Shown here: in pieces, positions 1 through 64,000 of the stretch
Numbering within the stretch: position 1 is the first letter of the stretch
How the letters are laid out: every line of letters starts with the position of its first letter
DNA from: Plantactinospora soyae
Lineage (GTDB): Bacteria; Actinomycetota; Actinomycetes; Mycobacteriales; Micromonosporaceae
Reading direction: 5' to 3'
Length of the DNA: 64,000 nucleotides
NCBI RefSeq assembly: GCF_014874095.1
Contig: NZ_JADBEB010000001.1
Location: forward strand, 744,001-808,000
Notes under the pieces: generated by a model
Database searches by the model: none
Seen by the model: only the letters and a program-made list of their open reading frames with translations
Told to the model about the DNA's origin: nothing
Made by a program: the position numbers and the translations under genes

Positions 1-1248
1 GACCTCGGCCAGCCGGCCTCCACCGAGGGATCCGCCCGACATGAAGGCTGCGCCGCCGAGCACCACCCCGGCGACCGGCCCACCGAGCGCCGCCGCGCAG
101 AGCATCGAGCCCCAACCCGGTGCCGGCAGGTTCCGATCGGCGGCCACCCGCATCATCCGCCGGGCGAGCAACCAGCCCGCGCCCATCCCGGCCAGCACCG
201 GCACGGCCAGCACGGCTCCGCCGACGCCGCCAAGCGGCCCCTGCGGGAGCCCGGCCAGCAGCGGTACGGCCGGCAGCGCACCAATGGACACCTCCGAGGT
301 CCGGACCACCGTGTCCGTACCGACCGCGAATCCCGGGCCGAGCAGGTAACTGACCGCCCACACGGCCGCGTTCGGCGCGTAGCCGAGGCTGACCAGGGTG
401 ATTCCGGCCTGGCCCAGGACCCCGGTGCGGTAGGCACCGATCATGTCGCCGGCCTCGCCACCGCCGGTGGCCACCGCGAGTCCGGCGGCACCGGCACCCG
501 CACCGAGCAGCAGGAAGGCGGCGACCACCCCGGTACGCAGCCCGTGCCGGAGCACCGCCGGGGTGCGCCGGGCGAGTACGCCCAGGGCACCGGTGGTACG
601 CAGCGCGCCGACCAGCGCGGCGAGGGTGCCGAAGGCGGTAAGTGTGCCGATGGCCCGGGGCGCCGAGACACTTGGCCCGCCGGCGCCGAGCAGGAGCGCG
701 GCGAGCCCACCGAGTGCGCCGTACCCGATCCCGATCGTGCCCGCGACCCCGATCGCCCGTCCCATCGTCGGATGTTCCCGGGCCCGGATCGCGCGACTGA
801 CGTGCACACCGGCCCGGGCCAGCCGCCACGCGGCGAGCATGGCGAGCGCGAGCGGTGCCAGGCCGAGCGGTCCGGCCCCGGTGTCCAGCCGTACGCCGTG
901 CCCGAGCAGCCATCCGGCGAGGCCCAGCCGGGCGGCACCGACGATCGAGCCGCTTCCCTCGGCGAACTGGGCCACCCCGAGCACGACCGTCACCGGCAGG
1001 TAGGAGACCACGGCCGCCCAACAGGTGGCCACCCCGGCGGCCACCAGAAGTGGAGCCCGCCCGGTACGCCTGCCACCCGATCTCGGCTGCGGCGCCGGTC
1101 GACGCGGTCTGCGGTCCTGCTCGACGGGCCTGCTGGGGGAGGACTCCGGCCGGTCACGCCCGTCCGGCTCCGGCCCTTGCGCCGGCTCGGTCAGGCCGGA
1201 CTGCGGAGCATCGGAGCGGCGGGGCCGCTCAGGGACAGTGGGTGGCAT
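1..1248 (-). CDS. DUF6350 (PerM-like) polytopic membrane protein, 3' end cut by window edge
   Basis: The minus-strand frame is open from an ATG at 1246-1248 to the window edge, so 416 codons are present and the C-terminus is missing. The first ~63 residues are Pro/Arg-rich and polar. After that the protein alternates Gly/Ala/Val/Leu stretches with short loops, starting with a membrane segment at about residues 65-91, as expected for a multi-pass membrane protein. It lies downstream of sucCD on the same strand, where M. tuberculosis has PerM (Rv0955), a DUF6350 protein linked to cell division. The call rests on topology and synteny; no catalytic motif is visible. A 226-bp gap to sucD leaves room for its own promoter. 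Confidence 0.72.
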   Translation of the reverse strand, partial: MPPTVPERPRRSDAPQSGLTEPAQGPEPDGRDRPESSPSRPVEQDRRPRRPAPQPRSGGRRTGRAPLLVAAGVATCWAAVVSYLPVTVVLGVAQFAEGSGSIVGAARLGLAGWLLGHGVRLDTGAGPLGLAPLALAMLAAWRLARAGVHVSRAIRAREHPTMGRAIGVAGTIGIGYGALGGLAALLLGAGGPSVSAPRAIGTLTAFGTLAALVGALRTTGALGVLARRTPAVLRHGLRTGVVAAFLLLGAGAGAAGLAVATGGGEAGDMIGAYRTGVLGQAGITLVSLGYAPNAAVWAVSYLLGPGFAVGTDTVVRTSEVSIGALPAVPLLAGLPQGPLGGVGGAVLAVPVLAGMGAGWLLARRMMRVAADRNLPAPGWGSMLCAAALGGPVAGVVLGGAAFMSGGSLGGGRLAEV

Positions 1249-1474
1249 CAGGGCCTACTCTGGCACGGCAGCGGGTCGGCCGGTTCACGACACCACCGTA
1301 CGTAGGCCCCGCGTCGGGCGATACCCGCTGATCCGGCCGTACCGCGTACCCCGGCACGGCCGATCGTCGGACCCGGAGTTACCAGACCGGGTGCCTAAGT
1401 GGCTCCGACCCGTACCCGAGCCCGGTCCCCGGGGCGATCGGCGCGGGCCGAGCACCCCGGGGATGGCTGTCGAT

Positions 1475-2362
1475 TCAGTTGCCGGACATGATCTGTCGCA
1501 TCAGCCGGGCGGTCTCGCTCGGCGTCTTGCCGACCTTCACGCCGACGGCCTCCAGCGCGGCCTGCTTCGCCTCGGCGGTGCCCGCCGAACCGGAGATGAT
1601 CGCGCCGGCGTGCCCCATCGTCTTGCCGGCGGGCGCGGTGAATCCGGCGATGTACCCGACCACCGGCTTGGTCACGTTGTCCTTGATGAACTCGGCCGCC
1701 CGCTCCTCGGCGTCGCCGCCGATCTCACCGATCATCACGATGGCGTCGGTCTCGGGGTCGGCCTGGAACGCCGCGAGCGCGTCGATGTGGGTGGTGCCGA
1801 TGATCGGGTCACCACCGATGCCGACGCAGGTGGAGAAGCCGATGTCCCGCAGCTCGTACATCATCTGGTAGGTCAGGGTGCCGCTCTTGCTGACCAGGCC
1901 GATCCGGCCGGAACCGGTGATGTCGGCCGGGATGATGCCGGCGTTCGAGGCACCCGGCGACGCGATGCCGGGGCAGTTCGGCCCGACGATCCGGGTCCGC
2001 TCACCCTGCGCCACGTTGTACGCCCAGAACGCGGCGGTGTCGTGCACCGGCACGCCCTCGGTGATGACCACGGCCAGCGGGATGCCGGCGTCGATCGCCT
2101 CGACCACCGCTGTCCTGGTGAACTGCGGCGGTACGAAGATGACGGTGGCGTCCGCGCCGGTGCTCGCCATCGCGTCCGCGACGCTGGCGAAGACCGGCAG
2201 CTCGACACCGTCGAAGGAGACCTTCTGACCCGCCTTGCGGGGGTTCACCCCGCCGACGACGTTGGTACCGGCGGCCAGCATCCGCTTGGTGTGCTTGGAG
2301 CCCTCGGACCCGGTCATCCCCTGGACGATGACCTTTGATTCCTTGGTCAGCCAGATTGCCAT
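1475..2362 (-). CDS. sucD: Succinyl-CoA synthetase (ADP-forming) alpha subunit
   Basis: This 295-residue protein is the alpha subunit of succinate-CoA ligase, which interconverts succinyl-CoA and succinate with NTP synthesis in the TCA cycle. It starts [10 protein letters not shown], has an N-terminal CoA-binding Rossmann fold, and carries the phosphohistidine motif GHAGAI with His251. The longer frame adds 16 upstream residues, but the ATG at 2362 lies one base from the sucC stop and a GGGGG stretch sits just upstream, so I chose 2362. It is translated immediately after sucC, as in most bacteria. Length and motifs are typical of the family. Confidence 0.97.
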
Positions 2363-2363
2363 C

Positions 2364-3542
2364 TCAGACCCCCGCAGCCGCGAGCTCGGCGGCCCGCTGG
2401 GCCGCGCCATCCATAGTGTCCACCCGCTCGACGAGGGGGTTGGCGGCGCCGTCGAGAATGGCGCGCCCCGCCTCGGCGTTGTTGCCGTCGAGACGTACCA
2501 CGAGCGGCTTCTCGACCTTCTCGCCCCGCTCCTGGAGCAGCGCCAGCGCCTGGATGATGCCGTTGGCGACCTCGTCGCAGGCGGTGATGCCGCCGAAGAC
2601 GTTGACGAACACGCTGCGTACGGACGGGTCGGACAGGACGATCTCCAGCCCGTTGGCCATCACCGCGGCACTGGCGCCACCCCCGATGTCGAGGAAGTTC
2701 GCCGGCTTGACGCCGCCGCGCGACTCGCCCGCGTAGGCGACCACGTCGAGGGTGGACATGACCAGGCCGGCGCCGTTGCCGATGATGCCGACCTCGCCGT
2801 CCAGCTTGACGTAGTTGAGGTCCTTCTCCTTCGCCCGCTGCTCCAGCGGATCCACCGAGGCCTGGTCCACCAGCGCCTCGTGGTCCGGATGCCGGAAACC
2901 GGCGTTCTCGTCGAGCGTGATCTTCGCGTCGAGCAGGAGCACCTCGCCGGACGCCGTCCTGGCCAGCGGGTTCACCTCGACCAGCGTCGCGTCCTCGGCC
3001 ACGAACGCCTGCCACAGCCGTACCGCGATCGGCACCACCTGGTCGGCGACGTCGCCGGAGAATCCGGCGGCCTCGGCGATCTCCCGGGCCTTCGTCTCGT
3101 CGACTCCGGTGTTCGCGTCGATCGCCACCTTGGCGACCCGCTCCGGCGTCTCGGCCGCGACCTGCTCGATGTCCATGCCACCGGCGACGCTGGCGATGCA
3201 GAGGAAGGTGCGGTTCGCCCGGTCGAGCAGGTAGGAGAAGTAGTACTCCTCGGCGATGTCCGCGGTCACGGTGATCATGACCTTGTTGACGGTGTGGCCC
3301 TTGATGTCCATCCCGAGGATGTCGGTGGACCGCGCCACCGCTTCGTCGGCGCCCTCGGCGAGCTTGACGCCGCCGGCCTTGCCCCGGCCGCCGACCTTCA
3401 CCTGAGCCTTGACAACCACACGGCCGCCGAGGCGCTCGGCGATCGTACGGGCCTCCTCAGGAGTCGTCGCGACACCGCCGGCGAGCACGGGCAAACCGTG
3501 CCGCTCGAACAGCTCACGCCCCTGGTATTCGTACAGGTCCAC
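2364..3542 (-). CDS. sucC: Succinyl-CoA synthetase (ADP-forming) beta subunit
   Basis: This 392-residue protein is the ATP-grasp beta subunit that pairs with SucD. It begins with the typical [12 protein letters not shown] from a GTG codon at 3542. The ATP-grasp region ([20 protein letters not shown], residues ~41-60) and the C-terminal CoA-ligase half with [12 protein letters not shown] are both present. The 3' end abuts sucD with a one-base gap, so the pair is one operon. The Shine-Dalgarno region is weak. A 745-bp intergenic region upstream contains two strong hairpins (3681-3708, 3989-4025) that could act on sucCD expression or end the upstream transcript. Confidence 0.97.
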
Positions 3543-3680
3543 GATTGCGCGTCCCGTCCCGTCTCCGCGGCGCGCCGTCGCACCGCCGCCAGCGTGTTAA
3601 TGGGTTGACGCCCGTCATGAGGAACAACAGGCCATCGGCCGCAGCCTAGCGAGGTGACCACGGGCGGCATCCACGTGGGT

Positions 3681-3708
3681 GCTCGGTGTGCGGTAACGCA
3701 CACCGAGC
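3681..3708. repeat. Perfect 12-bp inverted repeat upstream of sucC
   Basis: GCTCGGTGTGCG (3681-3692), a GTAA tetraloop, and CGCACACCGAGC (3697-3708) form an uninterrupted 12-bp stem about 140 bp upstream of the sucC start. There is no T-tract on either side, so it is either a factor-independent terminator of the GC-rich actinobacterial type, an operator dyad, or a stabilising leader hairpin. Confidence 0.6.
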
Positions 3709-3988
3709 GGAGCAGCGCCGCACGAAAAAGCCGACCCGTACGCAGGCGTGAACGGCGGGACCGCCGACCGCCGCACGGATCACCGCAACGGGCCGGTACG
3801 GGCTGCGCAAAGACGCCGTACGCGCTGACGGGAGGGCCTGGCCGCACCGCGGGGCAAAAGATTTCCGTGGCGGCGTAACTCGGCGTAAAGGGCGTCGTTG
3901 AGTCTGATGTCGGAGCGCTGGGGGAGCGCGGCGACGGAGACGGCCGATGCCCTGTCGGTCGAGGGGTGGCGGCGGGGCATCGCGCATA

Positions 3989-4025
3989 GAGAGGCCGGAC
4001 GTGTGAGGGGTGCGTCCGGCCTCTC
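3989..4025. repeat. Perfect 13-bp inverted repeat, terminator-like
   Basis: GAGAGGCCGGACG (3989-4001) and CGTCCGGCCTCTC (4013-4025) flank an 11-nt loop. The plus side is followed by CCCC and an AT-rich stretch. It lies ~265 bp downstream of the B12-binding gene, so it may terminate that transcript, but it could equally lie in a long sucC leader. Confidence 0.55.
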
Positions 4026-4150
4026 CCCCATTCCATATATTGCAGACCGCACCGGCTACAGGCCGCCACCGGCAGGTGGACGGTCGTCGTCGGGGTTACC
4101 GGAATTGAGTTCCCACGGCCAGCCGCCGAGGAGTACGGCCAGCCGGCCGG

Positions 4151-4262
4151 CCGGACGGCGCCCAGAGGGACCCGACAGCGCAGGGTCCGGACAGCGCGAG
4201 CGCGCAGAGGGACCGGACAGCGCAAGCGCGTAGAGGCCGGACAGCGCAGGCGCGCGAAGGGG
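4151..4262. repeat. Imperfect ~26-bp tandem repeats downstream of the B12-binding gene
   Basis: Three to four units share the core CCGGACAGCGC followed by a variable (A/G)GCGCG stretch and AGAGG, at roughly 4151-4262. They begin about 25 bp beyond the stop of the B12-binding gene. The block is not coding in any convincing frame. Such GC-rich minisatellites may vary in copy number between strains. Confidence 0.6.
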
Positions 4263-4287
4263 CCGCGAGCGCGGCGGGGCGGACCGG

Positions 4288-4695
4288 TCAGCCGCCGACC
4301 GGCTGACCCACGTTCTTCCGGACCCAGTCCACGATCGAACCGGTGGTGGCCCCGGGCGTGAAGATCTTGGCTACTCCCAGTCGCTCGAGTTCCGGGAGGT
4401 CCGCGTCGGGGATGATGCCGCCGCCGAAGACGACCAGGTCCCCGGCGTCGCGCTCGGCGAGCAACTCCAGTACCCGCCGGAACAGCGTCATGTGCGCCCC
4501 GGAGAGCACCGAGAGGCCGATCGCGTCGGCGTCCTCCTGGATCGAGGTCTCGACGATCTGCTCGGGCGTCTGGTGCAGCCCGGTGTAGATGACCTCCATG
4601 CCGGCGTCCCGAAGGGCCCGCGCGACCACCTTGGCGCCCCGGTCATGGCCGTCCAGACCGGGTTTGGCGACGACGACCCGGATCCGAGAACTCAT
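4288..4695 (-). CDS. Stand-alone cobalamin (B12)-binding domain protein, methylmalonyl-CoA mutase C-terminal type
   Basis: This 135-residue protein consists only of a B12-binding Rossmann-like domain. The signature DxHxxG is visible as Asp15-Gly-His17-Asp-Arg-Gly20, followed by SVLSGAHM and the GGG and GAT nucleotide-loop segments. I chose the ATG at 4695 because GGAGAGG lies upstream and homologous domains begin near [16 protein letters not shown]; an upstream ATG would add 30 atypical residues. No mutase TIM-barrel gene is adjacent, so it is either the small subunit of a heteromeric acyl-CoA mutase encoded elsewhere or a B12-dependent partner protein. Its position by sucCD fits succinyl/methylmalonyl-CoA metabolism, but that link is inference. 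Confidence 0.9.
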
Positions 4696-4826
4696 CAGCG
4701 CAACACCTCTCCAGGACACCGCCGGAATTACCTTAACGAACGGTAACCCGGTTGCCGGCCACCCGGAAATCCCCCTCATCGCCATCGCCCGTCGGGCCCG
4801 GGAGGGTCAGCCGGGAAACGCCGCGC

Positions 4827-4842
4827 CGACCCTTAAGGGTCG
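4827..4842. promoter_or_regulatory. 16-bp perfect palindrome, possible operator
   Basis: CGACCCTTAAGGGTCG at 4827-4842 reads identically on both strands. It lies ~130 bp upstream of the B12-binding gene start and ~315 bp upstream of the peptidase start. Its A/T centre in a GC-rich region suggests a protein-binding dyad. The regulator is unknown. Confidence 0.35.
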
Positions 4843-4996
4843 CTCCGGCGGATTCCCCGGCCTCTACCGCCTCGATCACGGTCCGCTGCACAGAGGGTAA
4901 CTGAACGCTACTAACGAGGGTGGCCGCAAAAGGTTACGAGAGATGGCATTCCATGACGGACACCCGCACAGGTCATCGACAATCTGGCGCTGCGAC

Positions 4997-5025
4997 TTGT
5001 GGCGGGCCTAGGGGTTGGCTACCGT
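4997..5025 (+). promoter_or_regulatory. Candidate sigma70-type promoter for the M23 peptidase
   Basis: TTGTGG (4997-5002), a 17-bp spacer and TACCGT (5020-5025) match the HrdB-type pattern TTGNNN-17-TANNNT. It would give a transcript leader of roughly 110 nt before the GTG at 5142. Confidence 0.35.
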
Positions 5026-5141
5026 GGCCCACGGTTGTCATCAGGTCCACGACCCGGCGACAACGCGGTCAGCCGGAGTTCACCTTGATCATCCGAACAC
5101 CGGTGACGGTCGCAACACTGACCCGACAACGGAGGGTGTGC

Positions 5142-5864
5142 GTGCGCCAGCGCCTGTCGTCTGAGCCCGATCGCTATCGAGGGCGACGTCGCGTCCCCAC
5201 ACCCCCGCGCAGCCGTTATGCCGCCGTCGTCACCACCGCGTTCGTCGGAGCGGGTGTCGTCGCGCTTGGCGCGGGTGCCATGCCGGACGCGAAGGCGGTC
5301 AGTCCCTCCGCACTCGCGGATCTGGAGAATGCCGCCGCGACCAGCGCGGACCGGAGCGATCGGACGACCGACGCCCAGCGGCCCTCCCGGGACAACGACC
5401 GCAGCGGCCTGGCATCCACGCTGGCTGCCGCCCCCGACGTTTGGCGGCTCCCGCTCGACGACTACAGCTTCACCTCGCCCTACGGCGTCCGGTGGAACAA
5501 GCTGCACGCCGGTGTCGACCTGGCCGCCCCCGAGGGCACGCCCTACAAGGCGGTCCACTCGGGCACGGTGACCAAGGCCGGCTGGTTCGGCGGTTACGGG
5601 CTCTGTGTGATCGTCCAGCACGCCGACGGCACCGAGTCGATCTACGGGCACTCGTCGCAGGTGATGGTCCAGGAGGGCCAGGAGGTCAAGGCCGGCGACC
5701 AGCTGGGCCTGGTCGGCTTCACCGGACACTCCTACGGTCCCCACCTGCATCTTGAGCTGCATGTCAACGGCAAGCCGACGGACCCGATCCCCTACCTCCG
5801 GGACCGGAAAGTGGACCTTCAGCTACAGGTCGACGATCCGTACAGCGACGTAGCCGCCTCCTGA
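5142..5864 (+). CDS. Secreted M23-family (LytM) peptidase
   Basis: This 240-residue protein is a predicted peptidoglycan endopeptidase of the M23/LytM family. A basic N-terminus is followed by a hydrophobic segment (residues ~26-46), then a spacer and the peptidase domain (~105-220). Zinc ligands fit His122 and Asp126 (HAGVD) and His203 of HLH, with His170 and His201 as likely catalytic histidines. The start is GTG at 5142, six bases after GGAGG (5131-5135); longer upstream frames lack a ribosome site. A strong intrinsic terminator follows, so it is monocistronic. The position next to sucCD and pcrA matches Rv0950c of M. tuberculosis. Confidence 0.9.
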   Translation: MRQRLSSEPDRYRGRRRVPTPPRSRYAAVVTTAFVGAGVVALGAGAMPDAKAVSPSALADLENAAATSADRSDRTTDAQRPSRDNDRSGLASTLAAAPDVWRLPLDDYSFTSPYGVRWNKLHAGVDLAAPEGTPYKAVHSGTVTKAGWFGGYGLCVIVQHADGTESIYGHSSQVMVQEGQEVKAGDQLGLVGFTGHSYGPHLHLELHVNGKPTDPIPYLRDRKVDLQLQVDDPYSDVAAS

Positions 5865-5884
5865 CTCCGCGTCACGCCGGTTCG

Positions 5885-5920
5885 CCGCCCAACCCTCACC
5901 GGTTGGGCGGTTTTCTTTTT
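5885..5920 (+). terminator. Intrinsic terminator of the M23 peptidase gene
   Basis: CCGCCCAACC (5885-5894) pairs perfectly with GGTTGGGCGG (5901-5910) across a 6-nt loop and is followed by TTTTCTTTTT. This is the clearest Rho-independent terminator in the window. Confidence 0.95.
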
Positions 5921-6135
5921 GCCGTCGCGCGGTGAAGTTCCGTGCGCCACACCGGCGGATATGAGCGACGCCACAGCGAGGCGGTCGGGCATAGCGGTCA
6001 GTTGCCGCGATTTCCGGCATCGTGCCGGGGCTCCGACCGCTGCCCGCACCCCTGTCCGGCCACCCGATGGCACGGCCTCGCCAGGCCATCGACCAGCATT
6101 CTCGGGTCCATGCCGCCATCCGAAGGGACCGACCC

Positions 6136-7140
6136 GTGCCGGAGACCGACCCGAGCAAGCCCGAGGCGATCGAGAGCCAGCACCGCGACGACGGCAGCCA
6201 GCCGGCTGACGGCAGCCAGCCGGCTGACGGCAGCCAGCCCGACGACGGCAGCCAGCCCGACGACGGCAGCCAGCCCGGCAACGGCGGCCAGCCCGATGGC
6301 GGCAGCGAGCGCGGCAGCGAGCACAGTGCCGAGGACTCCGCCGAGGGGCGGCGCACCGACGGCGGGCCTCGGCGCGGGTACGACGCCGGCTCCGCCCAAC
6401 CGGTGCGGCACCGCTCCCGGCGCAGGCTCGGCGGCCGGACTCCGTACCTCGTCACCGGGCTGGTCGCGCTGCTCGGGCTCGGTGTGGCCGGCGGAGCCGT
6501 GGCGGTGGCGGGCGGTGCCGACGAGCCCGGCGACCGGGTGACGGTGGCGGCGGACGAATCGGCCCGCTCCTCCGCCGCGCAGCGTGCGGACCGGTCCGAG
6601 CGGGATCCCGCACCCCCCACCCTCGCCCCGACCCCCACCCCGACCGTCGCTCCCTCGACGAGCAGCCGGCCCACGGCCGCCAGGACCGCCCGGTCCGGTG
6701 GCTCCGCACCGGCCTCGAAGTCGACCGCGACCCGGCGCCCGGCCGGCTGGGTCAATCCGCTGCCGGGAGCCGAGACGACCTCGTGCTTCGGCCCGCGCTG
6801 GGGCACGATGCACGCCGGCATCGACCTCGCGATGCCGGAGAACACCCCGATCCGCGCCGCCGGGGCCGGCACCGTGGTGACCGCCGGCTGGGCCTACACC
6901 GGGTACGGCATCTCGGTGGTCATCGACCACGGCAACGGCTACCTGACCCACTACGCCCACCAGAACCGGACCGTGGTGAGCGTCGGCGCCCGGGTCGCCG
7001 CCGGGGACGTGATCGGGTACGAGGGTGCCACCGGCGACGTCACGGGTCCGCATCTGCACTTCGAGGTGCACAAGGGGTTGTGGAACCAGGTCGACCCCGG
7101 GCCCTGGATGCGGGAGCACGGCGTGGATCTCGGCTGCTGA
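6136..7140 (+). CDS. Second secreted M23-family peptidase with low-complexity N-terminal region
   Basis: This 334-residue protein is a second M23/LytM endopeptidase. The C-terminal domain carries HAGIDLA and the closing HLHFE. An N-terminal cytoplasmic stretch contains five to six copies of a six-residue repeat (DGSQPA/D) encoded by an 18-bp tandem repeat at ~6190-6300, then a single membrane segment (near YLVTGLVALLGLGVAGG) and a Thr/Pro-rich linker. I chose GTG 6136 because GAAGGGA lies seven bases upstream; ATGs at 6022 and 6067 lack such a site. Cys residues occur in SCFGPRW and as the last residue. The paralogue at 5142 is read in the same direction but separated by a terminator. Confidence 0.88.
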   Translation: MPETDPSKPEAIESQHRDDGSQPADGSQPADGSQPDDGSQPDDGSQPGNGGQPDGGSERGSEHSAEDSAEGRRTDGGPRRGYDAGSAQPVRHRSRRRLGGRTPYLVTGLVALLGLGVAGGAVAVAGGADEPGDRVTVAADESARSSAAQRADRSERDPAPPTLAPTPTPTVAPSTSSRPTAARTARSGGSAPASKSTATRRPAGWVNPLPGAETTSCFGPRWGTMHAGIDLAMPENTPIRAAGAGTVVTAGWAYTGYGISVVIDHGNGYLTHYAHQNRTVVSVGARVAAGDVIGYEGATGDVTGPHLHFEVHKGLWNQVDPGPWMREHGVDLGC

Positions 7141-7211
7141 CCACCTGTAGGTTCTCATTAGATCTTTCGGCGCGACGTTTGGGTACGGCTGACGCCTCAC
7201 GAACGTCGCCT

Positions 7212-7252
7212 GGTCGGGCAGGTACGTGTCATCGTTAGCGGCCTGCCCGACC
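7212..7252. terminator. Bidirectional terminator-like hairpin between convergent genes
   Basis: GGTCGGGCAGG (7212-7222) and CCTGCCCGACC (7242-7252) form a perfect 11-bp stem with a 19-nt loop. It lies between the convergent M23 peptidase and SDR genes. No U-tract is present, as is common in actinobacteria. Confidence 0.6.
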
Positions 7253-7313
7253 TTCTGGGCTCAGTCTCAGCGATGGCGCCTGACCGGTCGAAGGCCGGGC
7301 CGTCAGTCCCGCC

Positions 7314-8057
7314 TCACCTCCTGCCGTTCCTGTCGCGCAGCCAACGCTCGAATTCGACGGCGACGATCCGCTCGTCGTGCACGCCGGCCGCGTCGTCGGA
7401 CGCCAGCCAGACGATCGGCGGGCCCATCACCGCCGACTCTAAGAATCGCCGTCCCTCGGACACGGTGCCGGGCGGCAACATGCCCGTGACGGTCGGGCCA
7501 CCGGGCAGCAGCAGGTTGACGGTGACGCCCGTGTCCCGCAGGTCGGCGGCCATGATCCGGGAAAGCGACTCGCTGCCGGCGCGCGACGGCCCGTAGGGGA
7601 CGAAGCCAGCCCGCTGCATGGTCGATTCACTCACCGAGATGTTGACGATGCGTCCGCCGCCAGCGGCCAGCATCCGCGGCGCGACCTCGCGCGCCACCAG
7701 GAAGTAGCCTGTCAGGTTTGTCTCAATCACCGCGCGGAAGCCGTCGGCGGGAACCTCCCAGAAGGCCTGCGAGTGCGTCATGAAGCGCGGGTTGACCGTG
7801 CGCATGCCGATCCCGGCATTGTTCACCAGCATGTCGATGCCGCCGAGCCGCGACCACGCCTGGTCGACCGCCCTTGTCACCGACGACTCGTCTCGCACGT
7901 CCAGTTCGATACCGAACGCCCCGGGAAGTTCACCGGCAACCGAGTTCGCATGCTCGCCGGATCGGCCGGTCAACGCTACCGTCGCTCCCGCCGTGGCCAG
8001 GGCGGAGGCCATGGCGAGTCCCAGTCCGTTCGTCCCGCCGGTCACCAACGCCTTCAT
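7314..8057 (-). CDS. Short-chain dehydrogenase/reductase (SDR) with Arg in place of the catalytic Lys
   Basis: This 247-residue classical SDR has the cofactor-binding TGGTNGLG (residues 6-13), the NNAG motif (79-82) and Ser141/143 in NISVS. The active-site signature reads Tyr155-Gly-Pro-Ser-Arg159, so YxxxK has become YxxxR; the codon is CGC. Arg may replace Lys functionally or the enzyme may be altered in activity. It is divergent from a MerR-type regulator, and its start is preceded by a MerR-type promoter with a 19-bp spacer, so induction by a small molecule through that regulator is likely. The substrate cannot be read from sequence. Confidence 0.88.
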   Translation of the reverse strand: MKALVTGGTNGLGLAMASALATAGATVALTGRSGEHANSVAGELPGAFGIELDVRDESSVTRAVDQAWSRLGGIDMLVNNAGIGMRTVNPRFMTHSQAFWEVPADGFRAVIETNLTGYFLVAREVAPRMLAAGGGRIVNISVSESTMQRAGFVPYGPSRAGSESLSRIMAADLRDTGVTVNLLLPGGPTVTGMLPPGTVSEGRRFLESAVMGPPIVWLASDDAAGVHDERIVAVEFERWLRDRNGRR

Positions 8058-8138
8058 CGGGATACTCCCGTCCCACGAACGGCCAGCCTGCGGTCGTCGA
8101 CCGTGGTCTTCAGCAGTGTTAAAGCACTCATGACCACG

Positions 8139-8169
8139 ACGCTAGGATTTAGAGCGTGCTCCAAGTCAA
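8139..8169 (-). promoter_or_regulatory. MerR-type promoter/operator of the SDR gene
   Basis: On the minus strand the -35 is TTGACT (8164-8169), the -10 is TAGCGT (8139-8144) and the spacer is 19 bp, the overlong spacing typical of MerR-activated promoters. The spacer contains the dyad TTGGAGC-AC-GCTCTAA with one mismatch between arms. The MerR gene reads away from it, and its longest possible frame would start inside this operator. Confidence 0.75.
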
Positions 8170-8215
8170 GTCGCAGCCGGCATCAGGGCTCACTCGCTCT
8201 GTCTCCCAGGCAGGT

Positions 8216-8626
8216 GTGAGCATCGCCGAGGCCGCTCGCCGCACCGGGGTCAGCGCGCATACCCTGCGCTACTACGAACGCGCCGGCCTGGTCGTCACCC
8301 CTGTCTACCGCACCGCCGGAGGCACACGGCGCTATCACCAGCTGGACCTCGACTGGATCACCGTCTGCACCAGGCTGCGGGCCACTGGCATGCCCATCAA
8401 GACCATCCGGCGCTACGCCCAGCTCGTCTCGGCCGGGCGCGGCAACGAGCAGGAACGCCTTGCCCTTATGGAGGCCCACCGTGCCGACGTTAGCGCCAAG
8501 CTCGCTGAGCTACAGGAAAACCTCAAGATCATTGATCACAAGATCGACGTCTACCGAGGCCGGCTCGCTGCCGGTGACGCCGACCAGCTATGGGCGCCAA
8601 ACGCCCAGTGCGCGCCGTCTGAGTAG
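8216..8626 (+). CDS. MerR-family transcriptional regulator
   Basis: This 136-residue regulator begins with a MerR winged helix: SIAEAARRTGVSAHTLRYYE, then RRYHQLDLDWI, followed by a long helical region (ELQENLKIIDHKIDVYRGRL) expected to form the dimer coiled coil. No cysteine cluster for metal sensing is visible. The frame is open from a GTG at 8156, but that start would lie within the SDR promoter and lacks a ribosome site, so I placed the start at GTG 8216, which immediately precedes the conserved helix. It probably controls the divergent SDR gene through the dyad at 8139-8169. Related MerR/SDR pairs respond to redox-active or aromatic compounds, but no ligand is indicated here. Confidence 0.85.
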   Translation: MSIAEAARRTGVSAHTLRYYERAGLVVTPVYRTAGGTRRYHQLDLDWITVCTRLRATGMPIKTIRRYAQLVSAGRGNEQERLALMEAHRADVSAKLAELQENLKIIDHKIDVYRGRLAAGDADQLWAPNAQCAPSE

Positions 8627-8662
8627 TCCATGGCTGAAGTGAGCTGACTGCGCGAATACCGC

Positions 8663-8965
8663 ATGGACGCGCGCTTCGCCGTTGGCGGGTACACCAGCAG
8701 CAGCCGGGTCACGGCCCGCAAGGTCCGCGCCCGCGCCGCCGCGCTGCTGACCCGCGACTTCTTCCAACGCGAGAACGTCGACGCCGGCAAAGACATCACC
8801 ACGCTCATCGCCGAAACCGGGTTCTCCCGCAAGATCCTCGATGAGTACGCCAGACCGGCCGGCTTCACCTTCGTCCGCACACCGGCGAAGCAACGAATCA
8901 GGATCCCCCGCGCACGTAACGGCGACCGCGTCGACCGCACCTGGCTACGAGAGCAAGCCGACTCA
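8663..8965 (+). pseudogene. Decayed ORF, possibly remnant of an HTH-repeat protein
   Basis: The frame reads LTRDFFQRENVDAGKDI, then TTLIAETGFSRKILDEYARP and later WLREQA. This resembles the repeated WLREQY...IA..LGMS...RYAR units of HTH-repeat proteins found near actinobacterial transposition genes. There is no ribosome site at the ATG, a stop lies just upstream, and the frame runs on into the antisense of the monooxygenase, so an intact gene is unlikely. The segment is visibly less G/C-biased at third codon positions than its neighbours. The family resemblance is from memory and weak; the region could simply be non-coding. Confidence 0.3.
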
Positions 8966-9027
8966 ACTCCAGCTCAGCCAAGCAGGCTCCGACATTTTCA
9001 ACGCGAACCTACACCACCCCTGGCGCC

Positions 9028-10137
9028 TCAGCGGTCGAGTGAGATGGCGTTCTTGGCCCGTTCGATCGACTCCTCCGTGGCGGGTCCACCCGGGTTCTCC
9101 GTGGCGAGTGCCTGGTTGAGTTCGACGAACGGGCGCATGCGCTGCTCGTACCGGCGCAGCGCCGCCCGGTGGTCGCCGGCCGCCGCGCCGAGCTCGTCGG
9201 CCAGCAGGTAGCCGCCGACCAGGGCGAGGCTGGTGCCCTGGCCGGACAGTGGGGAGGGGCAGTAGCCGGCGTCGCCGAGCAGCGCCACCCGCCCCGTCGA
9301 CCAGGTGTCCATCCGGACCTGTGCCATCGCGTCGAAGTAGAAGTCGGGCGCCTGCCACATCTCCTTCAGCAGCCTCGGGATCTCCCAGCGCAGTCCGGAG
9401 AGCCGTTCGGCGAGCAGCCGGCGCTGCTGGTCGGTGTCACGGTGGTCGTAGTCGAGTGGCTCGGACTCGAATCCGAGATTGACCCGCAGTTCGGTGTTGC
9501 CCCGGACCGGATAGATGCCGCAGCCGGCCGTGCCGTCCCGCATCCAGACCTGCCAGTCCGCCAGGTCCAGGAAGTTCTCCGTGCGGAAGACCGCCAGGTA
9601 GGTGCCGAGGTGGTGCACGAACTCCGCCTCCGGGCCGAAGGCCAGCCGCCGTACCGTGGAGTGCAGGCCGTCGGCACCGATCACCAGGTCGAAGGTACGC
9701 GGAGCGGCCCGCTCGAACTCGACCCGTACGCCGTGCTCGTCCTGGACCAGCCGGCTGATCGAGTCGTCGAAGACGTACTCGACGTCGGGCCGGGTCAGCT
9801 CGTGCAACTGGTGGGTCAGGTCTTCACGCAGCACCTCGATGTCCGCGCTGTCGAGCCGGCCGCTGCTCAGGGCCATCTCGGTGGAGCGCATGACCTCGTT
9901 GCCGTCGCCGTCGAGCATCGACATGCCCCGCATCCGGGTACGGAGCTGGCGCAGCGGCGTCAGGATGCCCATCCGGTCGACCACGTCCAGCGCCACGCCC
10001 CGGATGTCGATGGCCTGCCCACCGGTACGCGGCGCCGGAGCCCGTTCGACCACGGTGACGGCAAAGCCGCGGCGACGCAGCCAGTACGCCAGGGCGGGGC
10101 CGGCGACGCTGGCGCCAGAGATGAGAACGCTCTCCAT
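9028..10137 (-). CDS. FAD-dependent monooxygenase (UbiH/PHBH-type)
   Basis: This 369-residue flavoprotein monooxygenase has an N-terminal dinucleotide fold (ISGASVAGPALAYWL, residues 6-20), the mid-protein GADGLHSTVRR that contacts FAD/NAD(P)H, and the C-terminal LLGDAGYCPSPLSGQGTS ribityl-binding motif. There is no signal peptide. The ATG at 10137 follows AGGAGG by 5 nt. It is divergent from a GntR-TetR fusion regulator across 153 bp that contain two kinds of dyad. Enzymes of this type hydroxylate aromatics or inactivate antibiotics such as tetracyclines and rifamycins; no neighbour fixes the substrate. Confidence 0.9.
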   Translation of the reverse strand: MESVLISGASVAGPALAYWLRRRGFAVTVVERAPAPRTGGQAIDIRGVALDVVDRMGILTPLRQLRTRMRGMSMLDGDGNEVMRSTEMALSSGRLDSADIEVLREDLTHQLHELTRPDVEYVFDDSISRLVQDEHGVRVEFERAAPRTFDLVIGADGLHSTVRRLAFGPEAEFVHHLGTYLAVFRTENFLDLADWQVWMRDGTAGCGIYPVRGNTELRVNLGFESEPLDYDHRDTDQQRRLLAERLSGLRWEIPRLLKEMWQAPDFYFDAMAQVRMDTWSTGRVALLGDAGYCPSPLSGQGTSLALVGGYLLADELGAAAGDHRAALRRYEQRMRPFVELNQALATENPGGPATEESIERAKNAISLDR

Positions 10138-10150
10138 CAGAACCTCCTGT

Positions 10151-10183
10151 TACGTTGTACGTGCCAGCCAATGTACGGCGTAC
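10151..10183. promoter_or_regulatory. Candidate TetR-type operator boxes upstream of the monooxygenase
   Basis: TACGTTGTACGTG (10151-10163) and GTACGGCGTAC (10173-10183) are two short inverted repeats of the TACGT/GTACG kind bound by many TetR-family repressors. They lie 14-46 bp upstream of the monooxygenase start, where a repressor would block its promoter. Confidence 0.45.
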
Positions 10184-10217
10184 GTTCAACCCGCGCAACA
10201 GGGAAAATCCGCAGTTG

Positions 10218-10274
10218 TGTACTAGGACAGGCAGCACCGTACAGGCCCGTTCGGGTAGCATCTGTACTAGGACA
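10218..10274. promoter_or_regulatory. Two GntR-type operator dyads, TGTNCTAGNACA
   Basis: TGTACTAGGACA occurs at 10218-10229 and again at 10263-10274, 45 bp apart centre to centre. Each is a dyad of form TGTNCTAGNACA. The second overlaps the immediate upstream region of the regulator gene at 10291, which suggests autoregulation by its GntR domain. Confidence 0.6.
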
Positions 10275-10290
10275 GAGAGGGAGGTGACCG

Positions 10291-11274
10291 GTGGCCGCCA
10301 CAGTCGAGCCGCCCTACCTGCGCATCGTCAGGGAGATCCGTCGACGCGTCGCCGAGGGGGAACTCCGGCCCGGCGACCGGGTGCCCTCGACCCGGCAGCT
10401 CGCCAGCGAGTGGGGCGTCGCCCTCGCCACCGCCACCAGGGCGCTCACCACGCTCAACCAGGAGGGCGTCGTACGGGCCCAGCCCCGGGTCGGCACCGTC
10501 GTCGCCGCCCCGGACCCGGAGCCGGAGCCGAGCCGGAGTCGGCGACGCCCCACCCCGAACCCGGCCCACCCGGCCGAACCCGAGCTGACCCGCGAACGCG
10601 TCGTCCACGCCGCCATCGGAATCGCCGACACCGAGGGGCTGGAGGCGCTGTCCATGCGTGGTGTGGCGGCCCGGCTCGGCGTGGCCACCATGTCGCCGTA
10701 CCGCTATGTGCACAGCAAGGAGGAACTGACCCTGCTGATGGCCGACGCGGCGTACGGGGAGCGGGGTTATCCCGGGCCGGCACCCGACGGCTGGCGGGCC
10801 CGGCTGGAACTGGGCGCGCGGACGTTGTGGGAACTGCACCAGCGCCATCCCTGGCTGGCCCAGCTCAGCCCGCTCACCAGGCCACTGCCGCTGCCCAACC
10901 TGATGGTGCACGGCGAATGGGTGCTCGCCGCCCTGGACGGACTCGGTCTCGACCCGGCCACCATGCTCGACCTGAACATCCTGGTCTACAGCTTCGTGCA
11001 GGGTCTCGCCGCTAACCTGGAGCGGGAGGCTCAGGCCAGGGCCGCCAGCGGCATCTCCGAGCAGGAGTGGATCGACGGGCAGGCTCCGGCGCTCGACGCG
11101 CTGGCCGGTTCCGGGAACGCCCCCACCTACGCCAAGTTGCTGACCAGCTTCGCCCGGACCGGTTACGACCTCGATCTCGACCGGCTCTTCGAGACCGGGC
11201 TGCGGGCCCTGCTCGACGGTTTCGCCGCACTGGTCGAGGAGCGGGCCGGGCAGCGCCCCGGGCCGGCCGGCTGA
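10291..11274 (+). CDS. GntR-TetR fusion transcriptional regulator
   Basis: This 327-residue protein contains two DNA-binding domains in series. Residues ~8-73 form a GntR-type winged helix (EGELRPGDRVPSTRQLASEW; GVVRAQPRVGTVV). A Pro/Arg-rich linker (74-97) leads to a TetR-type helix-turn-helix (~100-147, with MRGVAARLGVATMSPYRYVH), followed by a TetR C-terminal ligand-binding domain to ~315. The start is GTG 10291 behind GGGAGGTGA. Fused GntR-TetR proteins are known in actinobacteria. The divergent intergenic region holds both a GntR-like and a TetR-like dyad, so each domain may have its own site. It most likely controls the flavin monooxygenase and itself. Confidence 0.9.
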   Translation: MAATVEPPYLRIVREIRRRVAEGELRPGDRVPSTRQLASEWGVALATATRALTTLNQEGVVRAQPRVGTVVAAPDPEPEPSRSRRRPTPNPAHPAEPELTRERVVHAAIGIADTEGLEALSMRGVAARLGVATMSPYRYVHSKEELTLLMADAAYGERGYPGPAPDGWRARLELGARTLWELHQRHPWLAQLSPLTRPLPLPNLMVHGEWVLAALDGLGLDPATMLDLNILVYSFVQGLAANLEREAQARAASGISEQEWIDGQAPALDALAGSGNAPTYAKLLTSFARTGYDLDLDRLFETGLRALLDGFAALVEERAGQRPGPAG

Positions 11275-11308
11275 GCCGGGCCCGACACCGGGGCGGTGCC
11301 CGCGCGGG

Positions 11309-13714
11309 TCAGAGTTTGTCGATCGGGGCGTGCCGGAGCACGAGCCAGAGCGTCTGGTCGCCGAAGTCGATCTGCGCCCGTGCGCCCGGACCGTGTCCCT
11401 CGACCGCGAGCACCCGGCCGAGGCCGTACCGCTGGTGGTTGACCCGATCCCCGACCACGACCTTCGGGGCCTGCGGCAACTCGCTCGCCGTGGTCAGTCG
11501 GCTGCCGTCCACGCCGAGTCGCTGGGCGAGCTGCGCGGCCCTGGGGGTCCCGCCGCTGAAGCCGCCACCCCGGTAGCCCCCGGACCGGTCCCCGCCCCCG
11601 GACCGGCCGCCGACGCCGCCACCGGTGCCCGACCACGACGTGTACGCGGCCCCGGTGCGCTCCCAGCGGACCAGGTCCTCCGGCAACTCGTCGACGAACC
11701 GGGACGGCGGGTTGTAGGACGGCTGGCCCCAGGCCGACCGGGTGACCGCGCGGGACAGGTAGAGCCGCTGCCGCGCCCGGGTGATCCCGACGTACGCCAG
11801 CCGGCGCTCCTCCTCCAACTCGCGGGTGTCGCCGAGCGCGCGCAGGTGCGGAAAGACGCCGTCCTCCAGGCCGGTCAGGAACACCACCGGGAACTCCAGG
11901 CCCTTGGCGGTGTGCAGCGTCATCAGGGTGACCACGCCCTGGTGGTCGGGGTCGTCCGAGGGGATCTGGTCGGCGTCGGCGACCAGCGCCACCTGCTCCA
12001 GGAAGCCGGCCAGGGTGGCACCGGGGTCGCCCTCCTCGGCCAGCGCCTCCACCCGCTCGGTGTACTCCCGGGCGACGCTGACCAGTTCCTGGAGGTTCTC
12101 CACCCGACCCGCGTCCTGCGGGTCGAGGCTCTCCTCCAGTTCACTGAGATAGCCGGAGCGGGTCAGTACCGCCTCCAGCACCTCCTCCGGCAGCGCCGTG
12201 GCGGCCATCTCGCGCACCCCGTCGAGCAGGGCGACGAACTCGGCGATCGCGTTCGCGGACCGGGTGGAGATGCCCGGTGCCTCGGACGCCCGGCGCAGTG
12301 CCTGGCCGAACGAGACCCGGTCCCGGGTCGAGAGGGCCTCCACGCAGGCCTCGGCGCGGTCCCCGATACCCCGCCGTGGGGTGTTGAGGATGCGCCGGAT
12401 GCTCACCGTGTCGTCGTCGTTGACCACGGCGCGCAGGTAGGCCAGGGCGTCCCGGACCTCCTTGCGCTCGTAGAACCGCACCCCGCCGACGACCTTGTAC
12501 GGCAGTCCGACCCGGATGAACACCTCTTCGAAGACCCGGGACTGGGCGTTGGTGCGGTAGAAGACGGCCACGTCACCCGGGCGGGCCTCGTCGGCGTCAC
12601 CGAGCCGGTCGATCTCCCGGCCCACCCAGTCCGCCTCGGCGTGCTCGGTGTCGGCGACGTAGCCGACGATCTGCTCGCCCGCGCCCTCCTCGCTCCACAG
12701 CCGCTTCGGCTTGCGCGAGGTGTTGTTGTCGATGACCGCGTTGGCCGCGTTCAGGATCGTCTGGGTCGACCGGTAGTTCTGCTCCAGCAGGATGGTCCGG
12801 GCGTCGGTGAAGTCCCGCTCGAACTCCAGGATGTTCCGGATCGTGGCGCCCCGGAACGCGTAGATCGACTGGTCGGCGTCACCGACCACGCAGAGCTCGG
12901 CCGGTGCGATGCCGGGCGTGCCGCCGACCAGCTCCTTCACCAGCGTGTACTGCGCGTGGTTGGTGTCCTGGTACTCGTCGACGAGGACGTGCCGGAACCG
13001 TCGGCGGTAGCTCTCCGCGACGTGCGGGTGCGACTGGAGGAGATGCACCGTCGCCATGATCAGGTCGTCGAAGTCCAGCGCGTGCGCCTCGACGAGCCGC
13101 TGCTGATAGCGGGTGTACGCCTCGGCGAGCGCCCGCTCGTTCGGCCCGCTCGCCCGGGCGGCGAACGTCTCCGGGTCGACCAGTTCGTTCTTCAGGTTGG
13201 ACACCTGGGCGGTCAGTCCCCGGGCCGGATAGCGCTTCGGGTCCAGGTCGAGTTCCCGGGTGACGAGCTGCATCAGCCGGCGCGAGTCGTCGGCGTCGTA
13301 GATCGAGAAGGTCGACTTCAGCCCGGCGTGCTCGTGCTCGGCCCGCAGGATGCGTACGCAGGCGGAGTGGAACGTCGAGACCCACATCAGCCGGGCCCGG
13401 GGACCGACCAGTGCGGAGACCCGGTCCTTCATCTCCCCGGCCGCCTTGTTGGTGAAGGTGATCGCGATGATCTCCCCGGGATGTACGTCCCTGGCGGCGA
13501 GCAGGTACGCGATCCGGTGGGTGAGCACCCGGGTCTTGCCCGAGCCGGCACCGGCCACGATGAGCAGGGGCGAGCCGGAATGGGTCACCGCGTCCCGCTG
13601 GGGCCCGTTCAGCCCGTCCAGCAGGGCCTGCGGGTCGAGGCCCGACGGGCGGCGCCGGGGCGGATCCTGGGTCGGCGGGACGTGGGGCGGCGGGGGTTCG
13701 AAGAGAGCATGCAT
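11309..13714 (-). CDS. pcrA: ATP-dependent DNA helicase UvrD/PcrA (UvrD1)
   Basis: This 801-residue superfamily 1A 3'-5' helicase acts in nucleotide excision repair and replication restart. Visible motifs are Walker A AGAGSGKT (~residues 54-61), motif Ia ITFTNKAAGEM, motif II DEYQDTN, motif III GDADQSIYAFRGA, motif IV LEQNYRS, motif V LMTLHTAKGLEFP and motif VI VGITRAR. A Gly/Ser-rich linker (GGGVGGRSGGGDRSGG) leads to a C-terminal Tudor-like region (VGDRVNHQRYGLGRVLAVEG) that in homologues binds RNA polymerase. The -10-like TAGACT at 13724-13729 leaves almost no leader, so the mRNA may be nearly leaderless. It is divergent from chorismate mutase, as Rv0949 is from Rv0948c. Confidence 0.96.
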   Translation of the reverse strand: MHALFEPPPPHVPPTQDPPRRRPSGLDPQALLDGLNGPQRDAVTHSGSPLLIVAGAGSGKTRVLTHRIAYLLAARDVHPGEIIAITFTNKAAGEMKDRVSALVGPRARLMWVSTFHSACVRILRAEHEHAGLKSTFSIYDADDSRRLMQLVTRELDLDPKRYPARGLTAQVSNLKNELVDPETFAARASGPNERALAEAYTRYQQRLVEAHALDFDDLIMATVHLLQSHPHVAESYRRRFRHVLVDEYQDTNHAQYTLVKELVGGTPGIAPAELCVVGDADQSIYAFRGATIRNILEFERDFTDARTILLEQNYRSTQTILNAANAVIDNNTSRKPKRLWSEEGAGEQIVGYVADTEHAEADWVGREIDRLGDADEARPGDVAVFYRTNAQSRVFEEVFIRVGLPYKVVGGVRFYERKEVRDALAYLRAVVNDDDTVSIRRILNTPRRGIGDRAEACVEALSTRDRVSFGQALRRASEAPGISTRSANAIAEFVALLDGVREMAATALPEEVLEAVLTRSGYLSELEESLDPQDAGRVENLQELVSVAREYTERVEALAEEGDPGATLAGFLEQVALVADADQIPSDDPDHQGVVTLMTLHTAKGLEFPVVFLTGLEDGVFPHLRALGDTRELEEERRLAYVGITRARQRLYLSRAVTRSAWGQPSYNPPSRFVDELPEDLVRWERTGAAYTSWSGTGGGVGGRSGGGDRSGGYRGGGFSGGTPRAAQLAQRLGVDGSRLTTASELPQAPKVVVGDRVNHQRYGLGRVLAVEGHGPGARAQIDFGDQTLWLVLRHAPIDKL

Positions 13715-13828
13715 CGCCTGGCGAGTCTATGCCGCCGGGCGGACAACCCACGCCTCCGCTCGCCGCACCCGGCGTACTCCGGAACCGGCCGGGCACCGGC
13801 GAATGTCGTCCCAGGATCGCCAAGTCGC

Positions 13829-13858
13829 TTGCCAAGGGCCTCGCCGGCTGGGCATACT
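13829..13858 (+). promoter_or_regulatory. Promoter of the leader peptide / chorismate mutase transcript
   Basis: TTGCCA (13829-13834), an 18-bp spacer and CATACT (13853-13858) form a good sigma70-type promoter. The predicted start is about 13865, which coincides with the GTG of the leader ORF, making the transcript leaderless. Confidence 0.6.
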
Positions 13859-13864
13859 CGGGTC

Positions 13865-13933
13865 GTGATCCATCGGGTGCTGCCTTACTTTTTCTACGGC
13901 TCCGGAAGTCCGGCAGCCGTGGGTCGCGCCTGA
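13865..13933 (+). CDS. Candidate aromatic leader peptide (22 aa, Tyr-Phe-Phe-Tyr), leaderless
   Basis: GTG at 13865 opens a 22-codon frame, VIHRVLPYFFYGSGSPAAVG plus two residues, ending with TGA at 13931-13933. The codons at 13886-13897 are TAC TTT TTC TAC, a Tyr-Phe-Phe-Tyr run, in the leader of a chorismate mutase gene whose products are precursors of exactly these amino acids. There is no Shine-Dalgarno, but the promoter predicts transcription starting at the GTG. A hairpin (GGCTCCGG...CCGGCAGCC, 13898-13918) follows the aromatic codons, and an 18-bp terminator stem follows the stop. This is the architecture of ribosome-mediated attenuation. I could not resolve a convincing antiterminator by eye. 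Confidence 0.6.
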   Translation: MIHRVLPYFFYGSGSPAAVGRA

Positions 13934-13943
13934 ACATGACCTA

Positions 13944-13980
13944 CGAAAAGCCCCGGGCTCCTGGAGCCCGGGGCTTTTCG
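13944..13980 (+). terminator. Strong terminator hairpin in the chorismate mutase leader
   Basis: CGAAAAGCCCCGGGCTCC (13944-13961) pairs perfectly with GGAGCCCGGGGCTTTTCG (13963-13980), an 18-bp stem around a single unpaired base. The A-run and U-run in the arms make it bidirectional. It lies between divergent genes and 45 bp upstream of the chorismate mutase start, so it must end a short leader transcript; an attenuator is the simplest reading. Confidence 0.85.
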
Positions 13981-14025
13981 CATCGGGATCCGGGCACCGG
14001 GGACCTATCTCCCAAGGAGGACCCC

Positions 14026-14343
14026 ATGGCGACAGAGGTCGCGGAGCAGCCCGTCGAGTCGACCGGCGCCGGCATCCAGACCGGGACGAGCGAGCCGGAC
14101 GCCGCACAGCACATTCTCGGGCTGCGGGAGCGGATCAACGAGATCGACCACGAACTGATCGCCCTCTGGCAGGAGCGTGCCGCCCTGTCCCAGCAGGTCG
14201 GCAGGACCCGGATGGCCTCCGGTGGCACCCGACTCGTACTGTCCCGCGAGCGCGAGATCCTGGACCGGTTCCGCGAGGCGCTGGGCGCGGACGGCACCCA
14301 GCTCGCCCTCCTGCTGCTGCGGGCCGGTCGCGGCCCGCTCTGA
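14026..14343 (+). CDS. aroQ: Chorismate mutase, AroQ-delta type
   Basis: This 105-residue all-helical enzyme converts chorismate to prephenate, the branch point to Phe and Tyr. The sequence matches the actinobacterial AroQ-delta class (Rv0948c): LRERINEIDHELIAL, then RTRMASGGTRLVLSRERE and a C-terminal LLLRAGRGPL. Likely active-site residues are Arg34, Arg51, Arg62, Arg74 and Glu75, by analogy. In this class the C-terminus docks on DAHP synthase, which activates the mutase. The start is ATG 14026, five bases after AAGGAGG. The gene is preceded by a candidate Tyr/Phe leader peptide and terminator. Position divergent from pcrA is conserved in mycobacteria. Confidence 0.95.
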   Translation: MATEVAEQPVESTGAGIQTGTSEPDAAQHILGLRERINEIDHELIALWQERAALSQQVGRTRMASGGTRLVLSREREILDRFREALGADGTQLALLLLRAGRGPL

Positions 14344-14368
14344 GCCGCCACCAGCGCGACGCGACGCC

Positions 14369-14476
14369 GACTCCGGAGGTAACCCCGATCCTGGAGGTAA
14401 CCCCGATCCCGGGGGCATCGCCGAATCCGGGGGCATCGCCGATCCCGGAGGTGTCGCCGAGCCCGGGAGCATCGCC
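14369..14476. repeat. Six tandem 18-bp repeats downstream of chorismate mutase
   Basis: Six 18-bp units run from 14369 to 14476, e.g. GATCCTGGAGGTAACCCC, GATCCCGGGGGCATCGCC and GATCCCGGAGGTGTCGCC. Because the unit is a multiple of three, every frame encodes a six-residue repeat, but no frame has a proper start. I treat it as a non-coding minisatellite in the 262-bp gap between chorismate mutase and the peptide ABC operon; nothing else is evident there. Confidence 0.8.
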
Positions 14477-14605
14477 GACAAGGCCCGGACGCGAGCCCGG
14501 GACGCCGGCCGCATGGATGGCGGCCCGCGCCCCGGGCAATGAGGAGGCGTTCTACTTCCACCGGTGGTCAGGCCGGGTCAGGCCCACCACCGGCGCCTGA
14601 GTGGT

Positions 14606-15631
14606 CTACTCGACCGCGTGTACCACGTCCCGCACCTCGGCGAAGTGGCAGGCGCTCGGATGCGCGGAACTCTCCCGCGTCGTCAGCGCCGGCTCCTGCT
14701 CGGCGCAGATGTCCTGCGCCTTCCAGCACCGGGTCCGGAACCGACAACCCGACGGCGGGTTGGCCGGCGACGGGACGTCGCCCTCCAGGACGATCTGGTC
14801 CCGCTGCCCGCGCAGCGTCGGGTCCGGCACCGGCACCGCGGAGAGCAGAGCCTGGGTGTACGGATGCGTCGGCCGCTCGTAAATCTCGTCCTCGACCCCG
14901 ATCTCCACGATCTTGCCGAGGTACATCACCGCGACCCGGTCGGCGATGTGCCGAACCACCGACAGGTCGTGCGCGATGAAGATGTACGACAGTCCCAACT
15001 CGTCCTGGAGCCGCTCCAACAGGTTGATCACCTGCGCCTGGATCGACACGTCCAACGCCGACACCGGCTCGTCACAGACGATGATCTCCGGCTTGAGCGC
15101 CAACGCCCGGGCGATCCCGATCCGCTGCCGCTGACCACCCGAGAACTGGTGCGGATACCGGTTGATGTGCTCCGGATTCAACCCGACCAGGTCCAGCAGC
15201 TCCCGGACCCGCTGCTTCCGCTCGCCCCGCGGCACGACCTCGGTGTGGATGTCGAACGGCTCGCCGATGATGTCGCCGACCGTCATCCGGGGGTTCAACG
15301 AGGTGTACGGGTCCTGCAACACCATCTGGATGTTGCGGCGGGCCCGCCGCAACTCGGTGCCGCGCAGCCGGGTCATGTCCTGCCCACGCACGTTGATCGA
15401 GCCGCTGGTCGGCTTCTCCAGCCCGACCAGCAGCTTCGCGAGCGTCGACTTGCCACAGCCCGACTCCCCCACCACGCCGAGGGTCTCGCCCCGGCGCAGC
15501 TTCAGGTCGACGCCGTCAACCGCGCGTACCGCACCGATCTGCGTCTGCAGGACGATGCCCCGGGTGATCGGGAAGTGCTTGACCAGACTGTTGGTCTCCA
15601 GCACCACATCCTTAGCTTCCGGCTGGCTCAT
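14606..15631 (-). CDS. oppF: Peptide ABC transporter ATP-binding protein (OppF/DppF-type)
   Basis: This 341-residue ATPase energises a di/oligopeptide importer. It has Walker [10 protein letters not shown], the signature [15 protein letters not shown], Walker [13 protein letters not shown] and the switch-His segment IAHDLSVV. The C-terminal oligopeptide-type extension contains [18 protein letters not shown], a cysteine cluster typical of the family. The start ATG 15631 lies within the 3' end of oppD (20-base overlap), so translation is coupled. It is the last gene of an operon read oppA-B-C-D-F on the minus strand. Opp versus Dpp specificity cannot be decided. Confidence 0.93.
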
Positions 15632-16658
15632 CGCCCACCACCTCCGTCCAGAAATGGCAACGCGCGGTCCGGGCCGGCGCCACGTCGTACTGCTGCGGCG
15701 GCGGGTCGGCCCGGCACTCATCCCGGGCGTACGCGCAGCGCGGATGGAACGGGCAACCGGCCGGGATCCGGAGCAGGTTCGGCGGCAGACCCTTGATCAC
15801 GTTGAGCTGCTGGCCCTTCATGTCCAGCCGCGGAATCGACTCCAGCAGAGCCTTGGTGTACGGATGTGCCGGCCGGGCGTAGATGTCCAGGACCGGCGCC
15901 TCCTCGACCACCTTGCCGGCGTACATCACCGAGATCCGGTCGGCGACGTCGGCGACCACGCCCATGTCGTGCGTGATCAGGATCAGGCCCATGTTCCGTT
16001 CCCGCCGCAGTTCGGCGAGCAGGTTCATGATCTGCGCCTGGACCGTGACGTCGAGCGCCGTGGTCGGCTCGTCCGCGATCAGCACCTTGGGATCCAGCGC
16101 CAGCGCCATCGCGATCATGACGCGCTGCCGCATACCGCCGGAGAACTGGTGCGGATAGTCGTTGATCCGCTGCCTGGCGGCGGGGATCTTGACCAGGTCG
16201 AGCAGCTCGATCGACCGCCGTCGCGCCTCCTGCCGGGACGTTCCACGGTGGACCCGGAACAGCTCGGCGAGCTGGAAGCCCACCGAGAAGACCGGGTTCA
16301 GCGCGGAGAGCGCGTCCTGGAAGATCATCGCGATGTGGTTGGCCCGCACCTTGCGGCGCTGCTCCTCCGGCAGCTTCAGCAGGTCGACACCCCGGTACCG
16401 GATGGCGCCCTCGGTGACGAATCCGGGTGGCGAGTCGAGGATGCCCATGATGGCCTGGGCCGTGACCGACTTGCCACATCCGGACTCGCCCAGGATCGCC
16501 AGCGTCTCACCGGGATCGAGGTGGAGGTCCACCCCGTTGATCGCCCGGGCCACGCCGGCCTGGGTACGGAATTCGACGTGCAGATTCTCGACATCCAGCA
16601 ACCGGGCACTGGAATCCAGTCCGGGCAGGACGTCGATCTCGGCTTTGATATCGGTCAT
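15612..16658 (-). CDS. oppD: Peptide ABC transporter ATP-binding protein (OppD/DppD-type)
   Basis: This 348-residue ATPase pairs with OppF. It has Walker A GESGCGKS, signature [15 protein letters not shown], Walker [13 protein letters not shown] and ITHDMGVV. The C-terminal region ends with the cysteine-containing [14 protein letters not shown] segment. I used ATG 16658; an alternative GTG at 16670 overlaps the oppC stop as GTGA and would add four residues, so the exact start is uncertain. It overlaps oppF by 20 bases. Confidence 0.93.
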
Positions 16659-16666
16659 GGATGAGC

Positions 16667-17605
16667 TCACCGCAGCCTCGGGTCGAAGGCGTCGCGGATC
16701 GCGTCGCCGAGCATGATGAACGCCAGCACGGTCAGCGCCAGGAAGACCGACGGCCAGACCAGTGGTCGGGCGGTCTCCGTCACGTACGGCGCCGACTCGG
16801 AGATGGCGATGCCCCACGAGATCGCGTCGCCCTTGAGACCCACACCGAGGAACGTCAGTGTGGCCTCGGTGGCGATGTTGACGCCCAGCAGGATGGTCAG
16901 TACCACCACGAACGGCGCGGCGGCGTTCGGCAGGATGTGCCGGATCATCAGCCGGCCGGGGCCGGCACCGAGCATCCGGGCCGCCGCGACGTAGTCCTGG
17001 TTCTTGGCCGAGATGACCGACGACCGCATGATCCGGGCACCGGTGGTCCAGGTGATGAAGCCCAGGGTGAGCGCCACGGCCCAGAAGCCGGAGTCGTTCG
17101 GGTCGGAGGAGAGCCGGCGGGCGAGCACGATCGCGGCGAGCAGGGTGGGGATACCCAGCACGATGTCGATACCACGGGCCAGCAGCGCGTCCACCCAGCC
17201 ACCGAAGTAGCCCGCCGCCATGCCGACGATCAGCCCGATCAGGCCGGCGATGGTGGTGGCGATCAGGCTGATCAGCACCGAGTTACGGGCACCGTAGACG
17301 GTGCGGGCGTAGACGTCGCAGCCCTGGAAGTCGTATCCGAAGAACGCGTTGCCACTCGGGCCCCTGTGCTGGCGGGCCAGGGCACAGGCTTCCGGATCGC
17401 TCGACATGAACAGGCCGGGGAACGCCGACATGAGGACCACCAGCACCACCAGGACGGCAGCCGTCCAGAAGATCCAGTTGCGCCGCAGGTCGTCCCAGGC
17501 GTCCCCGGTGAGGCTGCGCGGCTTCTCGTGCCCACTGTCGGGCGACACGGGCACGCCGGCGGCCGTGGGAACCTCGGCCTGGGTTACAGATTCGATGTTG
17601 CTCAT
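16667..17605 (-). CDS. oppC: Peptide ABC transporter permease (OppC/DppC-type)
   Basis: This 312-residue inner-membrane permease has an N-terminal cytoplasmic stretch, a first membrane segment (WTAAVLVVLVVLMSAFPGLF, ~48-67), a periplasmic loop with the HPFGTD-like FFGYDFQGCD segment, and the BPD permease region. The EAA loop that docks the ATPase is visible as YVAAARMLGAGPGRLMIRHI. The start ATG 17605 overlaps the stop of a mini-ORF that bridges from oppB (see 17602-17706). Ends RDAFDPRLR, typical of the family. Confidence 0.94.
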   Translation of the reverse strand: MSNIESVTQAEVPTAAGVPVSPDSGHEKPRSLTGDAWDDLRRNWIFWTAAVLVVLVVLMSAFPGLFMSSDPEACALARQHRGPSGNAFFGYDFQGCDVYARTVYGARNSVLISLIATTIAGLIGLIVGMAAGYFGGWVDALLARGIDIVLGIPTLLAAIVLARRLSSDPNDSGFWAVALTLGFITWTTGARIMRSSVISAKNQDYVAAARMLGAGPGRLMIRHILPNAAAPFVVVLTILLGVNIATEATLTFLGVGLKGDAISWGIAISESAPYVTETARPLVWPSVFLALTVLAFIMLGDAIRDAFDPRLR

Positions 17606-17706
17606 CGGGTGCCTCGCTTACTCATGCCGCCACCTCGCTGCGCCCGGCGCCGCCAGAAGGCACACACACGCTGAGCTGACTGGTTCGTGCGCTTCGCTTC
17701 ACGCAT
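17602..17706 (-). other. Intercistronic element with coupled mini-ORF between oppB and oppC
   Basis: An ATG at 17706, two codons before the oppB stop, opens a 34-codon frame (MREAKRTNQSAQRVCAFW...) whose TGA overlaps the oppC ATG as ATGA. The element contains GAACCAGTCAGCTCAG and GCGAGGTGGCGGCATGAG. Very similar boxes occur at 52947-53018 between two other transporter genes. It may be a dispersed intercistronic repeat that supplies a ribosome site and keeps ribosomes moving from one gene to the next. Whether the peptide has a function is unknown. Confidence 0.5.
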
Positions 17707-18625
17707 AGCGGATCCTCGGGTCGAGTACCGCGTACAACAGATCGACCACCAGGTTGACCACCAGGAAGACGATCACCAGGATGCTGACGAAGCCGACGAC
17801 GAGCGGGCCGTCCTCCGTACGGATCCCACGCACCAGCATGAACCCGACGCCGGGGATATTGAAGACGCCCTCGGTGACGATCGCCCCGGCCATCAGGTTG
17901 CCGAGGTCCACACCGATCAGGGTCACGACCGGGATCAGCGAGTTACGCAGCACGTGTACGCCGATCACCCGCCGGTTGGCGAGGCCCTTGGCCCGGGCGG
18001 TACGGACGTAGTCCGATCGCAGGTTCTCCGCCACCGAGGCCCGGGTGACCCGGAGCTGGGTGGCGATCACCAAACTGCTCAGTACGAACGCCGGCAGCAC
18101 GAGTGCGAACATTCCTGAATCGGCGCCGGCCGTGGCCGGAACCCACTGCAACCGCATGCCGAAGATGAGCTGCGCCAGCGGCGCCAGTACGACGATCGGC
18201 ATCGAGAGCAGCAGCAGGGTGATGACCAGCGTGGTGGTGTCGAAGACGCCGCCACGGCGGATGCCGGAGACGATGCCGGCGGTCACGGCGACGAGCACCG
18301 CGATGATGATCGAGAAGAGGGCCAGCCGGATGGTCACCGGCCAGGCCTGTTCCATCATCTCCACGATGGGCCGGTTGGTCAGCGAGATGCCGAAGTCGCC
18401 GGTCAGGAGGCCCTTCATGTAATGGCCATATTGGAGGATAAACGGGTCGTCGAGGTGATATCTTTCGGTAAGCGCCTGCCGGACGTTCTCCGGAAGTGGT
18501 CGCTCACCTGCCAATGCCTGGAGCGGGTCGCTCTGGTTGGCGAACATCAGCGCGTACACGATGAAGGTGGCCCCGAAAAACGTCAGGACCCCTTGCAGCA
18601 GGCGCCGCACGAAGTAGCGGAACAT
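17699..18625 (-). CDS. oppB: Peptide ABC transporter permease (OppB/DppB-type)
   Basis: This 308-residue permease starts MFRYFVRRLLQGVLTFFGAT, the family hallmark, with a first membrane helix at ~10-30, a large periplasmic loop (LQALAGERPLPENVRQAL...GDFGISL), five further helices and an EAA loop (YVRTARAKGLANRRVIGVHV). The end DLLYAVLDPRIRYA is typical. It is separated from oppA by 182 bp containing two strong hairpins, so permease expression is probably lower than that of the binding protein. The stop is overlapped by a mini-ORF leading to oppC. Confidence 0.94.
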   Translation of the reverse strand: MFRYFVRRLLQGVLTFFGATFIVYALMFANQSDPLQALAGERPLPENVRQALTERYHLDDPFILQYGHYMKGLLTGDFGISLTNRPIVEMMEQAWPVTIRLALFSIIIAVLVAVTAGIVSGIRRGGVFDTTTLVITLLLLSMPIVVLAPLAQLIFGMRLQWVPATAGADSGMFALVLPAFVLSSLVIATQLRVTRASVAENLRSDYVRTARAKGLANRRVIGVHVLRNSLIPVVTLIGVDLGNLMAGAIVTEGVFNIPGVGFMLVRGIRTEDGPLVVGFVSILVIVFLVVNLVVDLLYAVLDPRIRYA

Positions 18626-18704
18626 ATCTCAAGTCCTTCGCAAGACGAGCATCGGCAACTGCCGGAGGGGCAGCCGGACCGCGATGGGACGGTAGCGACC
18701 GCAG

Positions 18705-18789
18705 CCTCACCAGACCCGGGTCGGGCTGGTGAGGCTCGCACGTACGGTCCGGTCCGACCCGGGCTGGCCGGGGTGGACCGGACCGTACG
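18705..18789. terminator. Two consecutive hairpins between oppA and oppB
   Basis: GCCTCACCAG/CTGGTGAGGC (18705-18714 and 18726-18735) forms a perfect 10-bp stem, and CGTACGGTCCGGTCC/GGACCGGACCGTACG (18741-18755 and 18775-18789) a perfect 15-bp stem with a 19-nt loop. In binding-protein operons such hairpins partially terminate or stabilise mRNA, giving excess binding protein over permease. Confidence 0.7.
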
Positions 18790-18807
18790 CCGCTTGGCGC
18801 GATCAGA

Positions 18808-20436
18808 TCAGCTCGTGGCCTCGATCTTCAGGATCTCGACCTTCTGGAACTTGTCGACCTCGACGTTCTTCACCCGCTCGGAGTGACCGAAGACGTTCTG
18901 GCCGAGTCGCAGCGGGATGACCGGCATGTCGCGGGCCAGGATGTCCTCGGCCTGCTGCCAGAGCTTGATGGCCTCTTCCTGGGTCGGCGCGGCCGAACCC
19001 TGCTTGACCAGGGCGTCGAACTCCGGGTTGCTGTAACCGTAGTAGTTCGACGAACCGCCGGTGCCGTACAGCGGGCCCAGGTAGTTCTCCATCAGCGGGT
19101 AGTCCATGATCCAGCCGAGCCGGATCAGGCCCACCGGCTCCTTGGCCTCGACCTTGGTCAGCAGGTCGGCGAACTTCGGCTCACCGGTACCGACGCAGTC
19201 CACGCCCAGGTTGGCCTTCAGCTGGTTGCAGGTCGCGTCGACCCACGCCTTGTGCCCACCATCGGCGTTGTACGTGATCTTGATCTGCTTCGGGCCACCG
19301 GCGGCCTCGTACGCCGTCTTCGCCTTGGCCGGGTCGTAGGTGCAGGCCTCGCCGCAGCTGTTCTCGCGGAAGCCGGCCACCGCCGGAGAGACGAAGGACG
19401 TCGCCGGGGTCTGCGAACCCCGGAAGATGCTGGTGGTGATCTCCTCGCGGTTGATCGCCATGGAGATCGCCTTACGCACCTCGACCTTTGCGAAGTCCTG
19501 CTGGAACGTCGGGAATCCGACGAACTGGAAGACGGAGTTCGGGCTGGTCTTGAAGCGGTCGCCCAGATCGGTCGGCGCGCTGGCCAGGTTCTCGATCGGG
19601 ATCTGGGTGACGACGTCCAGGCCGCCGCCCATCAGCTCGGCGTACTGGGCCGTCTGCTCCTGGAAGATGCGGTAGTTGACGCCACCGACCTTCGGCTTGT
19701 CACCCGGGAAGGCGTCGTACGCCTCGACCTCGATCTTCGCGTCGTGCTCCCACTTGCCCTTCATCTTGAAGGGGCCGTTGCCGATCGGAGCCTGCTCGAA
19801 GTCCTCCTTGAGCACACCCTCGGACTGCCACGCCGCAGCCGGCAGCGGGTAGAAGGTGGTGTAGCCCATGACCGAACGCCAGCCGGAGAACGGCTCGCTC
19901 AGCGTCACCGTGAAGGTCAGTTCGTCGACCTTCTTCAGACCGGTGAGGGTCTTCGCCGCCGGGTCCGGAGCCTTCTGCGGGCCTTCGCCGTCCGGGTCCT
20001 TGGACTGCAGGTCCTTGTAGCCCTCGACCCGCTCCAGGAAGTACGAGCCGCCGTTGCCGTTCGGGCCGTACGCCGCGTGGTTCCAGGCGTTGATGTAGTT
20101 GTCGGCGCCGACCTTCTCGCCGTTGTGGAAGGTGTAGCCGTCCTTCAGCTTGATCGTCCAGACCTTGTTGTCCGTCGACTCCACCGATTCGGCGGCAACC
20201 AGGTACGGCTTGTTGTCGGCGTCGAAGTCGACGAGCGGGCTGAAGAGCGCAGCAAGCACCTCGGCACCGTTGGACTCGGTCGCGTTGCTGGGGATCAGGT
20301 GCTGGGGCTCGCCGATGCCGATCGAGATCACCGCGTCAGCGGCCTCGGTCTCATCGGCGCCGCCACCGCAGCCTGCCGCCAACAACATTATGGCGGTCGC
20401 GCCGACCGCCATCTTTAACGGGAATTGCCCGCGCAT
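18808..20436 (-). CDS. oppA: Peptide ABC transporter substrate-binding lipoprotein (SBP_bac_5)
   Basis: This 542-residue extracellular lipoprotein is the peptide-binding component. The signal peptide ends in a lipobox LLAAGC with lipidated Cys23, followed by a Gly/Glu linker. The family-5 signature regions are visible: LKDGYTFHNGEKVGADNYIN near the N-terminus, GNGPFKMKGKW in the middle and RLGWIMDYPLMENYLGPLYG near the C-terminus. It is the first gene of the oppABCDF operon, with GAGGAGG 9 bases before the ATG. A promoter candidate lies ~65 bp upstream. The ligand is probably a short peptide; a specialised ligand cannot be excluded. Confidence 0.95.
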   Translation of the reverse strand: MRGQFPLKMAVGATAIMLLAAGCGGGADETEAADAVISIGIGEPQHLIPSNATESNGAEVLAALFSPLVDFDADNKPYLVAAESVESTDNKVWTIKLKDGYTFHNGEKVGADNYINAWNHAAYGPNGNGGSYFLERVEGYKDLQSKDPDGEGPQKAPDPAAKTLTGLKKVDELTFTVTLSEPFSGWRSVMGYTTFYPLPAAAWQSEGVLKEDFEQAPIGNGPFKMKGKWEHDAKIEVEAYDAFPGDKPKVGGVNYRIFQEQTAQYAELMGGGLDVVTQIPIENLASAPTDLGDRFKTSPNSVFQFVGFPTFQQDFAKVEVRKAISMAINREEITTSIFRGSQTPATSFVSPAVAGFRENSCGEACTYDPAKAKTAYEAAGGPKQIKITYNADGGHKAWVDATCNQLKANLGVDCVGTGEPKFADLLTKVEAKEPVGLIRLGWIMDYPLMENYLGPLYGTGGSSNYYGYSNPEFDALVKQGSAAPTQEEAIKLWQQAEDILARDMPVIPLRLGQNVFGHSERVKNVEVDKFQKVEILKIEATS

Positions 20437-20872
20437 GAGTAGAGCCTCCTCAGGGCGCTCACGAGGGACTGTGAGGTGACTGACACTGTGACACTGAGCT
20501 GCCTAGCGCGGAAAGGTGCCGTTATCAACCCGTTAGTTGCCGGCAATGTTTCACACCTGGACGGCGGCCCGCCCGGCGACCGCGCGCCACGACGGTGAGC
20601 AGCCAAAACGTCACCCGTCCCGAGGGCCCCGGAGGCCGCGCGCAACGCTCATTGTGACCTATCCCGCCTCGGTGTGCACGCTCTCCGATGTCAAGCGAGT
20701 ACTTGCCGTATCTGGCCATCCGGACGATGTGGACCTCGGTACGACGGGTACCCGGGCCGACAAGACACTCATCACCATCGATGCAATGTACCTGATCGTC
20801 ACCGAACCGACACCGATGGCTCCGGCCGCGGACGTCCCTCGGCGTCCGCGTACCGGGCCGGTTCGGGCGTAC
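20437..20872. other. 436-bp intergenic region between the response regulator and oppA
   Basis: No coding frame is credible. The right part is the 3' flank of the minus-strand response regulator; the left part is the oppA promoter region. Repeated GTGAC/GACACTG words (20471-20495) lie between the candidate promoter and the oppA start. I see no strong terminator hairpin. Confidence 0.5.
20500..20528 (-). promoter_or_regulatory. Candidate promoter of the opp operon
   Basis: On the minus strand TTGATA (20523-20528) and TAGGCA (20500-20505) are separated by 17 bp. Transcription would start near 20493, about 57 nt upstream of the oppA ATG. Confidence 0.45.
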
Positions 20873-21556
20873 TCAGACCAGACGGCGGTCGGCGGCCCAG
20901 CGGGACAGCTCGTACCGGTTGGACATCTGGAGCTTGCGCAACACGTTCGACACGTGCGTCTCCACGGTCTTGATGGAGATGAACAGCTCCTTGGCGATCT
21001 CCTTGTAGGCGTACCCCCGGGCGAGCAGCCGGAGCACCTCCCGCTCCCGGTTGGTGAGCTGGTCCAGCTCCGGGTCGGCGACCGGGGCGTCCGGCCGCGA
21101 GGCGAAGGAGTCCAGCACGAACCCGGCCAGCCGGGGGCTGAAGACCGCGTCGCCGTCGGCGACCCGGCGGATCGCGGCGGTCAGCTCGTCGGGCGAGATC
21201 GTCTTGGTGACGTACCCCCGGGCACCGGCCCTGATCAGCCCGATCACGTCCTCGGCCGCGTCCGAGACGCTGAGCGCCAGGAACCGGACCTCCGGCCGGG
21301 TACGCCGGACCGCCTCCAGCACCGCCCGGCCACCCCCGTCGGGCATGTGCACGTCGAGCAGCACCACGTCCGGCTCGGTGGCCGCGATCCGGCTGACCGC
21401 CTCGGCGACCGTACTGGCCTCGCCGATCACCTCGACGTGCGCGCCCAGCTCGGCCCGTACGCCGGCCCGGAACATCGCGTGATCGTCGACGAGGAACACC
21501 CGCAGCCGCCGTGGCTCGGGCGTGCCGTCCTGCGCCGGCTCCGTCGTCTCGACCAT
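20873..21556 (-). CDS. NarL/LuxR-family response regulator (MacR-like)
   Basis: This 227-residue two-component response regulator has a receiver domain with Asp24/Asp25, phosphoacceptor Asp68 in VVLLDVHMPDGG and Lys118 in GYVTKT, all canonical. A linker leads to a LuxR-type helix-turn-helix (LTNREREVLRLLARGYAYKE, EIAKELFISIKTVETHVSNV, ~167-227). It lies 5 bp downstream of the PspC-domain sensor kinase gene, so the two form one operon. The kinase architecture resembles MacS of Streptomyces, which pairs with the LuxR-type MacR to control development; orthology is inference. Confidence 0.95.
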   Translation of the reverse strand: MVETTEPAQDGTPEPRRLRVFLVDDHAMFRAGVRAELGAHVEVIGEASTVAEAVSRIAATEPDVVLLDVHMPDGGGRAVLEAVRRTRPEVRFLALSVSDAAEDVIGLIRAGARGYVTKTISPDELTAAIRRVADGDAVFSPRLAGFVLDSFASRPDAPVADPELDQLTNREREVLRLLARGYAYKEIAKELFISIKTVETHVSNVLRKLQMSNRYELSRWAADRRLV

Positions 21557-21561
21557 GGTCG

Positions 21562-22755
21562 TTACCTGTCCTTCCCTGGTGGTGTGCCCTCCCGCGGAAT
21601 CGGCAGGAAGAGTCGCACCTCGGTGCCATCGCCCGGCGTACTGCGGATCTCGGCCCGCCCACCGTGCCGCTTCATCCGTCCGATGATCGAGCCGCGTACG
21701 CCGTGCCGGTGGTCCTCCACCGTAGCCAGGTCGAAGCCCGCCCCGCGATCGCGGACGAAGACGCTCACCTGTTCCGGCTCGACCTCGGCGTACAGCGACA
21801 CGGTCTCGACCTTGGCGTGCCGCGCCGCGTTGACCAGCGCCTCCCGGGCGGCGGCGACCAGCGCGCCGACCCGCTCGTCCGTCTCCCGGTCACCGACGAC
21901 CACCGCCTCGACGGTGATCGCGAAGGTGTCCTCCACCTCGGCGGCGGCCTGCTCCAGGGCCGCGGCGAGCCGCTCGGTCGGCGAGCCGGCGGGCTTGTAC
22001 AGCCAGCTCCGCAGCGACCGTTCCTGTCCCCGGGCCAGCCGCTGAACCATCTTCACGTCGCCCGCGTTGCGCTGGATCAGGGCCAGGGTGTGCAGTACCT
22101 GGTCGTGGATCATGGCGGCGAGTTCAGCCCGCTCCTGCTCCCGGATCCGGCCCTCCCGCTCCGCCCTCAACTGGTTGTACGTCCGCCAGAGCACCGGTGC
22201 GGCGACCACGCCGACACCGGCGAGCGCGACCAGGGCGAAGATCACCCCGTTGATCACCGCGTCGAAGTTCCCCTGCGGCCGGTACACCGCGACCACGCCG
22301 ATCAACCCGACCGCGACCAGGACCCCGCCGCCGATGAACCGCAGGACGAACGCGCGCCGGTCGCTCTCCTCCACCACCGCACCGAGCCACGGCACCGGCA
22401 GCGACTCGCTCCACTGCCAGCGGCGCTCGGGGGCGGACTGGTGCCAGATCACGCCGGCACCGACGGCGATGATCGAAACCAGCCAACCGGCCGTCCCGGC
22501 CACCCCGGACTTGAAGATCACGACCTCGACCAACATCACCGCGAGTCCGATGACCACGAACGGCAACAGGTGGAAGACGTTGCGCCGGGGCGGCGGCCCG
22601 GTGCCACCCGGCCGGGGCGGCACGACCGCCCAGAACGCCGCGTAGAGCAACAGGCCCAGACCGCTGAACCCGAGCAGCAGAACGAACGCGATCCGCACCC
22701 ACACCACGCGGATGCCCAGGTGCCAGGCGATGCCGGAGGCCACGCCGGCGACCAT
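21562..22755 (-). CDS. Sensor histidine kinase with N-terminal PspC domain (MacS-like)
   Basis: At least 397 residues. An N-terminal PspC domain (VAGVASGIAWHLGIRVVWVR onward) supplies the first membrane segments, followed by further membrane helices to ~190. The HisKA_3-type dimerisation domain has His217 in MIHDQVLHTLALI, and the HATPase_c domain has EALVNAARHAK and DRGAGFD. The PspC domain normally begins ~10 residues earlier (LYRARDHRM), and that sequence is present in frame upstream of the ATG at 22755. No ATG, GTG or TTG occurs between there and the in-frame stop at 22897-22899, so the true start may be a rare codon (CTG 22845, ATC 22806 or ACG 22797). It likely signals envelope state to the adjacent regulator. 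Confidence 0.9.
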   Translation of the reverse strand: MVAGVASGIAWHLGIRVVWVRIAFVLLLGFSGLGLLLYAAFWAVVPPRPGGTGPPPRRNVFHLLPFVVIGLAVMLVEVVIFKSGVAGTAGWLVSIIAVGAGVIWHQSAPERRWQWSESLPVPWLGAVVEESDRRAFVLRFIGGGVLVAVGLIGVVAVYRPQGNFDAVINGVIFALVALAGVGVVAAPVLWRTYNQLRAEREGRIREQERAELAAMIHDQVLHTLALIQRNAGDVKMVQRLARGQERSLRSWLYKPAGSPTERLAAALEQAAAEVEDTFAITVEAVVVGDRETDERVGALVAAAREALVNAARHAKVETVSLYAEVEPEQVSVFVRDRGAGFDLATVEDHRHGVRGSIIGRMKRHGGRAEIRSTPGDGTEVRLFLPIPREGTPPGKDR

Positions 22756-23017
22756 TCGGTGGTCGCGAGCGCGGTAGAGCCGGGGTGACTCGGTCGTGGC
22801 GCGGATCGGATGCTCCTCGTCCTGACAGATGGCGGTGGCCGACAGCCTGTCCCGGGGACCACCCCCGCGACATCCCTGGCAGCGACGCTTCGATGGTCAC
22901 ACGCGGTCCCGGTCGGCAGCCATGGGGACTCCCCGGACATCGCGCACCAGATATCTCAGGGTGGGCTCAGGGTTGTCGCCTGAGGCCGGCCGACCAGCGA
23001 CGGCGCAGGATCGACCC

Positions 23018-24766
23018 ATGACCGACGATGCTGCCGCCACGCGCGGAACGCCTGGTCCGGAAGGCGGCCCCGACCGAGCGGACAGCCCCGGCCGAACCAC
23101 CGGCCCCGACCGGGCGGACGACCACCCGACTCCGGCGGCCGAACACCCCACCGCACCGGGTGAACCCGCCGGTCCGACCGGACCGGCCGACGGCCCGCCG
23201 GCACCGGCAGCCGGACCGGACTGGACGCCACCGCCGGGACCGACGGGAACACCACCACCGGAGGCCGGCGGAACGCCGCCCTCGGCCGGATCCGGCGGAA
23301 CGCCGCCGCCGGGGGCGGGCTGGACCCCACCACCGGGCCCGGGCGACATGCCGCCGGGATTCGGCTTCACCCAGCGGTACGGACTCGTCCGCCCGAGCGA
23401 GGGGCGCTACCTCGCGGGCGTCTGCGCCGCGATCGGACGAGCCACGAACAGCGATCCGATCCTCTGGCGTGTCCTCCTCGCCGTACTGGGCTTCTTCGGT
23501 GGGATCGGCATCCTGGTGTACCTCGCCGCGTGGTTGATCATCCCGTCCGAGGGTGACACCGCCTCTCCGGTGGAGTCGATGCTGGGCCGGGGCCGGTCGA
23601 GCATGTCCCCGGTCACGGTGCTCGTGCTCGGCATCCTCGTCGCCCTCATGTTCGGTTTCATCGTCACCGACGCCTTCCGGGCGGTCCTGCTCGGTGCGGC
23701 GGTGCTGATCTGCGGTGCGCTGCTGCTGCACCGGGACCCGAACCGGGCCGGCTCGGGATGGCAACCGGGGGCCGGTGGTCCACCACCGCCGACAGGCCCG
23801 CCGGTCGGCTACCCCGGTCAGCCGTACCCGGGGCAGCCGTATACCGGTCAGCCGTACTCCGGTCAGCCGTACCCGCCCGCCACGCCCGGGGCCGGACACC
23901 CCGGCTGGTACGCCCCGGCGGCGCCGGCCACCGCGCCGAGCGGCTCGGTCGGGCAGCCCGTACCGGCGCCACCACCTCCGCCGGCCTGGCCCACCGGGTA
24001 CGCCCCGACTCCGGCGGCGCCCCCCGCTCCTCCGCTGGGCGTGCCGCCCACTCCCACCGGCTACCGCCCGCCGTTCGCGCCGCACGGCCCGTACGCCACC
24101 GCCGGCACCCGGCCCGCGCCCGTACCGCCGCGCAAGACGAAGCAGCCGAAACGGCCCCGCGAGCGGTCCTCGCTGGGCGCCGCCACCTTCTCCATGATCT
24201 TCGTGGCGATCGGTCTGGTCGCCATCCTGGACCTGAGCAACCTGGTCCGGGTGATGCCGTCCACCTACTTCGCCGCCGTCCTGGTGACCATCGCCCTCGG
24301 GCTGCTGGTCGGCGCCTGGTTCGGCCGGGCCCGCTGGCTCATCGCCCTCGGGCTGGTCGCGGCCTGTGCCCTGGGCATCTCGACGGTCGCCGAGTCCTAC
24401 ACGAAGTTGCACAGCGAGGAGGACGTGGTCTGGGCACCGGCCAGTTACGAGGTGATGGCCGATCGCTACGAGACCCGGTTGGGCAGCGCGACCCTGGACC
24501 TCACCCGGGTGGAGTTCGCCGGCCGTGACGCCAAGGTGAGCGTGGATGTCGATCTCGGCGAGGTGAAGGTGATCCTGCCGCCGAACGTCGACGTGACCGT
24601 ACGGGTCGACGTGAGCGCGGGCGACGCGTACATCCTGGGTCACCGGTACGGCAACTTTCCCGGCTCGGAACGGGATGTGACCGACTACGGCAACGACGGG
24701 GCCGGCGGCGGCCGGTTACTGCTCTCCCTAGAGGTCAACGCGGCCAGCGCGGAGGTGACACGATGA
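23018..24766 (+). CDS. PspC-domain membrane protein with Pro-rich linkers and LiaF-like C-terminus
   Basis: This 582-residue protein has a Pro/Gly-rich cytoplasmic N-terminus (~1-110), a PspC domain (~125-190: RYGLVRPSEGRYLAGVCAAI; ILVYLAAWLIIPSEGD), two more membrane segments, a long linker with (G)QPYPGQPYTGQPYSGQPYP-type repeats, three further membrane helices near 385-460, and a C-terminal soluble beta-rich domain (DVDLGEVKVILPPNVDVTVR) resembling LiaF/DUF4097-type cell-envelope sensors. ATG 23018 has GCAGGA upstream; longer frames overlap the kinase promoter region. It is divergent from the kinase with its own PspC domain, suggesting both act in one envelope-stress circuit. Function is inferred from domain content. 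Confidence 0.82.
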   Translation: MTDDAAATRGTPGPEGGPDRADSPGRTTGPDRADDHPTPAAEHPTAPGEPAGPTGPADGPPAPAAGPDWTPPPGPTGTPPPEAGGTPPSAGSGGTPPPGAGWTPPPGPGDMPPGFGFTQRYGLVRPSEGRYLAGVCAAIGRATNSDPILWRVLLAVLGFFGGIGILVYLAAWLIIPSEGDTASPVESMLGRGRSSMSPVTVLVLGILVALMFGFIVTDAFRAVLLGAAVLICGALLLHRDPNRAGSGWQPGAGGPPPPTGPPVGYPGQPYPGQPYTGQPYSGQPYPPATPGAGHPGWYAPAAPATAPSGSVGQPVPAPPPPPAWPTGYAPTPAAPPAPPLGVPPTPTGYRPPFAPHGPYATAGTRPAPVPPRKTKQPKRPRERSSLGAATFSMIFVAIGLVAILDLSNLVRVMPSTYFAAVLVTIALGLLVGAWFGRARWLIALGLVAACALGISTVAESYTKLHSEEDVVWAPASYEVMADRYETRLGSATLDLTRVEFAGRDAKVSVDVDLGEVKVILPPNVDVTVRVDVSAGDAYILGHRYGNFPGSERDVTDYGNDGAGGGRLLLSLEVNAASAEVTR

Positions 24767-25389
24767 AGGCGCATCGTACCGACGGGGTGTCTCTGACATT
24801 TGCCCTGATCTTCCTCGGCGTCGCGGCCTGGTGGCTGTTCGCGCAGCTCACCCAGCTCGCGTTGCCGGCGGTCGGCTGGTTGCTCGCCTCGGCCCTGATC
24901 GTCGTCGGCGGGCTCGGCCTGATGGGTGCCCTGCGCTCCAGCCGGTCCGCACGACGGCAGACGGCCCAGCCCGGGACCACGTCGACCACGGATTCGTCGG
25001 CCCCGTCGACCACGCTGGTGGCCGACGCCGTCGGCACCGGATCGGCCGACGCGCCCACCAGGGAGTTCGATCGGCCCACCGCCGACGAACCGACCGCGAG
25101 ACTGTTCGACCGGCCCCTCGACCCGTTCGACCGGCCCACCACGGACCTGTTCGACCGGCCCACCCCCGAACCCCTCGACTACGGGTCGGACCGGGACGAG
25201 ACGTCGCGGGCAGCGGAGACGTCGGGCCGGGACGACACCGGGACGACACCGAGCGCGCAGACGTGGAACCGGGACGACACCGGGACGACACCGAGCGCGC
25301 AGACGTTCGACCCGGACGAGACCGGACCGATCCGGGACCGGACCTACCACCCCGGCGACCCCGACCGGGGCGACGAGCGGCGTCCGTGA
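24763..25389 (+). CDS. Small membrane protein with low-complexity acidic tail
   Basis: This 208-residue protein has two membrane segments (LTFALIFLGVAAWWLFAQL, ~11-30, and ALPAVGWLLASALIVVGGLG, ~33-52) followed by a long hydrophilic Asp/Thr/Arg-rich tail with repeats such as FDRPT and two copies of RDDTGTTPSAQT. Its ATG overlaps the stop of the upstream PspC gene as ATGA, so the two are translationally coupled and probably act together. I do not recognise the family. A perfect terminator hairpin follows at 25422. Confidence 0.75.
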   Translation: MKAHRTDGVSLTFALIFLGVAAWWLFAQLTQLALPAVGWLLASALIVVGGLGLMGALRSSRSARRQTAQPGTTSTTDSSAPSTTLVADAVGTGSADAPTREFDRPTADEPTARLFDRPLDPFDRPTTDLFDRPTPEPLDYGSDRDETSRAAETSGRDDTGTTPSAQTWNRDDTGTTPSAQTFDPDETGPIRDRTYHPGDPDRGDERRP

Positions 25390-25421
25390 TCGATGCGGCT
25401 CGGTCAGGCGGTGCCTAAACT

Positions 25422-25451
25422 GGCCGGCGGAGGTTTCCACCTCCGCCGGCC
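25422..25451 (+). terminator. Terminator hairpin after the PspC operon
   Basis: GGCCGGCGGAGGT (25422-25434) and ACCTCCGCCGGCC (25439-25451) form a perfect 13-bp stem with a TTCC loop. No U-tract follows. It separates the PspC operon from psd. Confidence 0.75.
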
Positions 25452-25570
25452 GATCGTGCACAGTCGGTCGAAATCCGCCCCGCCGCGCGGCCTGCGTCAC
25501 CATCGGCACGGCGTAGCCTGCGTCGGTATCGGCAGCCGTCCGTCCTGACCTCGCGAGGAGCCCGCCCGAC

Positions 25571-26824
25571 ATGACCCAGTCCCCCGCCGTACGCAGCACC
25601 GGCCCCGGCCGTCCGGTCCGCGTCGGCGAGCGCGCCGCCCGCGTCCTCACCACCGAGATGTCCCGGCACCACGGTCCGAAGACCACCCTGCTGGTCGGGG
25701 CGGCCACCGACTCGCCCGTGCTGGCCGCGTCGATCGACGCGCTACTGCCCGGCGACGCGCTCACCGTGGTACCGGCGGACGCGCTCGCCGCGAACCATCT
25801 CCGGGACCACGTCACGGCCCTGGGGCAGTGGACCTCCCAACGGGTACGCGTCGTCGACTCGCTGGCCGAGGCGGACCCGGCGGACGTGGTGGTCGCGGGA
25901 GTCCCGCTCGCCGGAACCGCCGACGAGACCCGGACCGGCCTGGACGCGCTGGCCAAGTACCTGACCGAGGGTGGCGTGCTGAGCGTCGCGGTGCCGGCAC
26001 TGCCCGGCCGGGCCCCGGGTGCGGTCGGCGAGCTCGAACGGCAGAGCGCGCTCTTCGGCGTCGGCAGCGACCTCGTCCTGGTCAACCAGCCACCGGTCCG
26101 GGTGCACCGGCTGCGCTACACCTCGGCCGAGGTAGCGGTGGCGGCCCGGCTGGCCCCCGCGTACCGCACCTCCAGCGTTCCGCTGACCAGGGGCATGCAC
26201 ATCGACTCGAACGGGGTCGCCGCGGCCGGCATCGCCCTGGGACTCGCCGCGTTCACCCGGCTCACCCGGCCGAAGTCCCGGCTCTGGCTGCTGCCCGCCC
26301 TGGCCGCCGGCCCGGTGGCCGCGTTCTTCCGGGATCCGGAGCGGGACGTCCCGGAGGACGAGTCCGCGGTCGTCGCCGCCGCAGACGGCCAGGTGCTCTC
26401 CGTACAGCGGCTGCGCGACGAGCGCTTCGGCGACGGCGAGTTCCTCCGGATCGCGGTCTTCCTCTCGGTTCTGGACGTGCACGTCAACCGGTCGCCGGTG
26501 GCCGGCAAGGTGGTCGACTACTTCGTCGCCGACGGTGGCTTCGCCGCCGCGATGAAGCCGGACGCGGAGCACAACGTGGCCGCGTACACGGTGCTCGACA
26601 CCGAGCACGGGACCGTGGTGGTCGCCCAGCGCACCGGCCTGATCGCCCGGCGGATCGTGCAGCGGGCGCCCGTCGGTTCGCTGCTGGCCCGGGGTGAGCG
26701 CTTCGGCCTGATCCGGTTCGGCTCACGCACCGACGTGTACCTGCCGGCCGACGGGGCCGACCCGCTGGTCGGTCCGGGCGAACGGGTCGTGGGCGGGGCA
26801 TCGGTGATCGCCCGCTGGCGCTGA
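25571..26824 (+). CDS. psd: Phosphatidylserine decarboxylase with N-terminal methyltransferase-like extension
   Basis: This 417-residue protein makes phosphatidylethanolamine. The C-terminal half is the pyruvoyl-dependent decarboxylase: FFRDPERDVPEDESAVVAAA, the His motif in SVLDVHVNRSPVAGKV, and the self-cleavage site at Gly384-Ser385 in FGSRTDVYLP, which leaves a ~33-residue alpha chain. A hydrophobic stretch (~230-255) precedes it. The first ~180 residues are not part of the normal enzyme and read like a Rossmann/methyltransferase fold (TTLLVGAATDSPVLAASIDA, then ADVVVAGVPLAGTADE). ATG 25571 follows GCGAGGAG. pssA is encoded convergently just downstream. Confidence 0.93.
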   Translation: MTQSPAVRSTGPGRPVRVGERAARVLTTEMSRHHGPKTTLLVGAATDSPVLAASIDALLPGDALTVVPADALAANHLRDHVTALGQWTSQRVRVVDSLAEADPADVVVAGVPLAGTADETRTGLDALAKYLTEGGVLSVAVPALPGRAPGAVGELERQSALFGVGSDLVLVNQPPVRVHRLRYTSAEVAVAARLAPAYRTSSVPLTRGMHIDSNGVAAAGIALGLAAFTRLTRPKSRLWLLPALAAGPVAAFFRDPERDVPEDESAVVAAADGQVLSVQRLRDERFGDGEFLRIAVFLSVLDVHVNRSPVAGKVVDYFVADGGFAAAMKPDAEHNVAAYTVLDTEHGTVVVAQRTGLIARRIVQRAPVGSLLARGERFGLIRFGSRTDVYLPADGADPLVGPGERVVGGASVIARWR

Positions 26825-26869
26825 CCGTCGACACCGGCTCGGTCCCACCACTGGACGGGAACGATCGAT

Positions 26870-26895
26870 CGCCCACCGGCTCAGGCCGGTGGGCG
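26870..26895. terminator. Bidirectional terminator hairpin between psd and pssA
   Basis: CGCCCACCGG (26870-26879) pairs with CCGGTGGGCG (26886-26895) across a 6-nt loop in the 111-bp gap between two convergent genes. Confidence 0.75.
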
Positions 26896-26935
26896 AGGGG
26901 TGTGGCGGACGGTTCGGACCGTACGGCGGGACGGG

Positions 26936-27940
26936 TCAGGCGGTGCGGCGCTGACGCAGCCAGAGCAGCGGCCCGCTGACCAGGTAGCCCACCACCAGGA
27001 GGGCGAAGGTGAGCCGGGGCTCGATCAGGGCGCCGATCACCGGTGCGAGCCACACCCACGGCGGCAGCTTGATCAGCCGGGCCAGCTTGGCGTACGGGAA
27101 GCTGGAGACCATGGCGAAGGCGAGCAGCCCGACCCCGGCGACCTGGACCGCGCCGGAGACCGGCAGGCCGATCAGCACCACCAGGGCGAGCACCGCGGCG
27201 GCCATGGTGGTCGGGACACCGCAGAAGAACCGGCCGTCCTTGGGTGAGACGTTGAACCGGGCGAGCCGGATCGCGGCACAGGTGGCGACGAGGGCGCAGG
27301 CGACCCCGGCGGCGGCGGTCGAGACCGATCCCACCAGCGAGGCGTAGACCACGACCGGGGCGGCCAGCCCGAACGAGCACATGTCGGCCAGCGAGTCCAT
27401 CTGGGCGCCGAACGGACTGGCCACGCCCATCCGGCGGGCCAGCGCCCCGTCGAGCCCGTCAAAGGCCACGCAGGCGATCAGGCAGTACGCCGCGACGCGC
27501 ACGTCGCCCTGCATGGCCTGGAAGATCGCGAGCAGTCCCAGGGTCAGGCTGGCGAGGGTGCAGGCGTTGACCACCGCGAACTTGATCCGGCGGGCCATGG
27601 TCCGTTCGCCGGGCAGCAGCGGAATGGCCATCGCCGAGCCTGCGGCGTCGACCGCGTCGGACGGGCCGATCGCCGGGCTGACCGGAACGACCGATTCGAT
27701 CTCCGCAGCGGTCAGCCGACCCACGCCGTACGCGTCGATCGGACCGGAGGCGTCGTGGTAGTAGCGGTCGGACACGTCCAGGGCGCTGGTGCCGTCCAGC
27801 AACTGCTCCCGGCGTCCGACCCGGACCAGCAGCACCTGGCGGGCGAACGTGCCGCTGCGGCGCAACCGACCCGCCCAGCGGCGCCCAGCGGGGCGCGGAC
27901 TGTCCGACGTACGACGCCGACGCCATGGGGCTCTCGGCAC
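26936..27940 (-). CDS. pssA: CDP-diacylglycerol-serine O-phosphatidyltransferase (phosphatidylserine synthase) with N-terminal extension
   Basis: This 334-residue integral-membrane CDP-alcohol phosphatidyltransferase condenses CDP-diacylglycerol with serine. The signature DG(x)2AR(x)8G(x)3D(x)3D is complete: Asp164-Gly165, Ala168-Arg169, Gly178, Asp182, Asp186. Several hydrophobic segments follow. Homologues start near MARRIKFAVVNACTLASLTL (residue 115 here), so the first ~110 residues, Arg-rich then acidic, are an extension. I kept GTG 27940 because GGAGG lies four bases upstream, but an internal start at ATG 27598 is possible. The product is the substrate of Psd, encoded convergently 111 bp away. 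Confidence 0.92.
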   Translation of the reverse strand: MPRAPWRRRRTSDSPRPAGRRWAGRLRRSGTFARQVLLVRVGRREQLLDGTSALDVSDRYYHDASGPIDAYGVGRLTAAEIESVVPVSPAIGPSDAVDAAGSAMAIPLLPGERTMARRIKFAVVNACTLASLTLGLLAIFQAMQGDVRVAAYCLIACVAFDGLDGALARRMGVASPFGAQMDSLADMCSFGLAAPVVVYASLVGSVSTAAAGVACALVATCAAIRLARFNVSPKDGRFFCGVPTTMAAAVLALVVLIGLPVSGAVQVAGVGLLAFAMVSSFPYAKLARLIKLPPWVWLAPVIGALIEPRLTFALLVVGYLVSGPLLWLRQRRTA

Positions 27941-28231
27941 GTTTCCTCCATCAACGGATCAACTTGTCCGCCACCGTGGCGGCCGGCCCAGCGCCATCGA
28001 ACGCCGGAACCGCTTGGCCGGCAACCAATTGCGGCCTACACCATCGCACAGACGCAAGGGATTCGCGATAGCTGCCTGGGGGGTATTTCCCCCAAACCGC
28101 CCGAGACACCCAGACCTCCCTATCCGGGACGCTATCCCCGGCCGGGCGCGGTGCCGGCCCCCTGCAACTCTATCCGAACCAGTCACAACGGCCGATTCGG
28201 CCAAGATCTTTCGAGCTCCCCGGGACGATCT

Positions 28232-29176
28232 TCAGGGCCCGAGCAGGGACAACGCCGTACCCACCACCTCGGTGTGCGGCAGCACCGCCGCCTCGGCCGG
28301 CCGGAACCAGCCCGCGCTCGCGGTCGACCCTCCCGCCGCCTCGGTAACCTTCGCCTCGGTGGGCGCGTCGACCAGGACCCGGTAGATCACCCGTACCCCG
28401 TGCCAGTCCAGCGCGCGGCCCTCCGGACCGAACTCGGAGGTGTTGTGCCGGTGCGACACGCGCAGCAGCGCGGTGATGCGGCCGAGCTGGCCGGTCTCCT
28501 CCACCAGTTCCCGTAGCAGCGCGCTGGCCGGCTGCTCGCCGTGGTCGGTGCCGCCGCCCGGCAGGTGCCACCGGCCGGCGCCGGGGAAGCCGTCCGCGAT
28601 CCGCGCGAGCAGGATCCGGCCGGCCGGGTCGGTCGCCAGCCCGTACGCCGCGAAGCGCTGACGGCGGTCGACCGACGCCGACCGCGCCGGCGCCCCGGTA
28701 CGCAGGACCCGGATTCCCTCCGGCAGCGGGTCGACCGGTCGGCCGAGCAGCTCGGCGGTGAACGGCATCAGGGCGAGCCCGGCCAGCTCCCCCGGGCCGA
28801 ACCAGGCCACGGCGTCACTGCCGCCGTCCGGGTCGACGTGCGGGGGCCGGCCGTCGGGATCCGTGGCCGGCACTCCGCCCGGCCTGGCGACGTCGTAGAC
28901 GATCCGGTCGGTGTGCTCCGCCACCGGGCCCTCGGTGCCGGCCAGCCGGACCACGTCGGCGAGCACGGCGCGGAGTCCGGTCACCTCGACGCTCAGGCCG
29001 GTCTCCTCGGCGAACTCCCGCAGCACCGCCGCGACCGGGTGCTCACCGTGTTCGATCCCGCCGCCGGGAAGCTGCCAGACCCCGGGGAAGGCGGAGGTCC
29101 CGGAGCCTCGGGCGAGCAGCACCCGATCCCCGTCCCGACACAACCCGTAGGCCCCGATCCGCCGTCGCCGATCCAC
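28232..29176 (-). CDS. Protein with two tandem Nudix hydrolase domains
   Basis: This 314-residue protein contains two Nudix domains in series. The first Nudix box is complete (Gly39, Glu45, Arg53-Glu54, Glu57-Glu58, Gly60), and the second reads GGGTDHGEQP...RELVEETGQ, also with all catalytic residues. Nudix enzymes hydrolyse nucleoside diphosphates linked to other groups; no substrate-specific motif is evident. The start is GTG 29176 with GGAGGGG about 6 nt upstream. A related double-Nudix protein is encoded just upstream on the same strand, and the C-terminal domains share YRV(L/V)VD(A/S)P and GGSTxxAxWF, so they are paralogues by tandem duplication. Confidence 0.88.
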   Translation of the reverse strand: MDRRRRIGAYGLCRDGDRVLLARGSGTSAFPGVWQLPGGGIEHGEHPVAAVLREFAEETGLSVEVTGLRAVLADVVRLAGTEGPVAEHTDRIVYDVARPGGVPATDPDGRPPHVDPDGGSDAVAWFGPGELAGLALMPFTAELLGRPVDPLPEGIRVLRTGAPARSASVDRRQRFAAYGLATDPAGRILLARIADGFPGAGRWHLPGGGTDHGEQPASALLRELVEETGQLGRITALLRVSHRHNTSEFGPEGRALDWHGVRVIYRVLVDAPTEAKVTEAAGGSTASAGWFRPAEAAVLPHTEVVGTALSLLGP

Positions 29177-29256
29177 CGTCGTCCCCTCCCCCGCGTCGTA
29201 TCGATCATGCCGGCCGGGATGGGCCGGAACGCGCGCGGGTCGGAGAAGCGGTGTCG

Positions 29257-30204
29257 TCAGCCCAGCCGGGCCGCCTGGACGGCCTCGGCGGTCACCTCGG
29301 TCAGCCGCTCGGCCGGCAGCGCCTCCAGCTCGTCCCGGCCGAACCACCGGGCCTCGGAGGTGGAACCGCCGACGTCGCTGACCGTCGGCGTGGCCGGCGA
29401 GTCGACCACCACGCGGTAGAAGGCGCGTACGCCGTGCCAGTCGATCGGATAGCCCTCGGGGCCGAGCGAGGCCGCGTCCCGATGGCTCGCCACCCCGATC
29501 AGCTCCACCAGCCGGCCGCGCTGGCCGGTCTCCTCGACCAGCTCACGGATGAGCGCCGCGCCCGGCTGCTCGCCGTAGTCGGTGCCGCCACCGGGCAGGT
29601 GCCAGCAGCCCGCTCCGGGATAGCCGTCGGCGACCCGGGTCAGCAGCACCCGGCCGGCCGGATCGGTGGCGACCGCGTACGCCGCGAAGCGCTGGGCCCG
29701 GTGCAGTCCGTCCGGGCCGGGCACCGCATGGAAGGAGGGGAACTCCGGCGCCTCGTCCGGGCGCAGGTCGATCGGCCCACCCGGCAGCCCCAGGGCCCGC
29801 GCCGTGAACGGACGCAGGAGGAGTTTCGCCGCCTCCTCGACGCTGTGCCACCGGGCCAGGTCGGTCGACTGGCCGATCCGGTCGCAGAGCGTCCCACCCC
29901 GCACGGAGACCTGGTAGAGCAGCCGGTCGGTGTGGATGGTGACGCCCCGGTGCGGTAGCGATCTCATGTCCGCGAGGACGTCCCGGAGACCGACGACGGA
30001 GACGGAGAGGCCGGTTTCCGCGGCCGTCTCGCGTACCACCGTGTGGTTGGGGTCCTCACCGTGGTCGATGGCGCCGCCGGGCAGCGACCACACACCGGGC
30101 GTTCCGGACCGGGCCGAGGCGCGGACCAGAAGCACCTGATCGGTTGAATCGGTGCAAATCGCGTACGCGGCGATCCTGCGAATCGGTTCCAGCGCGGGGG
30201 TCAC
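29257..30204 (-). CDS. Second tandem double-Nudix protein, first Nudix box degenerate
   Basis: This 315-residue paralogue of the downstream gene again has two Nudix domains. The first box reads GGAIDHGEDP...RETAAETGL, so the first Glu of the metal-binding EE pair is Ala and this domain may be weakened or structural. The second box, GGGTDYGEQP...RELVEETGQ, is intact. I placed the start at GTG 30204, 11 bases after AAGGGAG; an ATG at 30228 would add eight residues. The 80-bp gap to the next gene suggests co-transcription. The substrate is unknown. Confidence 0.86.
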   Translation of the reverse strand: MTPALEPIRRIAAYAICTDSTDQVLLVRASARSGTPGVWSLPGGAIDHGEDPNHTVVRETAAETGLSVSVVGLRDVLADMRSLPHRGVTIHTDRLLYQVSVRGGTLCDRIGQSTDLARWHSVEEAAKLLLRPFTARALGLPGGPIDLRPDEAPEFPSFHAVPGPDGLHRAQRFAAYAVATDPAGRVLLTRVADGYPGAGCWHLPGGGTDYGEQPGAALIRELVEETGQRGRLVELIGVASHRDAASLGPEGYPIDWHGVRAFYRVVVDSPATPTVSDVGGSTSEARWFGRDELEALPAERLTEVTAEAVQAARLG

Positions 30205-30391
30205 AGGACCAAATTCTCCCTTGATCATTGGATCCGACCATGAAAAGAGTCGGATTCCTGACAGTTGCCCCACCAGTGCGGATTGCCGGACCGACCCTCG
30301 GGGCGATGGTCGGTCCGGTCAGGGGGCGATCAGGGTCGGTATCCGGGCGGTCACCGAGGACGACGGCGGCGTACGGGCGGACCGTGGAGAC

Positions 30392-30865
30392 ATGACACAG
30401 ATTCCGCTCCACCAGCCCCCGTACAAGCAGCTCCGCCGCCCCACCACGGATCGGATGATCGCCGGGGTGGCCAGCGGACTCGGACGCTACTTCAACGTCG
30501 ATCCCACCCTGGTCCGGGTGATCTTCGCCGGCATCGCGGTGCTCACCGGCGGTCTCGGCCTGCTGGCGTACCCGGTGATGTGGTTCCTGATGCCGGAGGA
30601 GCCGGCCAACGCTCCGGCCTGGCCGCACCCGGCGCCCCAGGCCGGTCCGGTCTGGCCGCCGAACTGGCCGACCGGCGGAGCCCGGGGCCCCACCGACGCG
30701 CCCACCTGGCCGACGCACCCCGTCGGTACGCCGGTCCCGCCGGCCGACGCGCCCACGGCCTGGCCGGCCGGTACGCCGTCGAGCAGCGCACCGCCGGTCC
30801 CGCCGGCCGGTACACCGTCGATGCCGCCGAGCAGCACGCCGCCGGTCCCGCCGACCGCACCGTGA
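30392..30865 (+). CDS. Small PspC-domain membrane protein with Pro-rich tail
   Basis: This 157-residue protein has an N-terminal PspC domain (residues ~10-72: YKQLRRPTTDRMIAGVASGL, GRYFNVDPTLVRVIF, LLAYPVMWFLMPEE) with one or two membrane segments, then a Pro/Thr/Ala-rich hydrophilic tail of ~85 residues. ATG 30392 is preceded by GTGGAGAC. It is divergent from the double-Nudix pair and convergent with guaA, with an 8-bp gap. It is the third PspC-domain protein in the window. PspC relatives couple envelope stress to regulation, but the role here is unknown. Confidence 0.85.
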   Translation: MTQIPLHQPPYKQLRRPTTDRMIAGVASGLGRYFNVDPTLVRVIFAGIAVLTGGLGLLAYPVMWFLMPEEPANAPAWPHPAPQAGPVWPPNWPTGGARGPTDAPTWPTHPVGTPVPPADAPTAWPAGTPSSSAPPVPPAGTPSMPPSSTPPVPPTAP

Positions 30866-30873
30866 GGGTCAGC

Positions 30874-32427
30874 TCACTCCCACTCGATGGTGCCCGGGGG
30901 CTTGCTCGTGACGTCGAGCACCACCCGGTTCACCTCGGCCACCTCGTTGGTGATCCGGGTGGAGATCCGGGCGATCAGGTCGTAGGGCAGTCGGGACCAG
31001 TCCGCCGTCATGGCATCGGAACTCGACACCGGGCGGAGCACCACGGGATGCCCGTAGCTGCGCCCGTCGCCCTGCACCCCGACGCTGCGTACGTCCGCGA
31101 GCAGCACCACCGGGAACTGCCAGACGTCCCGGTCGAGGCCGGAGGCGGTGAGTTCCTCCCGGGCGATCAAGTCGGCCGCCCGGAGCAGGTCGAGCCGCTC
31201 CCGGTCCACCGCCCCGATGATCCGGATCGCGAGTCCCGGGCCGGGGAACGGGTGCCGCCAGACCATCGCCTCGGGCAGTCCCAGGGCGAGGCCGAGTTGG
31301 CGTACCTCGTCCTTGAAGAGCGTGCGCAGCGGCTCGACCAGCGAGAACTTCAGGTCCTCCGGCAGCCCGCCGACGTTGTGATGTGACTTGATGTTGGCGG
31401 TACCGGTGCCGCCGCCGGACTCGACCACGTCGGGGTAGAGGGTGCCCTGGACCAGGAACTCGACGTCCCCGCTGGCGGCCACCTCCCGGGCCGCCGCCTC
31501 GAAGACCCGGATGAACTCGCGGCCAATGATCTTGCGCTTCTGCTCCGGATCGACCACTCCGGCCAGCGCGCCGAGGAACCGGTCGGCCGCGTCGACCACC
31601 TTGAGCTTGATCCCGGTGGCCGCGACGTAGTCCTTCTCCACCTGCTCCGCCTCGCCGGCCCGGAGCAGGCCGTGGTCGACGAAGACGCAGGTGAGCTGGT
31701 CGCCGACGGCCTGGTGCACCAGGGCGGCGGCCACCGCCGAGTCGACACCGCCGGAGAGGCCGCAGATGACCTCCTTGTCGCCGACCCGGGCCCGGATCTC
31801 GGCGATCTGGTCGGCGATGATGTTCTCCGGCGTCCAGCTCGGCTCGATCCCGGCGACGTCGTAGAGGAAGCGCTCCAGCATCCGCTGGCCGTGCTCGGTG
31901 TGCCCCACCTCGGGGTGGAACTGGGTACCGACCCGGCGACCGGCGAGGTCCTCGAACGCGGCGACCGGCGCCCCGGGCGACTCGGCGGTCACGGTGAACC
32001 CGCTGGGCGCCTCCGTCACACAGTCACCGTGGCTCATCCAGACGGACAACTCGGCCGGAAGGTCGCGGAGCAGGACGGTCGCGTCGGAGCGGGTCCGCAG
32101 GGCGGTGCCGCCGTACTCCCGGCCGCCGGTGTGCGCGACCGTGCCGCCCAGGGCCCGGGCCATCGCCTGGAAGCCGTAGCAGATGCCGAGGACCGGCACG
32201 CCCGCGTCGAACAGCTTCGGGTCCACCTGCGGGGCGCCGGGGGCGTAGACGCTGGCCGGACCACCGGACAGGATGATCGCGGCCGGATCCTTCGCCAGCA
32301 TCTCGGCCACCGGCATCGAGTGCGGAACGATCTCCGAGTAGACCCGGGCCTCCCGCACCCGGCGGGCGATGAGCTGGGCGTACTGGGCTCCGAAGTCCAC
32401 CACCAGGACCGGGCGCGGCGTGTTCAT
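30874..32427 (-). CDS. guaA: GMP synthase (glutamine-hydrolysing)
   Basis: This 517-residue enzyme aminates XMP to GMP using glutamine. The N-terminal class I amidotransferase domain shows [16 protein letters not shown] with the nucleophilic Cys and the [11 protein letters not shown] His/Glu pair. The ATP-pyrophosphatase P-loop is [13 protein letters not shown], and the C-terminal dimerisation domain ends [18 protein letters not shown], which is typical. It converges with a small PspC gene, with only 8 bp between stops. It works with GuaB encoded ~8 kb away. A dispersed repeat lies just upstream of its start. Confidence 0.98.
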
Positions 32428-32472
32428 GTGTACGAAGCCTACCCATCGCCCGGAGCTACGCGGAATGCAGGC

Positions 32473-32529
32473 GTTAGGAAGGGGCCCTTCCTATACAGAA
32501 TGCGATAACAAGGGGCCCTTCCTTACACC
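32473..32529. repeat. Dispersed G/C-rich intergenic repeat, copy A
   Basis: The segment contains two copies of AGGAAGGGGCCCTT-type boxes in the 104-bp gap between guaA and the GMC oxidoreductase gene. Reverse-complemented, it aligns along its whole length with 55486-55545 (shared GGTG-AAGGAAGGG-CCC, TATCG, GAAGGG-CCC, TAAC). It is therefore a dispersed element of ~57 bp, not a simple terminator, although the GGGGCCC palindromes could form hairpins. Confidence 0.75.
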
Positions 32530-32531
32530 CG

Positions 32532-34334
32532 CTACCAGCGCAGGGCGGTGGGGGCGGTGGGTGGCACGGCGGGCTGGGCGGGCCGGACCGGCGGGGCGGG
32601 GGCGTACGGGTCGCCGAGCGGGGGGCGGGGATCCGGGTCCCCCCGGTTCGGCCAGTACGAAATTGCCCGCTCCGCCTGCGCGGCGATGGTCAGCGAGGGG
32701 TTCACCCCGAGGTTGGCCGAGACCGCCGCCCCGTCCACCACGTGCAGTCCCGGATGCCCGAAGACCCGGTGGTACGCGTCGACCACCCCGTCCGCCGCCG
32801 TGGCCCCGATCACCGCGCCGCCGAGCAGGTGGGCCGTCACCGGCACGTTGAACGGCTCGGTCACCGACCCGCCCGGCAACCCGCCGATCCGCTCGGCGAG
32901 CAGTCGTACGGCCCGGTTGCCGGCCGGGATCCAGGTCGGGTTCGCCGCTCCGTGGCCCGGACCGGTGGCCAGCCGTCGCCAGCCGAACCGGCTCCGGGGG
33001 TAGTGCACGGTCAGCGAGTTGTCCAGCGACTGCATGACCAGCGCGATCACGGTGCGCCGGGACCAGTCCCGGACCGACAGCAGGGGTGCGTACGTCACCG
33101 GTCGCCGGACCAGGATGCCGAGCCAGCGTCGGATTCGGTGCGGCCCGCCGTCGACCAGCGCCGACTGGAGCAGTCCCATCAGGTTGGCGCCGCGCCCGTA
33201 CCGGACCGGCTCGACGTGGGTCTCCGGGTCGGGGTGGAACGAGCTGGTGATCGCCACCCCGTCGGTGAAGTCGACGCCGCCGCGCCGGGCCGCGCGCAGC
33301 GGTACCGAAGCGCCGAGGATCGCCTCGGAGTTGGTCCGGGTGAGCGCGCCGAGCCGGGGCGAGAGGTGGGGCAGCGCGCCGGTGGCCCGCATCCGGTGCA
33401 GCAGCCGCTGGGTCTGGATCGCGCCGGCCGCCAGGACCACCTGCCCGGCCCGGATCCGCTGCCGGTGCCTCGGCGGCCAGGCGCCGGTGCGTACCGTCTC
33501 GATCTCGTAGCCGGCGCCGGACGGCGCGGGCCGGACCGACGTCGCGGTGGTCAGCGGGCGGACCTCGACGCCCAGTCGCTCGGCCAGCCAGAGGTAGTTC
33601 TTGACCAGGCTGTTCTTCGCCCCGTACCGGCAGCCGGTCATGCACGCTCCACAGTGTAGGCAGCCGGTGCGCTCCGGACCGACGCCACCGAAGTAGGGAT
33701 CGGCGACCCGCTCGCCCGGCCGACCGAGGTACACCCCGACCGGGGTGGCGTGGAAGGTGTGCCCGACCCCCATCTGGTCGGCCACCGCCCGCATCGCCCG
33801 GTCCGCCGCCGTCTGTCTCGGGTACGTCGTCACCCCGAGCATCCGCTTCGCCTGGTCGTAATGCGGGGCGAGTTCGGTGCGCCAGTCGGCGATGTCGTGC
33901 CACTGTGGATCGGCGTAGAACGCGGGCAGCGGCTCGTAGAGGGTGTTCGCGTAGACCAGGGAGCCACCGCCGACACCGGCTCCGGAGAGCACCAGGACCT
34001 TCGCCGGGGCCGTACCGCCCGCCCCTGGTCCGGTTCCCCGCCAGCGGTTGCCGGCCGAGCGGAGCAGGGTGATCCGTTGGATTCCGTAGCATCCGAGCGC
34101 CGGTGCCCAGAGGAAGCGGCGGATCCGCCAGGAGGTCTCCGGCAGTTCGTGGTCGGCGAACCGCCGCCCCGCCTCCAGTACGCCGACCGAATAGCCCTTC
34201 TCGGCGAGCCGTAGCGCCGCGACGCTGCCGCCGAAGCCGGACCCGATGACCACCACGTCGAAGTCGAGGTCGGGGTCCGGTCCGGCGGGCGGATCCGGAC
34301 CGCGGCCGGCGCTGTGCCTCATATCGGCCATCAT
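32532..34334 (-). CDS. GMC-family FAD oxidoreductase (cholesterol oxidase ChoD-like)
   Basis: This 600-residue flavoprotein has an N-terminal FAD-binding motif (VVVIGSGFGGSVAALRLAEK, ~28-47), SGAGVGGGSLVYANTL, a cysteine-rich segment GCLHCGACMTGCRYGAKN characteristic of the ChoD branch, and the C-terminal LHVVDGAAVSANLGVNPSL. The tail is Pro-rich. Rv3409c (choD) occupies a similar place next to guaB3 in mycobacteria. The cholesterol oxidase role of ChoD is itself debated, so the substrate is open. ATG codons at 34334, 34331 and 34322 are all possible starts and none has a strong ribosome site. Confidence 0.88.
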   Translation of the reverse strand: MMADMRHSAGRGPDPPAGPDPDLDFDVVVIGSGFGGSVAALRLAEKGYSVGVLEAGRRFADHELPETSWRIRRFLWAPALGCYGIQRITLLRSAGNRWRGTGPGAGGTAPAKVLVLSGAGVGGGSLVYANTLYEPLPAFYADPQWHDIADWRTELAPHYDQAKRMLGVTTYPRQTAADRAMRAVADQMGVGHTFHATPVGVYLGRPGERVADPYFGGVGPERTGCLHCGACMTGCRYGAKNSLVKNYLWLAERLGVEVRPLTTATSVRPAPSGAGYEIETVRTGAWPPRHRQRIRAGQVVLAAGAIQTQRLLHRMRATGALPHLSPRLGALTRTNSEAILGASVPLRAARRGGVDFTDGVAITSSFHPDPETHVEPVRYGRGANLMGLLQSALVDGGPHRIRRWLGILVRRPVTYAPLLSVRDWSRRTVIALVMQSLDNSLTVHYPRSRFGWRRLATGPGHGAANPTWIPAGNRAVRLLAERIGGLPGGSVTEPFNVPVTAHLLGGAVIGATAADGVVDAYHRVFGHPGLHVVDGAAVSANLGVNPSLTIAAQAERAISYWPNRGDPDPRPPLGDPYAPAPPVRPAQPAVPPTAPTALRW

Positions 34335-34484
34335 TACCGACCGGTAGCTATCGCGCCAGGGCGGGACTGCGCCATCATTCCTGCTGCCGTGGCGCTCCGG
34401 TGTGCAACGTCGGCGCCCCGAGAATGCGTCTTGAGTAAGGGCGGTCCTGGCAGACCGTTCGGGGGCAAAGGGGAGATGGGACAC

Positions 34485-35618
34485 GTGGCAGACACCGGAG
34501 AAACCGGAAAACCCAACCGTCGGCGGATCGCCCTGATCGCCGCGATCGTCGCGGTCGCGGTGCTGCTGGGCGGCACGGCGTACGCGGCCAACCGGTTCTG
34601 GGGTACCGGCGGGGGAAGTGATCCGGCGGCCCGGCCGAGTGCCCCGGCCACGCCGTCCGCCATCCCGACCCCGACTCCGAGCCCGACGCCGGAACCCGGG
34701 GCCGACATCACCGGCCCGCTCAACCTGCTGCTGGTCGGTGTGGACACCCGGATCAGCAAGCCGGACTGGGAGCCGCACTCCGACGCCGTACTGATCCTGC
34801 ACGTGACGAAGGAACTGGACCGGGCCTACCTGTTCGCGCTCCCCCGCGACCTGGTGGTCGACATCCCGAAGTTCCCGAAGGCGAACTTCCCCGGCGAGCG
34901 CACCAAACTCACCCACGCGATGAGCTACGGCAGCCGGGTGCCCGGCAAGAACAAGCGCCCGAACACCGCCCAGGGCTTCGAGCTGCTCTCCAGCACGGTC
35001 AGCAGGTACACCGGGATCAAGAAGTTCGACGCGGGTGCGGTGCTGACCTTCGGCGGCTTCGACAACCTGGTCGACGCGCTCGGCGGCGTGGACCTGTACG
35101 TCGACCAGAAGGTGGTCTCGCAGCACCGGCGACCGGACGGCAAGCTGCGGACGTTGCGAGGTGGCGGCTACATCGGGCCGCAGATGACCTACGAGAAGGG
35201 CCGGCGGAAGCTCACCGGCTGGCAGGCGCTGGACTACGCCCGGCAGCGCTACACCAGCGGTGGCGCGTACACCCGGCAGCGGCACCACCAGCAACTGATC
35301 AAGGCCATCATGCAGCAGGTGCTCAGCCAGGACCTGGCCCGGGACCAGGCAAAACTGGAGCAGGTGGTGCGGGCCCTGGGCAACGCGCTGACCTTCCAGG
35401 GCCGGGGTCGCGACATCATCGACTTCGGGTACGCCCTCAGCCAGCTCCGGCCGGAGGCGATGACCCTGGTCGCGTTGCCCGGCTCGGGGGTGGGCAGGGG
35501 CGGCAGCTATCGCGGCGAGCAGCTCACCTCGGTGGGCAAGAAGTTCATCTCGGAACTGCGGGCCGGCCGGGCCGAGGCCTATCTCAAGGCCAACCCGAAA
35601 CTCGTGATCAAGAACTGA
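34485..35618 (+). CDS. LytR-CpsA-Psr (LCP) family cell-wall glycopolymer ligase
   Basis: This 377-residue membrane-anchored protein probably transfers teichoic-acid-like or other glycopolymers from lipid carriers to peptidoglycan. It has a single N-terminal membrane helix (RRRIALIAAIVAVAVLLGGT), a Pro/Thr-rich spacer, and an LCP domain with LLLVGVDTR, HSDAVLIL, LPRDLVVDIP, FDNLVDALGGVDLYV and LDYARQRY, containing the Arg/Asp residues that bind pyrophosphate. I chose GTG 34485, nine bases after GGGGAG; ATG 34476 is too close to the ribosome site. A strong terminator follows. It is divergent from the GMC oxidoreductase. Confidence 0.93.
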   Translation: MADTGETGKPNRRRIALIAAIVAVAVLLGGTAYAANRFWGTGGGSDPAARPSAPATPSAIPTPTPSPTPEPGADITGPLNLLLVGVDTRISKPDWEPHSDAVLILHVTKELDRAYLFALPRDLVVDIPKFPKANFPGERTKLTHAMSYGSRVPGKNKRPNTAQGFELLSSTVSRYTGIKKFDAGAVLTFGGFDNLVDALGGVDLYVDQKVVSQHRRPDGKLRTLRGGGYIGPQMTYEKGRRKLTGWQALDYARQRYTSGGAYTRQRHHQQLIKAIMQQVLSQDLARDQAKLEQVVRALGNALTFQGRGRDIIDFGYALSQLRPEAMTLVALPGSGVGRGGSYRGEQLTSVGKKFISELRAGRAEAYLKANPKLVIKN

Positions 35619-35628
35619 CCGAGCCGTC

Positions 35629-35661
35629 AGGGGTGCCCCGCCCGGCGCGGGGCACCCCTTT
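35629..35661 (+). terminator. Terminator of the LCP gene
   Basis: AGGGGTGCCCCGC (35629-35641) pairs with GCGGGGCACCCCT (35647-35659), a perfect 13-bp stem with a 5-nt loop, followed by TT. Confidence 0.9.
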
Positions 35662-35764
35662 CGACAGCGGTCAGCGCCGCAGCGTCTCGACAGCGGTCAG
35701 CGCCGCAGCGTTTCCACAGCGGTCAGCGCCGCAGCGTCTCGACAGCGGTCAGCGCCGCGGCCGG
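35661..35764. repeat. Four tandem 26-bp repeats overlapping the 3' end of a secreted-protein gene
   Basis: Units of the form TCGACAGCGGTCAGCGCCGC plus AGCGTC begin at 35661, 35687, 35713 and 35739. The last unit contains the stop codon (TGA, complement of 35749-35751) of the minus-strand gene, so the array looks like tandem duplication of the gene end into the intergenic region. Confidence 0.85.
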
Positions 35765-36513
35765 AGCAGGTCGGCGAGCGACCGTTCCGCCAGGTCCAGC
35801 GCCGTCTCCACCATCGTCCGGTCGACGATGGTGGGGCGGCTCAACGGGCCGGGTTGCCAGTTTCGGTCACCGTAGTGGTGTTCGGCCTGGCCGCCGAAGC
35901 TTCGTTCCTGCCCGGTCACGATCCGGCCGTTGAACTTGCAGGTGTGGGTGACCGTGCCGGTCGGGTTGTCGATGGAGTCGCTACAGGTCGGCCTGACGTT
36001 GCGGATGATGTGTTCGAGCGCCTCCTGGTACTCGGCGTACATGATTCTCATGTTAGGAACTCTCGCTTGGGCGATGAGCAGCACGTCCCACTGCGCGATC
36101 AGGGCCTTGCCCACGATGTCCCGCTCCGGGTCCTTGTCGAACTCCGTGAGTTTCTCGCGCGCGTTGTTGGTTCCCTGGTAGACCGTGTTCACGTACAGCG
36201 GGAGCAGCGGCGGCAGGTCCATCATCTGGGCACCGGTCACCGCGTACCGCACCTGGCTTCTGACGTCGGCGATCTCCAGGTTGTTGAGCTGGGTCAACAG
36301 ATCGGTCTCGACGCCGGCCAGCGCGCCCCTGATGTCCTGGGTGAACTGGGCGAGTTCGGCGACGGTCAGCCCGTCCTCGGCCGAGTCCAGGAAGGCCGCC
36401 GTCACCCGGATCATGTCGATGTACCGGTTGTAGTCCACGGCCGCGGCCGGTCGCGCCGTACCGGTCAGGAGCAGGACCGTTCCCATGACGGCCGCGAGAA
36501 TCCGGCGCTTCAT
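35749..36513 (-). CDS. Secreted protein of unknown family, paralogue of the upstream gene
   Basis: This 254-residue protein starts with a clear signal peptide (MKRRILAAVMGTVLLLTG; cleavage after ARPAAA). The mature part is helical by composition and ends RSLADLLRPRR. It contains EALEHIIRNVRPTC and VTHTCKFNGR, which parallel EAVLNRIKPWC and VTEHTYACRAH in the upstream protein, so the two are distant paralogues with a shared pair of cysteines that could form a disulphide. Its ATG overlaps the upstream stop as ATGA. I do not recognise the family and no catalytic motif is visible. Confidence 0.82.
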   Translation of the reverse strand: MKRRILAAVMGTVLLLTGTARPAAAVDYNRYIDMIRVTAAFLDSAEDGLTVAELAQFTQDIRGALAGVETDLLTQLNNLEIADVRSQVRYAVTGAQMMDLPPLLPLYVNTVYQGTNNAREKLTEFDKDPERDIVGKALIAQWDVLLIAQARVPNMRIMYAEYQEALEHIIRNVRPTCSDSIDNPTGTVTHTCKFNGRIVTGQERSFGGQAEHHYGDRNWQPGPLSRPTIVDRTMVETALDLAERSLADLLRPRR

Positions 36514-37301
36514 GCGTTGGCCCGGATCTGCTTCAGCCGCGGCAGTTCCCGCAGAACCGAGGGACGTACGGTGTTGCGCATCACGTTGGTCTCGACGAAG
36601 GCGTAGTCGATGGGGTTCATGGTCTGCGAGCCGGCCTGGAGTTCCGTCCACGACTCGACGTCGCCGGTGTGGGCCCGGCAGGCGTAGGTGTGTTCGGTGA
36701 CCCAGGCGAACTCGGGGTCCCAGATGGTGCCGTAGGAGTGCCCGCACCACGGCTTGATCCTGTTCAGTACGGCCTCGTAGCTGGCGATCAGGTCGTCCAG
36801 CAGGGGCGTGCTGTCGAAGCCGAACTTCGCGAACGTGACCATCGCGATCGCGTAGATCTCGCCCATCACCCGGGCGATGTGGTCCGCCGCGCCGAGGTCC
36901 TGGACGGCGTCGAAGTAGGCCGACGACAGGGTCGCGCAGTTGAGCGAGCTGTCCAGGAAGACCGACAGCGTGAAGATGTCCATCTGGTCGATGTTCGGCA
37001 TCAGGAGGGTGTTGGAGCGGGCGCACGCGCGTACGTCGGCGGCGGCGATGCCGTCGATGTGGGCGAGGATCTCCTGTTGCGACTGGTTGATGGCGCCGAG
37101 GATCTCCCGCTTCGCGCGTTCCAGTTGCGCCGGGCTCACCCCGCCGCCACCGCCACCGCCGAACAGGCTCCCCGCCACCGACACGGCGACGTTGATCCAG
37201 AACGACGCGTCCACCGCCTTGGCCGGTTTGGCCGGCGCACCCACCACCATCGATACGGCGAGGCACGCGGCCAGCAGGCCGCCGAGTAGTCGTCTTCGCA
37301 T
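36510..37301 (-). CDS. Secreted protein of unknown family with Gly-rich segment
   Basis: This 263-residue protein has a signal peptide (MRRRLLGGLLAACLAVSMVV, cleavage near PAKAVD), then a short hydrophobic segment with a run of seven glycines (AGSLFGGGGGGGVSP), a charged helix (QLERAKREILGAINQSQQEI) and a C-terminal part with four to five cysteines. I chose the second of two adjacent ATGs (37301), six bases after GGAGG. It is coupled to the downstream paralogue through an ATGA overlap, so both are probably exported together and may interact. Function unknown. Confidence 0.82.
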   Translation of the reverse strand: MRRRLLGGLLAACLAVSMVVGAPAKPAKAVDASFWINVAVSVAGSLFGGGGGGGVSPAQLERAKREILGAINQSQQEILAHIDGIAAADVRACARSNTLLMPNIDQMDIFTLSVFLDSSLNCATLSSAYFDAVQDLGAADHIARVMGEIYAIAMVTFAKFGFDSTPLLDDLIASYEAVLNRIKPWCGHSYGTIWDPEFAWVTEHTYACRAHTGDVESWTELQAGSQTMNPIDYAFVETNVMRNTVRPSVLRELPRLKQIRANA

Positions 37302-37459
37302 CATGTCCCTCCCTCGGTCAGTTCGCATCGACACAGGTCGAACTGCGGGCGTAGTTTGGCCCGGGGCACTGGACTACTGCTGAACACCGACTGGACGGCT
37401 CATTCGTCGTTCGGCCCGGTCCAGACCTGGCGCGGGGCGGAGCCGTCGCGACGGACCGG

Positions 37460-38881
37460 TCAGGGGATGGCCGGCGGCGTCGAGCCGGAGAGCCAGGCGT
37501 CGAAGAGCGGCCGCAACGACCGTCCGGAGATCCGTTCGGCGTGGCTTACCAGGTCGGCCGTACTCGCGTTGCCGTCGCGCTTCTCCGCGGTCCAGGTCTT
37601 CAGGATCCGGAAGAACGTCTCGTCGCCGACCGTACGCCGCAGCGCGTGCACGGCCAGCGCACCCCGCTTGTAGACCGCCCGGCTGAAGATCTCCGACCGG
37701 CCGGGATCCAGCGCCGGCCGGGCCCAGTCGGTGGCCGCGTACTCCTGCTCGAAGGTCGCCTGCGCGGACGGGCCGCCGTCGTGCTCCTCCCAGAGCCACT
37801 CGGCGTAACTGGCGAACCCCTCGTTGAGCCAGAGGTCACCCCAACTCCGGATCGAGACGCTGTCGCCGAACCACTGGTGCGCCAACTCGTGGGCGACGAC
37901 GGTCAGGTTGGGACCGGTGGTGAAGAAGGCCGGCCCGTACACCGGGCGGGACTGGGTCTCCAGGGCGTACCCGATCCGGTTGTCGGCGACCGCGATGCCG
38001 CCGTACGACCCGAACGGGTACGGCCCGAACCGGGTCGCCAGGAAGTCGGCGATCTCCCCGGTACGGGCCAGCGACTGCTCGGCCGGGCCGCCCGGTGGCA
38101 GGGCCGAGGCGATCGCGGTGACCAGCGGCTTGCCGTCGTGCGTACCGGAACGCACCCGGTACCGGCCGACCACCAGTGTGGTCAGGTAACTCGCCATCGG
38201 GGAGCGCTCGGCCCAGCGCCAGGTGGTCCAACCGGCCGACGTCTCGGTACCGCCGGACACCCCGTTGCTCAGCGCGGCCAGGCCCTCCGGAACGGTCGCC
38301 TCGACCTCGTACGTCGCCTTGTCCAGCGGATGGTCGTTGACCGGGTACCAGGTGCTCGCCGACTCGGGCTGGCCGAGCGCGATCGCCCCGTCGCCGGTGG
38401 CGAGCAGGCCGCCGCTGCCCAGATCCGGGCTGGTGATCGGGGCCGGCTTTCCGGCGTAGTCGACCCGGACCCGGAACCGCTTGCCCTGGCCGAGGCCGGT
38501 GGCCGGGGTGACCACCAACTCGTCGCCCTCGCGGGCGTGCCGCACCACGGCACCGTCGATCCGCACCCGCGAGACGGTCAGGCCGGAGAGGTCGAGGTTG
38601 AACCGGGACAGGTCCTGGGTCGCGGTGGCCTCGATGGTGGCGTCGCCGGTCAGTTCGTCGGTCGCCGGGTCGTACCGCACCTTGAGGCGGTAGCTCGCGA
38701 CGTCGTAGCCGCCGTTGCCGTAGGTCGGGAAGTACGCGTCCCCGACGCCCGGCGCGCCGGGCCGGAACCCCTCGGGGTCCCGGTCGTCCCGGCGACTGCC
38801 GGTGCAGCCGCCGGCCGACACCGTCAGCAGCACCGCCACCAGCGCACCGGCCAGCGCCGGACGTCCCGTCCTGATCATCAT
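37460..38881 (-). CDS. M1-family zinc metallopeptidase, lipoprotein
   Basis: This 473-residue aminopeptidase-like protein carries the gluzincin motif HELAHQWFGD, with the third zinc ligand Glu in LWLNEGFASYAEW 18 residues later. The exopeptidase GxMEN motif is replaced by IGYALETQ, as in secreted actinobacterial M1 enzymes. The N-terminus MMIRTGRPALAGALVAVLLT ends in a lipobox-like SAGGC, so it is probably anchored outside the membrane. Two adjacent ATGs (38881, 38878) follow GGGAAGCGG. The gene is 20 bp downstream of guaB3 and may be transcribed with it. Confidence 0.93.
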   Translation of the reverse strand: MMIRTGRPALAGALVAVLLTVSAGGCTGSRRDDRDPEGFRPGAPGVGDAYFPTYGNGGYDVASYRLKVRYDPATDELTGDATIEATATQDLSRFNLDLSGLTVSRVRIDGAVVRHAREGDELVVTPATGLGQGKRFRVRVDYAGKPAPITSPDLGSGGLLATGDGAIALGQPESASTWYPVNDHPLDKATYEVEATVPEGLAALSNGVSGGTETSAGWTTWRWAERSPMASYLTTLVVGRYRVRSGTHDGKPLVTAIASALPPGGPAEQSLARTGEIADFLATRFGPYPFGSYGGIAVADNRIGYALETQSRPVYGPAFFTTGPNLTVVAHELAHQWFGDSVSIRSWGDLWLNEGFASYAEWLWEEHDGGPSAQATFEQEYAATDWARPALDPGRSEIFSRAVYKRGALAVHALRRTVGDETFFRILKTWTAEKRDGNASTADLVSHAERISGRSLRPLFDAWLSGSTPPAIP

Positions 38882-38901
38882 CCGCTTCCCGGGTCGGCGG
38901 C

Positions 38902-40020
38902 TCACCGGTCGAGGACGAGCCCGACCTTCTGGAACTCCTTCAGATCCCGGTAGCCGCACTTCGCCATCGCCCGGCGCAGCCCGCCGAAGAGGTTGAGCTG
39001 CCCCTCCGGATCGTCCGCCGGCCCGTACAGCAGCTGCTCCATCGAGCCGAGCGGCTCGTTGGCCACCCCGTACGCCCCGCGCGGCAGGTTCGGGTGGCTG
39101 GCGGCGGGATGCCACCACGCGCCACCGGCCGGCGCCTCGGCACAGAGCGACAGCGGCTCGCCGAGCATCACCGCGTCGGCACCACAGCCCAGCGCCTTGG
39201 CGATGTCGCCGGACGTCTGGAGGTCACCGTCGGCGATCAGGTGCACGTACCGGCCACCGGTCTCGTCGAGGTAGTCCCGGCGGGCCGCGGCGGCGTCGGC
39301 GATCGCGGTGGCCATCGGCACCCGGATTCCGAGCACCGACTCGGTGGTCGACCACTCGTCGCCGCCGAGCCCCACGATCACCCCGGCCGCCCCGGTCCGC
39401 ATCAGGTGCAGGGCGGTCTTGTAGTCGGTGCAGCCACCGGCGACGACCGGCAGGTCGAGGTCGGCGATGAACTCCTTGAGGTTCAGCGGCTCGTCGGTGG
39501 TGGAGACGTGCTCGGCGGAGACGATCGTGCCCTGGATCACCAGGATGTCGACGCCCGCGTCGAGGATCACCGGGGCCAGCGCCAGCGTGTGCTGCGGGGA
39601 GACCCGGACGGCGACCGTGCCGCCGCCCTCACGCATCTGCCGGACCCGCTCGGCGATCAGCTCCGGCCGGATCGGCTCGGAATACACCTCCTGGAGCCGG
39701 CGGGTGGCGGCGGTCCCCTCGTCCAGCCGGGACAGCTCTTCCAGGATCTTGGTCGGGTCCTCGTAACGGGTCCACAGGCCCTCGACGTTCAGCACCCCGA
39801 GCCCGCCGAGCCGGCCGAGGGCGACCGCCGAGTGCGGACTCATGGTGGCGTCCGACGGGTGCCCGACGCAGGGGATCCGGAACGGGTACGCGTCGAGCTG
39901 CCAGGACGTCGAGACGTCGTCGACATCCCGGGTACGCCGGCTCGGCACGATCGCGATGTCGTCCAGGTGGTAGCCGCGCTGTGCGGTCTTGCCCAGCCCG
40001 ATCTCGACCACGTCACGCAT
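38902..40020 (-). CDS. guaB3: GuaB3-family IMP dehydrogenase-related protein
   Basis: This 372-residue TIM-barrel protein starts MRDVVEIGLGKTAQRGYHLD, diagnostic of GuaB3. It lacks the CBS domains of GuaB. A cysteine in VVAGGCTDYKTALH occupies the loop where IMPDH/GMP reductase enzymes place their nucleophile, and phosphate-binding glycines are seen in GAAGVIVGLGG. GuaB3 proteins have been reported to act as GMP reductases in cyanobacteria; activity in actinobacteria is less certain. It is encoded 48 bp downstream of guaB in the same direction, the order seen in Mycobacterium and Streptomyces. Confidence 0.95.
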   Translation of the reverse strand: MRDVVEIGLGKTAQRGYHLDDIAIVPSRRTRDVDDVSTSWQLDAYPFRIPCVGHPSDATMSPHSAVALGRLGGLGVLNVEGLWTRYEDPTKILEELSRLDEGTAATRRLQEVYSEPIRPELIAERVRQMREGGGTVAVRVSPQHTLALAPVILDAGVDILVIQGTIVSAEHVSTTDEPLNLKEFIADLDLPVVAGGCTDYKTALHLMRTGAAGVIVGLGGDEWSTTESVLGIRVPMATAIADAAAARRDYLDETGGRYVHLIADGDLQTSGDIAKALGCGADAVMLGEPLSLCAEAPAGGAWWHPAASHPNLPRGAYGVANEPLGSMEQLLYGPADDPEGQLNLFGGLRRAMAKCGYRDLKEFQKVGLVLDR

Positions 40021-40068
40021 GGGTCACTCCAGAGTAGAAGGGGGGTTGGCGGAAGGAGGCGGTGACCG

Positions 40069-41766
<1,698 letters not shown>

Positions 41767-41873
41767 TCATCGTACCCAGTGCGCCGGCCGGGCGTCGGCG
41801 GGCGCGGGTGGGACGGGCGGTCCAGGCCACAACGGGTGACCACGGCGGCCGGTGTTGGGACTACGGTGGAGGG

Positions 41874-42305
41874 GTGCAAGAGGAGCCGATCGACCCGTTC
41901 AACGGAGACCCCGCCGATCCCTCCGCCGGCCTTGACGACCCGGGCGAGGAGGCCGAACTCGACCCGCTCAGCGAGGTCGAGCGACAGGACGTGCTGGAAG
42001 ACCTCGCTGACCTGGAAATCTACCAGGCGCTACTCGGCCCGGTCGGGGTACGCGGCCTCGTCATCGAGTGCGAGGACTGCCGCGAACCCCACTATTTCGA
42101 CTGGGATCTGCTCCGGGGCAACCTGCGGCACCTGCTCAACTCCGGTCGGCCCCGGGTGCACGAGCCGGCGTACGACCCCGACCCCGACCACTACGTCACC
42201 TGGGAGTACGCCCGGGGGTACGCCGACGGGGTGCACGACACCCTGACCGAGACCGCCGACGAGGACGAGGGCGAGCGCGAGGACGGAAGCACCGCCGACC
42301 GCTGA
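41874..42305 (+). CDS. DUF5319 family acidic protein
   Basis: This 143-residue, strongly acidic protein matches the conserved actinobacterial DUF5319 family (Rv3412 / SCO4769 position). Conserved features include DPLSEVERQDVLEDLADLE, VIECEDCREPHYFDWDLL with a CxxC pair, and WEYARGYADG. The CxxC suggests metal binding or a redox role; no function is established. A -10-like TACGGT at 41862-41867 lies seven bases before the GTG, so the mRNA may be leaderless. It is divergent from guaB and converges with the BldM-like gene. Confidence 0.85.
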   Translation: MQEEPIDPFNGDPADPSAGLDDPGEEAELDPLSEVERQDVLEDLADLEIYQALLGPVGVRGLVIECEDCREPHYFDWDLLRGNLRHLLNSGRPRVHEPAYDPDPDHYVTWEYARGYADGVHDTLTETADEDEGEREDGSTADR

Positions 42306-42357
42306 TCCTGCCGTACCCCTGCCGTCGACCGCGCTGGCCGGCGCGGAAGCCCGGCGG

Positions 42358-43428
42358 TCAGGCGACCAGGCCGGCGCGGAAGCCCGCCGCCACGGCGTGC
42401 GCGCGGTCCCGGGCCCCGAGCTTGCGGAACAACCGGCGGGCGTGGGTCTTCACGGTGTCCTCGGAGACGAAGAGTTCCCGGCCGATCTCCGCGTTGCTCT
42501 TTCCGTCGGCCATCCCGACCAGCACCTGCATCTCGCGCTCGGTCAGCACCGGGCGGCGGGCCGGTACGGCCCGTCCGGGCTCGGGCCGTTCCCCGGCCGG
42601 CCGGCGATCGGCGCCCGGCGCCTCCGGTACGGTGCCGCCGGGCGTGGCCGGGCCGGCGGTCCCGCGCGCCCCCGGTGCCTGCCCCTGGCCGTCCGGCGTA
42701 CCCGGGTCGGTCGAGGTGTCCGGATCGTCACCGCGCTGGGCCGGCACGACCGCCGGTCCGGCCGGCTGGTCGCTGGCGGCACCGGCGGCGACGCCGCGCG
42801 AGCCCGGGTCGTCCGGTCGGCGGCCACCCGGGGTGGCCTCCGCCGACGAGGGCCGTCCCACGGTCGATCCCGCACCCGCGCCGGCCGGGCTGGGCCCGCC
42901 GCCAGGTCCGGTCGGCGCCCGCACCGCACTGCCCAGGCGCTGACCGCCCGCCGGCTGGGTACCGGTGTCGCCGAGTTCGCCGGTCCGGCCCGGTCCGAGC
43001 GGGCCGCCGCCGGCCAGCGTTCCGCCACCGGCCAGGGTGCCCCCACCCCGGCTGGCCCGGCCGGCGGCCCCGAGCAGCAGGATCGCCTTCGCCACCACGC
43101 TGACCAGGTCGTGGTCGCCGCCCTGGATCAGTCCCCGGGCACCGGCGGCGATGGTCGCGGCGGCCACCCCGGGATCCTCCGCGCCGAGCAGCAAAATCGC
43201 CGCGCCCGGCGACCGGGCCAGCACCCGTCGGGTGAACCCGACGCTGTCCGGGCGGGTCAGCGCGGTGTCGGCGAGCACCACGTCCGCCGGGCGCTCGGCG
43301 AGTCGGAGCATGGCCTCGGGATCGGACACCGCGGTACGGACGGCGGCGGCCAATCCGAGCCGGGCTGCCGCGGCCGCGACGTTCTGCGCCGCGAGCGGCG
43401 TCCGGACGCAGACAAGAACGGTACGCAC
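42358..43428 (-). CDS. bldM: BldM-like LuxR-type regulator with degenerate receiver and long disordered linker
   Basis: This 356-residue protein has a C-terminal LuxR helix-turn-helix (294-356) whose sequence NAEIGRELFVSEDTVKTHAR and RKLGARDRAHAVAAGFR is nearly that of BldM of Streptomyces. The N-terminal receiver-like domain (1-120) keeps Asp54 (LADTAL) but replaces the acidic pair by Val-Arg (VLVCVRTP) and lacks the conserved Lys, so conventional phosphorylation is unlikely. Residues ~122-293 are a Gly/Pro/Ala-rich low-complexity insert absent from BldM (~200 aa). It is divergent from whiD, exactly as bldM is next to whiD in Streptomyces. The start is GTG 43428 behind GGAGAGGAG. Confidence 0.82.
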   Translation of the reverse strand: MRTVLVCVRTPLAAQNVAAAAARLGLAAAVRTAVSDPEAMLRLAERPADVVLADTALTRPDSVGFTRRVLARSPGAAILLLGAEDPGVAAATIAAGARGLIQGGDHDLVSVVAKAILLLGAAGRASRGGGTLAGGGTLAGGGPLGPGRTGELGDTGTQPAGGQRLGSAVRAPTGPGGGPSPAGAGAGSTVGRPSSAEATPGGRRPDDPGSRGVAAGAASDQPAGPAVVPAQRGDDPDTSTDPGTPDGQGQAPGARGTAGPATPGGTVPEAPGADRRPAGERPEPGRAVPARRPVLTEREMQVLVGMADGKSNAEIGRELFVSEDTVKTHARRLFRKLGARDRAHAVAAGFRAGLVA

Positions 43429-43478
43429 GGTGGTCTCCTCTCCGGAACGAGCAGACCACGGCGGTGAATGATCATGAT

Positions 43479-43541
43479 GAGTTTCCACGGATGAACTACA
43501 AACTTTTTGGACGATTCGCCCCACCGATCGAGTTTCCCGGA
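43479..43541. promoter_or_regulatory. Direct repeats in the bldM-whiD intergenic region
   Basis: GAGTTTCCACGGA (43479-43491) and GAGTTTCCCGGA (43530-43541) are 51 bp apart, about five helical turns, in the 257-bp region between the divergent developmental regulators. The spacing suggests cooperative binding by a regulator. The rest of this region holds no gene. Confidence 0.35.
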
Positions 43542-43685
43542 ATAACTCACCGATGAAGTACGTGTGAGCCGTCGACGCCCGGGGTACCGGAGCCGAAGGT
43601 CGGAAACGGTGCGCCTGCGCGGCCCGCCGCCCGGATCCCGACCGGTCGAAGAGATCATGCGGCGCCGCGCGGGAGGAAGGTGCTG

Positions 43686-44072
43686 ATGTCGAACGTACGC
43701 AGACTGCCCGGACCCATCGTCGATCTGTGGGAGTGGCAGCGGCTCGGTGCCTGTCGAGGACGCGACAGCGCCCAGTTCTTCCATCCCGAGGGCGAACGAG
43801 GATCGTCCCGGAACCGTCGCGAGGCGGATGCCAAGTCGGTCTGCCGGGCCTGCCCGGTCCGGGCCGAGTGCGCCGCCCACGCCCTCGCCGTCCGTGAGCC
43901 GTACGGGGTGTGGGGCGGTTTCAGCGAATCCGAGCGGCTCCGGCTGCTCGCCGTCGGCTGGGAGGACCTGGCCGACCGTCGACAGAGTCGGGTGGACATC
44001 GCCCGGCTGGAGGCTCGGCTCGGTCGCCCGCACAAGTCCGCGGTACCGGCCCAGCGCTCGTCGGCCGCCTGA
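43686..44072 (+). CDS. whiD: WhiB-family [4Fe-4S] regulator WhiD/WhiB3
   Basis: This 128-residue protein is a Wbl iron-sulphur regulator. The four cluster ligands are Cys23, Cys53, Cys56 and Cys62 (CRACPVRAEC), followed by the GVWGG turn (74-78) that contacts sigma factor. The N-terminus LPGPIVDLWEWQ and FFHPEGERG match WhiD of Streptomyces and WhiB3 of Mycobacterium, and synteny next to the bldM-like gene and near groEL1 supports this. ATG 43686 follows GGAGG by nine bases. WhiD acts late in sporulation, WhiB3 in redox homeostasis. The C-terminal tail is Arg-rich and may contact DNA. Confidence 0.95.
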   Translation: MSNVRRLPGPIVDLWEWQRLGACRGRDSAQFFHPEGERGSSRNRREADAKSVCRACPVRAECAAHALAVREPYGVWGGFSESERLRLLAVGWEDLADRRQSRVDIARLEARLGRPHKSAVPAQRSSAA

Positions 44073-44160
44073 CCCGCTGGGCCGGGCGCCGATCCGGCCC
44101 GCGTACGCGACCTCCCTGGCCGGTCGAAGGCTCCCGCCCAGCCCTCGCCGGCGCCGCTGC

Positions 44161-45960
44161 TCAGTTCACCGTCACCGGTACGGTGTGCCAGCCGGTGGCA
44201 CCGTCGGGATCGATCCGGCGGGCCTGCCCGGTCTGCACCGCGCCGGTGGCGTCGGTCGCCCGTACCCGCAGGGTGTGCTCGCCCGACGTCGCCGCCCACT
44301 GCCAGGACCACTGCACCCAGGTGTCGGCGCCCACCGTCGGCGCCAGGGTCGCCGGCTCCCAGTCGCCATCGTCGACCCGTACCTCCACGCCCCGGATGCC
44401 CACGTGCTGGGCCCAGGCGACCCCGGCGACGGTCACCGGCCCGGCGGCCAGCGTCCGTCGGGCCCGTGGCGTGTCGATCCTCGACTGGGTCTTGATCGGT
44501 CCCTGGGCCGCCCAGCCCCGGGGCACCCAGTACGCGTCGAAGTCCGCGAAGCTGGTCAGCTCCAGTTCGACGATCCACTTGCACGCCGACACGTAGCCGT
44601 ACAGCCCGGGTACCACCACCCGGACCGGGAAGCCGTGTTCGATCGGCAGCGGTACGCCGTTCATCCCGACGGCCAGCATCGCGTCACGGCCGTCGGTGAG
44701 CACGCTGGTCGGGCTGCCGCAGGTCCAGCCGTCCACCGCACGGGCCACCACCTGATCCGCCCCGTCCAGCGGCCCGGCCTCGGCCAGCAGCGGCCCGAGC
44801 GGCACCCCGAGCCAGCGGGCGTTGCCGATCAACTCGCCGCCGACCTCGTTCGAGACGCAGGCGAGGGTGATGTGGCGTTCGATCATCGGCCGGGCGAGCA
44901 GGTCGGCGTAGCTGAGCGTGATCGGGTTCCGTACCCGGCCGTGGATCCGCAGCCGCCACTGCTCCGGGTCGACCTGCGGTACGACCAGTGCGGTGTCGAT
45001 CCGGTAGAAGTTCCGGTTCGGTGTGACGTACGGCGCCAGTTGCGGCACCGCGAGTTCGACGCCGGCCGGTAGCGGCGGGGCCGGGCTGGCCGGTACCGGC
45101 AACTCGATCGCCGCGCGGGCGGCGGAGACACCGCGTCGGGTCGACAGCCACCGCCCACCGAACCCGGCGACCGCCGCGACGCCGAGCGCGGCGCCGACCC
45201 CGGTCAGGAACCGCCGCCGGGCCACCGGGTCGACGGGTCCGAAGACCGGCGCGGCCGGATTCTCCACAGGTCCGGGCACCGGGCTGTCAACGCGGCCCGG
45301 CACCGGCACCGGTCCCGCAGGCGAGGACGGGGACGCGGACGGGAGCGCGGACGGGAGCTGCGACGAGGACGGCGGCTGCGGCGACGGCGGGAGCTGCGGC
45401 GAGGACGAGGCCTGCGGCGGGGGCGGGAGCTGCGGCGTGGCCGAACGGTCGGCGGGGCCGGGCAGTGGCGGTCCGACCAGCGACGTGCCGAGCGGCCCGG
45501 CGAGGAGCAGCCGGAGCAGCCAGGCGGCGAGGGCGGCGCCGATCAGCGACGGCAGGGCGGCGGTCGGGCCGGCGCCGGGCCGGGTCAGCGCGGCCGCGAC
45601 CCCGAGCACCCCGAAGAGGCCGATTCCGGCGTATCCCAGCCGGAGCGACCGGACCGCGACCAGCCCGACGAGCGCGGCGAACCCGCCCAGCAGCACCGCC
45701 GTGCCGATCAGCAGGGCGATCTTGTCGTAGACGTAGAAGACGTCCGTGGCGAACCGCTTGAGCGGCCCGGGCGCGAGGTCCACCACGGCACCGCCGACCG
45801 CGATCAGTGGCGCGGAGCGCGATCCGGTCAGCACCGCCACGGCCTCGGCCACCCCGATGGCCACGGCCGCGGCCGCCACCCCGGCGAGCGCGCCGAACCT
45901 GCGCGGCGCGGTCGTGCGCCATCCCGACACCGTCGTTCCCGAACCAGACGTCACCCTCAC
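44161..45960 (-). CDS. Membrane-anchored molybdopterin-dependent oxidoreductase (sulphite oxidase/YedY fold)
   Basis: This 599-residue protein has four to five N-terminal membrane helices (~20-155), a Pro/Ser-rich low-complexity linker (~165-240), a Tat-like RRRFLTGVGAALGVAAV segment, then the Mo-binding domain (~310-500) and a C-terminal Mo-co dimerisation domain. The molybdenum-coordinating cysteine is in LACVSNEVGGE; GFPVRVVVPGLYGYVSACKW is also conserved. The Mo domain is therefore extracytoplasmic. The substrate is unknown; relatives reduce sulphoxides or nitrate or oxidise sulphite. GTG 45960 lacks a clear ribosome site, so the start may be a few codons off. Confidence 0.9.
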   Translation of the reverse strand: MRVTSGSGTTVSGWRTTAPRRFGALAGVAAAAVAIGVAEAVAVLTGSRSAPLIAVGGAVVDLAPGPLKRFATDVFYVYDKIALLIGTAVLLGGFAALVGLVAVRSLRLGYAGIGLFGVLGVAAALTRPGAGPTAALPSLIGAALAAWLLRLLLAGPLGTSLVGPPLPGPADRSATPQLPPPPQASSSPQLPPSPQPPSSSQLPSALPSASPSSPAGPVPVPGRVDSPVPGPVENPAAPVFGPVDPVARRRFLTGVGAALGVAAVAGFGGRWLSTRRGVSAARAAIELPVPASPAPPLPAGVELAVPQLAPYVTPNRNFYRIDTALVVPQVDPEQWRLRIHGRVRNPITLSYADLLARPMIERHITLACVSNEVGGELIGNARWLGVPLGPLLAEAGPLDGADQVVARAVDGWTCGSPTSVLTDGRDAMLAVGMNGVPLPIEHGFPVRVVVPGLYGYVSACKWIVELELTSFADFDAYWVPRGWAAQGPIKTQSRIDTPRARRTLAAGPVTVAGVAWAQHVGIRGVEVRVDDGDWEPATLAPTVGADTWVQWSWQWAATSGEHTLRVRATDATGAVQTGQARRIDPDGATGWHTVPVTVN

Positions 45961-46009
45961 CGGACCAGTGTGGCCGGCCGTGGTCTCGACCCGGTAGCGC
46001 AGGTCAGCG

Positions 46010-46125
46010 CTTCGTGATCACCTTCGGGCGGCTTCCGGCCCAGAACCGGGCCGGAAACACGAAGATCCGCGTGAGCCGGGTACTTCTGGCGTCGTACCCG
46101 CCAGTCGAACCCGCTCACGCGGATC
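46010..46125. repeat. Cluster of nested inverted repeats downstream of groEL
   Basis: CTTCGTG (46010-46016) pairs with CACGAAG (46058-46064) around an inner perfect hairpin TTCCGGCCC/GGGCCGGAA (46033-46056). Immediately next, 46064-46125 is a near-perfect ~28-bp inverted repeat with arms starting GATCCGCGTGAGC and ending CTGGCG, and a 7-nt loop. The cluster fills most of the 214-bp gap between groEL and the molybdoenzyme gene and could end the groE transcript or be a small dispersed palindromic element. Confidence 0.75.
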
Positions 46126-46174
46126 TCGCGTTTGACCAGGCGGTCCCGGCTACCAGGAGCCGGAACCGGGTGGA

Positions 46175-47818
<1,644 letters not shown>

Positions 47819-47839
47819 TTACAGGGTCCCTTCACGCAG

Positions 47840-47876
47840 CGCTGCCCCGGCCCGGCAGGGCCGGTCCGGGGCAGCG
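47840..47876 (-). repeat. Intercistronic hairpin between groES and groEL
   Basis: CGCTGCCCCGG (47840-47850) and CCGGGGCAGCG (47866-47876) form a perfect 11-bp stem. It may act as an RNA-processing or partial termination site that adjusts the GroES:GroEL ratio. Confidence 0.65.
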
Positions 47877-47893
47877 TCACTGAATCAGTCAGA

Positions 47894-48208
47894 TCACTTC
47901 TCGATGACAGCGAGGACGTCGCGGGCGGAGAGCACCAGGTACTCCTCGCCGGCGTACTTGACCTCGGTGCCGCCGTACTTCGAGTAGAGGACCGTGTCGC
48001 CGACCTTGACGTCGACCGGGATCCGGTTTCCGTCGTCGTCGAAACGGCCGGGGCCGACAGCGAGGACAGTGCCCTCCTGCGGCTTCTCCTTGGCGGTGTC
48101 GGGGATCACGATGCCCGACGCCGTGGTCGTCTCAGCCTCATTCGCCTGGACCAGAATCCGGTCCTCGAGCGGCTTGATCGCAACCTTGGTCGCGGTAGTC
48201 ACGGGCAT
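47894..48208 (-). CDS. groS: Co-chaperonin GroES
   Basis: This 104-residue Hsp10 caps GroEL. It contains [38 protein letters not shown], the mobile-loop region and [21 protein letters not shown] lies two bases before the ATG at 48208 and eight bases before an in-frame GTG at 48202, so translation may start at either; the family usually has the shorter or equal N-terminus. It heads the groES-groEL1 operon and is preceded by two CIRCE elements and a good promoter. Confidence 0.98.
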
Positions 48209-48341
48209 ACCCTCCTGGGGTATTGGGTTCTTTACCGGCCGGCGAGCCGACCAGCGTCAATCTGCCACATGCCACCGGGCGGGACCGTCGTCGCGGGTGC
48301 CGGTCCGCCTGGCGTTCAGCTCCCGGACACGGGCCCGAAAG

Positions 48342-48368
48342 CTGGCACCCTCGGTTTGAGAGTGCTAA
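48342..48368 (-). promoter_or_regulatory. CIRCE element (degenerate), HrcA operator of groES
   Basis: CTGGCACCC-N9-GAGTGCTAA matches the consensus TTAGCACTC-N9-GAGTGCTAA with one perfect arm and exact 9-bp spacing. It lies just downstream of the predicted transcription start. Confidence 0.75.
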
Positions 48369-48372
48369 CCGC

Positions 48373-48402
48373 AGGTTATGCCGGCGGCTAGCACTCCGTC
48401 AA
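48373..48402 (-). promoter_or_regulatory. groES promoter between the CIRCE elements
   Basis: On the minus strand TTGACG (48397-48402) and TAACCT (48373-48378) are 18 bp apart. The -35 falls within the spacer of the distal CIRCE element and the start point near 48366 falls in the proximal one, so HrcA bound at either would occlude polymerase. Confidence 0.75.
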
Positions 48403-48414
48403 GGAGAGTGCCAA
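48388..48414 (-). promoter_or_regulatory. CIRCE element (strong), HrcA operator of groES
   Basis: CTAGCACTC-N9-GAGTGCCAA differs from the consensus at only two positions and has the exact 9-bp spacer. It overlaps the -35 region of the groES promoter. Two CIRCE sites before groES are also known in Streptomyces. Confidence 0.92.
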
Positions 48415-48456
48415 CCCGACACGCCTGCCCGGGGTACCGGTGGGCACAATGCAGCG

Positions 48457-49782
48457 GTGGATTCCGACCAGCTCGCCGCGCTGCGTACCCCGGCGGGGGT
48501 GACCGCACTGGAAGCGGCCGGGAAGGTGGCCGGCGGCGACCCGCTGGTCGCGGCCGCCGCGCTGCGGTCGGCCGGGATACCGGCCGGGTTGGCCGCCGCC
48601 GCGCTGACCCAGGCCGAGCTGCGGCGCCGCGCGACAGCCAAGTTCGGCCCGGACGCCGCCGGGATGTTCTTCACCCGGGCCGGCCTGGAGCAGGCCACCC
48701 GGTCCGTGGTCGCGGACCGCCGGGCCGCCCGGCTGCGTGCCGCCGGGGCGCGCACGCTGGCCGACCTGGGTTGCGGCCTCGGCGCGGACGCGATCGCCGC
48801 CGCCCGGGCCGGCATCCGGGTGTACGGCGTGGAGGCCGACCCGGTCACCGCCGCGATGGCCGCCGCGAACGCCGGGGCGACCGGGCTGGCCGACCGGTTC
48901 ACGGTGAGCCTCGGCGACGCCACCCGGTTCGACGTCACCGACTCCGACGGTGGACCGGTCGACGCGGTGTTCTGCGATCCGGCCCGACGGCGGGCCGGCA
49001 CCGGTCGCCGGGTGTTCGACCCGGCCGCCTACTCCCCGCCCTGGAACTTCCTGCTCGGTCTCGCCGACCGGATCCCCCGGACGGTGTTCAAGGTCGCCCC
49101 CGGGATCGACCACGCGCTGCTGCCGCCCGGCGCCGAGGGCGAGTGGGTGAGCGTCGGCGGCGACCTGGTCGAGGCGACCGTCTGGTGCGGTCCGCTCGCC
49201 GCCGCGCCGCGCCGGGCCACCCTGCTGACCGGGTCGGCGGCGCACGAACTGACCGGCACCGGCACCGTACGCGCGCCGGTCGGCCCGCTCCGGCGTTACC
49301 TGTACGACCCGGACGGCGCCGTGGTCCGGTCCCACCTGGTCGCCGAGTTCGCCGCGACGGTCGACGGCACCCTCGCCGACCCGGACATCGCCTACGTCTA
49401 CGCCGACTCCGCCCGGCCGACCCCGTTCGCCCGGTGCCTGGAGATCGTCGACTCGCTCCCCTTCTCGCTCAAGCGGCTCCGCACCCTGCTGCGCGGGCTC
49501 GGCATCGGCCGGGTCGAGATCCTGAAACGCGGTTCCGCGCTGGAGCCGGAGCGACTCCGTCGTGACCTGCGGCTGACCGGGACCGAACCGATCAGCCTGG
49601 TGCTGACCCGGATCGCCGACGCACCCGTGGTGCTGCTCTGCCGCCCCGTACCCGCACCCGGCCCGGGTACGCCCGACACCGGTCCGGCCGGAGCACCGCC
49701 GGGCGTGGGTACGGCCGGAGCACCGCCGGACGCCGGTACGGCCGGAGCACCGCCCGGCGCCGGTTCGGCCGAGCGGCGATAG
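48457..49782 (+). CDS. Class I SAM-dependent methyltransferase with THUMP-like C-terminal domain
   Basis: This 441-residue protein has a helical N-terminus, the SAM-binding motif ADLGCGLGADAIAAARAG (~104-121), the acidic loop VYGVEADP, and CDPARRRAGTGRR in place of the catalytic NPPY/DPPY motif, as in the conserved THUMP-like family. It is probably an RNA methyltransferase, but the target is not known. The C-terminal ~40 residues are repeats of GTAGAPP(G/D)A. GTG 48457 lies seven bases after a -10-like CACAAT, so the mRNA may be leaderless. It is divergent from groES; the next gene (ybaK) is 9 bp downstream. Confidence 0.85.
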   Translation: MDSDQLAALRTPAGVTALEAAGKVAGGDPLVAAAALRSAGIPAGLAAAALTQAELRRRATAKFGPDAAGMFFTRAGLEQATRSVVADRRAARLRAAGARTLADLGCGLGADAIAAARAGIRVYGVEADPVTAAMAAANAGATGLADRFTVSLGDATRFDVTDSDGGPVDAVFCDPARRRAGTGRRVFDPAAYSPPWNFLLGLADRIPRTVFKVAPGIDHALLPPGAEGEWVSVGGDLVEATVWCGPLAAAPRRATLLTGSAAHELTGTGTVRAPVGPLRRYLYDPDGAVVRSHLVAEFAATVDGTLADPDIAYVYADSARPTPFARCLEIVDSLPFSLKRLRTLLRGLGIGRVEILKRGSALEPERLRRDLRLTGTEPISLVLTRIADAPVVLLCRPVPAPGPGTPDTGPAGAPPGVGTAGAPPDAGTAGAPPGAGSAERR

Positions 49783-49791
49783 GGTGCGAGG

Positions 49792-50271
49792 GTGGCGGGC
49801 AGGGGAACACCGGCGACGGCGCTGCTGGCGCGGCAGCGCGTACCGCACACCCTGCATCCGTACGACGTCGCGCCGGACACGCCCAACTACGGTGCCGAGG
49901 TGGCCGCCGCGCTCGGCGTACCTCCGGAACGGGTCTTCAAGTCGCTCGTCGCCGCCGTCGACGGCGTACTGACCGTGGCGGTCGTACCGGTCACCGGGGA
50001 ACTGGACCTCAAGACGCTGGCGACGGCAGTGGGCGGCAAGCGGGCGACACTGGCCGACCGGACCCTCGCCGAGCGGACCACCGGCTATGTGCGCGGCGGC
50101 ATCAGCCCGCTCGGCCAGCGCAAGACACTGCCCACGGTGGTGGACGCCTCCGCCGAACGCTTTCCGACGATCTACGTCTCGGCCGGCCGCCGGGGTCTGC
50201 AACTCGAACTCGACCCGGCGGACCTGATCCGGCTCACCACCGCCACCACCGCACCACTCGCCGCACCCTGA
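49792..50271 (+). CDS. ybaK: YbaK-type Cys-tRNA(Pro)/Cys-tRNA(Cys) deacylase
   Basis: This 159-residue protein matches the YbaK/EbsC family of trans-editing enzymes that hydrolyse cysteine from mischarged tRNA-Pro. Conserved features include GVPPERVFKSLVA, with the catalytic Lys of the family (here FKSL), AVVPVTGELDLKTLA, and GYVRGGISPLGQRKTLPTVV. It starts at GTG 49792 with AGGGTGCGAGG just upstream and follows the methyltransferase gene by 9 bp, so the two are likely co-transcribed. Length is normal. Confidence 0.95.
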   Translation: MAGRGTPATALLARQRVPHTLHPYDVAPDTPNYGAEVAAALGVPPERVFKSLVAAVDGVLTVAVVPVTGELDLKTLATAVGGKRATLADRTLAERTTGYVRGGISPLGQRKTLPTVVDASAERFPTIYVSAGRRGLQLELDPADLIRLTTATTAPLAAP

Positions 50272-50282
50272 CCCCCGGCACG

Positions 50283-50440
50283 CCCCGACCCCGCCGGATC
50301 GCGCCTCACCGCCGCCCCGACCCCGCCGGATCGCGCCGCACCGCCGCACCGCACCGCCGCACCGCACCGCCGCACCGCAGCGCCGCACCGCCGCACCGCA
50401 GCGCCGCACCGCCGCACCGCAGCGCCGCACCGCAGCGCCG
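50283..50440. repeat. Low-complexity repeat block between ybaK and the xylose-type operon
   Basis: Two copies of CCCCGACCCCGCCGGATCGC are followed by a run of GCCGCACC, GCACCGCC and GCAGCGCC units to about 50440. No frame is coding. The remainder of the 480-bp gap (to 50751) holds a ROK-type dyad and a promoter candidate. Confidence 0.8.
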
Positions 50441-50554
50441 GCGCGTCGGCGCCAGCCCGCCGGACCGCGCCCTTGTAGCCGGCCCTGGGCTCTTCATCCT
50501 GGTTCGAGGCATCGCTCCCGGACGATGGCGGTACATGACCATCACGTTGCTGAA

Positions 50555-50573
50555 TTGTTATCGGCGACAACAA
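50555..50573. promoter_or_regulatory. Candidate ROK-regulator operator of the xylose-type ABC operon
   Basis: TTGTTATCGGCGACAACAA is a 19-bp inverted repeat with one mismatch between arms, ~180 bp upstream of the binding-protein gene and just upstream of a promoter candidate. The operon ends with a ROK regulator that is the natural binding factor. A second, partial half-site (CACAACAA) lies at ~50630. Confidence 0.55.
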
Positions 50574-50592
50574 ACTCGTGGCCTCGGCAGCC

Positions 50593-50622
50593 TTGCCCCG
50601 TCGACTCCGCGCGCAATACGTT
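50593..50622 (+). promoter_or_regulatory. Candidate promoter of the xylose-type ABC operon
   Basis: TTGCCC (50593-50598), an 18-bp spacer and TACGTT (50617-50622). Transcription would begin near 50629, leaving a ~120-nt leader. Confidence 0.4.
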
Positions 50623-50751
50623 GCCGGACACAACAAAAGTGTGGCGGACCGGTCGCCGCAGCCCACCAGGAACGCCGACCGGACCGTTCGGGTGTACCAC
50701 CGCACCACCCCGATCCGAGACACCACACCCACCCCCGAAAGGACCCGTGCA

Positions 50752-51843
50752 ATGCGCAGAGGGATCCTCACCATCGCCGCCGTGGGCCTGCTGGCCACGG
50801 GCGGCCTCGCCGCGTGCGGCGAGGACTCCGGCAGCGGCGGTGACACCGAGAAGACGCCGAAGATCGGCGTCATTCTTCCGGACAGCGCCTCCTCGGACCG
50901 TTGGGAGACCGCGGACCGCAAGTACCTGCAGGCGGCGTTCGACGCCGCCGGCGTGAAGTCGGTCATCCAGAACGCCCAGGGCGACAAGGCCCAGTTCCAG
51001 ACCATCGCCGACCAGATGATGACCGACGGCGTCAACGTCCTCATGATCGTCAACCTGGACTCCGGCACCGGCAAGGCCGTGCTGGACAAGGCCAAGACCC
51101 AGGGCGTGCTCACCATCGACTACGACCGGCTCACGCTGGGCGGCTCCGCCGAGTACTACGTCAGCTTCGACAACGAGGCCGTCGGCAAGCTGCAGGGCGA
51201 GGGCCTGGTGAAGTGCCTGACCGACAAGAACGCGCAGAAGCCGGTCATCGCCGAACTGAACGGCTCGGAGACCGACAACAACGCCACCCTGTTCAAGAAC
51301 GGCTACGACGGGGTGCTCAAGGCCAAGTACGACTCCGGCGAGTACGTCAAGGGCCCGGACCAGTGGGTGCCCGGTTGGGACAACGCCCAGGCCGGAACCC
51401 TCTTCGAGCAGATGCTGACCCAGCAGAACGGCAAGATCGACGGCGTACTGGCCGCGAACGACGGCCTGGGCAACGCGGTGATCTCCATGCTCAAGAAGAA
51501 CAAGCTCAACGGCAAGGTGCCGGTGACCGGCCAGGACGCGACCGTGCAGGGTCTGCAGAACATCCTCGCCGGTGACCAGTGCATGACCGTCTACAAGGCG
51601 ATCAAGCAGGAGGCCGACGCCGCCGCCGACCTGGCGATCGCGCTGGCCAAGGGCGAGAAGAAGACCACCGACAAGACGGTGCGCGACCCGGAGGGTGGTC
51701 GGGACGTACCGTCGGTGCTGCTCGAACCGAAGGCGATCTACAAGGAGAACGTCAAGGATGTCGTCACCGACGGCTTCGTCACCAAGGACGCACTCTGCGG
51801 CGGAGCCTTCGCCACGCTGTGCACCCAGGCCGGCGTGAGCTGA
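50752..51843 (+). CDS. Sugar ABC transporter substrate-binding lipoprotein (xylose-type)
   Basis: This 363-residue lipoprotein has a signal peptide and lipobox LAAC with Cys22, then a periplasmic-binding-protein-like fold of the family 4 type: IGVILPDSASSDRWETADRK, IADQMMTDGVNVLMIVNLDS, ELNGSETDNNATLFKNGYDG and VLAANDGLGNAVISML. These segments resemble XylF (D-xylose). ATG 50752 has AAAGGA nine bases upstream. It is followed by the ATPase, the permease and a ROK regulator, so the four genes form a self-regulated sugar-uptake unit. Xylose is the likely ligand, not proven. Confidence 0.93.
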   Translation: MRRGILTIAAVGLLATGGLAACGEDSGSGGDTEKTPKIGVILPDSASSDRWETADRKYLQAAFDAAGVKSVIQNAQGDKAQFQTIADQMMTDGVNVLMIVNLDSGTGKAVLDKAKTQGVLTIDYDRLTLGGSAEYYVSFDNEAVGKLQGEGLVKCLTDKNAQKPVIAELNGSETDNNATLFKNGYDGVLKAKYDSGEYVKGPDQWVPGWDNAQAGTLFEQMLTQQNGKIDGVLAANDGLGNAVISMLKKNKLNGKVPVTGQDATVQGLQNILAGDQCMTVYKAIKQEADAAADLAIALAKGEKKTTDKTVRDPEGGRDVPSVLLEPKAIYKENVKDVVTDGFVTKDALCGGAFATLCTQAGVS

Positions 51844-52110
51844 CCCGATCGACGCCTCGGCCCGGCTGGCCCCGCCGACGGCTCCGCCGGTGTGCCGCGA
51901 CGCACCGGTGGCGCCGCCCGGCACCGCCGCCGGACGCGCCGCCCGACACGGAGCGATCCGTGCCGGGCGGCGCACTCGCCCGAAGGACCACTGGACCGGA
52001 CCACGCAATCGGACCACGATCGGATACCCGGTCCTGGCAGGTGCGACGGACCGGTGACCGGACCCCTCGATCGGCCCCCGCGATCGGACACCCGCGTAAA
52101 GGAGACCTCC

Positions 52111-52950
52111 GTGTCCGCCACACCCCTGCTGGAACTGCGCGGGATCGACAAGAGCTTCGGTCCCGTCCAGGTACTCCGTAACGTCGACCTCACGGTCAAC
52201 CCCGGCGAGGTGACGGCGCTCGTCGGCGACAACGGCGCCGGCAAGTCCACCCTCGTCAAGTGCATCAGCGGGATCTACTCGTCCGACGGTGGCGAGGTCC
52301 TGTTCGACGGCCGACCGGTGCACATCACCGGTCCCCGCGACGCCGCCGCGCTCGGCATCGAGGTGGTCTACCAGGACCTCGCGCTCTGCGACAACCTCGA
52401 CATCGTGCAGAACATGTTCCTCGGCCGGGAGAAACGCAGGGGCCTCGTCCTGGACGAGCCGACCATGGAACAGATGGCCGCCGAGACCCTGGCCGGCCTC
52501 TCGGTCCGTACGGTGAAATCGCTGCGCCAGCACGTCTCCAGCCTCTCCGGTGGACAGCGCCAGACCGTGGCCATCGCCAAGGCCGTGCTCTGGAACAGCC
52601 GGGTCGTCATCCTCGACGAGCCGACCGCCGCGCTGGGCGTGGCGCAGACCGCCCAGGTGCTGGAACTGGTCCGGCGGCTGGCCGACAACGGGCTGGCCGT
52701 TGTGCTCATCTCGCACAACATGAACGATGTCTTCGCCGTCTCCGACCAGATCGCCATGCTCTACCTCGGCCAGATGGTCGCCCAGCTGAGGACCAGCGAC
52801 GTGACCCACGCCCAGGTGGTCGAACTGATCACCGCCGGACGCAGTGGCGGCCTCGGGCTGGCCGGCGACAACGGCAACGGCAACGGCCATGACAACGGGA
52901 AGCACGACCCCCGGACCACCGAGACGACGAGCGCAGGAGCCGACGCATGA
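52111..52950 (+). CDS. Sugar ABC transporter ATP-binding protein, single nucleotide-binding domain
   Basis: This 279-residue ATPase has Walker A GDNGAGKST, signature SSLSGGQRQTVAIAKAV, Walker B VVILDEPTAALG and switch ISHNMNDV. Unlike XylG/RbsA, which contain two fused domains (~500 residues), it has one, as in the FrcA-type carbohydrate importers. The C-terminus is a Gly/Asn/Asp-rich tail. GTG 52111 follows GGAGACCTCC. The 267-bp gap upstream has no gene but repeated GATCGGA words. A mini-ORF overlapping the stop leads into the permease. Confidence 0.93.
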   Translation: MSATPLLELRGIDKSFGPVQVLRNVDLTVNPGEVTALVGDNGAGKSTLVKCISGIYSSDGGEVLFDGRPVHITGPRDAAALGIEVVYQDLALCDNLDIVQNMFLGREKRRGLVLDEPTMEQMAAETLAGLSVRTVKSLRQHVSSLSGGQRQTVAIAKAVLWNSRVVILDEPTAALGVAQTAQVLELVRRLADNGLAVVLISHNMNDVFAVSDQIAMLYLGQMVAQLRTSDVTHAQVVELITAGRSGGLGLAGDNGNGNGHDNGKHDPRTTETTSAGADA

Positions 52951-53018
52951 GCAAGCGAATCAGCCAGCTCAGTTTGCCGGCTCATGACGCCGACGAGCGA
53001 AGCGAGGAGACGGCATGA
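52947..53018 (+). other. Intercistronic element with coupled mini-ORF between sugar ATPase and permease
   Basis: ATG 52947 overlaps the ATPase stop as ATGA and opens a 23-codon frame (MSKRISQLSLPAHDADERSE...) whose TGA overlaps the permease ATG, again as ATGA. GGAG precedes the first ATG and GCGAGGAGACGGC the second. GAATCAGCCAGCTCAG and GCGAGGAGACGGCATGAG correspond to boxes in the element between oppB and oppC. It looks like a dispersed intercistronic element providing translational coupling. Confidence 0.5.
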
Positions 53019-54277
53019 GCGCCCCCACCACCGCCCCGGTGCAGCCGGTCGAGGTGCCGCCTCCGCCCGTACCCAGCGTCGGCAGTCACCTCCGGGATTA
53101 TCTGGCCCGGGTCGGCGGCGGCGACATGGGCGCGCTGCCGGCCGTACTCGGCCTGATCGTGCTCTGCGCGGTCTTCGCCATCCTGCGGCCGAACTTCATG
53201 ACCGAGGGCAACTTCGCCAACCTGTTCACCCAGGGCGCCGCGGTGATGCTGATCGCGATGGGCCTGGTCTTCGTCCTGCTGCTCGGCGAGATCGACCTCT
53301 CCGCCGGCTTCGCCAGCGGCGTCTGCGCCGCGGTGCTGGCCCAGCTGGTCACCCTGCAGGGCTATCCCTGGTACGTCGCGGTCGGCGCGGCCCTGGTCAC
53401 CGGCGTGGTGATCGGGCTCGTCATCGGCTTCCTGGTGGCGAAGATCGGCATACCGTCCTTCGTGGTCACCCTCGCCGCGTTCCTCGCCTTCCAGGGCATC
53501 GTGCTGCTGCTGATCAAGGGCGGCACCAACGTCTCCATCCGGGACGACGTGCTGGTGGCGATCGCGAACCGGAACATGCCACCGTGGCTCGGCTGGACCC
53601 TGACCCTGCTCGGCATCGCCGGCTACGCGGCCGTGCAACTGCTCCGGCACCGCAACCGCACCGCGCTCGAACTGATCACCGAGCCGCTCGCCGTGGTGCT
53701 GATCCGGATCGGCAGCCTCGCACTGATCGCCGGCACCGCCGTCTACCTGCTGAACCTCGAACGCAGCCGGAACCAGCTCGTCTCGCTCAAGGGCGTGCCG
53801 ATCGTGGTACCGATCATCGTCGTCCTGCTGATCATCTGGACCTTCGTCCTCCAACGCACCGCGTACGGCCGGCACGTCTACGCGGTCGGCGGCAACCGGG
53901 AGGCGGCCCGGCGGGCCGGGATCAACGTGGACCGGATCCGGATCTCGGTCTTCGTCATCTGTTCCTTCATGGCGGCGATCGGCGGCATCGTGGCGGCCAG
54001 CCGGGCCACCTCGGTCGACGCGAACACCGGTGGCAGTAAGGTCCTGCTCTACGCCGTCGGCGCGGCGGTGATCGGTGGCACCAGCCTCTTCGGCGGCAAG
54101 GGCCGGATCGTGGACGCGGTGCTCGGCGGCGCGGTGATCGCGGTCATCGACAACGGGATGGGGCTGCTCGGCCGGAGTTCCGGGTTCACCTTCGTGGTGA
54201 CCGGGCTGGTGCTGCTGCTCGCGGCCAGCGTCGACGCGCTGTCCCGACGCCGGGCCGCCGCGACCGGTAATCGATAA
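53015..54277 (+). CDS. Sugar ABC transporter permease (XylH-type)
   Basis: This 420-residue protein belongs to the BPD_transp_2 permease family. It has about ten to eleven membrane segments, with the conserved GEIDLSAGFASGVCAAV, IGIPSFVVTLAAFLAFQGI, TAYGRHVYAVGGNREAARRA and GGTSLFGGKGRIVDAVLGG. A Pro-rich cytoplasmic N-terminus (~25 residues) precedes the first helix. It is translated from an ATG overlapping the mini-ORF and is the sole permease of the operon, expected to work as a homodimer with the single-domain ATPase. Confidence 0.95.
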   Translation: MSAPTTAPVQPVEVPPPPVPSVGSHLRDYLARVGGGDMGALPAVLGLIVLCAVFAILRPNFMTEGNFANLFTQGAAVMLIAMGLVFVLLLGEIDLSAGFASGVCAAVLAQLVTLQGYPWYVAVGAALVTGVVIGLVIGFLVAKIGIPSFVVTLAAFLAFQGIVLLLIKGGTNVSIRDDVLVAIANRNMPPWLGWTLTLLGIAGYAAVQLLRHRNRTALELITEPLAVVLIRIGSLALIAGTAVYLLNLERSRNQLVSLKGVPIVVPIIVVLLIIWTFVLQRTAYGRHVYAVGGNREAARRAGINVDRIRISVFVICSFMAAIGGIVAASRATSVDANTGGSKVLLYAVGAAVIGGTSLFGGKGRIVDAVLGGAVIAVIDNGMGLLGRSSGFTFVVTGLVLLLAASVDALSRRRAAATGNR

Positions 54278-54285
54278 GGGGCACC

Positions 54286-55482
54286 ATGCGCGCAGGGCCG
54301 AGCCAGGAGGAGATTCGCCGGCAGAATCTCGGCGCGCTGCTGCGGTACGTGCACATCCACGGCGCCACCTCCCGGGCGGAGCTGACCACCTCGCTCGGGT
54401 TGAACCGGAGCACCATCGGCGCGCTGACCGCCGAACTCGCGGCAGCGGGGCTGATCAGCGAGCGGGCACCTCGGGAAACCGGCCGGGCCGGGCGACCGTC
54501 GCTGGTCGTCCGGCCCGAGTCGAGTCGGGTCTTCGCGTACGCGTACAGCATCGAGGTCGACCGGCTGCGGGCCGCCCGGATCGGTCTCGGCGGGGTGGTA
54601 CTGGACCGGCGGCAGGCCGACCGCCCACCCGGCCTGCTGGCCGAGGACAGCCTGCCGCTGCTGGCCGGCTTCGTGAAGGAGATGCACCAGTCGGTGGCCG
54701 ACGGCTCGGTCTACGTCGGCAGCGGTGTCGCGGTCTGCGGCCGGCTCCGTCGCCCGGACGGCGCGGTACACATCCGCCCGGACAGTGGCTGGGCCGGCAA
54801 CGGGGAGATGGACAAGCCGCTGGGCGAGGCCCTGGGCGAGATCCTTCCGTCGGTGCGCCCGATCCTGGTCAGCAACGCCGCCGACGCGAGCGCGGTGGCC
54901 GAACACGCCAGGGGTGCGGCCAACGGCTACGACGACGTCATCTACCTGCACCGGGACGTCGGCATCGACGCCGGAATCATCGTCGGCGGACGGCGACTCA
55001 CCGGTCAGGGCGGGTACGCCGGCGAGGTCGGACACATGGTGGTGCACCCCGGCGGACGGCCCTGCGGCTGTGGCTCGCACGGCTGCTGGGAGACCGAGAT
55101 CGACGAGTACGCCCTGCTGCACGCGGCCGGCCAGGGTGATGCCATCGGCCGGGACGCCGCACTGCGGATCGTCGAGGCCGCTGCCCGGGGGGACGCCAAC
55201 GCCCAGGCCGCGATCCGCCAGATCGGCGACTGGCTCGGTTTCGGCGTCGCCAACCTGGTGAACATCTTCAACCCGGGGGTGGTCATCTTCGGCGGCACCC
55301 TCCGGGACGTCTACCTCGCCGCGGCGGCCCGGGTACGCAGTCGGCTCAACTCCCTCGCCCTGCCCGCCTCCCGCGAGCAGGTACGCCTGCGTACGCCCCA
55401 GCTCGGCGAGGACGCCGCGTTGATCGGTGCCGCCGAACTCGCCTTCGAACACCTCCTCGCCGACCCCCTCGACGCCGGCTGA
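54286..55482 (+). CDS. ROK-family transcriptional regulator (XylR-type) of the sugar operon
   Basis: This 398-residue regulator has an N-terminal winged helix (ATSRAELTTSLGLNRSTIGA, ~27-46) and a C-terminal ROK domain. The ROK zinc motif is GEVGHMVVHPGGRPCGCGSH followed by GC, giving the His and three Cys ligands. The sugar-kinase DxGxT phosphate loop is absent, as usual for regulators. It is 8 bp downstream of the permease and so belongs to the operon. It probably represses the operon at the dyad 50555-50573 until sugar binds. Confidence 0.93.
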   Translation: MRAGPSQEEIRRQNLGALLRYVHIHGATSRAELTTSLGLNRSTIGALTAELAAAGLISERAPRETGRAGRPSLVVRPESSRVFAYAYSIEVDRLRAARIGLGGVVLDRRQADRPPGLLAEDSLPLLAGFVKEMHQSVADGSVYVGSGVAVCGRLRRPDGAVHIRPDSGWAGNGEMDKPLGEALGEILPSVRPILVSNAADASAVAEHARGAANGYDDVIYLHRDVGIDAGIIVGGRRLTGQGGYAGEVGHMVVHPGGRPCGCGSHGCWETEIDEYALLHAAGQGDAIGRDAALRIVEAAARGDANAQAAIRQIGDWLGFGVANLVNIFNPGVVIFGGTLRDVYLAAAARVRSRLNSLALPASREQVRLRTPQLGEDAALIGAAELAFEHLLADPLDAG

Positions 55483-55485
55483 GCG

Positions 55486-55545
55486 GGTGCAAGGAAGGGC
55501 CCCCGCCTATCGTTTTCGGTAGAAGAAGGGCCCCCGCCTAACACC
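55486..55545. repeat. Dispersed G/C-rich intergenic repeat, copy B
   Basis: This 60-bp segment contains AAGGAAGGGCCCCCGCCTAT and GAAGAAGGGCCCCCGCCTAA and aligns with the reverse complement of 32473-32529. Here it lies between the convergent ends of the two ROK genes. No separate terminator is visible, so the element may serve that role. Confidence 0.75.
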
Positions 55546-55576
55546 TCACTCTCCCGCCGTGCGGCGGCGGAGGAGG

Positions 55577-56743
55577 TCAGAGCGGGTCGGCCACCCGGTC
55601 GATGACCAGTTGGCCGGCGCCGAGGATGCCGACGTCGGCGCCGGTGCTGAGCCGCTCGATCAGCAGCGTCTGGGTGGCCAGTGGCAGGCAGCGCTCGTAC
55701 AGCACCGACCGCATGCTGGCCAGCAGTGGTTCGCAGTCGGCCAGCAGGCCGCCGATCGCGACCGCCTGGGGATTGAAGAAGTTGACCACGACGGCCAGGA
55801 TCTCCCCGATCGACCGGCCGGCGTTGCGGGCCAGCGCGGTGGCGTGCCGGTCGCCGTCGTCGATCAGGCGCATCACGTCGGGCAGGCTCTGCACCGGCAG
55901 CCCGCGCTCGCGCAGCGCGCTGACCAGTGCCGCCCCGCTGGCCACCGCCTCCAGGCAGCCGGTGTTGCCGCAACTGCACAGCGGTGCGGGGTCGGCGGTG
56001 AAGACCTGGCAGTGGCTGATGTCGCCGGCCGACCCCTGCCCGCCCCGGTGCAGCCGGCCGGCGGAGATCACCCCGGCGCCGATCCCGGTACCGGCCTTCA
56101 CGTAAACGGCGTGGTCGAGTTCCGGGTGCTGCCAGCGGTGTTCGCCCAGCGCCATCAGGTTGGCGTCGTTGTCGACCACCACCGGTACGTCGGTCCGGCC
56201 GGCGAAGAAGCCGACCACGTCGAAGCCGTTCCAGCCGGGCATCCGGGACGGCGAGACGATCCGCCCGGTGCCGTGCTGGACCGGTCCCGGAATGCCGACC
56301 CCGATGCCGCGCAGTACGGCCCCGGGCCCGGACGCGCCGCGCATCAGCTCGGTGACCTCGGTGAGCAGCGTGCCGAGCACCGACTCGGGCCCGTCCTCGA
56401 CCCGTACCTCCAGGGACCGGGACTGGACCACCCGGCCGGCGAGGTCGAGGGTGCCGATCCGGGCGTGGTGCGCGCCGAGATCGACGGCGCCGATCACCAC
56501 TCCGTCGACGGGTACTTCGAGCTGCCTCGGTCGCCGTCCGCCCCGGGACTTGCCGGCGCCGACCTCGCGGAGCAGGCCGCGCCCGATCAACGTCTCGACG
56601 CGCTGGGAGACGGTCGACGGTGACAATCCGGACAGGCGGGCCAGATCCGCCCGGCTTTCCGCCGCCCCGGTGGCCACCAGTCGCAGCATCTCTCCGGCGT
56701 TCGCGCCCCGGACGGCCATCCCGGGCGCCTCGTCATCCGTCAC
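55577..56743 (-). CDS. ROK-family transcriptional regulator, divergent from the glutamate-type importer
   Basis: This 388-residue ROK protein has a MarR-like winged helix at the N-terminus (SRADLARLSGLSPSTVSQRV, ~30-50) and a ROK domain with GVGIPGPVQ, DNDANLMALGE, the Asp of VDNDAN and the zinc motif GDISHCQVF...CSCGNTGC. The intact DxGAHH-like loop (GAVDLGAHHARIG) is kept. I used GTG 56743 with TAGGAA upstream; a TTG at 56779 is possible. It is divergent from the amino-acid ABC operon and probably controls it, an unusual pairing because ROK ligands are usually sugars. Confidence 0.92.
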   Translation of the reverse strand: MTDDEAPGMAVRGANAGEMLRLVATGAAESRADLARLSGLSPSTVSQRVETLIGRGLLREVGAGKSRGGRRPRQLEVPVDGVVIGAVDLGAHHARIGTLDLAGRVVQSRSLEVRVEDGPESVLGTLLTEVTELMRGASGPGAVLRGIGVGIPGPVQHGTGRIVSPSRMPGWNGFDVVGFFAGRTDVPVVVDNDANLMALGEHRWQHPELDHAVYVKAGTGIGAGVISAGRLHRGGQGSAGDISHCQVFTADPAPLCSCGNTGCLEAVASGAALVSALRERGLPVQSLPDVMRLIDDGDRHATALARNAGRSIGEILAVVVNFFNPQAVAIGGLLADCEPLLASMRSVLYERCLPLATQTLLIERLSTGADVGILGAGQLVIDRVADPL

Positions 56744-56783
56744 GACAAGGTTCCTAGCACCCAAAGTTCCTCCAAGCAAGCAG

Positions 56784-56833
56784 TTGACTTACTCGGCATG
56801 GGTACATTAGAAAGCCACTGTTACTCCAAGTAA
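56784..56833 (+). promoter_or_regulatory. Candidate promoter and dyad upstream of the glutamate-type operon
   Basis: TTGACT (56784-56789), 17 bp and TTAGAA (56807-56812) form a promoter candidate. TTACTCCAAGTAA (56821-56833) is a perfect short inverted repeat just downstream, where a repressor would act. CTCCAAG recurs nearby. Confidence 0.4.
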
Positions 56834-56890
56834 TCGCCAACTTAGTTCGGTTACTGGAGAAAGTCCGAGGATTGGAGCAGGTAGCCCGCC

Positions 56891-57673
56891 ATGACAGGGA
56901 CCCCTCTCGCCGATCTTCGGACGGCGGAACATCCGACGGCGCCGATGGTGGCGGTCCGGGGCCTACAGAAGTGGTTCGGCACCAACCACGTCCTCCGGGA
57001 CGTCGACCTGACGGTGGCGACCGGCGAGGTGGTGGTGGTGATCGGGCCCTCCGGCTCCGGCAAGTCCACCCTGTGCCGCTGCCTCAACCGGCTCGAAGTG
57101 GCCGGCGAGGGCAGCATCGAGATCGACGGTCGACCACTACCGGCCGAGGGTCGTGACCTGGCCCGGCTGCGGGCCGACGTCGGCATGGTCTTCCAGTCCT
57201 TCAACCTCTTCGGGCACCGGACCGTGCTGGAGAACATCACGTTGGGCCCGACCCGGGTCCGCCGGATCCCCCGGGCCCGGGCCCAGGCGGAGGCGCGCGT
57301 CCTGCTCGACCGGGTCGGCATCGCCGACAAGGCCGACGCGTACCCGGCGCAGCTCTCCGGCGGTCAGCAGCAGCGCGCCGCGATCGCCCGGGCCCTGGCG
57401 ATGCGCCCGAAGGTGATGCTCTTCGACGAACCGACCTCGGCCCTGGACCCGGAGATGGTCAACGAGGTCCTCGACGTGATGGTGTCGCTCGCCGCCGACG
57501 GCATGACCATGATCGTGGTCACCCACGAGATGGGCTTCGCCCGCCGCGCCGCCGACCGGGTCGTCTTCATGGACGACGGCCGGATCGTCGAGTCGGCCGG
57601 CCCGGAGGAGTTCTTCGCGGCGCCGCGCAGCGAACGGGCCCGGGACTTCCTCTCCAAGATCCTCCAACACTGA
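56891..57673 (+). CDS. Glutamate/polar amino acid ABC transporter ATP-binding protein (GluA-type)
   Basis: This 260-residue ATPase has Walker [10 protein letters not shown], signature [17 protein letters not shown], Walker [17 protein letters not shown] and [16 protein letters not shown], all diagnostic of the GlnQ/GluA family. It is the first of four genes in the order ATPase, binding protein, permease, permease, the order of gluABCD in Corynebacterium. ATG 56891 lies ~10 bases after GGAGCAGG. A 23-bp tandem duplication covers its stop codon. Confidence 0.95.
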
Positions 57674-57697
57674 GCTCCAAGACCCTCCAACACTGAG
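57652..57697 (+). repeat. 23-bp tandem duplication across the stop codon of the gluA-like gene
   Basis: CTCCAAGATCCTCCAACACT plus GAG (57652-57674) is repeated with one mismatch at 57675-57697, so the last codons and the stop are present twice. The second copy is untranslated. It looks like a recent slippage event. Confidence 0.9.
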
Positions 57698-57716
57698 TGC
57701 TTTCGCAAGGAGTGAC

Positions 57717-58691
57717 ATGTCGATCCTGACCAAGAGGCTCCGGCCACGGCGGACGGTGGCGATCGCCGCCGCCTCGGTCGCGGTGGCGATGGCCGCTGCC
57801 GGCTGCGGCGGTGGCGGTTCGGGCACCCCCGGTACGCCGGGCGGTGCCGCCGTACCGGGGCTGGGCGGCACCGGTGTGGTGGAACAGGCGGTGTACGACG
57901 CCGCCCCGGTCGCCGCCGACGCGGACATCCCGGCCGGTTCCACGATGGAGAAGATCCGCCAGCGGGGCAAACTGCTGGTCGGCGGCTCCCTGGACGCCCC
58001 GCTGCTGGCCCAGCAGGACCCGGTGAGCGGCAAGGTGGAGGGCTTCGACGCCAGCCTCGCCCGGCTGCTGGCGAAGTACATCATCGGCAAGCCCGAGGTC
58101 GAGACCGTGACCATCGGCACCCAGACCCGCGAGGCGCTACTCCGCGCCAAGTCCGTCGACACGGTGTTCCAGACGTACACGATCACCCCGGAGCGGGCCA
58201 CCCAGATCGCCTTCGCCGGCCCGTACCTGACCTCGGGGCTGGCCGTGGCGGTGAAGAAGGAGAACACCACCATCCACGGCGTGCAGGACCTGGCCGGCAA
58301 GAAGGTGGTCGTCGGAACGAACACCCCGGCGGTGACCGCGCTGCCGACCGTCGCGCCCGGTTCCGAGCAGGTCGCCTTCGCCACCGACCCGCAGGCCGTG
58401 CAGGCGCTGCTCCAGGGCCGGGGTGAGGCGTACGTCCAGGACTTCACCCTGCTCGCCTCGAACGCCAAGGTGAACCCGGGGATGAAGGTGGTCGGCCAGC
58501 CGTTCACCACCGAGCCGTACGGCATCGGGCTGAACCGCGAGGACCCCCAGTTCAAGGAGTTCGTCAACAACTGGCTGACGAAGATCCAGGCGGACGGCAC
58601 CTGGGCCAAGGTGTGGCAGGCCACCCTCGGCACGGTGGTGGAGGGCGGCGCGCCCACCCCGCCGGCGATCGGGTCCGCACAGGGTTCCTAG
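57717..58691 (+). CDS. Glutamate-type ABC transporter substrate-binding lipoprotein (GluB-type)
   Basis: This 324-residue lipoprotein has a signal peptide ending MAAAGC, a Gly/Pro/Thr-rich linker (~30-55) and a family-3 solute-binding fold: GKLLVGGSLDAPLLAQQDPV, GKVEGFDASLARLLAKYI, TQTREALLRAKSVDTVF and EPYGIGLNREDPQFKEFVNN. The usual Arg that binds the amino-acid carboxylate may lie in PERATQIAFAGPY. AAGGAG lies five bases before ATG 57717. It supplies substrate to the two permeases encoded next. Confidence 0.93.
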   Translation: MSILTKRLRPRRTVAIAAASVAVAMAAAGCGGGGSGTPGTPGGAAVPGLGGTGVVEQAVYDAAPVAADADIPAGSTMEKIRQRGKLLVGGSLDAPLLAQQDPVSGKVEGFDASLARLLAKYIIGKPEVETVTIGTQTREALLRAKSVDTVFQTYTITPERATQIAFAGPYLTSGLAVAVKKENTTIHGVQDLAGKKVVVGTNTPAVTALPTVAPGSEQVAFATDPQAVQALLQGRGEAYVQDFTLLASNAKVNPGMKVVGQPFTTEPYGIGLNREDPQFKEFVNNWLTKIQADGTWAKVWQATLGTVVEGGAPTPPAIGSAQGS

Positions 58692-58706
58692 GCAGCGTCC
58701 CGCGCG

Positions 58707-59351
58707 ATGAACCCGTTCTCCGGATACCTCACCGAGTTGGGCCACGGGCTGGTCACGACGGTCGAACTGACCGTCGTGACCACCGTCGCGGCGCTGCTGC
58801 TCGGCGTCGTGGTGGCCACCCTGCGGATCTGTCCCGTTCCGTTGCTGCGCACCGTCGGACTGGTCTACGTCGAGGTGTTGCAGAACCTGCCACTGCTGGC
58901 CCTGCTCGTGCTGTTCGTCTTCGCGCTGCCGCAGCTCGGGATCACGTTCCCGCTGTTCACCTCCGCCGCCATCGTCATCGCGGCGTACGAGGGCGCGTAC
59001 TTCGCGGAGGCGATCCGGGCCGGCATCAACACGGTCGGCATCGGTCAGGCCGAGGCGGCCCGCGCGATCGGGCTGACCTTCAGCCAGTCACTGCGGTACG
59101 TCATCCTGCCCCAGGCCTTCCGGGCGGTCATCCAGCCGATGGGCAACATCAGCATCGCGCTGCTGATGAACACCTCACTGGCCGCCGCCGTCGGCGTGGT
59201 CGAGCTGACCCAGACGGCGAACAACGTCAACCTGGTCGAGGCGCAGCCGCTGCTCATCTTCACCGGTGCCGGGCTGGCGTACATGCTGCTCGCCCTGGTG
59301 ATCGGGCTGGTCACCGGCCGGCTGGAACGCAGACTGGCGATCGTCCGATGA
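58707..59351 (+). CDS. Amino acid ABC transporter permease (GluC-type)
   Basis: This 214-residue permease has about five membrane helices, beginning TTVELTVVTTVAALLLGVVV, and the family motif EVLQNLPLLALLVLFVFALP. The EAA loop is EAARAIGLTFSQSLRYVILP. It starts at ATG 58707, 15 bp after the binding-protein gene, with no strong ribosome site, suggesting coupling. It works with the second permease as a heterodimer. Confidence 0.94.
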   Translation: MNPFSGYLTELGHGLVTTVELTVVTTVAALLLGVVVATLRICPVPLLRTVGLVYVEVLQNLPLLALLVLFVFALPQLGITFPLFTSAAIVIAAYEGAYFAEAIRAGINTVGIGQAEAARAIGLTFSQSLRYVILPQAFRAVIQPMGNISIALLMNTSLAAAVGVVELTQTANNVNLVEAQPLLIFTGAGLAYMLLALVIGLVTGRLERRLAIVR

Positions 59352-59403
59352 GCGGTGACCGCGATCCGACGATCCGCGCGCCGAAAGACGGGCGGGAGCG
59401 GCG

Positions 59404-60297
59404 ATGAACGATCCGCAGCGGCTGCTCTTCGACGAGCCGGGACCGCGCGGCCGGCGCCGGATCCGGATCGCGACCGTGCTCGGCGTGCTGGCCATCGCCG
59501 CCGCGCTGGCCGTCGCGGTCTACCAGTTCGCCGCGCACGGTGAACTGGCCGCCGACCGGTGGCGACCCTTCGGCACCTGGCCGATCTGGCGGTACCTGCT
59601 GATCGCGCTCTGGGCCACGGTCCGGGCCGCCGCGGTGACCGCCGTACTCAGCGCCGCGCTCGGGCTGCTGCTGGCGCTCGGCCGGCTGTCCCGGCGCCGT
59701 AGCCTCCGACTGCTGGCCGGGGCGTACGTCGAGATCTTCCGAACCGTACCGGTGCTGCTACTGATCTACCTGACGCTCTTCGCGCTGCCGGCGTACGGGC
59801 TGAACTTCTCGTTGTTCTGGAAACTGGTCGTACCGCTGGTGGTGGCGAACTCGGCCGCCTTCGCCGAGATCTTCCGGGCCGGCATCAAGGCGCTGGACCG
59901 GGGCCAGGCGGAGGCCGGTCAGGCGATCGGTCTGCGCCCGGCCCAGGTGATGCGGCTGGTGGTGCTCCCGCAGGCGCTGCTCAAGCTGACCCCCTCACTG
60001 GTCAGTCAGCTCGTCGGACTGCTCAAGGACACCTCGTTGGGGTTCGTGGTCAGCTTCACCGAGTTGCTGTACAGCGGTCAGGTGCTCGCGTCGTACACCC
60101 ATCTTCTGATCCAGACCTACCTGGTGGTGGCCGTGCTCTACCTGGCGGTCAACGCGTCGCTGTCCAAGTTCGCCCGGGTGTTGCAGGCCCGCGACGGCCG
60201 GCTGTTCGGCCGGCGGCGGTCGGGGTCCGGGACGGATCCGGCCGGGGTGGATCCGACCGCCACGCTGGTCACCGACGGCGCCACCACCATCCGATGA
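59404..60297 (+). CDS. Amino acid ABC transporter permease (GluD-type)
   Basis: This 297-residue permease has an N-terminal cytoplasmic segment and first helix (IATVLGVLAIAAALAVAV), then the BPD domain with EIFRTVPVLLLIYLTLFALP and an EAA loop EAGQAIGLRPAQVMRLVVLP. A longer N-terminus than GluC and a charged C-terminal tail (RDGRLFGRRRSG...) are typical of GluD. It ends 17 bp before cutC, so cutC is probably in the same transcript. Confidence 0.94.
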   Translation: MNDPQRLLFDEPGPRGRRRIRIATVLGVLAIAAALAVAVYQFAAHGELAADRWRPFGTWPIWRYLLIALWATVRAAAVTAVLSAALGLLLALGRLSRRRSLRLLAGAYVEIFRTVPVLLLIYLTLFALPAYGLNFSLFWKLVVPLVVANSAAFAEIFRAGIKALDRGQAEAGQAIGLRPAQVMRLVVLPQALLKLTPSLVSQLVGLLKDTSLGFVVSFTELLYSGQVLASYTHLLIQTYLVVAVLYLAVNASLSKFARVLQARDGRLFGRRRSGSGTDPAGVDPTATLVTDGATTIR

Positions 60298-60314
60298 CAG
60301 GAGAGAGAAACAGG

Positions 60315-61058
60315 ATGACCAGGTTCGAGATCTGCATCGACAGCGTCGAGGGGGCCCTGGCCGCGGAACGGGCCGGTGCCGACCGGGTGGAACTCTGCTC
60401 GGCGCTGTTCGACGGTGGGTTGACGCCGAGCATCGGCACGATCGAGGTGACCCTGCGGAGCGTGAGCCGGATCCGGGTACACGTCATCGTGCGACCCCGA
60501 GCCGGCGACTTCATCTACTCGCCGCTGGAGATCGACGCGATGGTCCGGGACGTGCAGGCGGCGGCGACGGTCGGCGCGCACGGCATCGTGATCGGGGCGC
60601 TGACCCCGGAGGGCGACGTCGACGTGCCGACCACCCGGCGGTTGATCGAGGCGGCCGACGGCGCGAGCATCACCTTCCACCGGGCCTTCGACATGGTCCG
60701 GCAGCCGTTCGAGGCACTGGAACAACTGATCGAACTCGGCGTGGACCGGGTGCTCACCTCCGGCCAGGAGGACAGCGCGCTGGCCGGCGCCCCGCTCCTC
60801 GCCGACCTGGTCCGCAAGGCCGACGGCCGGATCGTGATCATGCCTGCTGGCGGGATCAACGAGCGCAACGTCGCCCGGGTGGTGGCGGCCACCGGCGCCG
60901 ACGAGTTCCACTTCGCCGCGCTGGTCACGTCGGACGGTCCGGCAATCCACCGCAACCCGGTGCCGAGGATGGGCGGCGTGCTGAGCCGCTCCGAGTACCA
61001 GCGCTCGGAGACCTCGCAGGAGCGGATCGGTCGGATCATCGGGACGGTACGACCGTAA
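60315..61058 (+). CDS. cutC: CutC family protein
   Basis: This 247-residue TIM-barrel protein starts MTRFEICIDSVEGALAAERA, with the conserved GADRVELCSAL, VIVRPRAGDFIYS, ITFHRAFDM, VLTSGQEDSAL and IMPAGGINERNV. CutC was first linked to copper tolerance in E. coli, but that role is disputed and the biochemical activity is unknown. I chose ATG 60315 behind GGAGAGAG. It ends the amino-acid importer operon and overlaps the convergent MFS gene by 23 bp at their 3' ends. Confidence 0.93.
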   Translation: MTRFEICIDSVEGALAAERAGADRVELCSALFDGGLTPSIGTIEVTLRSVSRIRVHVIVRPRAGDFIYSPLEIDAMVRDVQAAATVGAHGIVIGALTPEGDVDVPTTRRLIEAADGASITFHRAFDMVRQPFEALEQLIELGVDRVLTSGQEDSALAGAPLLADLVRKADGRIVIMPAGGINERNVARVVAATGADEFHFAALVTSDGPAIHRNPVPRMGGVLSRSEYQRSETSQERIGRIIGTVRP

Positions 61059-62325
61059 CGTCGGGGTCGGGATCGAGGGCGGGATCGGCGGCCGGGGAGG
61101 GCCGCCGATCCAACTCCCGCCAGACCGGCAGGACGAACGGCAGCAGGGTCACCACCAGGTACGCCGAGCCGAACAGCAGGAATGCCGCCGGCAGTCCCAG
61201 TCCCTGGACGGCCGCCCCGCCGAGCAGGCCGCCGAGTGGGATGCCGGCCCAGGCCGCCGCCTGGGTCAGCCCGAGCACCCGGGCCCGTAGATGTTCGGGA
61301 ATCCGTTCGAAGCCGACCGCGCCGAGAATCGGGTTGATCGCGGCGATCGACACCCCGGCGACGAAGGACACCAGGTAGATCGCCCAGAGCGGGTCCAGGA
61401 GGGCGAGCGCGACGAACCTGGGTGCGCCGGCGATCAGGAAGCCCACCGCGAAGATCGCGAACCGGGGCACCCGGGGCGCGACGACGGTGAATACCACGTT
61501 GCCCAGTACCGCACCCAGGGCGAACGAGCCGGTCAGGAAGCCGAGCGCGGCCGAGGATCCGACGACCTCCTTGGCCCAGACCGGAAGCAGGACCGAGTTG
61601 TAGGCGGCGTCCGCCAGGTTGGTGACGAAGAGCAGCAGAATCATGCCGTGCACCAGCGAATCACCGCGCACGAAGCGCAGGCCGGCGCGGAGCGCGGTCA
61701 GGTACGGCTCCCGTTCGGCGGCGCGGGCCGCCAACTCCGGGCCACCGAACCGCCGGGCCGGTAGCGCCAGTGCCAACAGGACCGCCCCGACGGCGAAGCT
61801 CGCGGCGTCGATCAGCAGCACCGTCGGGGCGTCGAAGACGGCGACCAGCAGGCCGGCCAGCGGGGCGCCGAGCAGCGTACCGAGCCGGCTCAGTCCGTCG
61901 TTCACACTCGTCGCCCGGGTCATCGGGGTGCCCGCCGCCGCGACGGCCTTCGGGAACATCACCCGCTTCGCCGAGTCGCTGAACCCCCGCAGCAGACCGG
62001 CCACGGCGACCAGGCCGACGAGGGTACCGAACTCGAGTCCGCCGGCCCGGTGCAGCAGCGGTACGGCGGCGACCGCCACCGCGCTGCCCAGGTCGGCGAC
62101 GATGCTGACCCGGCGGGCACCCAGCCGGTCGATCAGCGGACCACCGAGCGCGCAGGTGAGGACGAACGGCAGCATCTCGGCGAACGCCACCACCCCGGTC
62201 CGGGCCGCGCTGCCGGTGATGACGAGGGTGAACCAGGGCAGCGCGACCAGGCTCATCACGCTGCCGGTCGTCGAGATCGTGCCGGCGGTCAGCAATCCGA
62301 TCAGTGGCCGGCGGTCCCTACTCAT
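61036..62325 (-). CDS. MFS transporter, drug-efflux type
   Basis: This 429-residue membrane protein has twelve predicted helices in two bundles (first helix PLIGLLTAGTISTTGSVMSL; the loop 2-3 motif reads GGPLIDRLGARRVSIVAD). The sequence resembles MFS_3-type exporters such as enterobactin and macrolide exporters. ATG 62325 overlaps the 3' end of the upstream ArsR-type regulator by eight bases, so the two are coupled and the regulator likely controls export. The substrate is unknown. Its 3' end overlaps cutC by 23 bp. Confidence 0.92.
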   Translation of the reverse strand: MSRDRRPLIGLLTAGTISTTGSVMSLVALPWFTLVITGSAARTGVVAFAEMLPFVLTCALGGPLIDRLGARRVSIVADLGSAVAVAAVPLLHRAGGLEFGTLVGLVAVAGLLRGFSDSAKRVMFPKAVAAAGTPMTRATSVNDGLSRLGTLLGAPLAGLLVAVFDAPTVLLIDAASFAVGAVLLALALPARRFGGPELAARAAEREPYLTALRAGLRFVRGDSLVHGMILLLFVTNLADAAYNSVLLPVWAKEVVGSSAALGFLTGSFALGAVLGNVVFTVVAPRVPRFAIFAVGFLIAGAPRFVALALLDPLWAIYLVSFVAGVSIAAINPILGAVGFERIPEHLRARVLGLTQAAAWAGIPLGGLLGGAAVQGLGLPAAFLLFGSAYLVVTLLPFVLPVWRELDRRPSPAADPALDPDPDVTVVPSR

Positions 62326-62965
62326 CGTCGTCACCCCCGACCGACCCGTCGCCGTCCCCGACCGGCCCGTTGCCGTCCCCGGCCGGCTGGTCGGTGCCGG
62401 CGCGCTGCTGGAAGAAGGGCATGAGCTGCGCCTGTACGACGTACGTCTCGGCGCCGTCGGGTGCGGGAACGTCGGGATCGTCGCGCCGGTAGCGGCCGAG
62501 CAGTTCGTGTACCGCCTCGTAGAGTTCGGTCGCCTCGGCGACGGTCAGCCGGAACCGCCAGTCGCTGAGGGTGGACTTGCCCTCCCACTCCTCGGGGATG
62601 TTCCCCAGTTCGTTCACCCAGCGGTCGACCCGGTCGGCGTAGAGCGAGGCGACGGCCCGCATGTAGGTCTCGATGTCCGCCAGCGCGTCCCGGCCCACCT
62701 CGCGGTCGAGAATCGTTCCCTTGTGGGCCGCCCGCCACCACCGTTCCCGGCCCGGACCGCGTTTGGGTTCCTCGACCACGAAGCCGTACTGGGCGAGTTG
62801 CCGCAGGTGGTAGCTGGTGGCGCCGGTCGACTGGCTGAGCCGCTGGGCGAGCAGGGTGGCCGTGGCGGGACCGTCCTCCCGGAGCACGTCGAGCATCCGT
62901 ACCCGCAGCGGGTGGGCGAGACCGCGCAGCGACGTCGGACTGAGTCGTACCTCATCCCTGGACAT
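62318..62965 (-). CDS. ArsR-type helix-turn-helix regulator with acidic tail
   Basis: This 215-residue regulator has an N-terminal ArsR-like winged helix (LSPTSLRGLAHPLRVRMLDV, ATATLLAQRLSQSTGATSYH, LRQLAQYGFVVEEPKRG), a helical middle domain with Trp-rich ERWWRAAHKG, and a repetitive Gly/Asp C-terminus (GDGNGPVGDGDGSVGGDDDE). No metal-binding Cys motif is visible, so it is of the non-metal, multidrug-sensing type common in actinobacteria. ATG 62965 has no close ribosome site. An inverted repeat at 62981-63002 is a good operator. It is co-transcribed with the MFS exporter. Confidence 0.88.
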   Translation of the reverse strand: MSRDEVRLSPTSLRGLAHPLRVRMLDVLREDGPATATLLAQRLSQSTGATSYHLRQLAQYGFVVEEPKRGPGRERWWRAAHKGTILDREVGRDALADIETYMRAVASLYADRVDRWVNELGNIPEEWEGKSTLSDWRFRLTVAEATELYEAVHELLGRYRRDDPDVPAPDGAETYVVQAQLMPFFQQRAGTDQPAGDGNGPVGDGDGSVGGDDDE

Positions 62966-62980
62966 GTTGGCAAAGGTATC

Positions 62981-63002
62981 CTTGCAAAGGTTTCTTTGCA
63001 AG
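62981..63002. promoter_or_regulatory. Operator dyad upstream of the ArsR-type/MFS operon
   Basis: CTTGCAAAG (62981-62989), GTTT, and CTTTGCAAG (62994-63002) form a perfect 9-bp inverted repeat 16 bp upstream of the regulator start. A third half-site, TTGGCAAAGG, lies at 62967-62976. Confidence 0.75.
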
Positions 63003-63046
63003 AGGAGGACAGTACGCCCGCCGCTCGTCGGTCAGTTGGAATCGGG

Positions 63047-64000
63047 TCAGTCCCCGGCGGGTGATCCGGCTGACCGGTCGCCGTGCCAGGAGCGCCAGAG
63101 TGCCGCGTACGAGCCACCGGCCGCGACGAGTTCGGCGTGCGGCCCCAGTTCGGTGATCCGGCCGTCCTCCACCACCGCCACCCGGTCCGCGTCGTGCGCG
63201 GAGTGCAGCCGGTGCGCGATCGCGACGACGGTACGGCCCCGCAGCACCGCCGCCAGCGACCGCTCCAGGTGACGGGCGGCCCGTGGATCGAGCAGTGACG
63301 TCGCCTCGTCCAGCACCAGCGTGTGCGGATCGCTGAGCACCAGCCGGGCGAGCGCGAGTTGCTGGGCCTGGGCCGCCGAGAGCGGATGCCCGCCGGAGCC
63401 GACCGTCGTGTCCAGTCCGTCCGGCAGTTGCTCCGCCCAATCGAGCGCGTCGACGGCGGCGAGCGCGTCGCGTACCCGCTCGTCCGTGGCGTCCGGCCGG
63501 GCCATCGTGAGATTGTCGCGGAGCGTACCGAGGAAGACGTGGTGTTCCTGGGTGACCAGCGCGACCTCGGTGCGCAGCTCGGCCAGCGGCAGGTCCGCCA
63601 GCGGCACCCCGCCGACGGTGACCGACCCGGCGCCCGGACGGTGGATGCCGGCGAGCAGTCGACCGAGGGTGGACTTGCCCGCCCCGGACGGGCCGACCAC
63701 GGCCAGCCGTTCCCCCGGCGCCAGCTCCAGCGTGACGCCGTGCAACACGTCCCGCCCCTGCTGGTACGCGTACCGGACGTCGCGGGCGGCCAGCCGCCGT
63801 CCTCCCGGCAGTTCTCCGGCCCGCTGTCCTTCCGGCTGCTCTCCGGCCCGCTGTTCCTCCGTCTGTCCTCCGGGCCGCTGTCCTTCCGTCTGTTCTCCGG
63901 GCCGCTGTCCTTCCGTCTGTTCTCCGGCTGGCGTCTGCCCGTCGGCTCGGGGCGCCGCCGGACGGGGCGATCCGGCGGCCGGATCGTCGTCGGCGGGCCG
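63047..64000 (-). CDS. ABC exporter, C-terminal ATPase part (5' end beyond window)
   Basis: The minus-strand frame is open from the stop at 63047-63049 to the right edge, 318 codons, so the membrane domain lies outside. The ATPase domain (last ~240 residues) has Walker A GPSGAGKST, Q-loop VTQEHHVFLGT, Walker B TLVLDEATSLLD and switch His in IAHRLHS. The signature is LSAAQAQQLALARL, not LSGGQ, a variant known in heterodimeric exporters. Before it is a ~70-residue repetitive Glu/Gln/Gly/Arg-rich linker (GQRPGEQTE units, encoded by tandem repeats at ~63811-63940) separating it from the membrane domain. Substrate unknown. Confidence 0.9.
   Translation of the reverse strand, partial: RPADDDPAAGSPRPAAPRADGQTPAGEQTEGQRPGEQTEGQRPGGQTEEQRAGEQPEGQRAGELPGGRRLAARDVRYAYQQGRDVLHGVTLELAPGERLAVVGPSGAGKSTLGRLLAGIHRPGAGSVTVGGVPLADLPLAELRTEVALVTQEHHVFLGTLRDNLTMARPDATDERVRDALAAVDALDWAEQLPDGLDTTVGSGGHPLSAAQAQQLALARLVLSDPHTLVLDEATSLLDPRAARHLERSLAAVLRGRTVVAIAHRLHSAHDADRVAVVEDGRITELGPHAELVAAGGSYAALWRSWHGDRSAGSPAGD

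Follow-up and report, generated by a model that had tools for sequence, protein, structure and literature searches.

The pheL leader of Escherichia coli has a Shine-Dalgarno sequence, and aroR of Corynebacterium glutamicum, an FYF leader, was reportedly found to be leaderless by Neshat in 2014. In E. coli, the Phe codons of pheL precede pheA, whose product has a chorismate mutase part (passages of PMC11802643). This system is gamma-proteobacterial and its enzyme is bifunctional, unlike actinobacterial aroQ. The nearest precedent is aroR, which is likewise actinobacterial, ribosome-mediated and furnished with Phe/Tyr codons. It is described in a section of PMC11802643 as an attenuator before aroF that responds to Phe and not to Tyr, and the FYF leader of C. 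glutamicum aroF is also named in a passage of PMC4046766. The target gene is different: aroR stands before aroF, which encodes DAHP synthase, whereas the leader described here stands before aroQ, and a separate aroF leader is found in the same genome. In Streptomyces lividans, the leaderless trpL, leuL and ilvL precede biosynthetic or tRNA-ligase genes, several of them with terminator-like hairpins, and the list of eight leaders in that part of the paper includes none for Tyr/Phe or chorismate mutase (PMC8079986). A 2005 survey of RNA control in Actinobacteria states that upstream of operons for phenylalanine or tyrosine no conserved RNA structures had been seen (PMC1262725). Among the matches listed in a search of the open-access literature, none reported an attenuator on an actinobacterial chorismate mutase or a similar Tyr/Phe leader there. 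The author of an earlier note on this DNA, who labelled the enzyme AroQ-delta, was not aware of such a description.

Judged by sequence tests, the element before aroQ is a real, widely conserved leaderless Tyr/Phe attenuator. Very probably it works as a ribosome-mediated transcription attenuator with a leaderless leader peptide, by a mechanism that we infer. In the window (the whole 64-kb stretch of DNA analysed), all of its parts lie on the plus strand. A motif scan finds TTGCCA-18-CATACT (13829..13858) as the sole sigma-70-like site within 13700-14100 (shuffled sequences: mean 0.0, sd 0.1). Six nucleotides downstream of its -10 box, at the predicted +1, GTG 13865 opens a leader ORF of 22 codons plus a TGA stop (MIHRVLPYFFYGSGSPAAVGRA; 13865..13933), and the putative sensor codons TAC TTT TTC TAC (Tyr Phe Phe Tyr), marked by their conservation, follow one another at 13886..13897. 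Segment 1 (UACGGC.CCGG, 13895..13905; folding and alignment covariation) forms the 5' side of a 1:2 hairpin, the 3' side of which belongs to segment 2 (CCGG..GCCGUG, 13910..13921; folding and alignment). Segment 2 also provides the antiterminator strand (13905..13913; covariation), for which the consensus is GGAGUCCGG and the window copy reads GAAGUCCGG, with one A-C mismatch in the 2:3 pairing. Segment 3 (13944..13960) is the 5' arm of the terminator, with the antiterminator partner CCGGGCUCC at 13953-13961, and segment 4 (13964..13980) is the 3' arm with a short U tract; both were placed by folding and covariation. An apical antiterminator strand, GUGGGUC (13919..13925), is supported in Micromonosporaceae only, and the alignment of this family gives its partner as GACCUAC (13938..13944), the stop codon being within the loop. 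The folding energy of the RNA from 13865 to 13990 is -74 kcal/mol (z = -7.13 vs. 200 dinucleotide shuffles).

The Shine-Dalgarno sequence of aroQ, AAGGAGG (14014..14020, from the sequence), is found 33 nt beyond the terminator, and no TAnnnT hexamer occurs in the window sequence between the terminator and the gene. The aroQ gene (14026..14343) encodes a chorismate mutase (CM_2 in Pfam, TIGR01808 and NF005894 of NCBIfam, above the cut-offs of both), and its best named match is from P. alkalitolerans (90% identity over residues 1-92 of AroQ), as expected for a Plantactinospora-like genome. The divergent pcrA/uvrD-type helicase gene on the minus strand (11309..13714, by protein domain match) is a neighbour only. 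Directly after aroQ, at 14368-14480, short GC-rich direct repeats resembling CGGGGGCATCGCCGA were seen by eye.

The promoter, the GTG, the 22-codon ORF with its aromatic run, and aroQ with its own AAGGAGG are thus all located where the earlier note had put them. Its first hairpin exists too, but with an extent of about 13895-13921, for which 13898-13918 was too short. The terminator-like stem was correctly located at 13944-13980, but it has 17 bp (13944-13960 with 13964-13980) and not 18, and what had been called a U-run is merely four T (CTTTTCG). A terminator scan did not call this stem because it demands five.

In the mechanism we propose, the GTG or a base next to it would be the start of transcription, and a ribosome would initiate on the 5' end of the RNA without a Shine-Dalgarno sequence. 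During a shortage of charged Tyr-tRNA or Phe-tRNA, it would wait on the aromatic codons and cover segment 1 (UACGGC). Segment 2 would then be free, its antiterminator strand could pair with its partner in the 5' arm of the terminator, and this 2:3 pairing would block the terminator and allow aroQ to be transcribed. When the tRNAs are charged, the ribosome would reach the stop codon inside the antiterminator loop, hairpin 1:2 would re-form or be covered, and the 3:4 stem would end transcription ahead of aroQ.

The loci used for comparison (L001-L111) are the best protein matches in the genus, the family and a named genome collection and not a random sample; some species appear twice, and 30 loci were kept from 298 matching genomes of 300 and 80 of 110. 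Besides the window itself, 110/111 fetched aroQ-type loci carry the leader (109 at first; L040 was added at a looser setting), in 90 distinct sequences. A second chorismate-mutase-like gene of the window's own genome, 65% identical (L002, G000:C1:6098150), is without it. Alignment, which the earlier note had proposed as a check, finds the aromatic codons and the helices kept along with the leader. We worked with two alignments, A1, which holds 80 distinct leaders, and A3, which was made with MAFFT and holds 56 rows across families; the 80 of A1 and 40 further ones in A3 make up a set of 120 distinct leaders.

In every member of this set, a NANNNT hexamer precedes the in-frame start codon with a gap of 6 nt (38 leaders) or 7 nt (82 leaders), and in 85 of them the hexamer is CATACT. 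When the 40 nt upstream were shuffled, such a hexamer was found in a mean of 8.1 of the 120 leaders and at most in 13. The start codon is GTG in 113 cases and ATG in 7, and an SD-like sequence stands ahead of it in 2/120. This is the arrangement of a leaderless leader, i.e. a -10 box 6-7 nt before the start and no Shine-Dalgarno sequence, and the aroQ leader transcript is accordingly predicted from its sequence to start at or next to the GTG.

Chorismate mutase supplies Phe and Tyr, not Trp (passages of PMC11802643). Its leaders contain Phe in 120 and Tyr in 119 of the 120 cases, and Trp codons in none of the 120; they are thus short ORFs with codons for the end products of the pathway, as in an attenuator. 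If the last TAC is taken as codon 0, this codon is Tyr in 119/120 leaders, and codon -2 is Phe or Tyr in as many (TTT 111, TAC 4, TAT 3, TTC 1; GGC 1). Codon -1 is aromatic in 109/120, its letters varying among TAC, TTT and TTC, and aromatic residues are found at codon -3 in 84/120 and at codon -4 in 64/120. Hence, the aromatic run and its frame, the loss of which the earlier note had named as evidence against its reading, are conserved. The putative sensor codons are rare synonyms, namely TTT in the aroQ and aroF leaders and TAT in the aroF leaders; in five genes of the window TTT accounts for 1/53 Phe codons.

Within Micromonosporaceae, the helices of A1 are 96 to 99% paired, and most of the clear covariation falls in the lower part of the terminator (at columns 74/103, A-U 62, C-G 11, U-A 3). 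The antiterminator strand is almost invariant in this family and shows no covariation beyond shuffles there (0.072 vs. 0.074 shuffled, 469/500 shuffles). Across families, in A3, the antiterminator 2:3 is paired in 90.1% of cells vs. 81.4% in shuffles with a covariation score of 0.256 vs. 0.123, hairpin 1:2 in 85.4% vs. 81.5% with 0.140 vs. 0.085, and terminator 3:4 in 89.1% vs. 80.1% with 0.220 vs. 0.089; for each of them 0/500 shuffles scored as high, a figure that is not a probability because the shuffles leave relatedness in. One pair of 2:3 is G-C in 22/56 rows and C-G in 17/56, and columns 18/34 of 1:2 are C-G in 24/56 and G-C in 19/56. Pairs changed on both sides were not above shuffles in A3 (322/500 for 2:3, 125/500 for 1:2 and 57/500 for 3:4), and pairing is weak towards the inside of hairpin 1:2 (31/56 rows paired at columns 22/29 and 36/56 at columns 20/31). 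When the partner strand was slid, both the paired percentage and the score dropped for each helix. The RNAalifold structure of A3 contained the outermost five pairs of 1:2 together with eight of 3:4. On the covariation scores, the leaders thus have the mutually exclusive pairings 1:2, 2:3 and 3:4, with the other measures mixed.

Inspection by eye shows concerted changes in segment 2 and the terminator arm: the Micromonosporaceae consensus strand goes with its partner there, and GGACUCCGG goes with CCGGAGUCC in many leaders of family f15. The apical stem GUAGGUC:GACCUAC finds no support outside Micromonosporaceae. The putative terminator is a strong stem with a short U tract; within the 8 nt that follow its final G-C pair, 94/120 leaders have at least 4 T and 60/120 an unbroken run of four. 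The earlier note had held that its reading would suffer if no homologue could form a competing antiterminator. Such an antiterminator exists, pairs with the 5' arm of the terminator and covaries across families, and together with the conserved aromatic run it supports the interpretation as a Tyr/Phe attenuator at the level of sequence.

These data also bear on two other explanations. The terminator could be constitutive, ending transcription early by default and leaving a fixed low level of aroQ by read-through, with the aromatic codons incidental. The stem is indeed among the most invariant parts of the element. However, codon -1 changes its letters and yet stays aromatic in 109/120 leaders, and the 2:3 helix, which would be of no use to a plain terminator, covaries, so that we consider this explanation very unlikely. 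Even less probable, in our view, is a functional or arrest peptide that acts through its own sequence and not as a codon sensor. Its tail, GxGSPAAVGRA, is very constant in Micromonosporaceae, but it varies from family to family (GTRTPAPVDR, GHRDPVSVTAG, GYRSAVPVGI, GTGPSGCHGRAA) while the aromatic codons stay, and the constancy of the tail within a family therefore probably follows from the RNA pairing.

For the ribosome-mediated attenuator, the positions of a stalled ribosome were compared in a folding scan. The mask covered the RNA as far as 13 nt beyond the first base in the A-site codon, a footprint that is an assumption, and a leader was scored as positive if its terminator 5' arm paired, with a probability >0.5, with any upstream RNA, and not with the antiterminator strand alone, at a stage when the 3' arm has yet to be made. 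For an A site on codon -2, -1 or 0, the arm was held by upstream RNA in 56/56 leaders. The value was 93% at codon -3, 34-59% at codons -10 to -4, and no more than 29% at codon +1 and beyond. Shuffled upstream RNA passes in 71% of trials vs. 100%, and the evidence is therefore the position of the peak and not its height. Changing the footprint edge moves the peak by about one codon: an edge of +15 lowers the value for codon 0 to 68% in A3 and 62% in A1, and one of +11 raises that for the Gly codon +1 to 93% and 76%, respectively. In other families (L203 and L206 excluded), the peak is clean at codons -2 to 0 for f46, f50 and f36, each represented by a single leader. For f33 and f31 the arm is also held when the A site is far upstream of the aromatic codons, and for f8 when it is downstream of them as well. 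The geometry fits a ribosome that would wait on the aromatic codons.

A covariance model, R1, built from the 80 leaders of A1, has matches in 249/397 genomes of the order and in 59/86 genera (E up to 1e-3). Forty matches, including 7 in the window's own family, were fetched from the stronger part of the list (E no higher than about 5e-7); 39 lie on the same strand directly before aroQ, and the 40th piece is too short to show this. Micromonosporaceae, the group that the earlier note had named, is too narrow, as R1 matches occur across the order and fetched examples come from beyond it. A pcrA gene was seen next to aroQ in 28/40 of the distant stretches; it is divergent in 23 of these and has the orientation of aroQ in the other 5. 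Least likely of all is a bidirectional terminator separating divergent pcrA and aroQ units, which would suit the nearly symmetrical stem and the divergent pcrA of the window, but the stem sits between the aroQ promoter and aroQ, and the leader is still kept before aroQ in L150, L152, L156, L158 and L162, where pcrA is downstream of aroQ on the same strand.

A known RNA family (T-box, trp leader and others) was also considered for this element and rejected. Rfam gave 0 matches over the window, and the 9 matches listed for 12 related loci were all below the gathering score.

A second model, R2, was applied class-wide and has matches in 123/394 genomes, in which real and chance hits are mixed. 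From these results 40 stretches were chosen by hand (39 from the class search and 1 from a search of the own genome), the best hits together with some weaker ones. Of these, 20 hold aroQ, 6 a DAHP synthase gene (called by the N-terminus, with Pfam run on 2), 2 thrS-like genes and 12 nothing relevant, and 123/394 is therefore not a count of attenuators. The aroQ-bearing stretches include 9 of family f33, with leaders like MQQLTFVFTYGTGPSGCHGRAA, and 4 of f8 (VLSWQRRFFYGYRSAVPVGI), a family in which aroQ is present in 4/7 fetched stretches. From abundance and protein resemblance, we presume that f33 is Streptomyces and f8 Mycobacteriaceae. In the window's own genome, R1 and R2 find one strong copy, at aroQ; the other hits are its reverse strand and weak ones, the best of which (E 0.01) is a threonine-codon leader ahead of a thrS gene.

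In this genome aroF, which encodes the type I DAHP synthase, has a leader of its own, VTRSYRWFSQPASEPVTRP (L238; G000:C1 about 282298-282357, some 130-190 bases upstream of the aroF start at 282489). This leader includes Tyr, Trp and Phe codons, and a terminator-like hairpin comes after it. It starts 7 nt past TATGGT and is thus predicted to be leaderless. A similar leader was found in 30/30 of the best aroF loci of the family (a match was present in 38/61 genomes searched). These leaders contain Tyr and Phe in 30/30 each, counts that are partly due to construction because the script required an aromatic residue a few codons before Phe. Trp is found in 26/30, and neither this count nor the choice of codons was built in. 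Tyr is encoded by TAT in 30/30 cases and Phe by TTT in 32/33, and the aroF genes themselves use TAT in 1/147 and TTT in 3/146. A stall scan of 25/30 aroF leaders, the other 5/30 having been dropped because a crude parser gave no terminator for them, did not reveal a mechanism of the aroQ type; the arm was freest near the aromatic codons. In family f31, six stretches hold DAHP synthase, and five of them (L201, L202, L204, L213 and L236) carry TTT TGG TAT (Phe Trp Tyr) in leaders that resemble the aroQ leader, with the leaderless start not parsed in 2/5.

Other genes were inspected as well. In L218, from the window's own genome (G000:C1:2929698), a leader read by eye as MRSANETTTPGDPGVPH has Thr codons in succession and stands ahead of a thrS gene, which matches TIGR00418 with an E of 4e-82, below the cut-off because the piece is partial. 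This leader recalls thrL of S. lividans, as described in a passage of PMC8079986. The gene in L217 is thrS-like by resemblance. By eye, pheA has an apparently leaderless start and no leader. No aromatic leader was found upstream of the class II DAHP synthase gene, and a crude scan beside trpE gave a single Trp-rich ORF about 780 nt upstream.

In summary, the aroQ leader represents a known kind of attenuator on a new target gene, with a possible pathway-graded codon logic. DAHP synthase catalyzes the step that feeds all three aromatic amino acids, and chorismate mutase belongs to the Tyr/Phe branch; the aroF leader with Tyr, Trp and Phe codons in the same genome suggests that leader codons are matched to the position of the enzyme in the pathway. 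The chances seem to us about equal for and against a graded, class-wide control in Actinobacteria that has been missed so far, in which leaderless Tyr/Trp/Phe leaders act on DAHP synthase and Tyr/Phe-only leaders on chorismate mutase, with rare synonymous codons as sensors. Several families of the order have the element itself ahead of chorismate mutase, as do fetched examples from further families of the class (f33, f36, f46 and f50). Actinobacteria are a group rich in aromatic-derived natural products, and the attenuator would provide them with a simple link between the charging of Tyr- and Phe-tRNA and a branch-point enzyme. Furthermore, it would add a widespread case of leaderless translation serving regulation.
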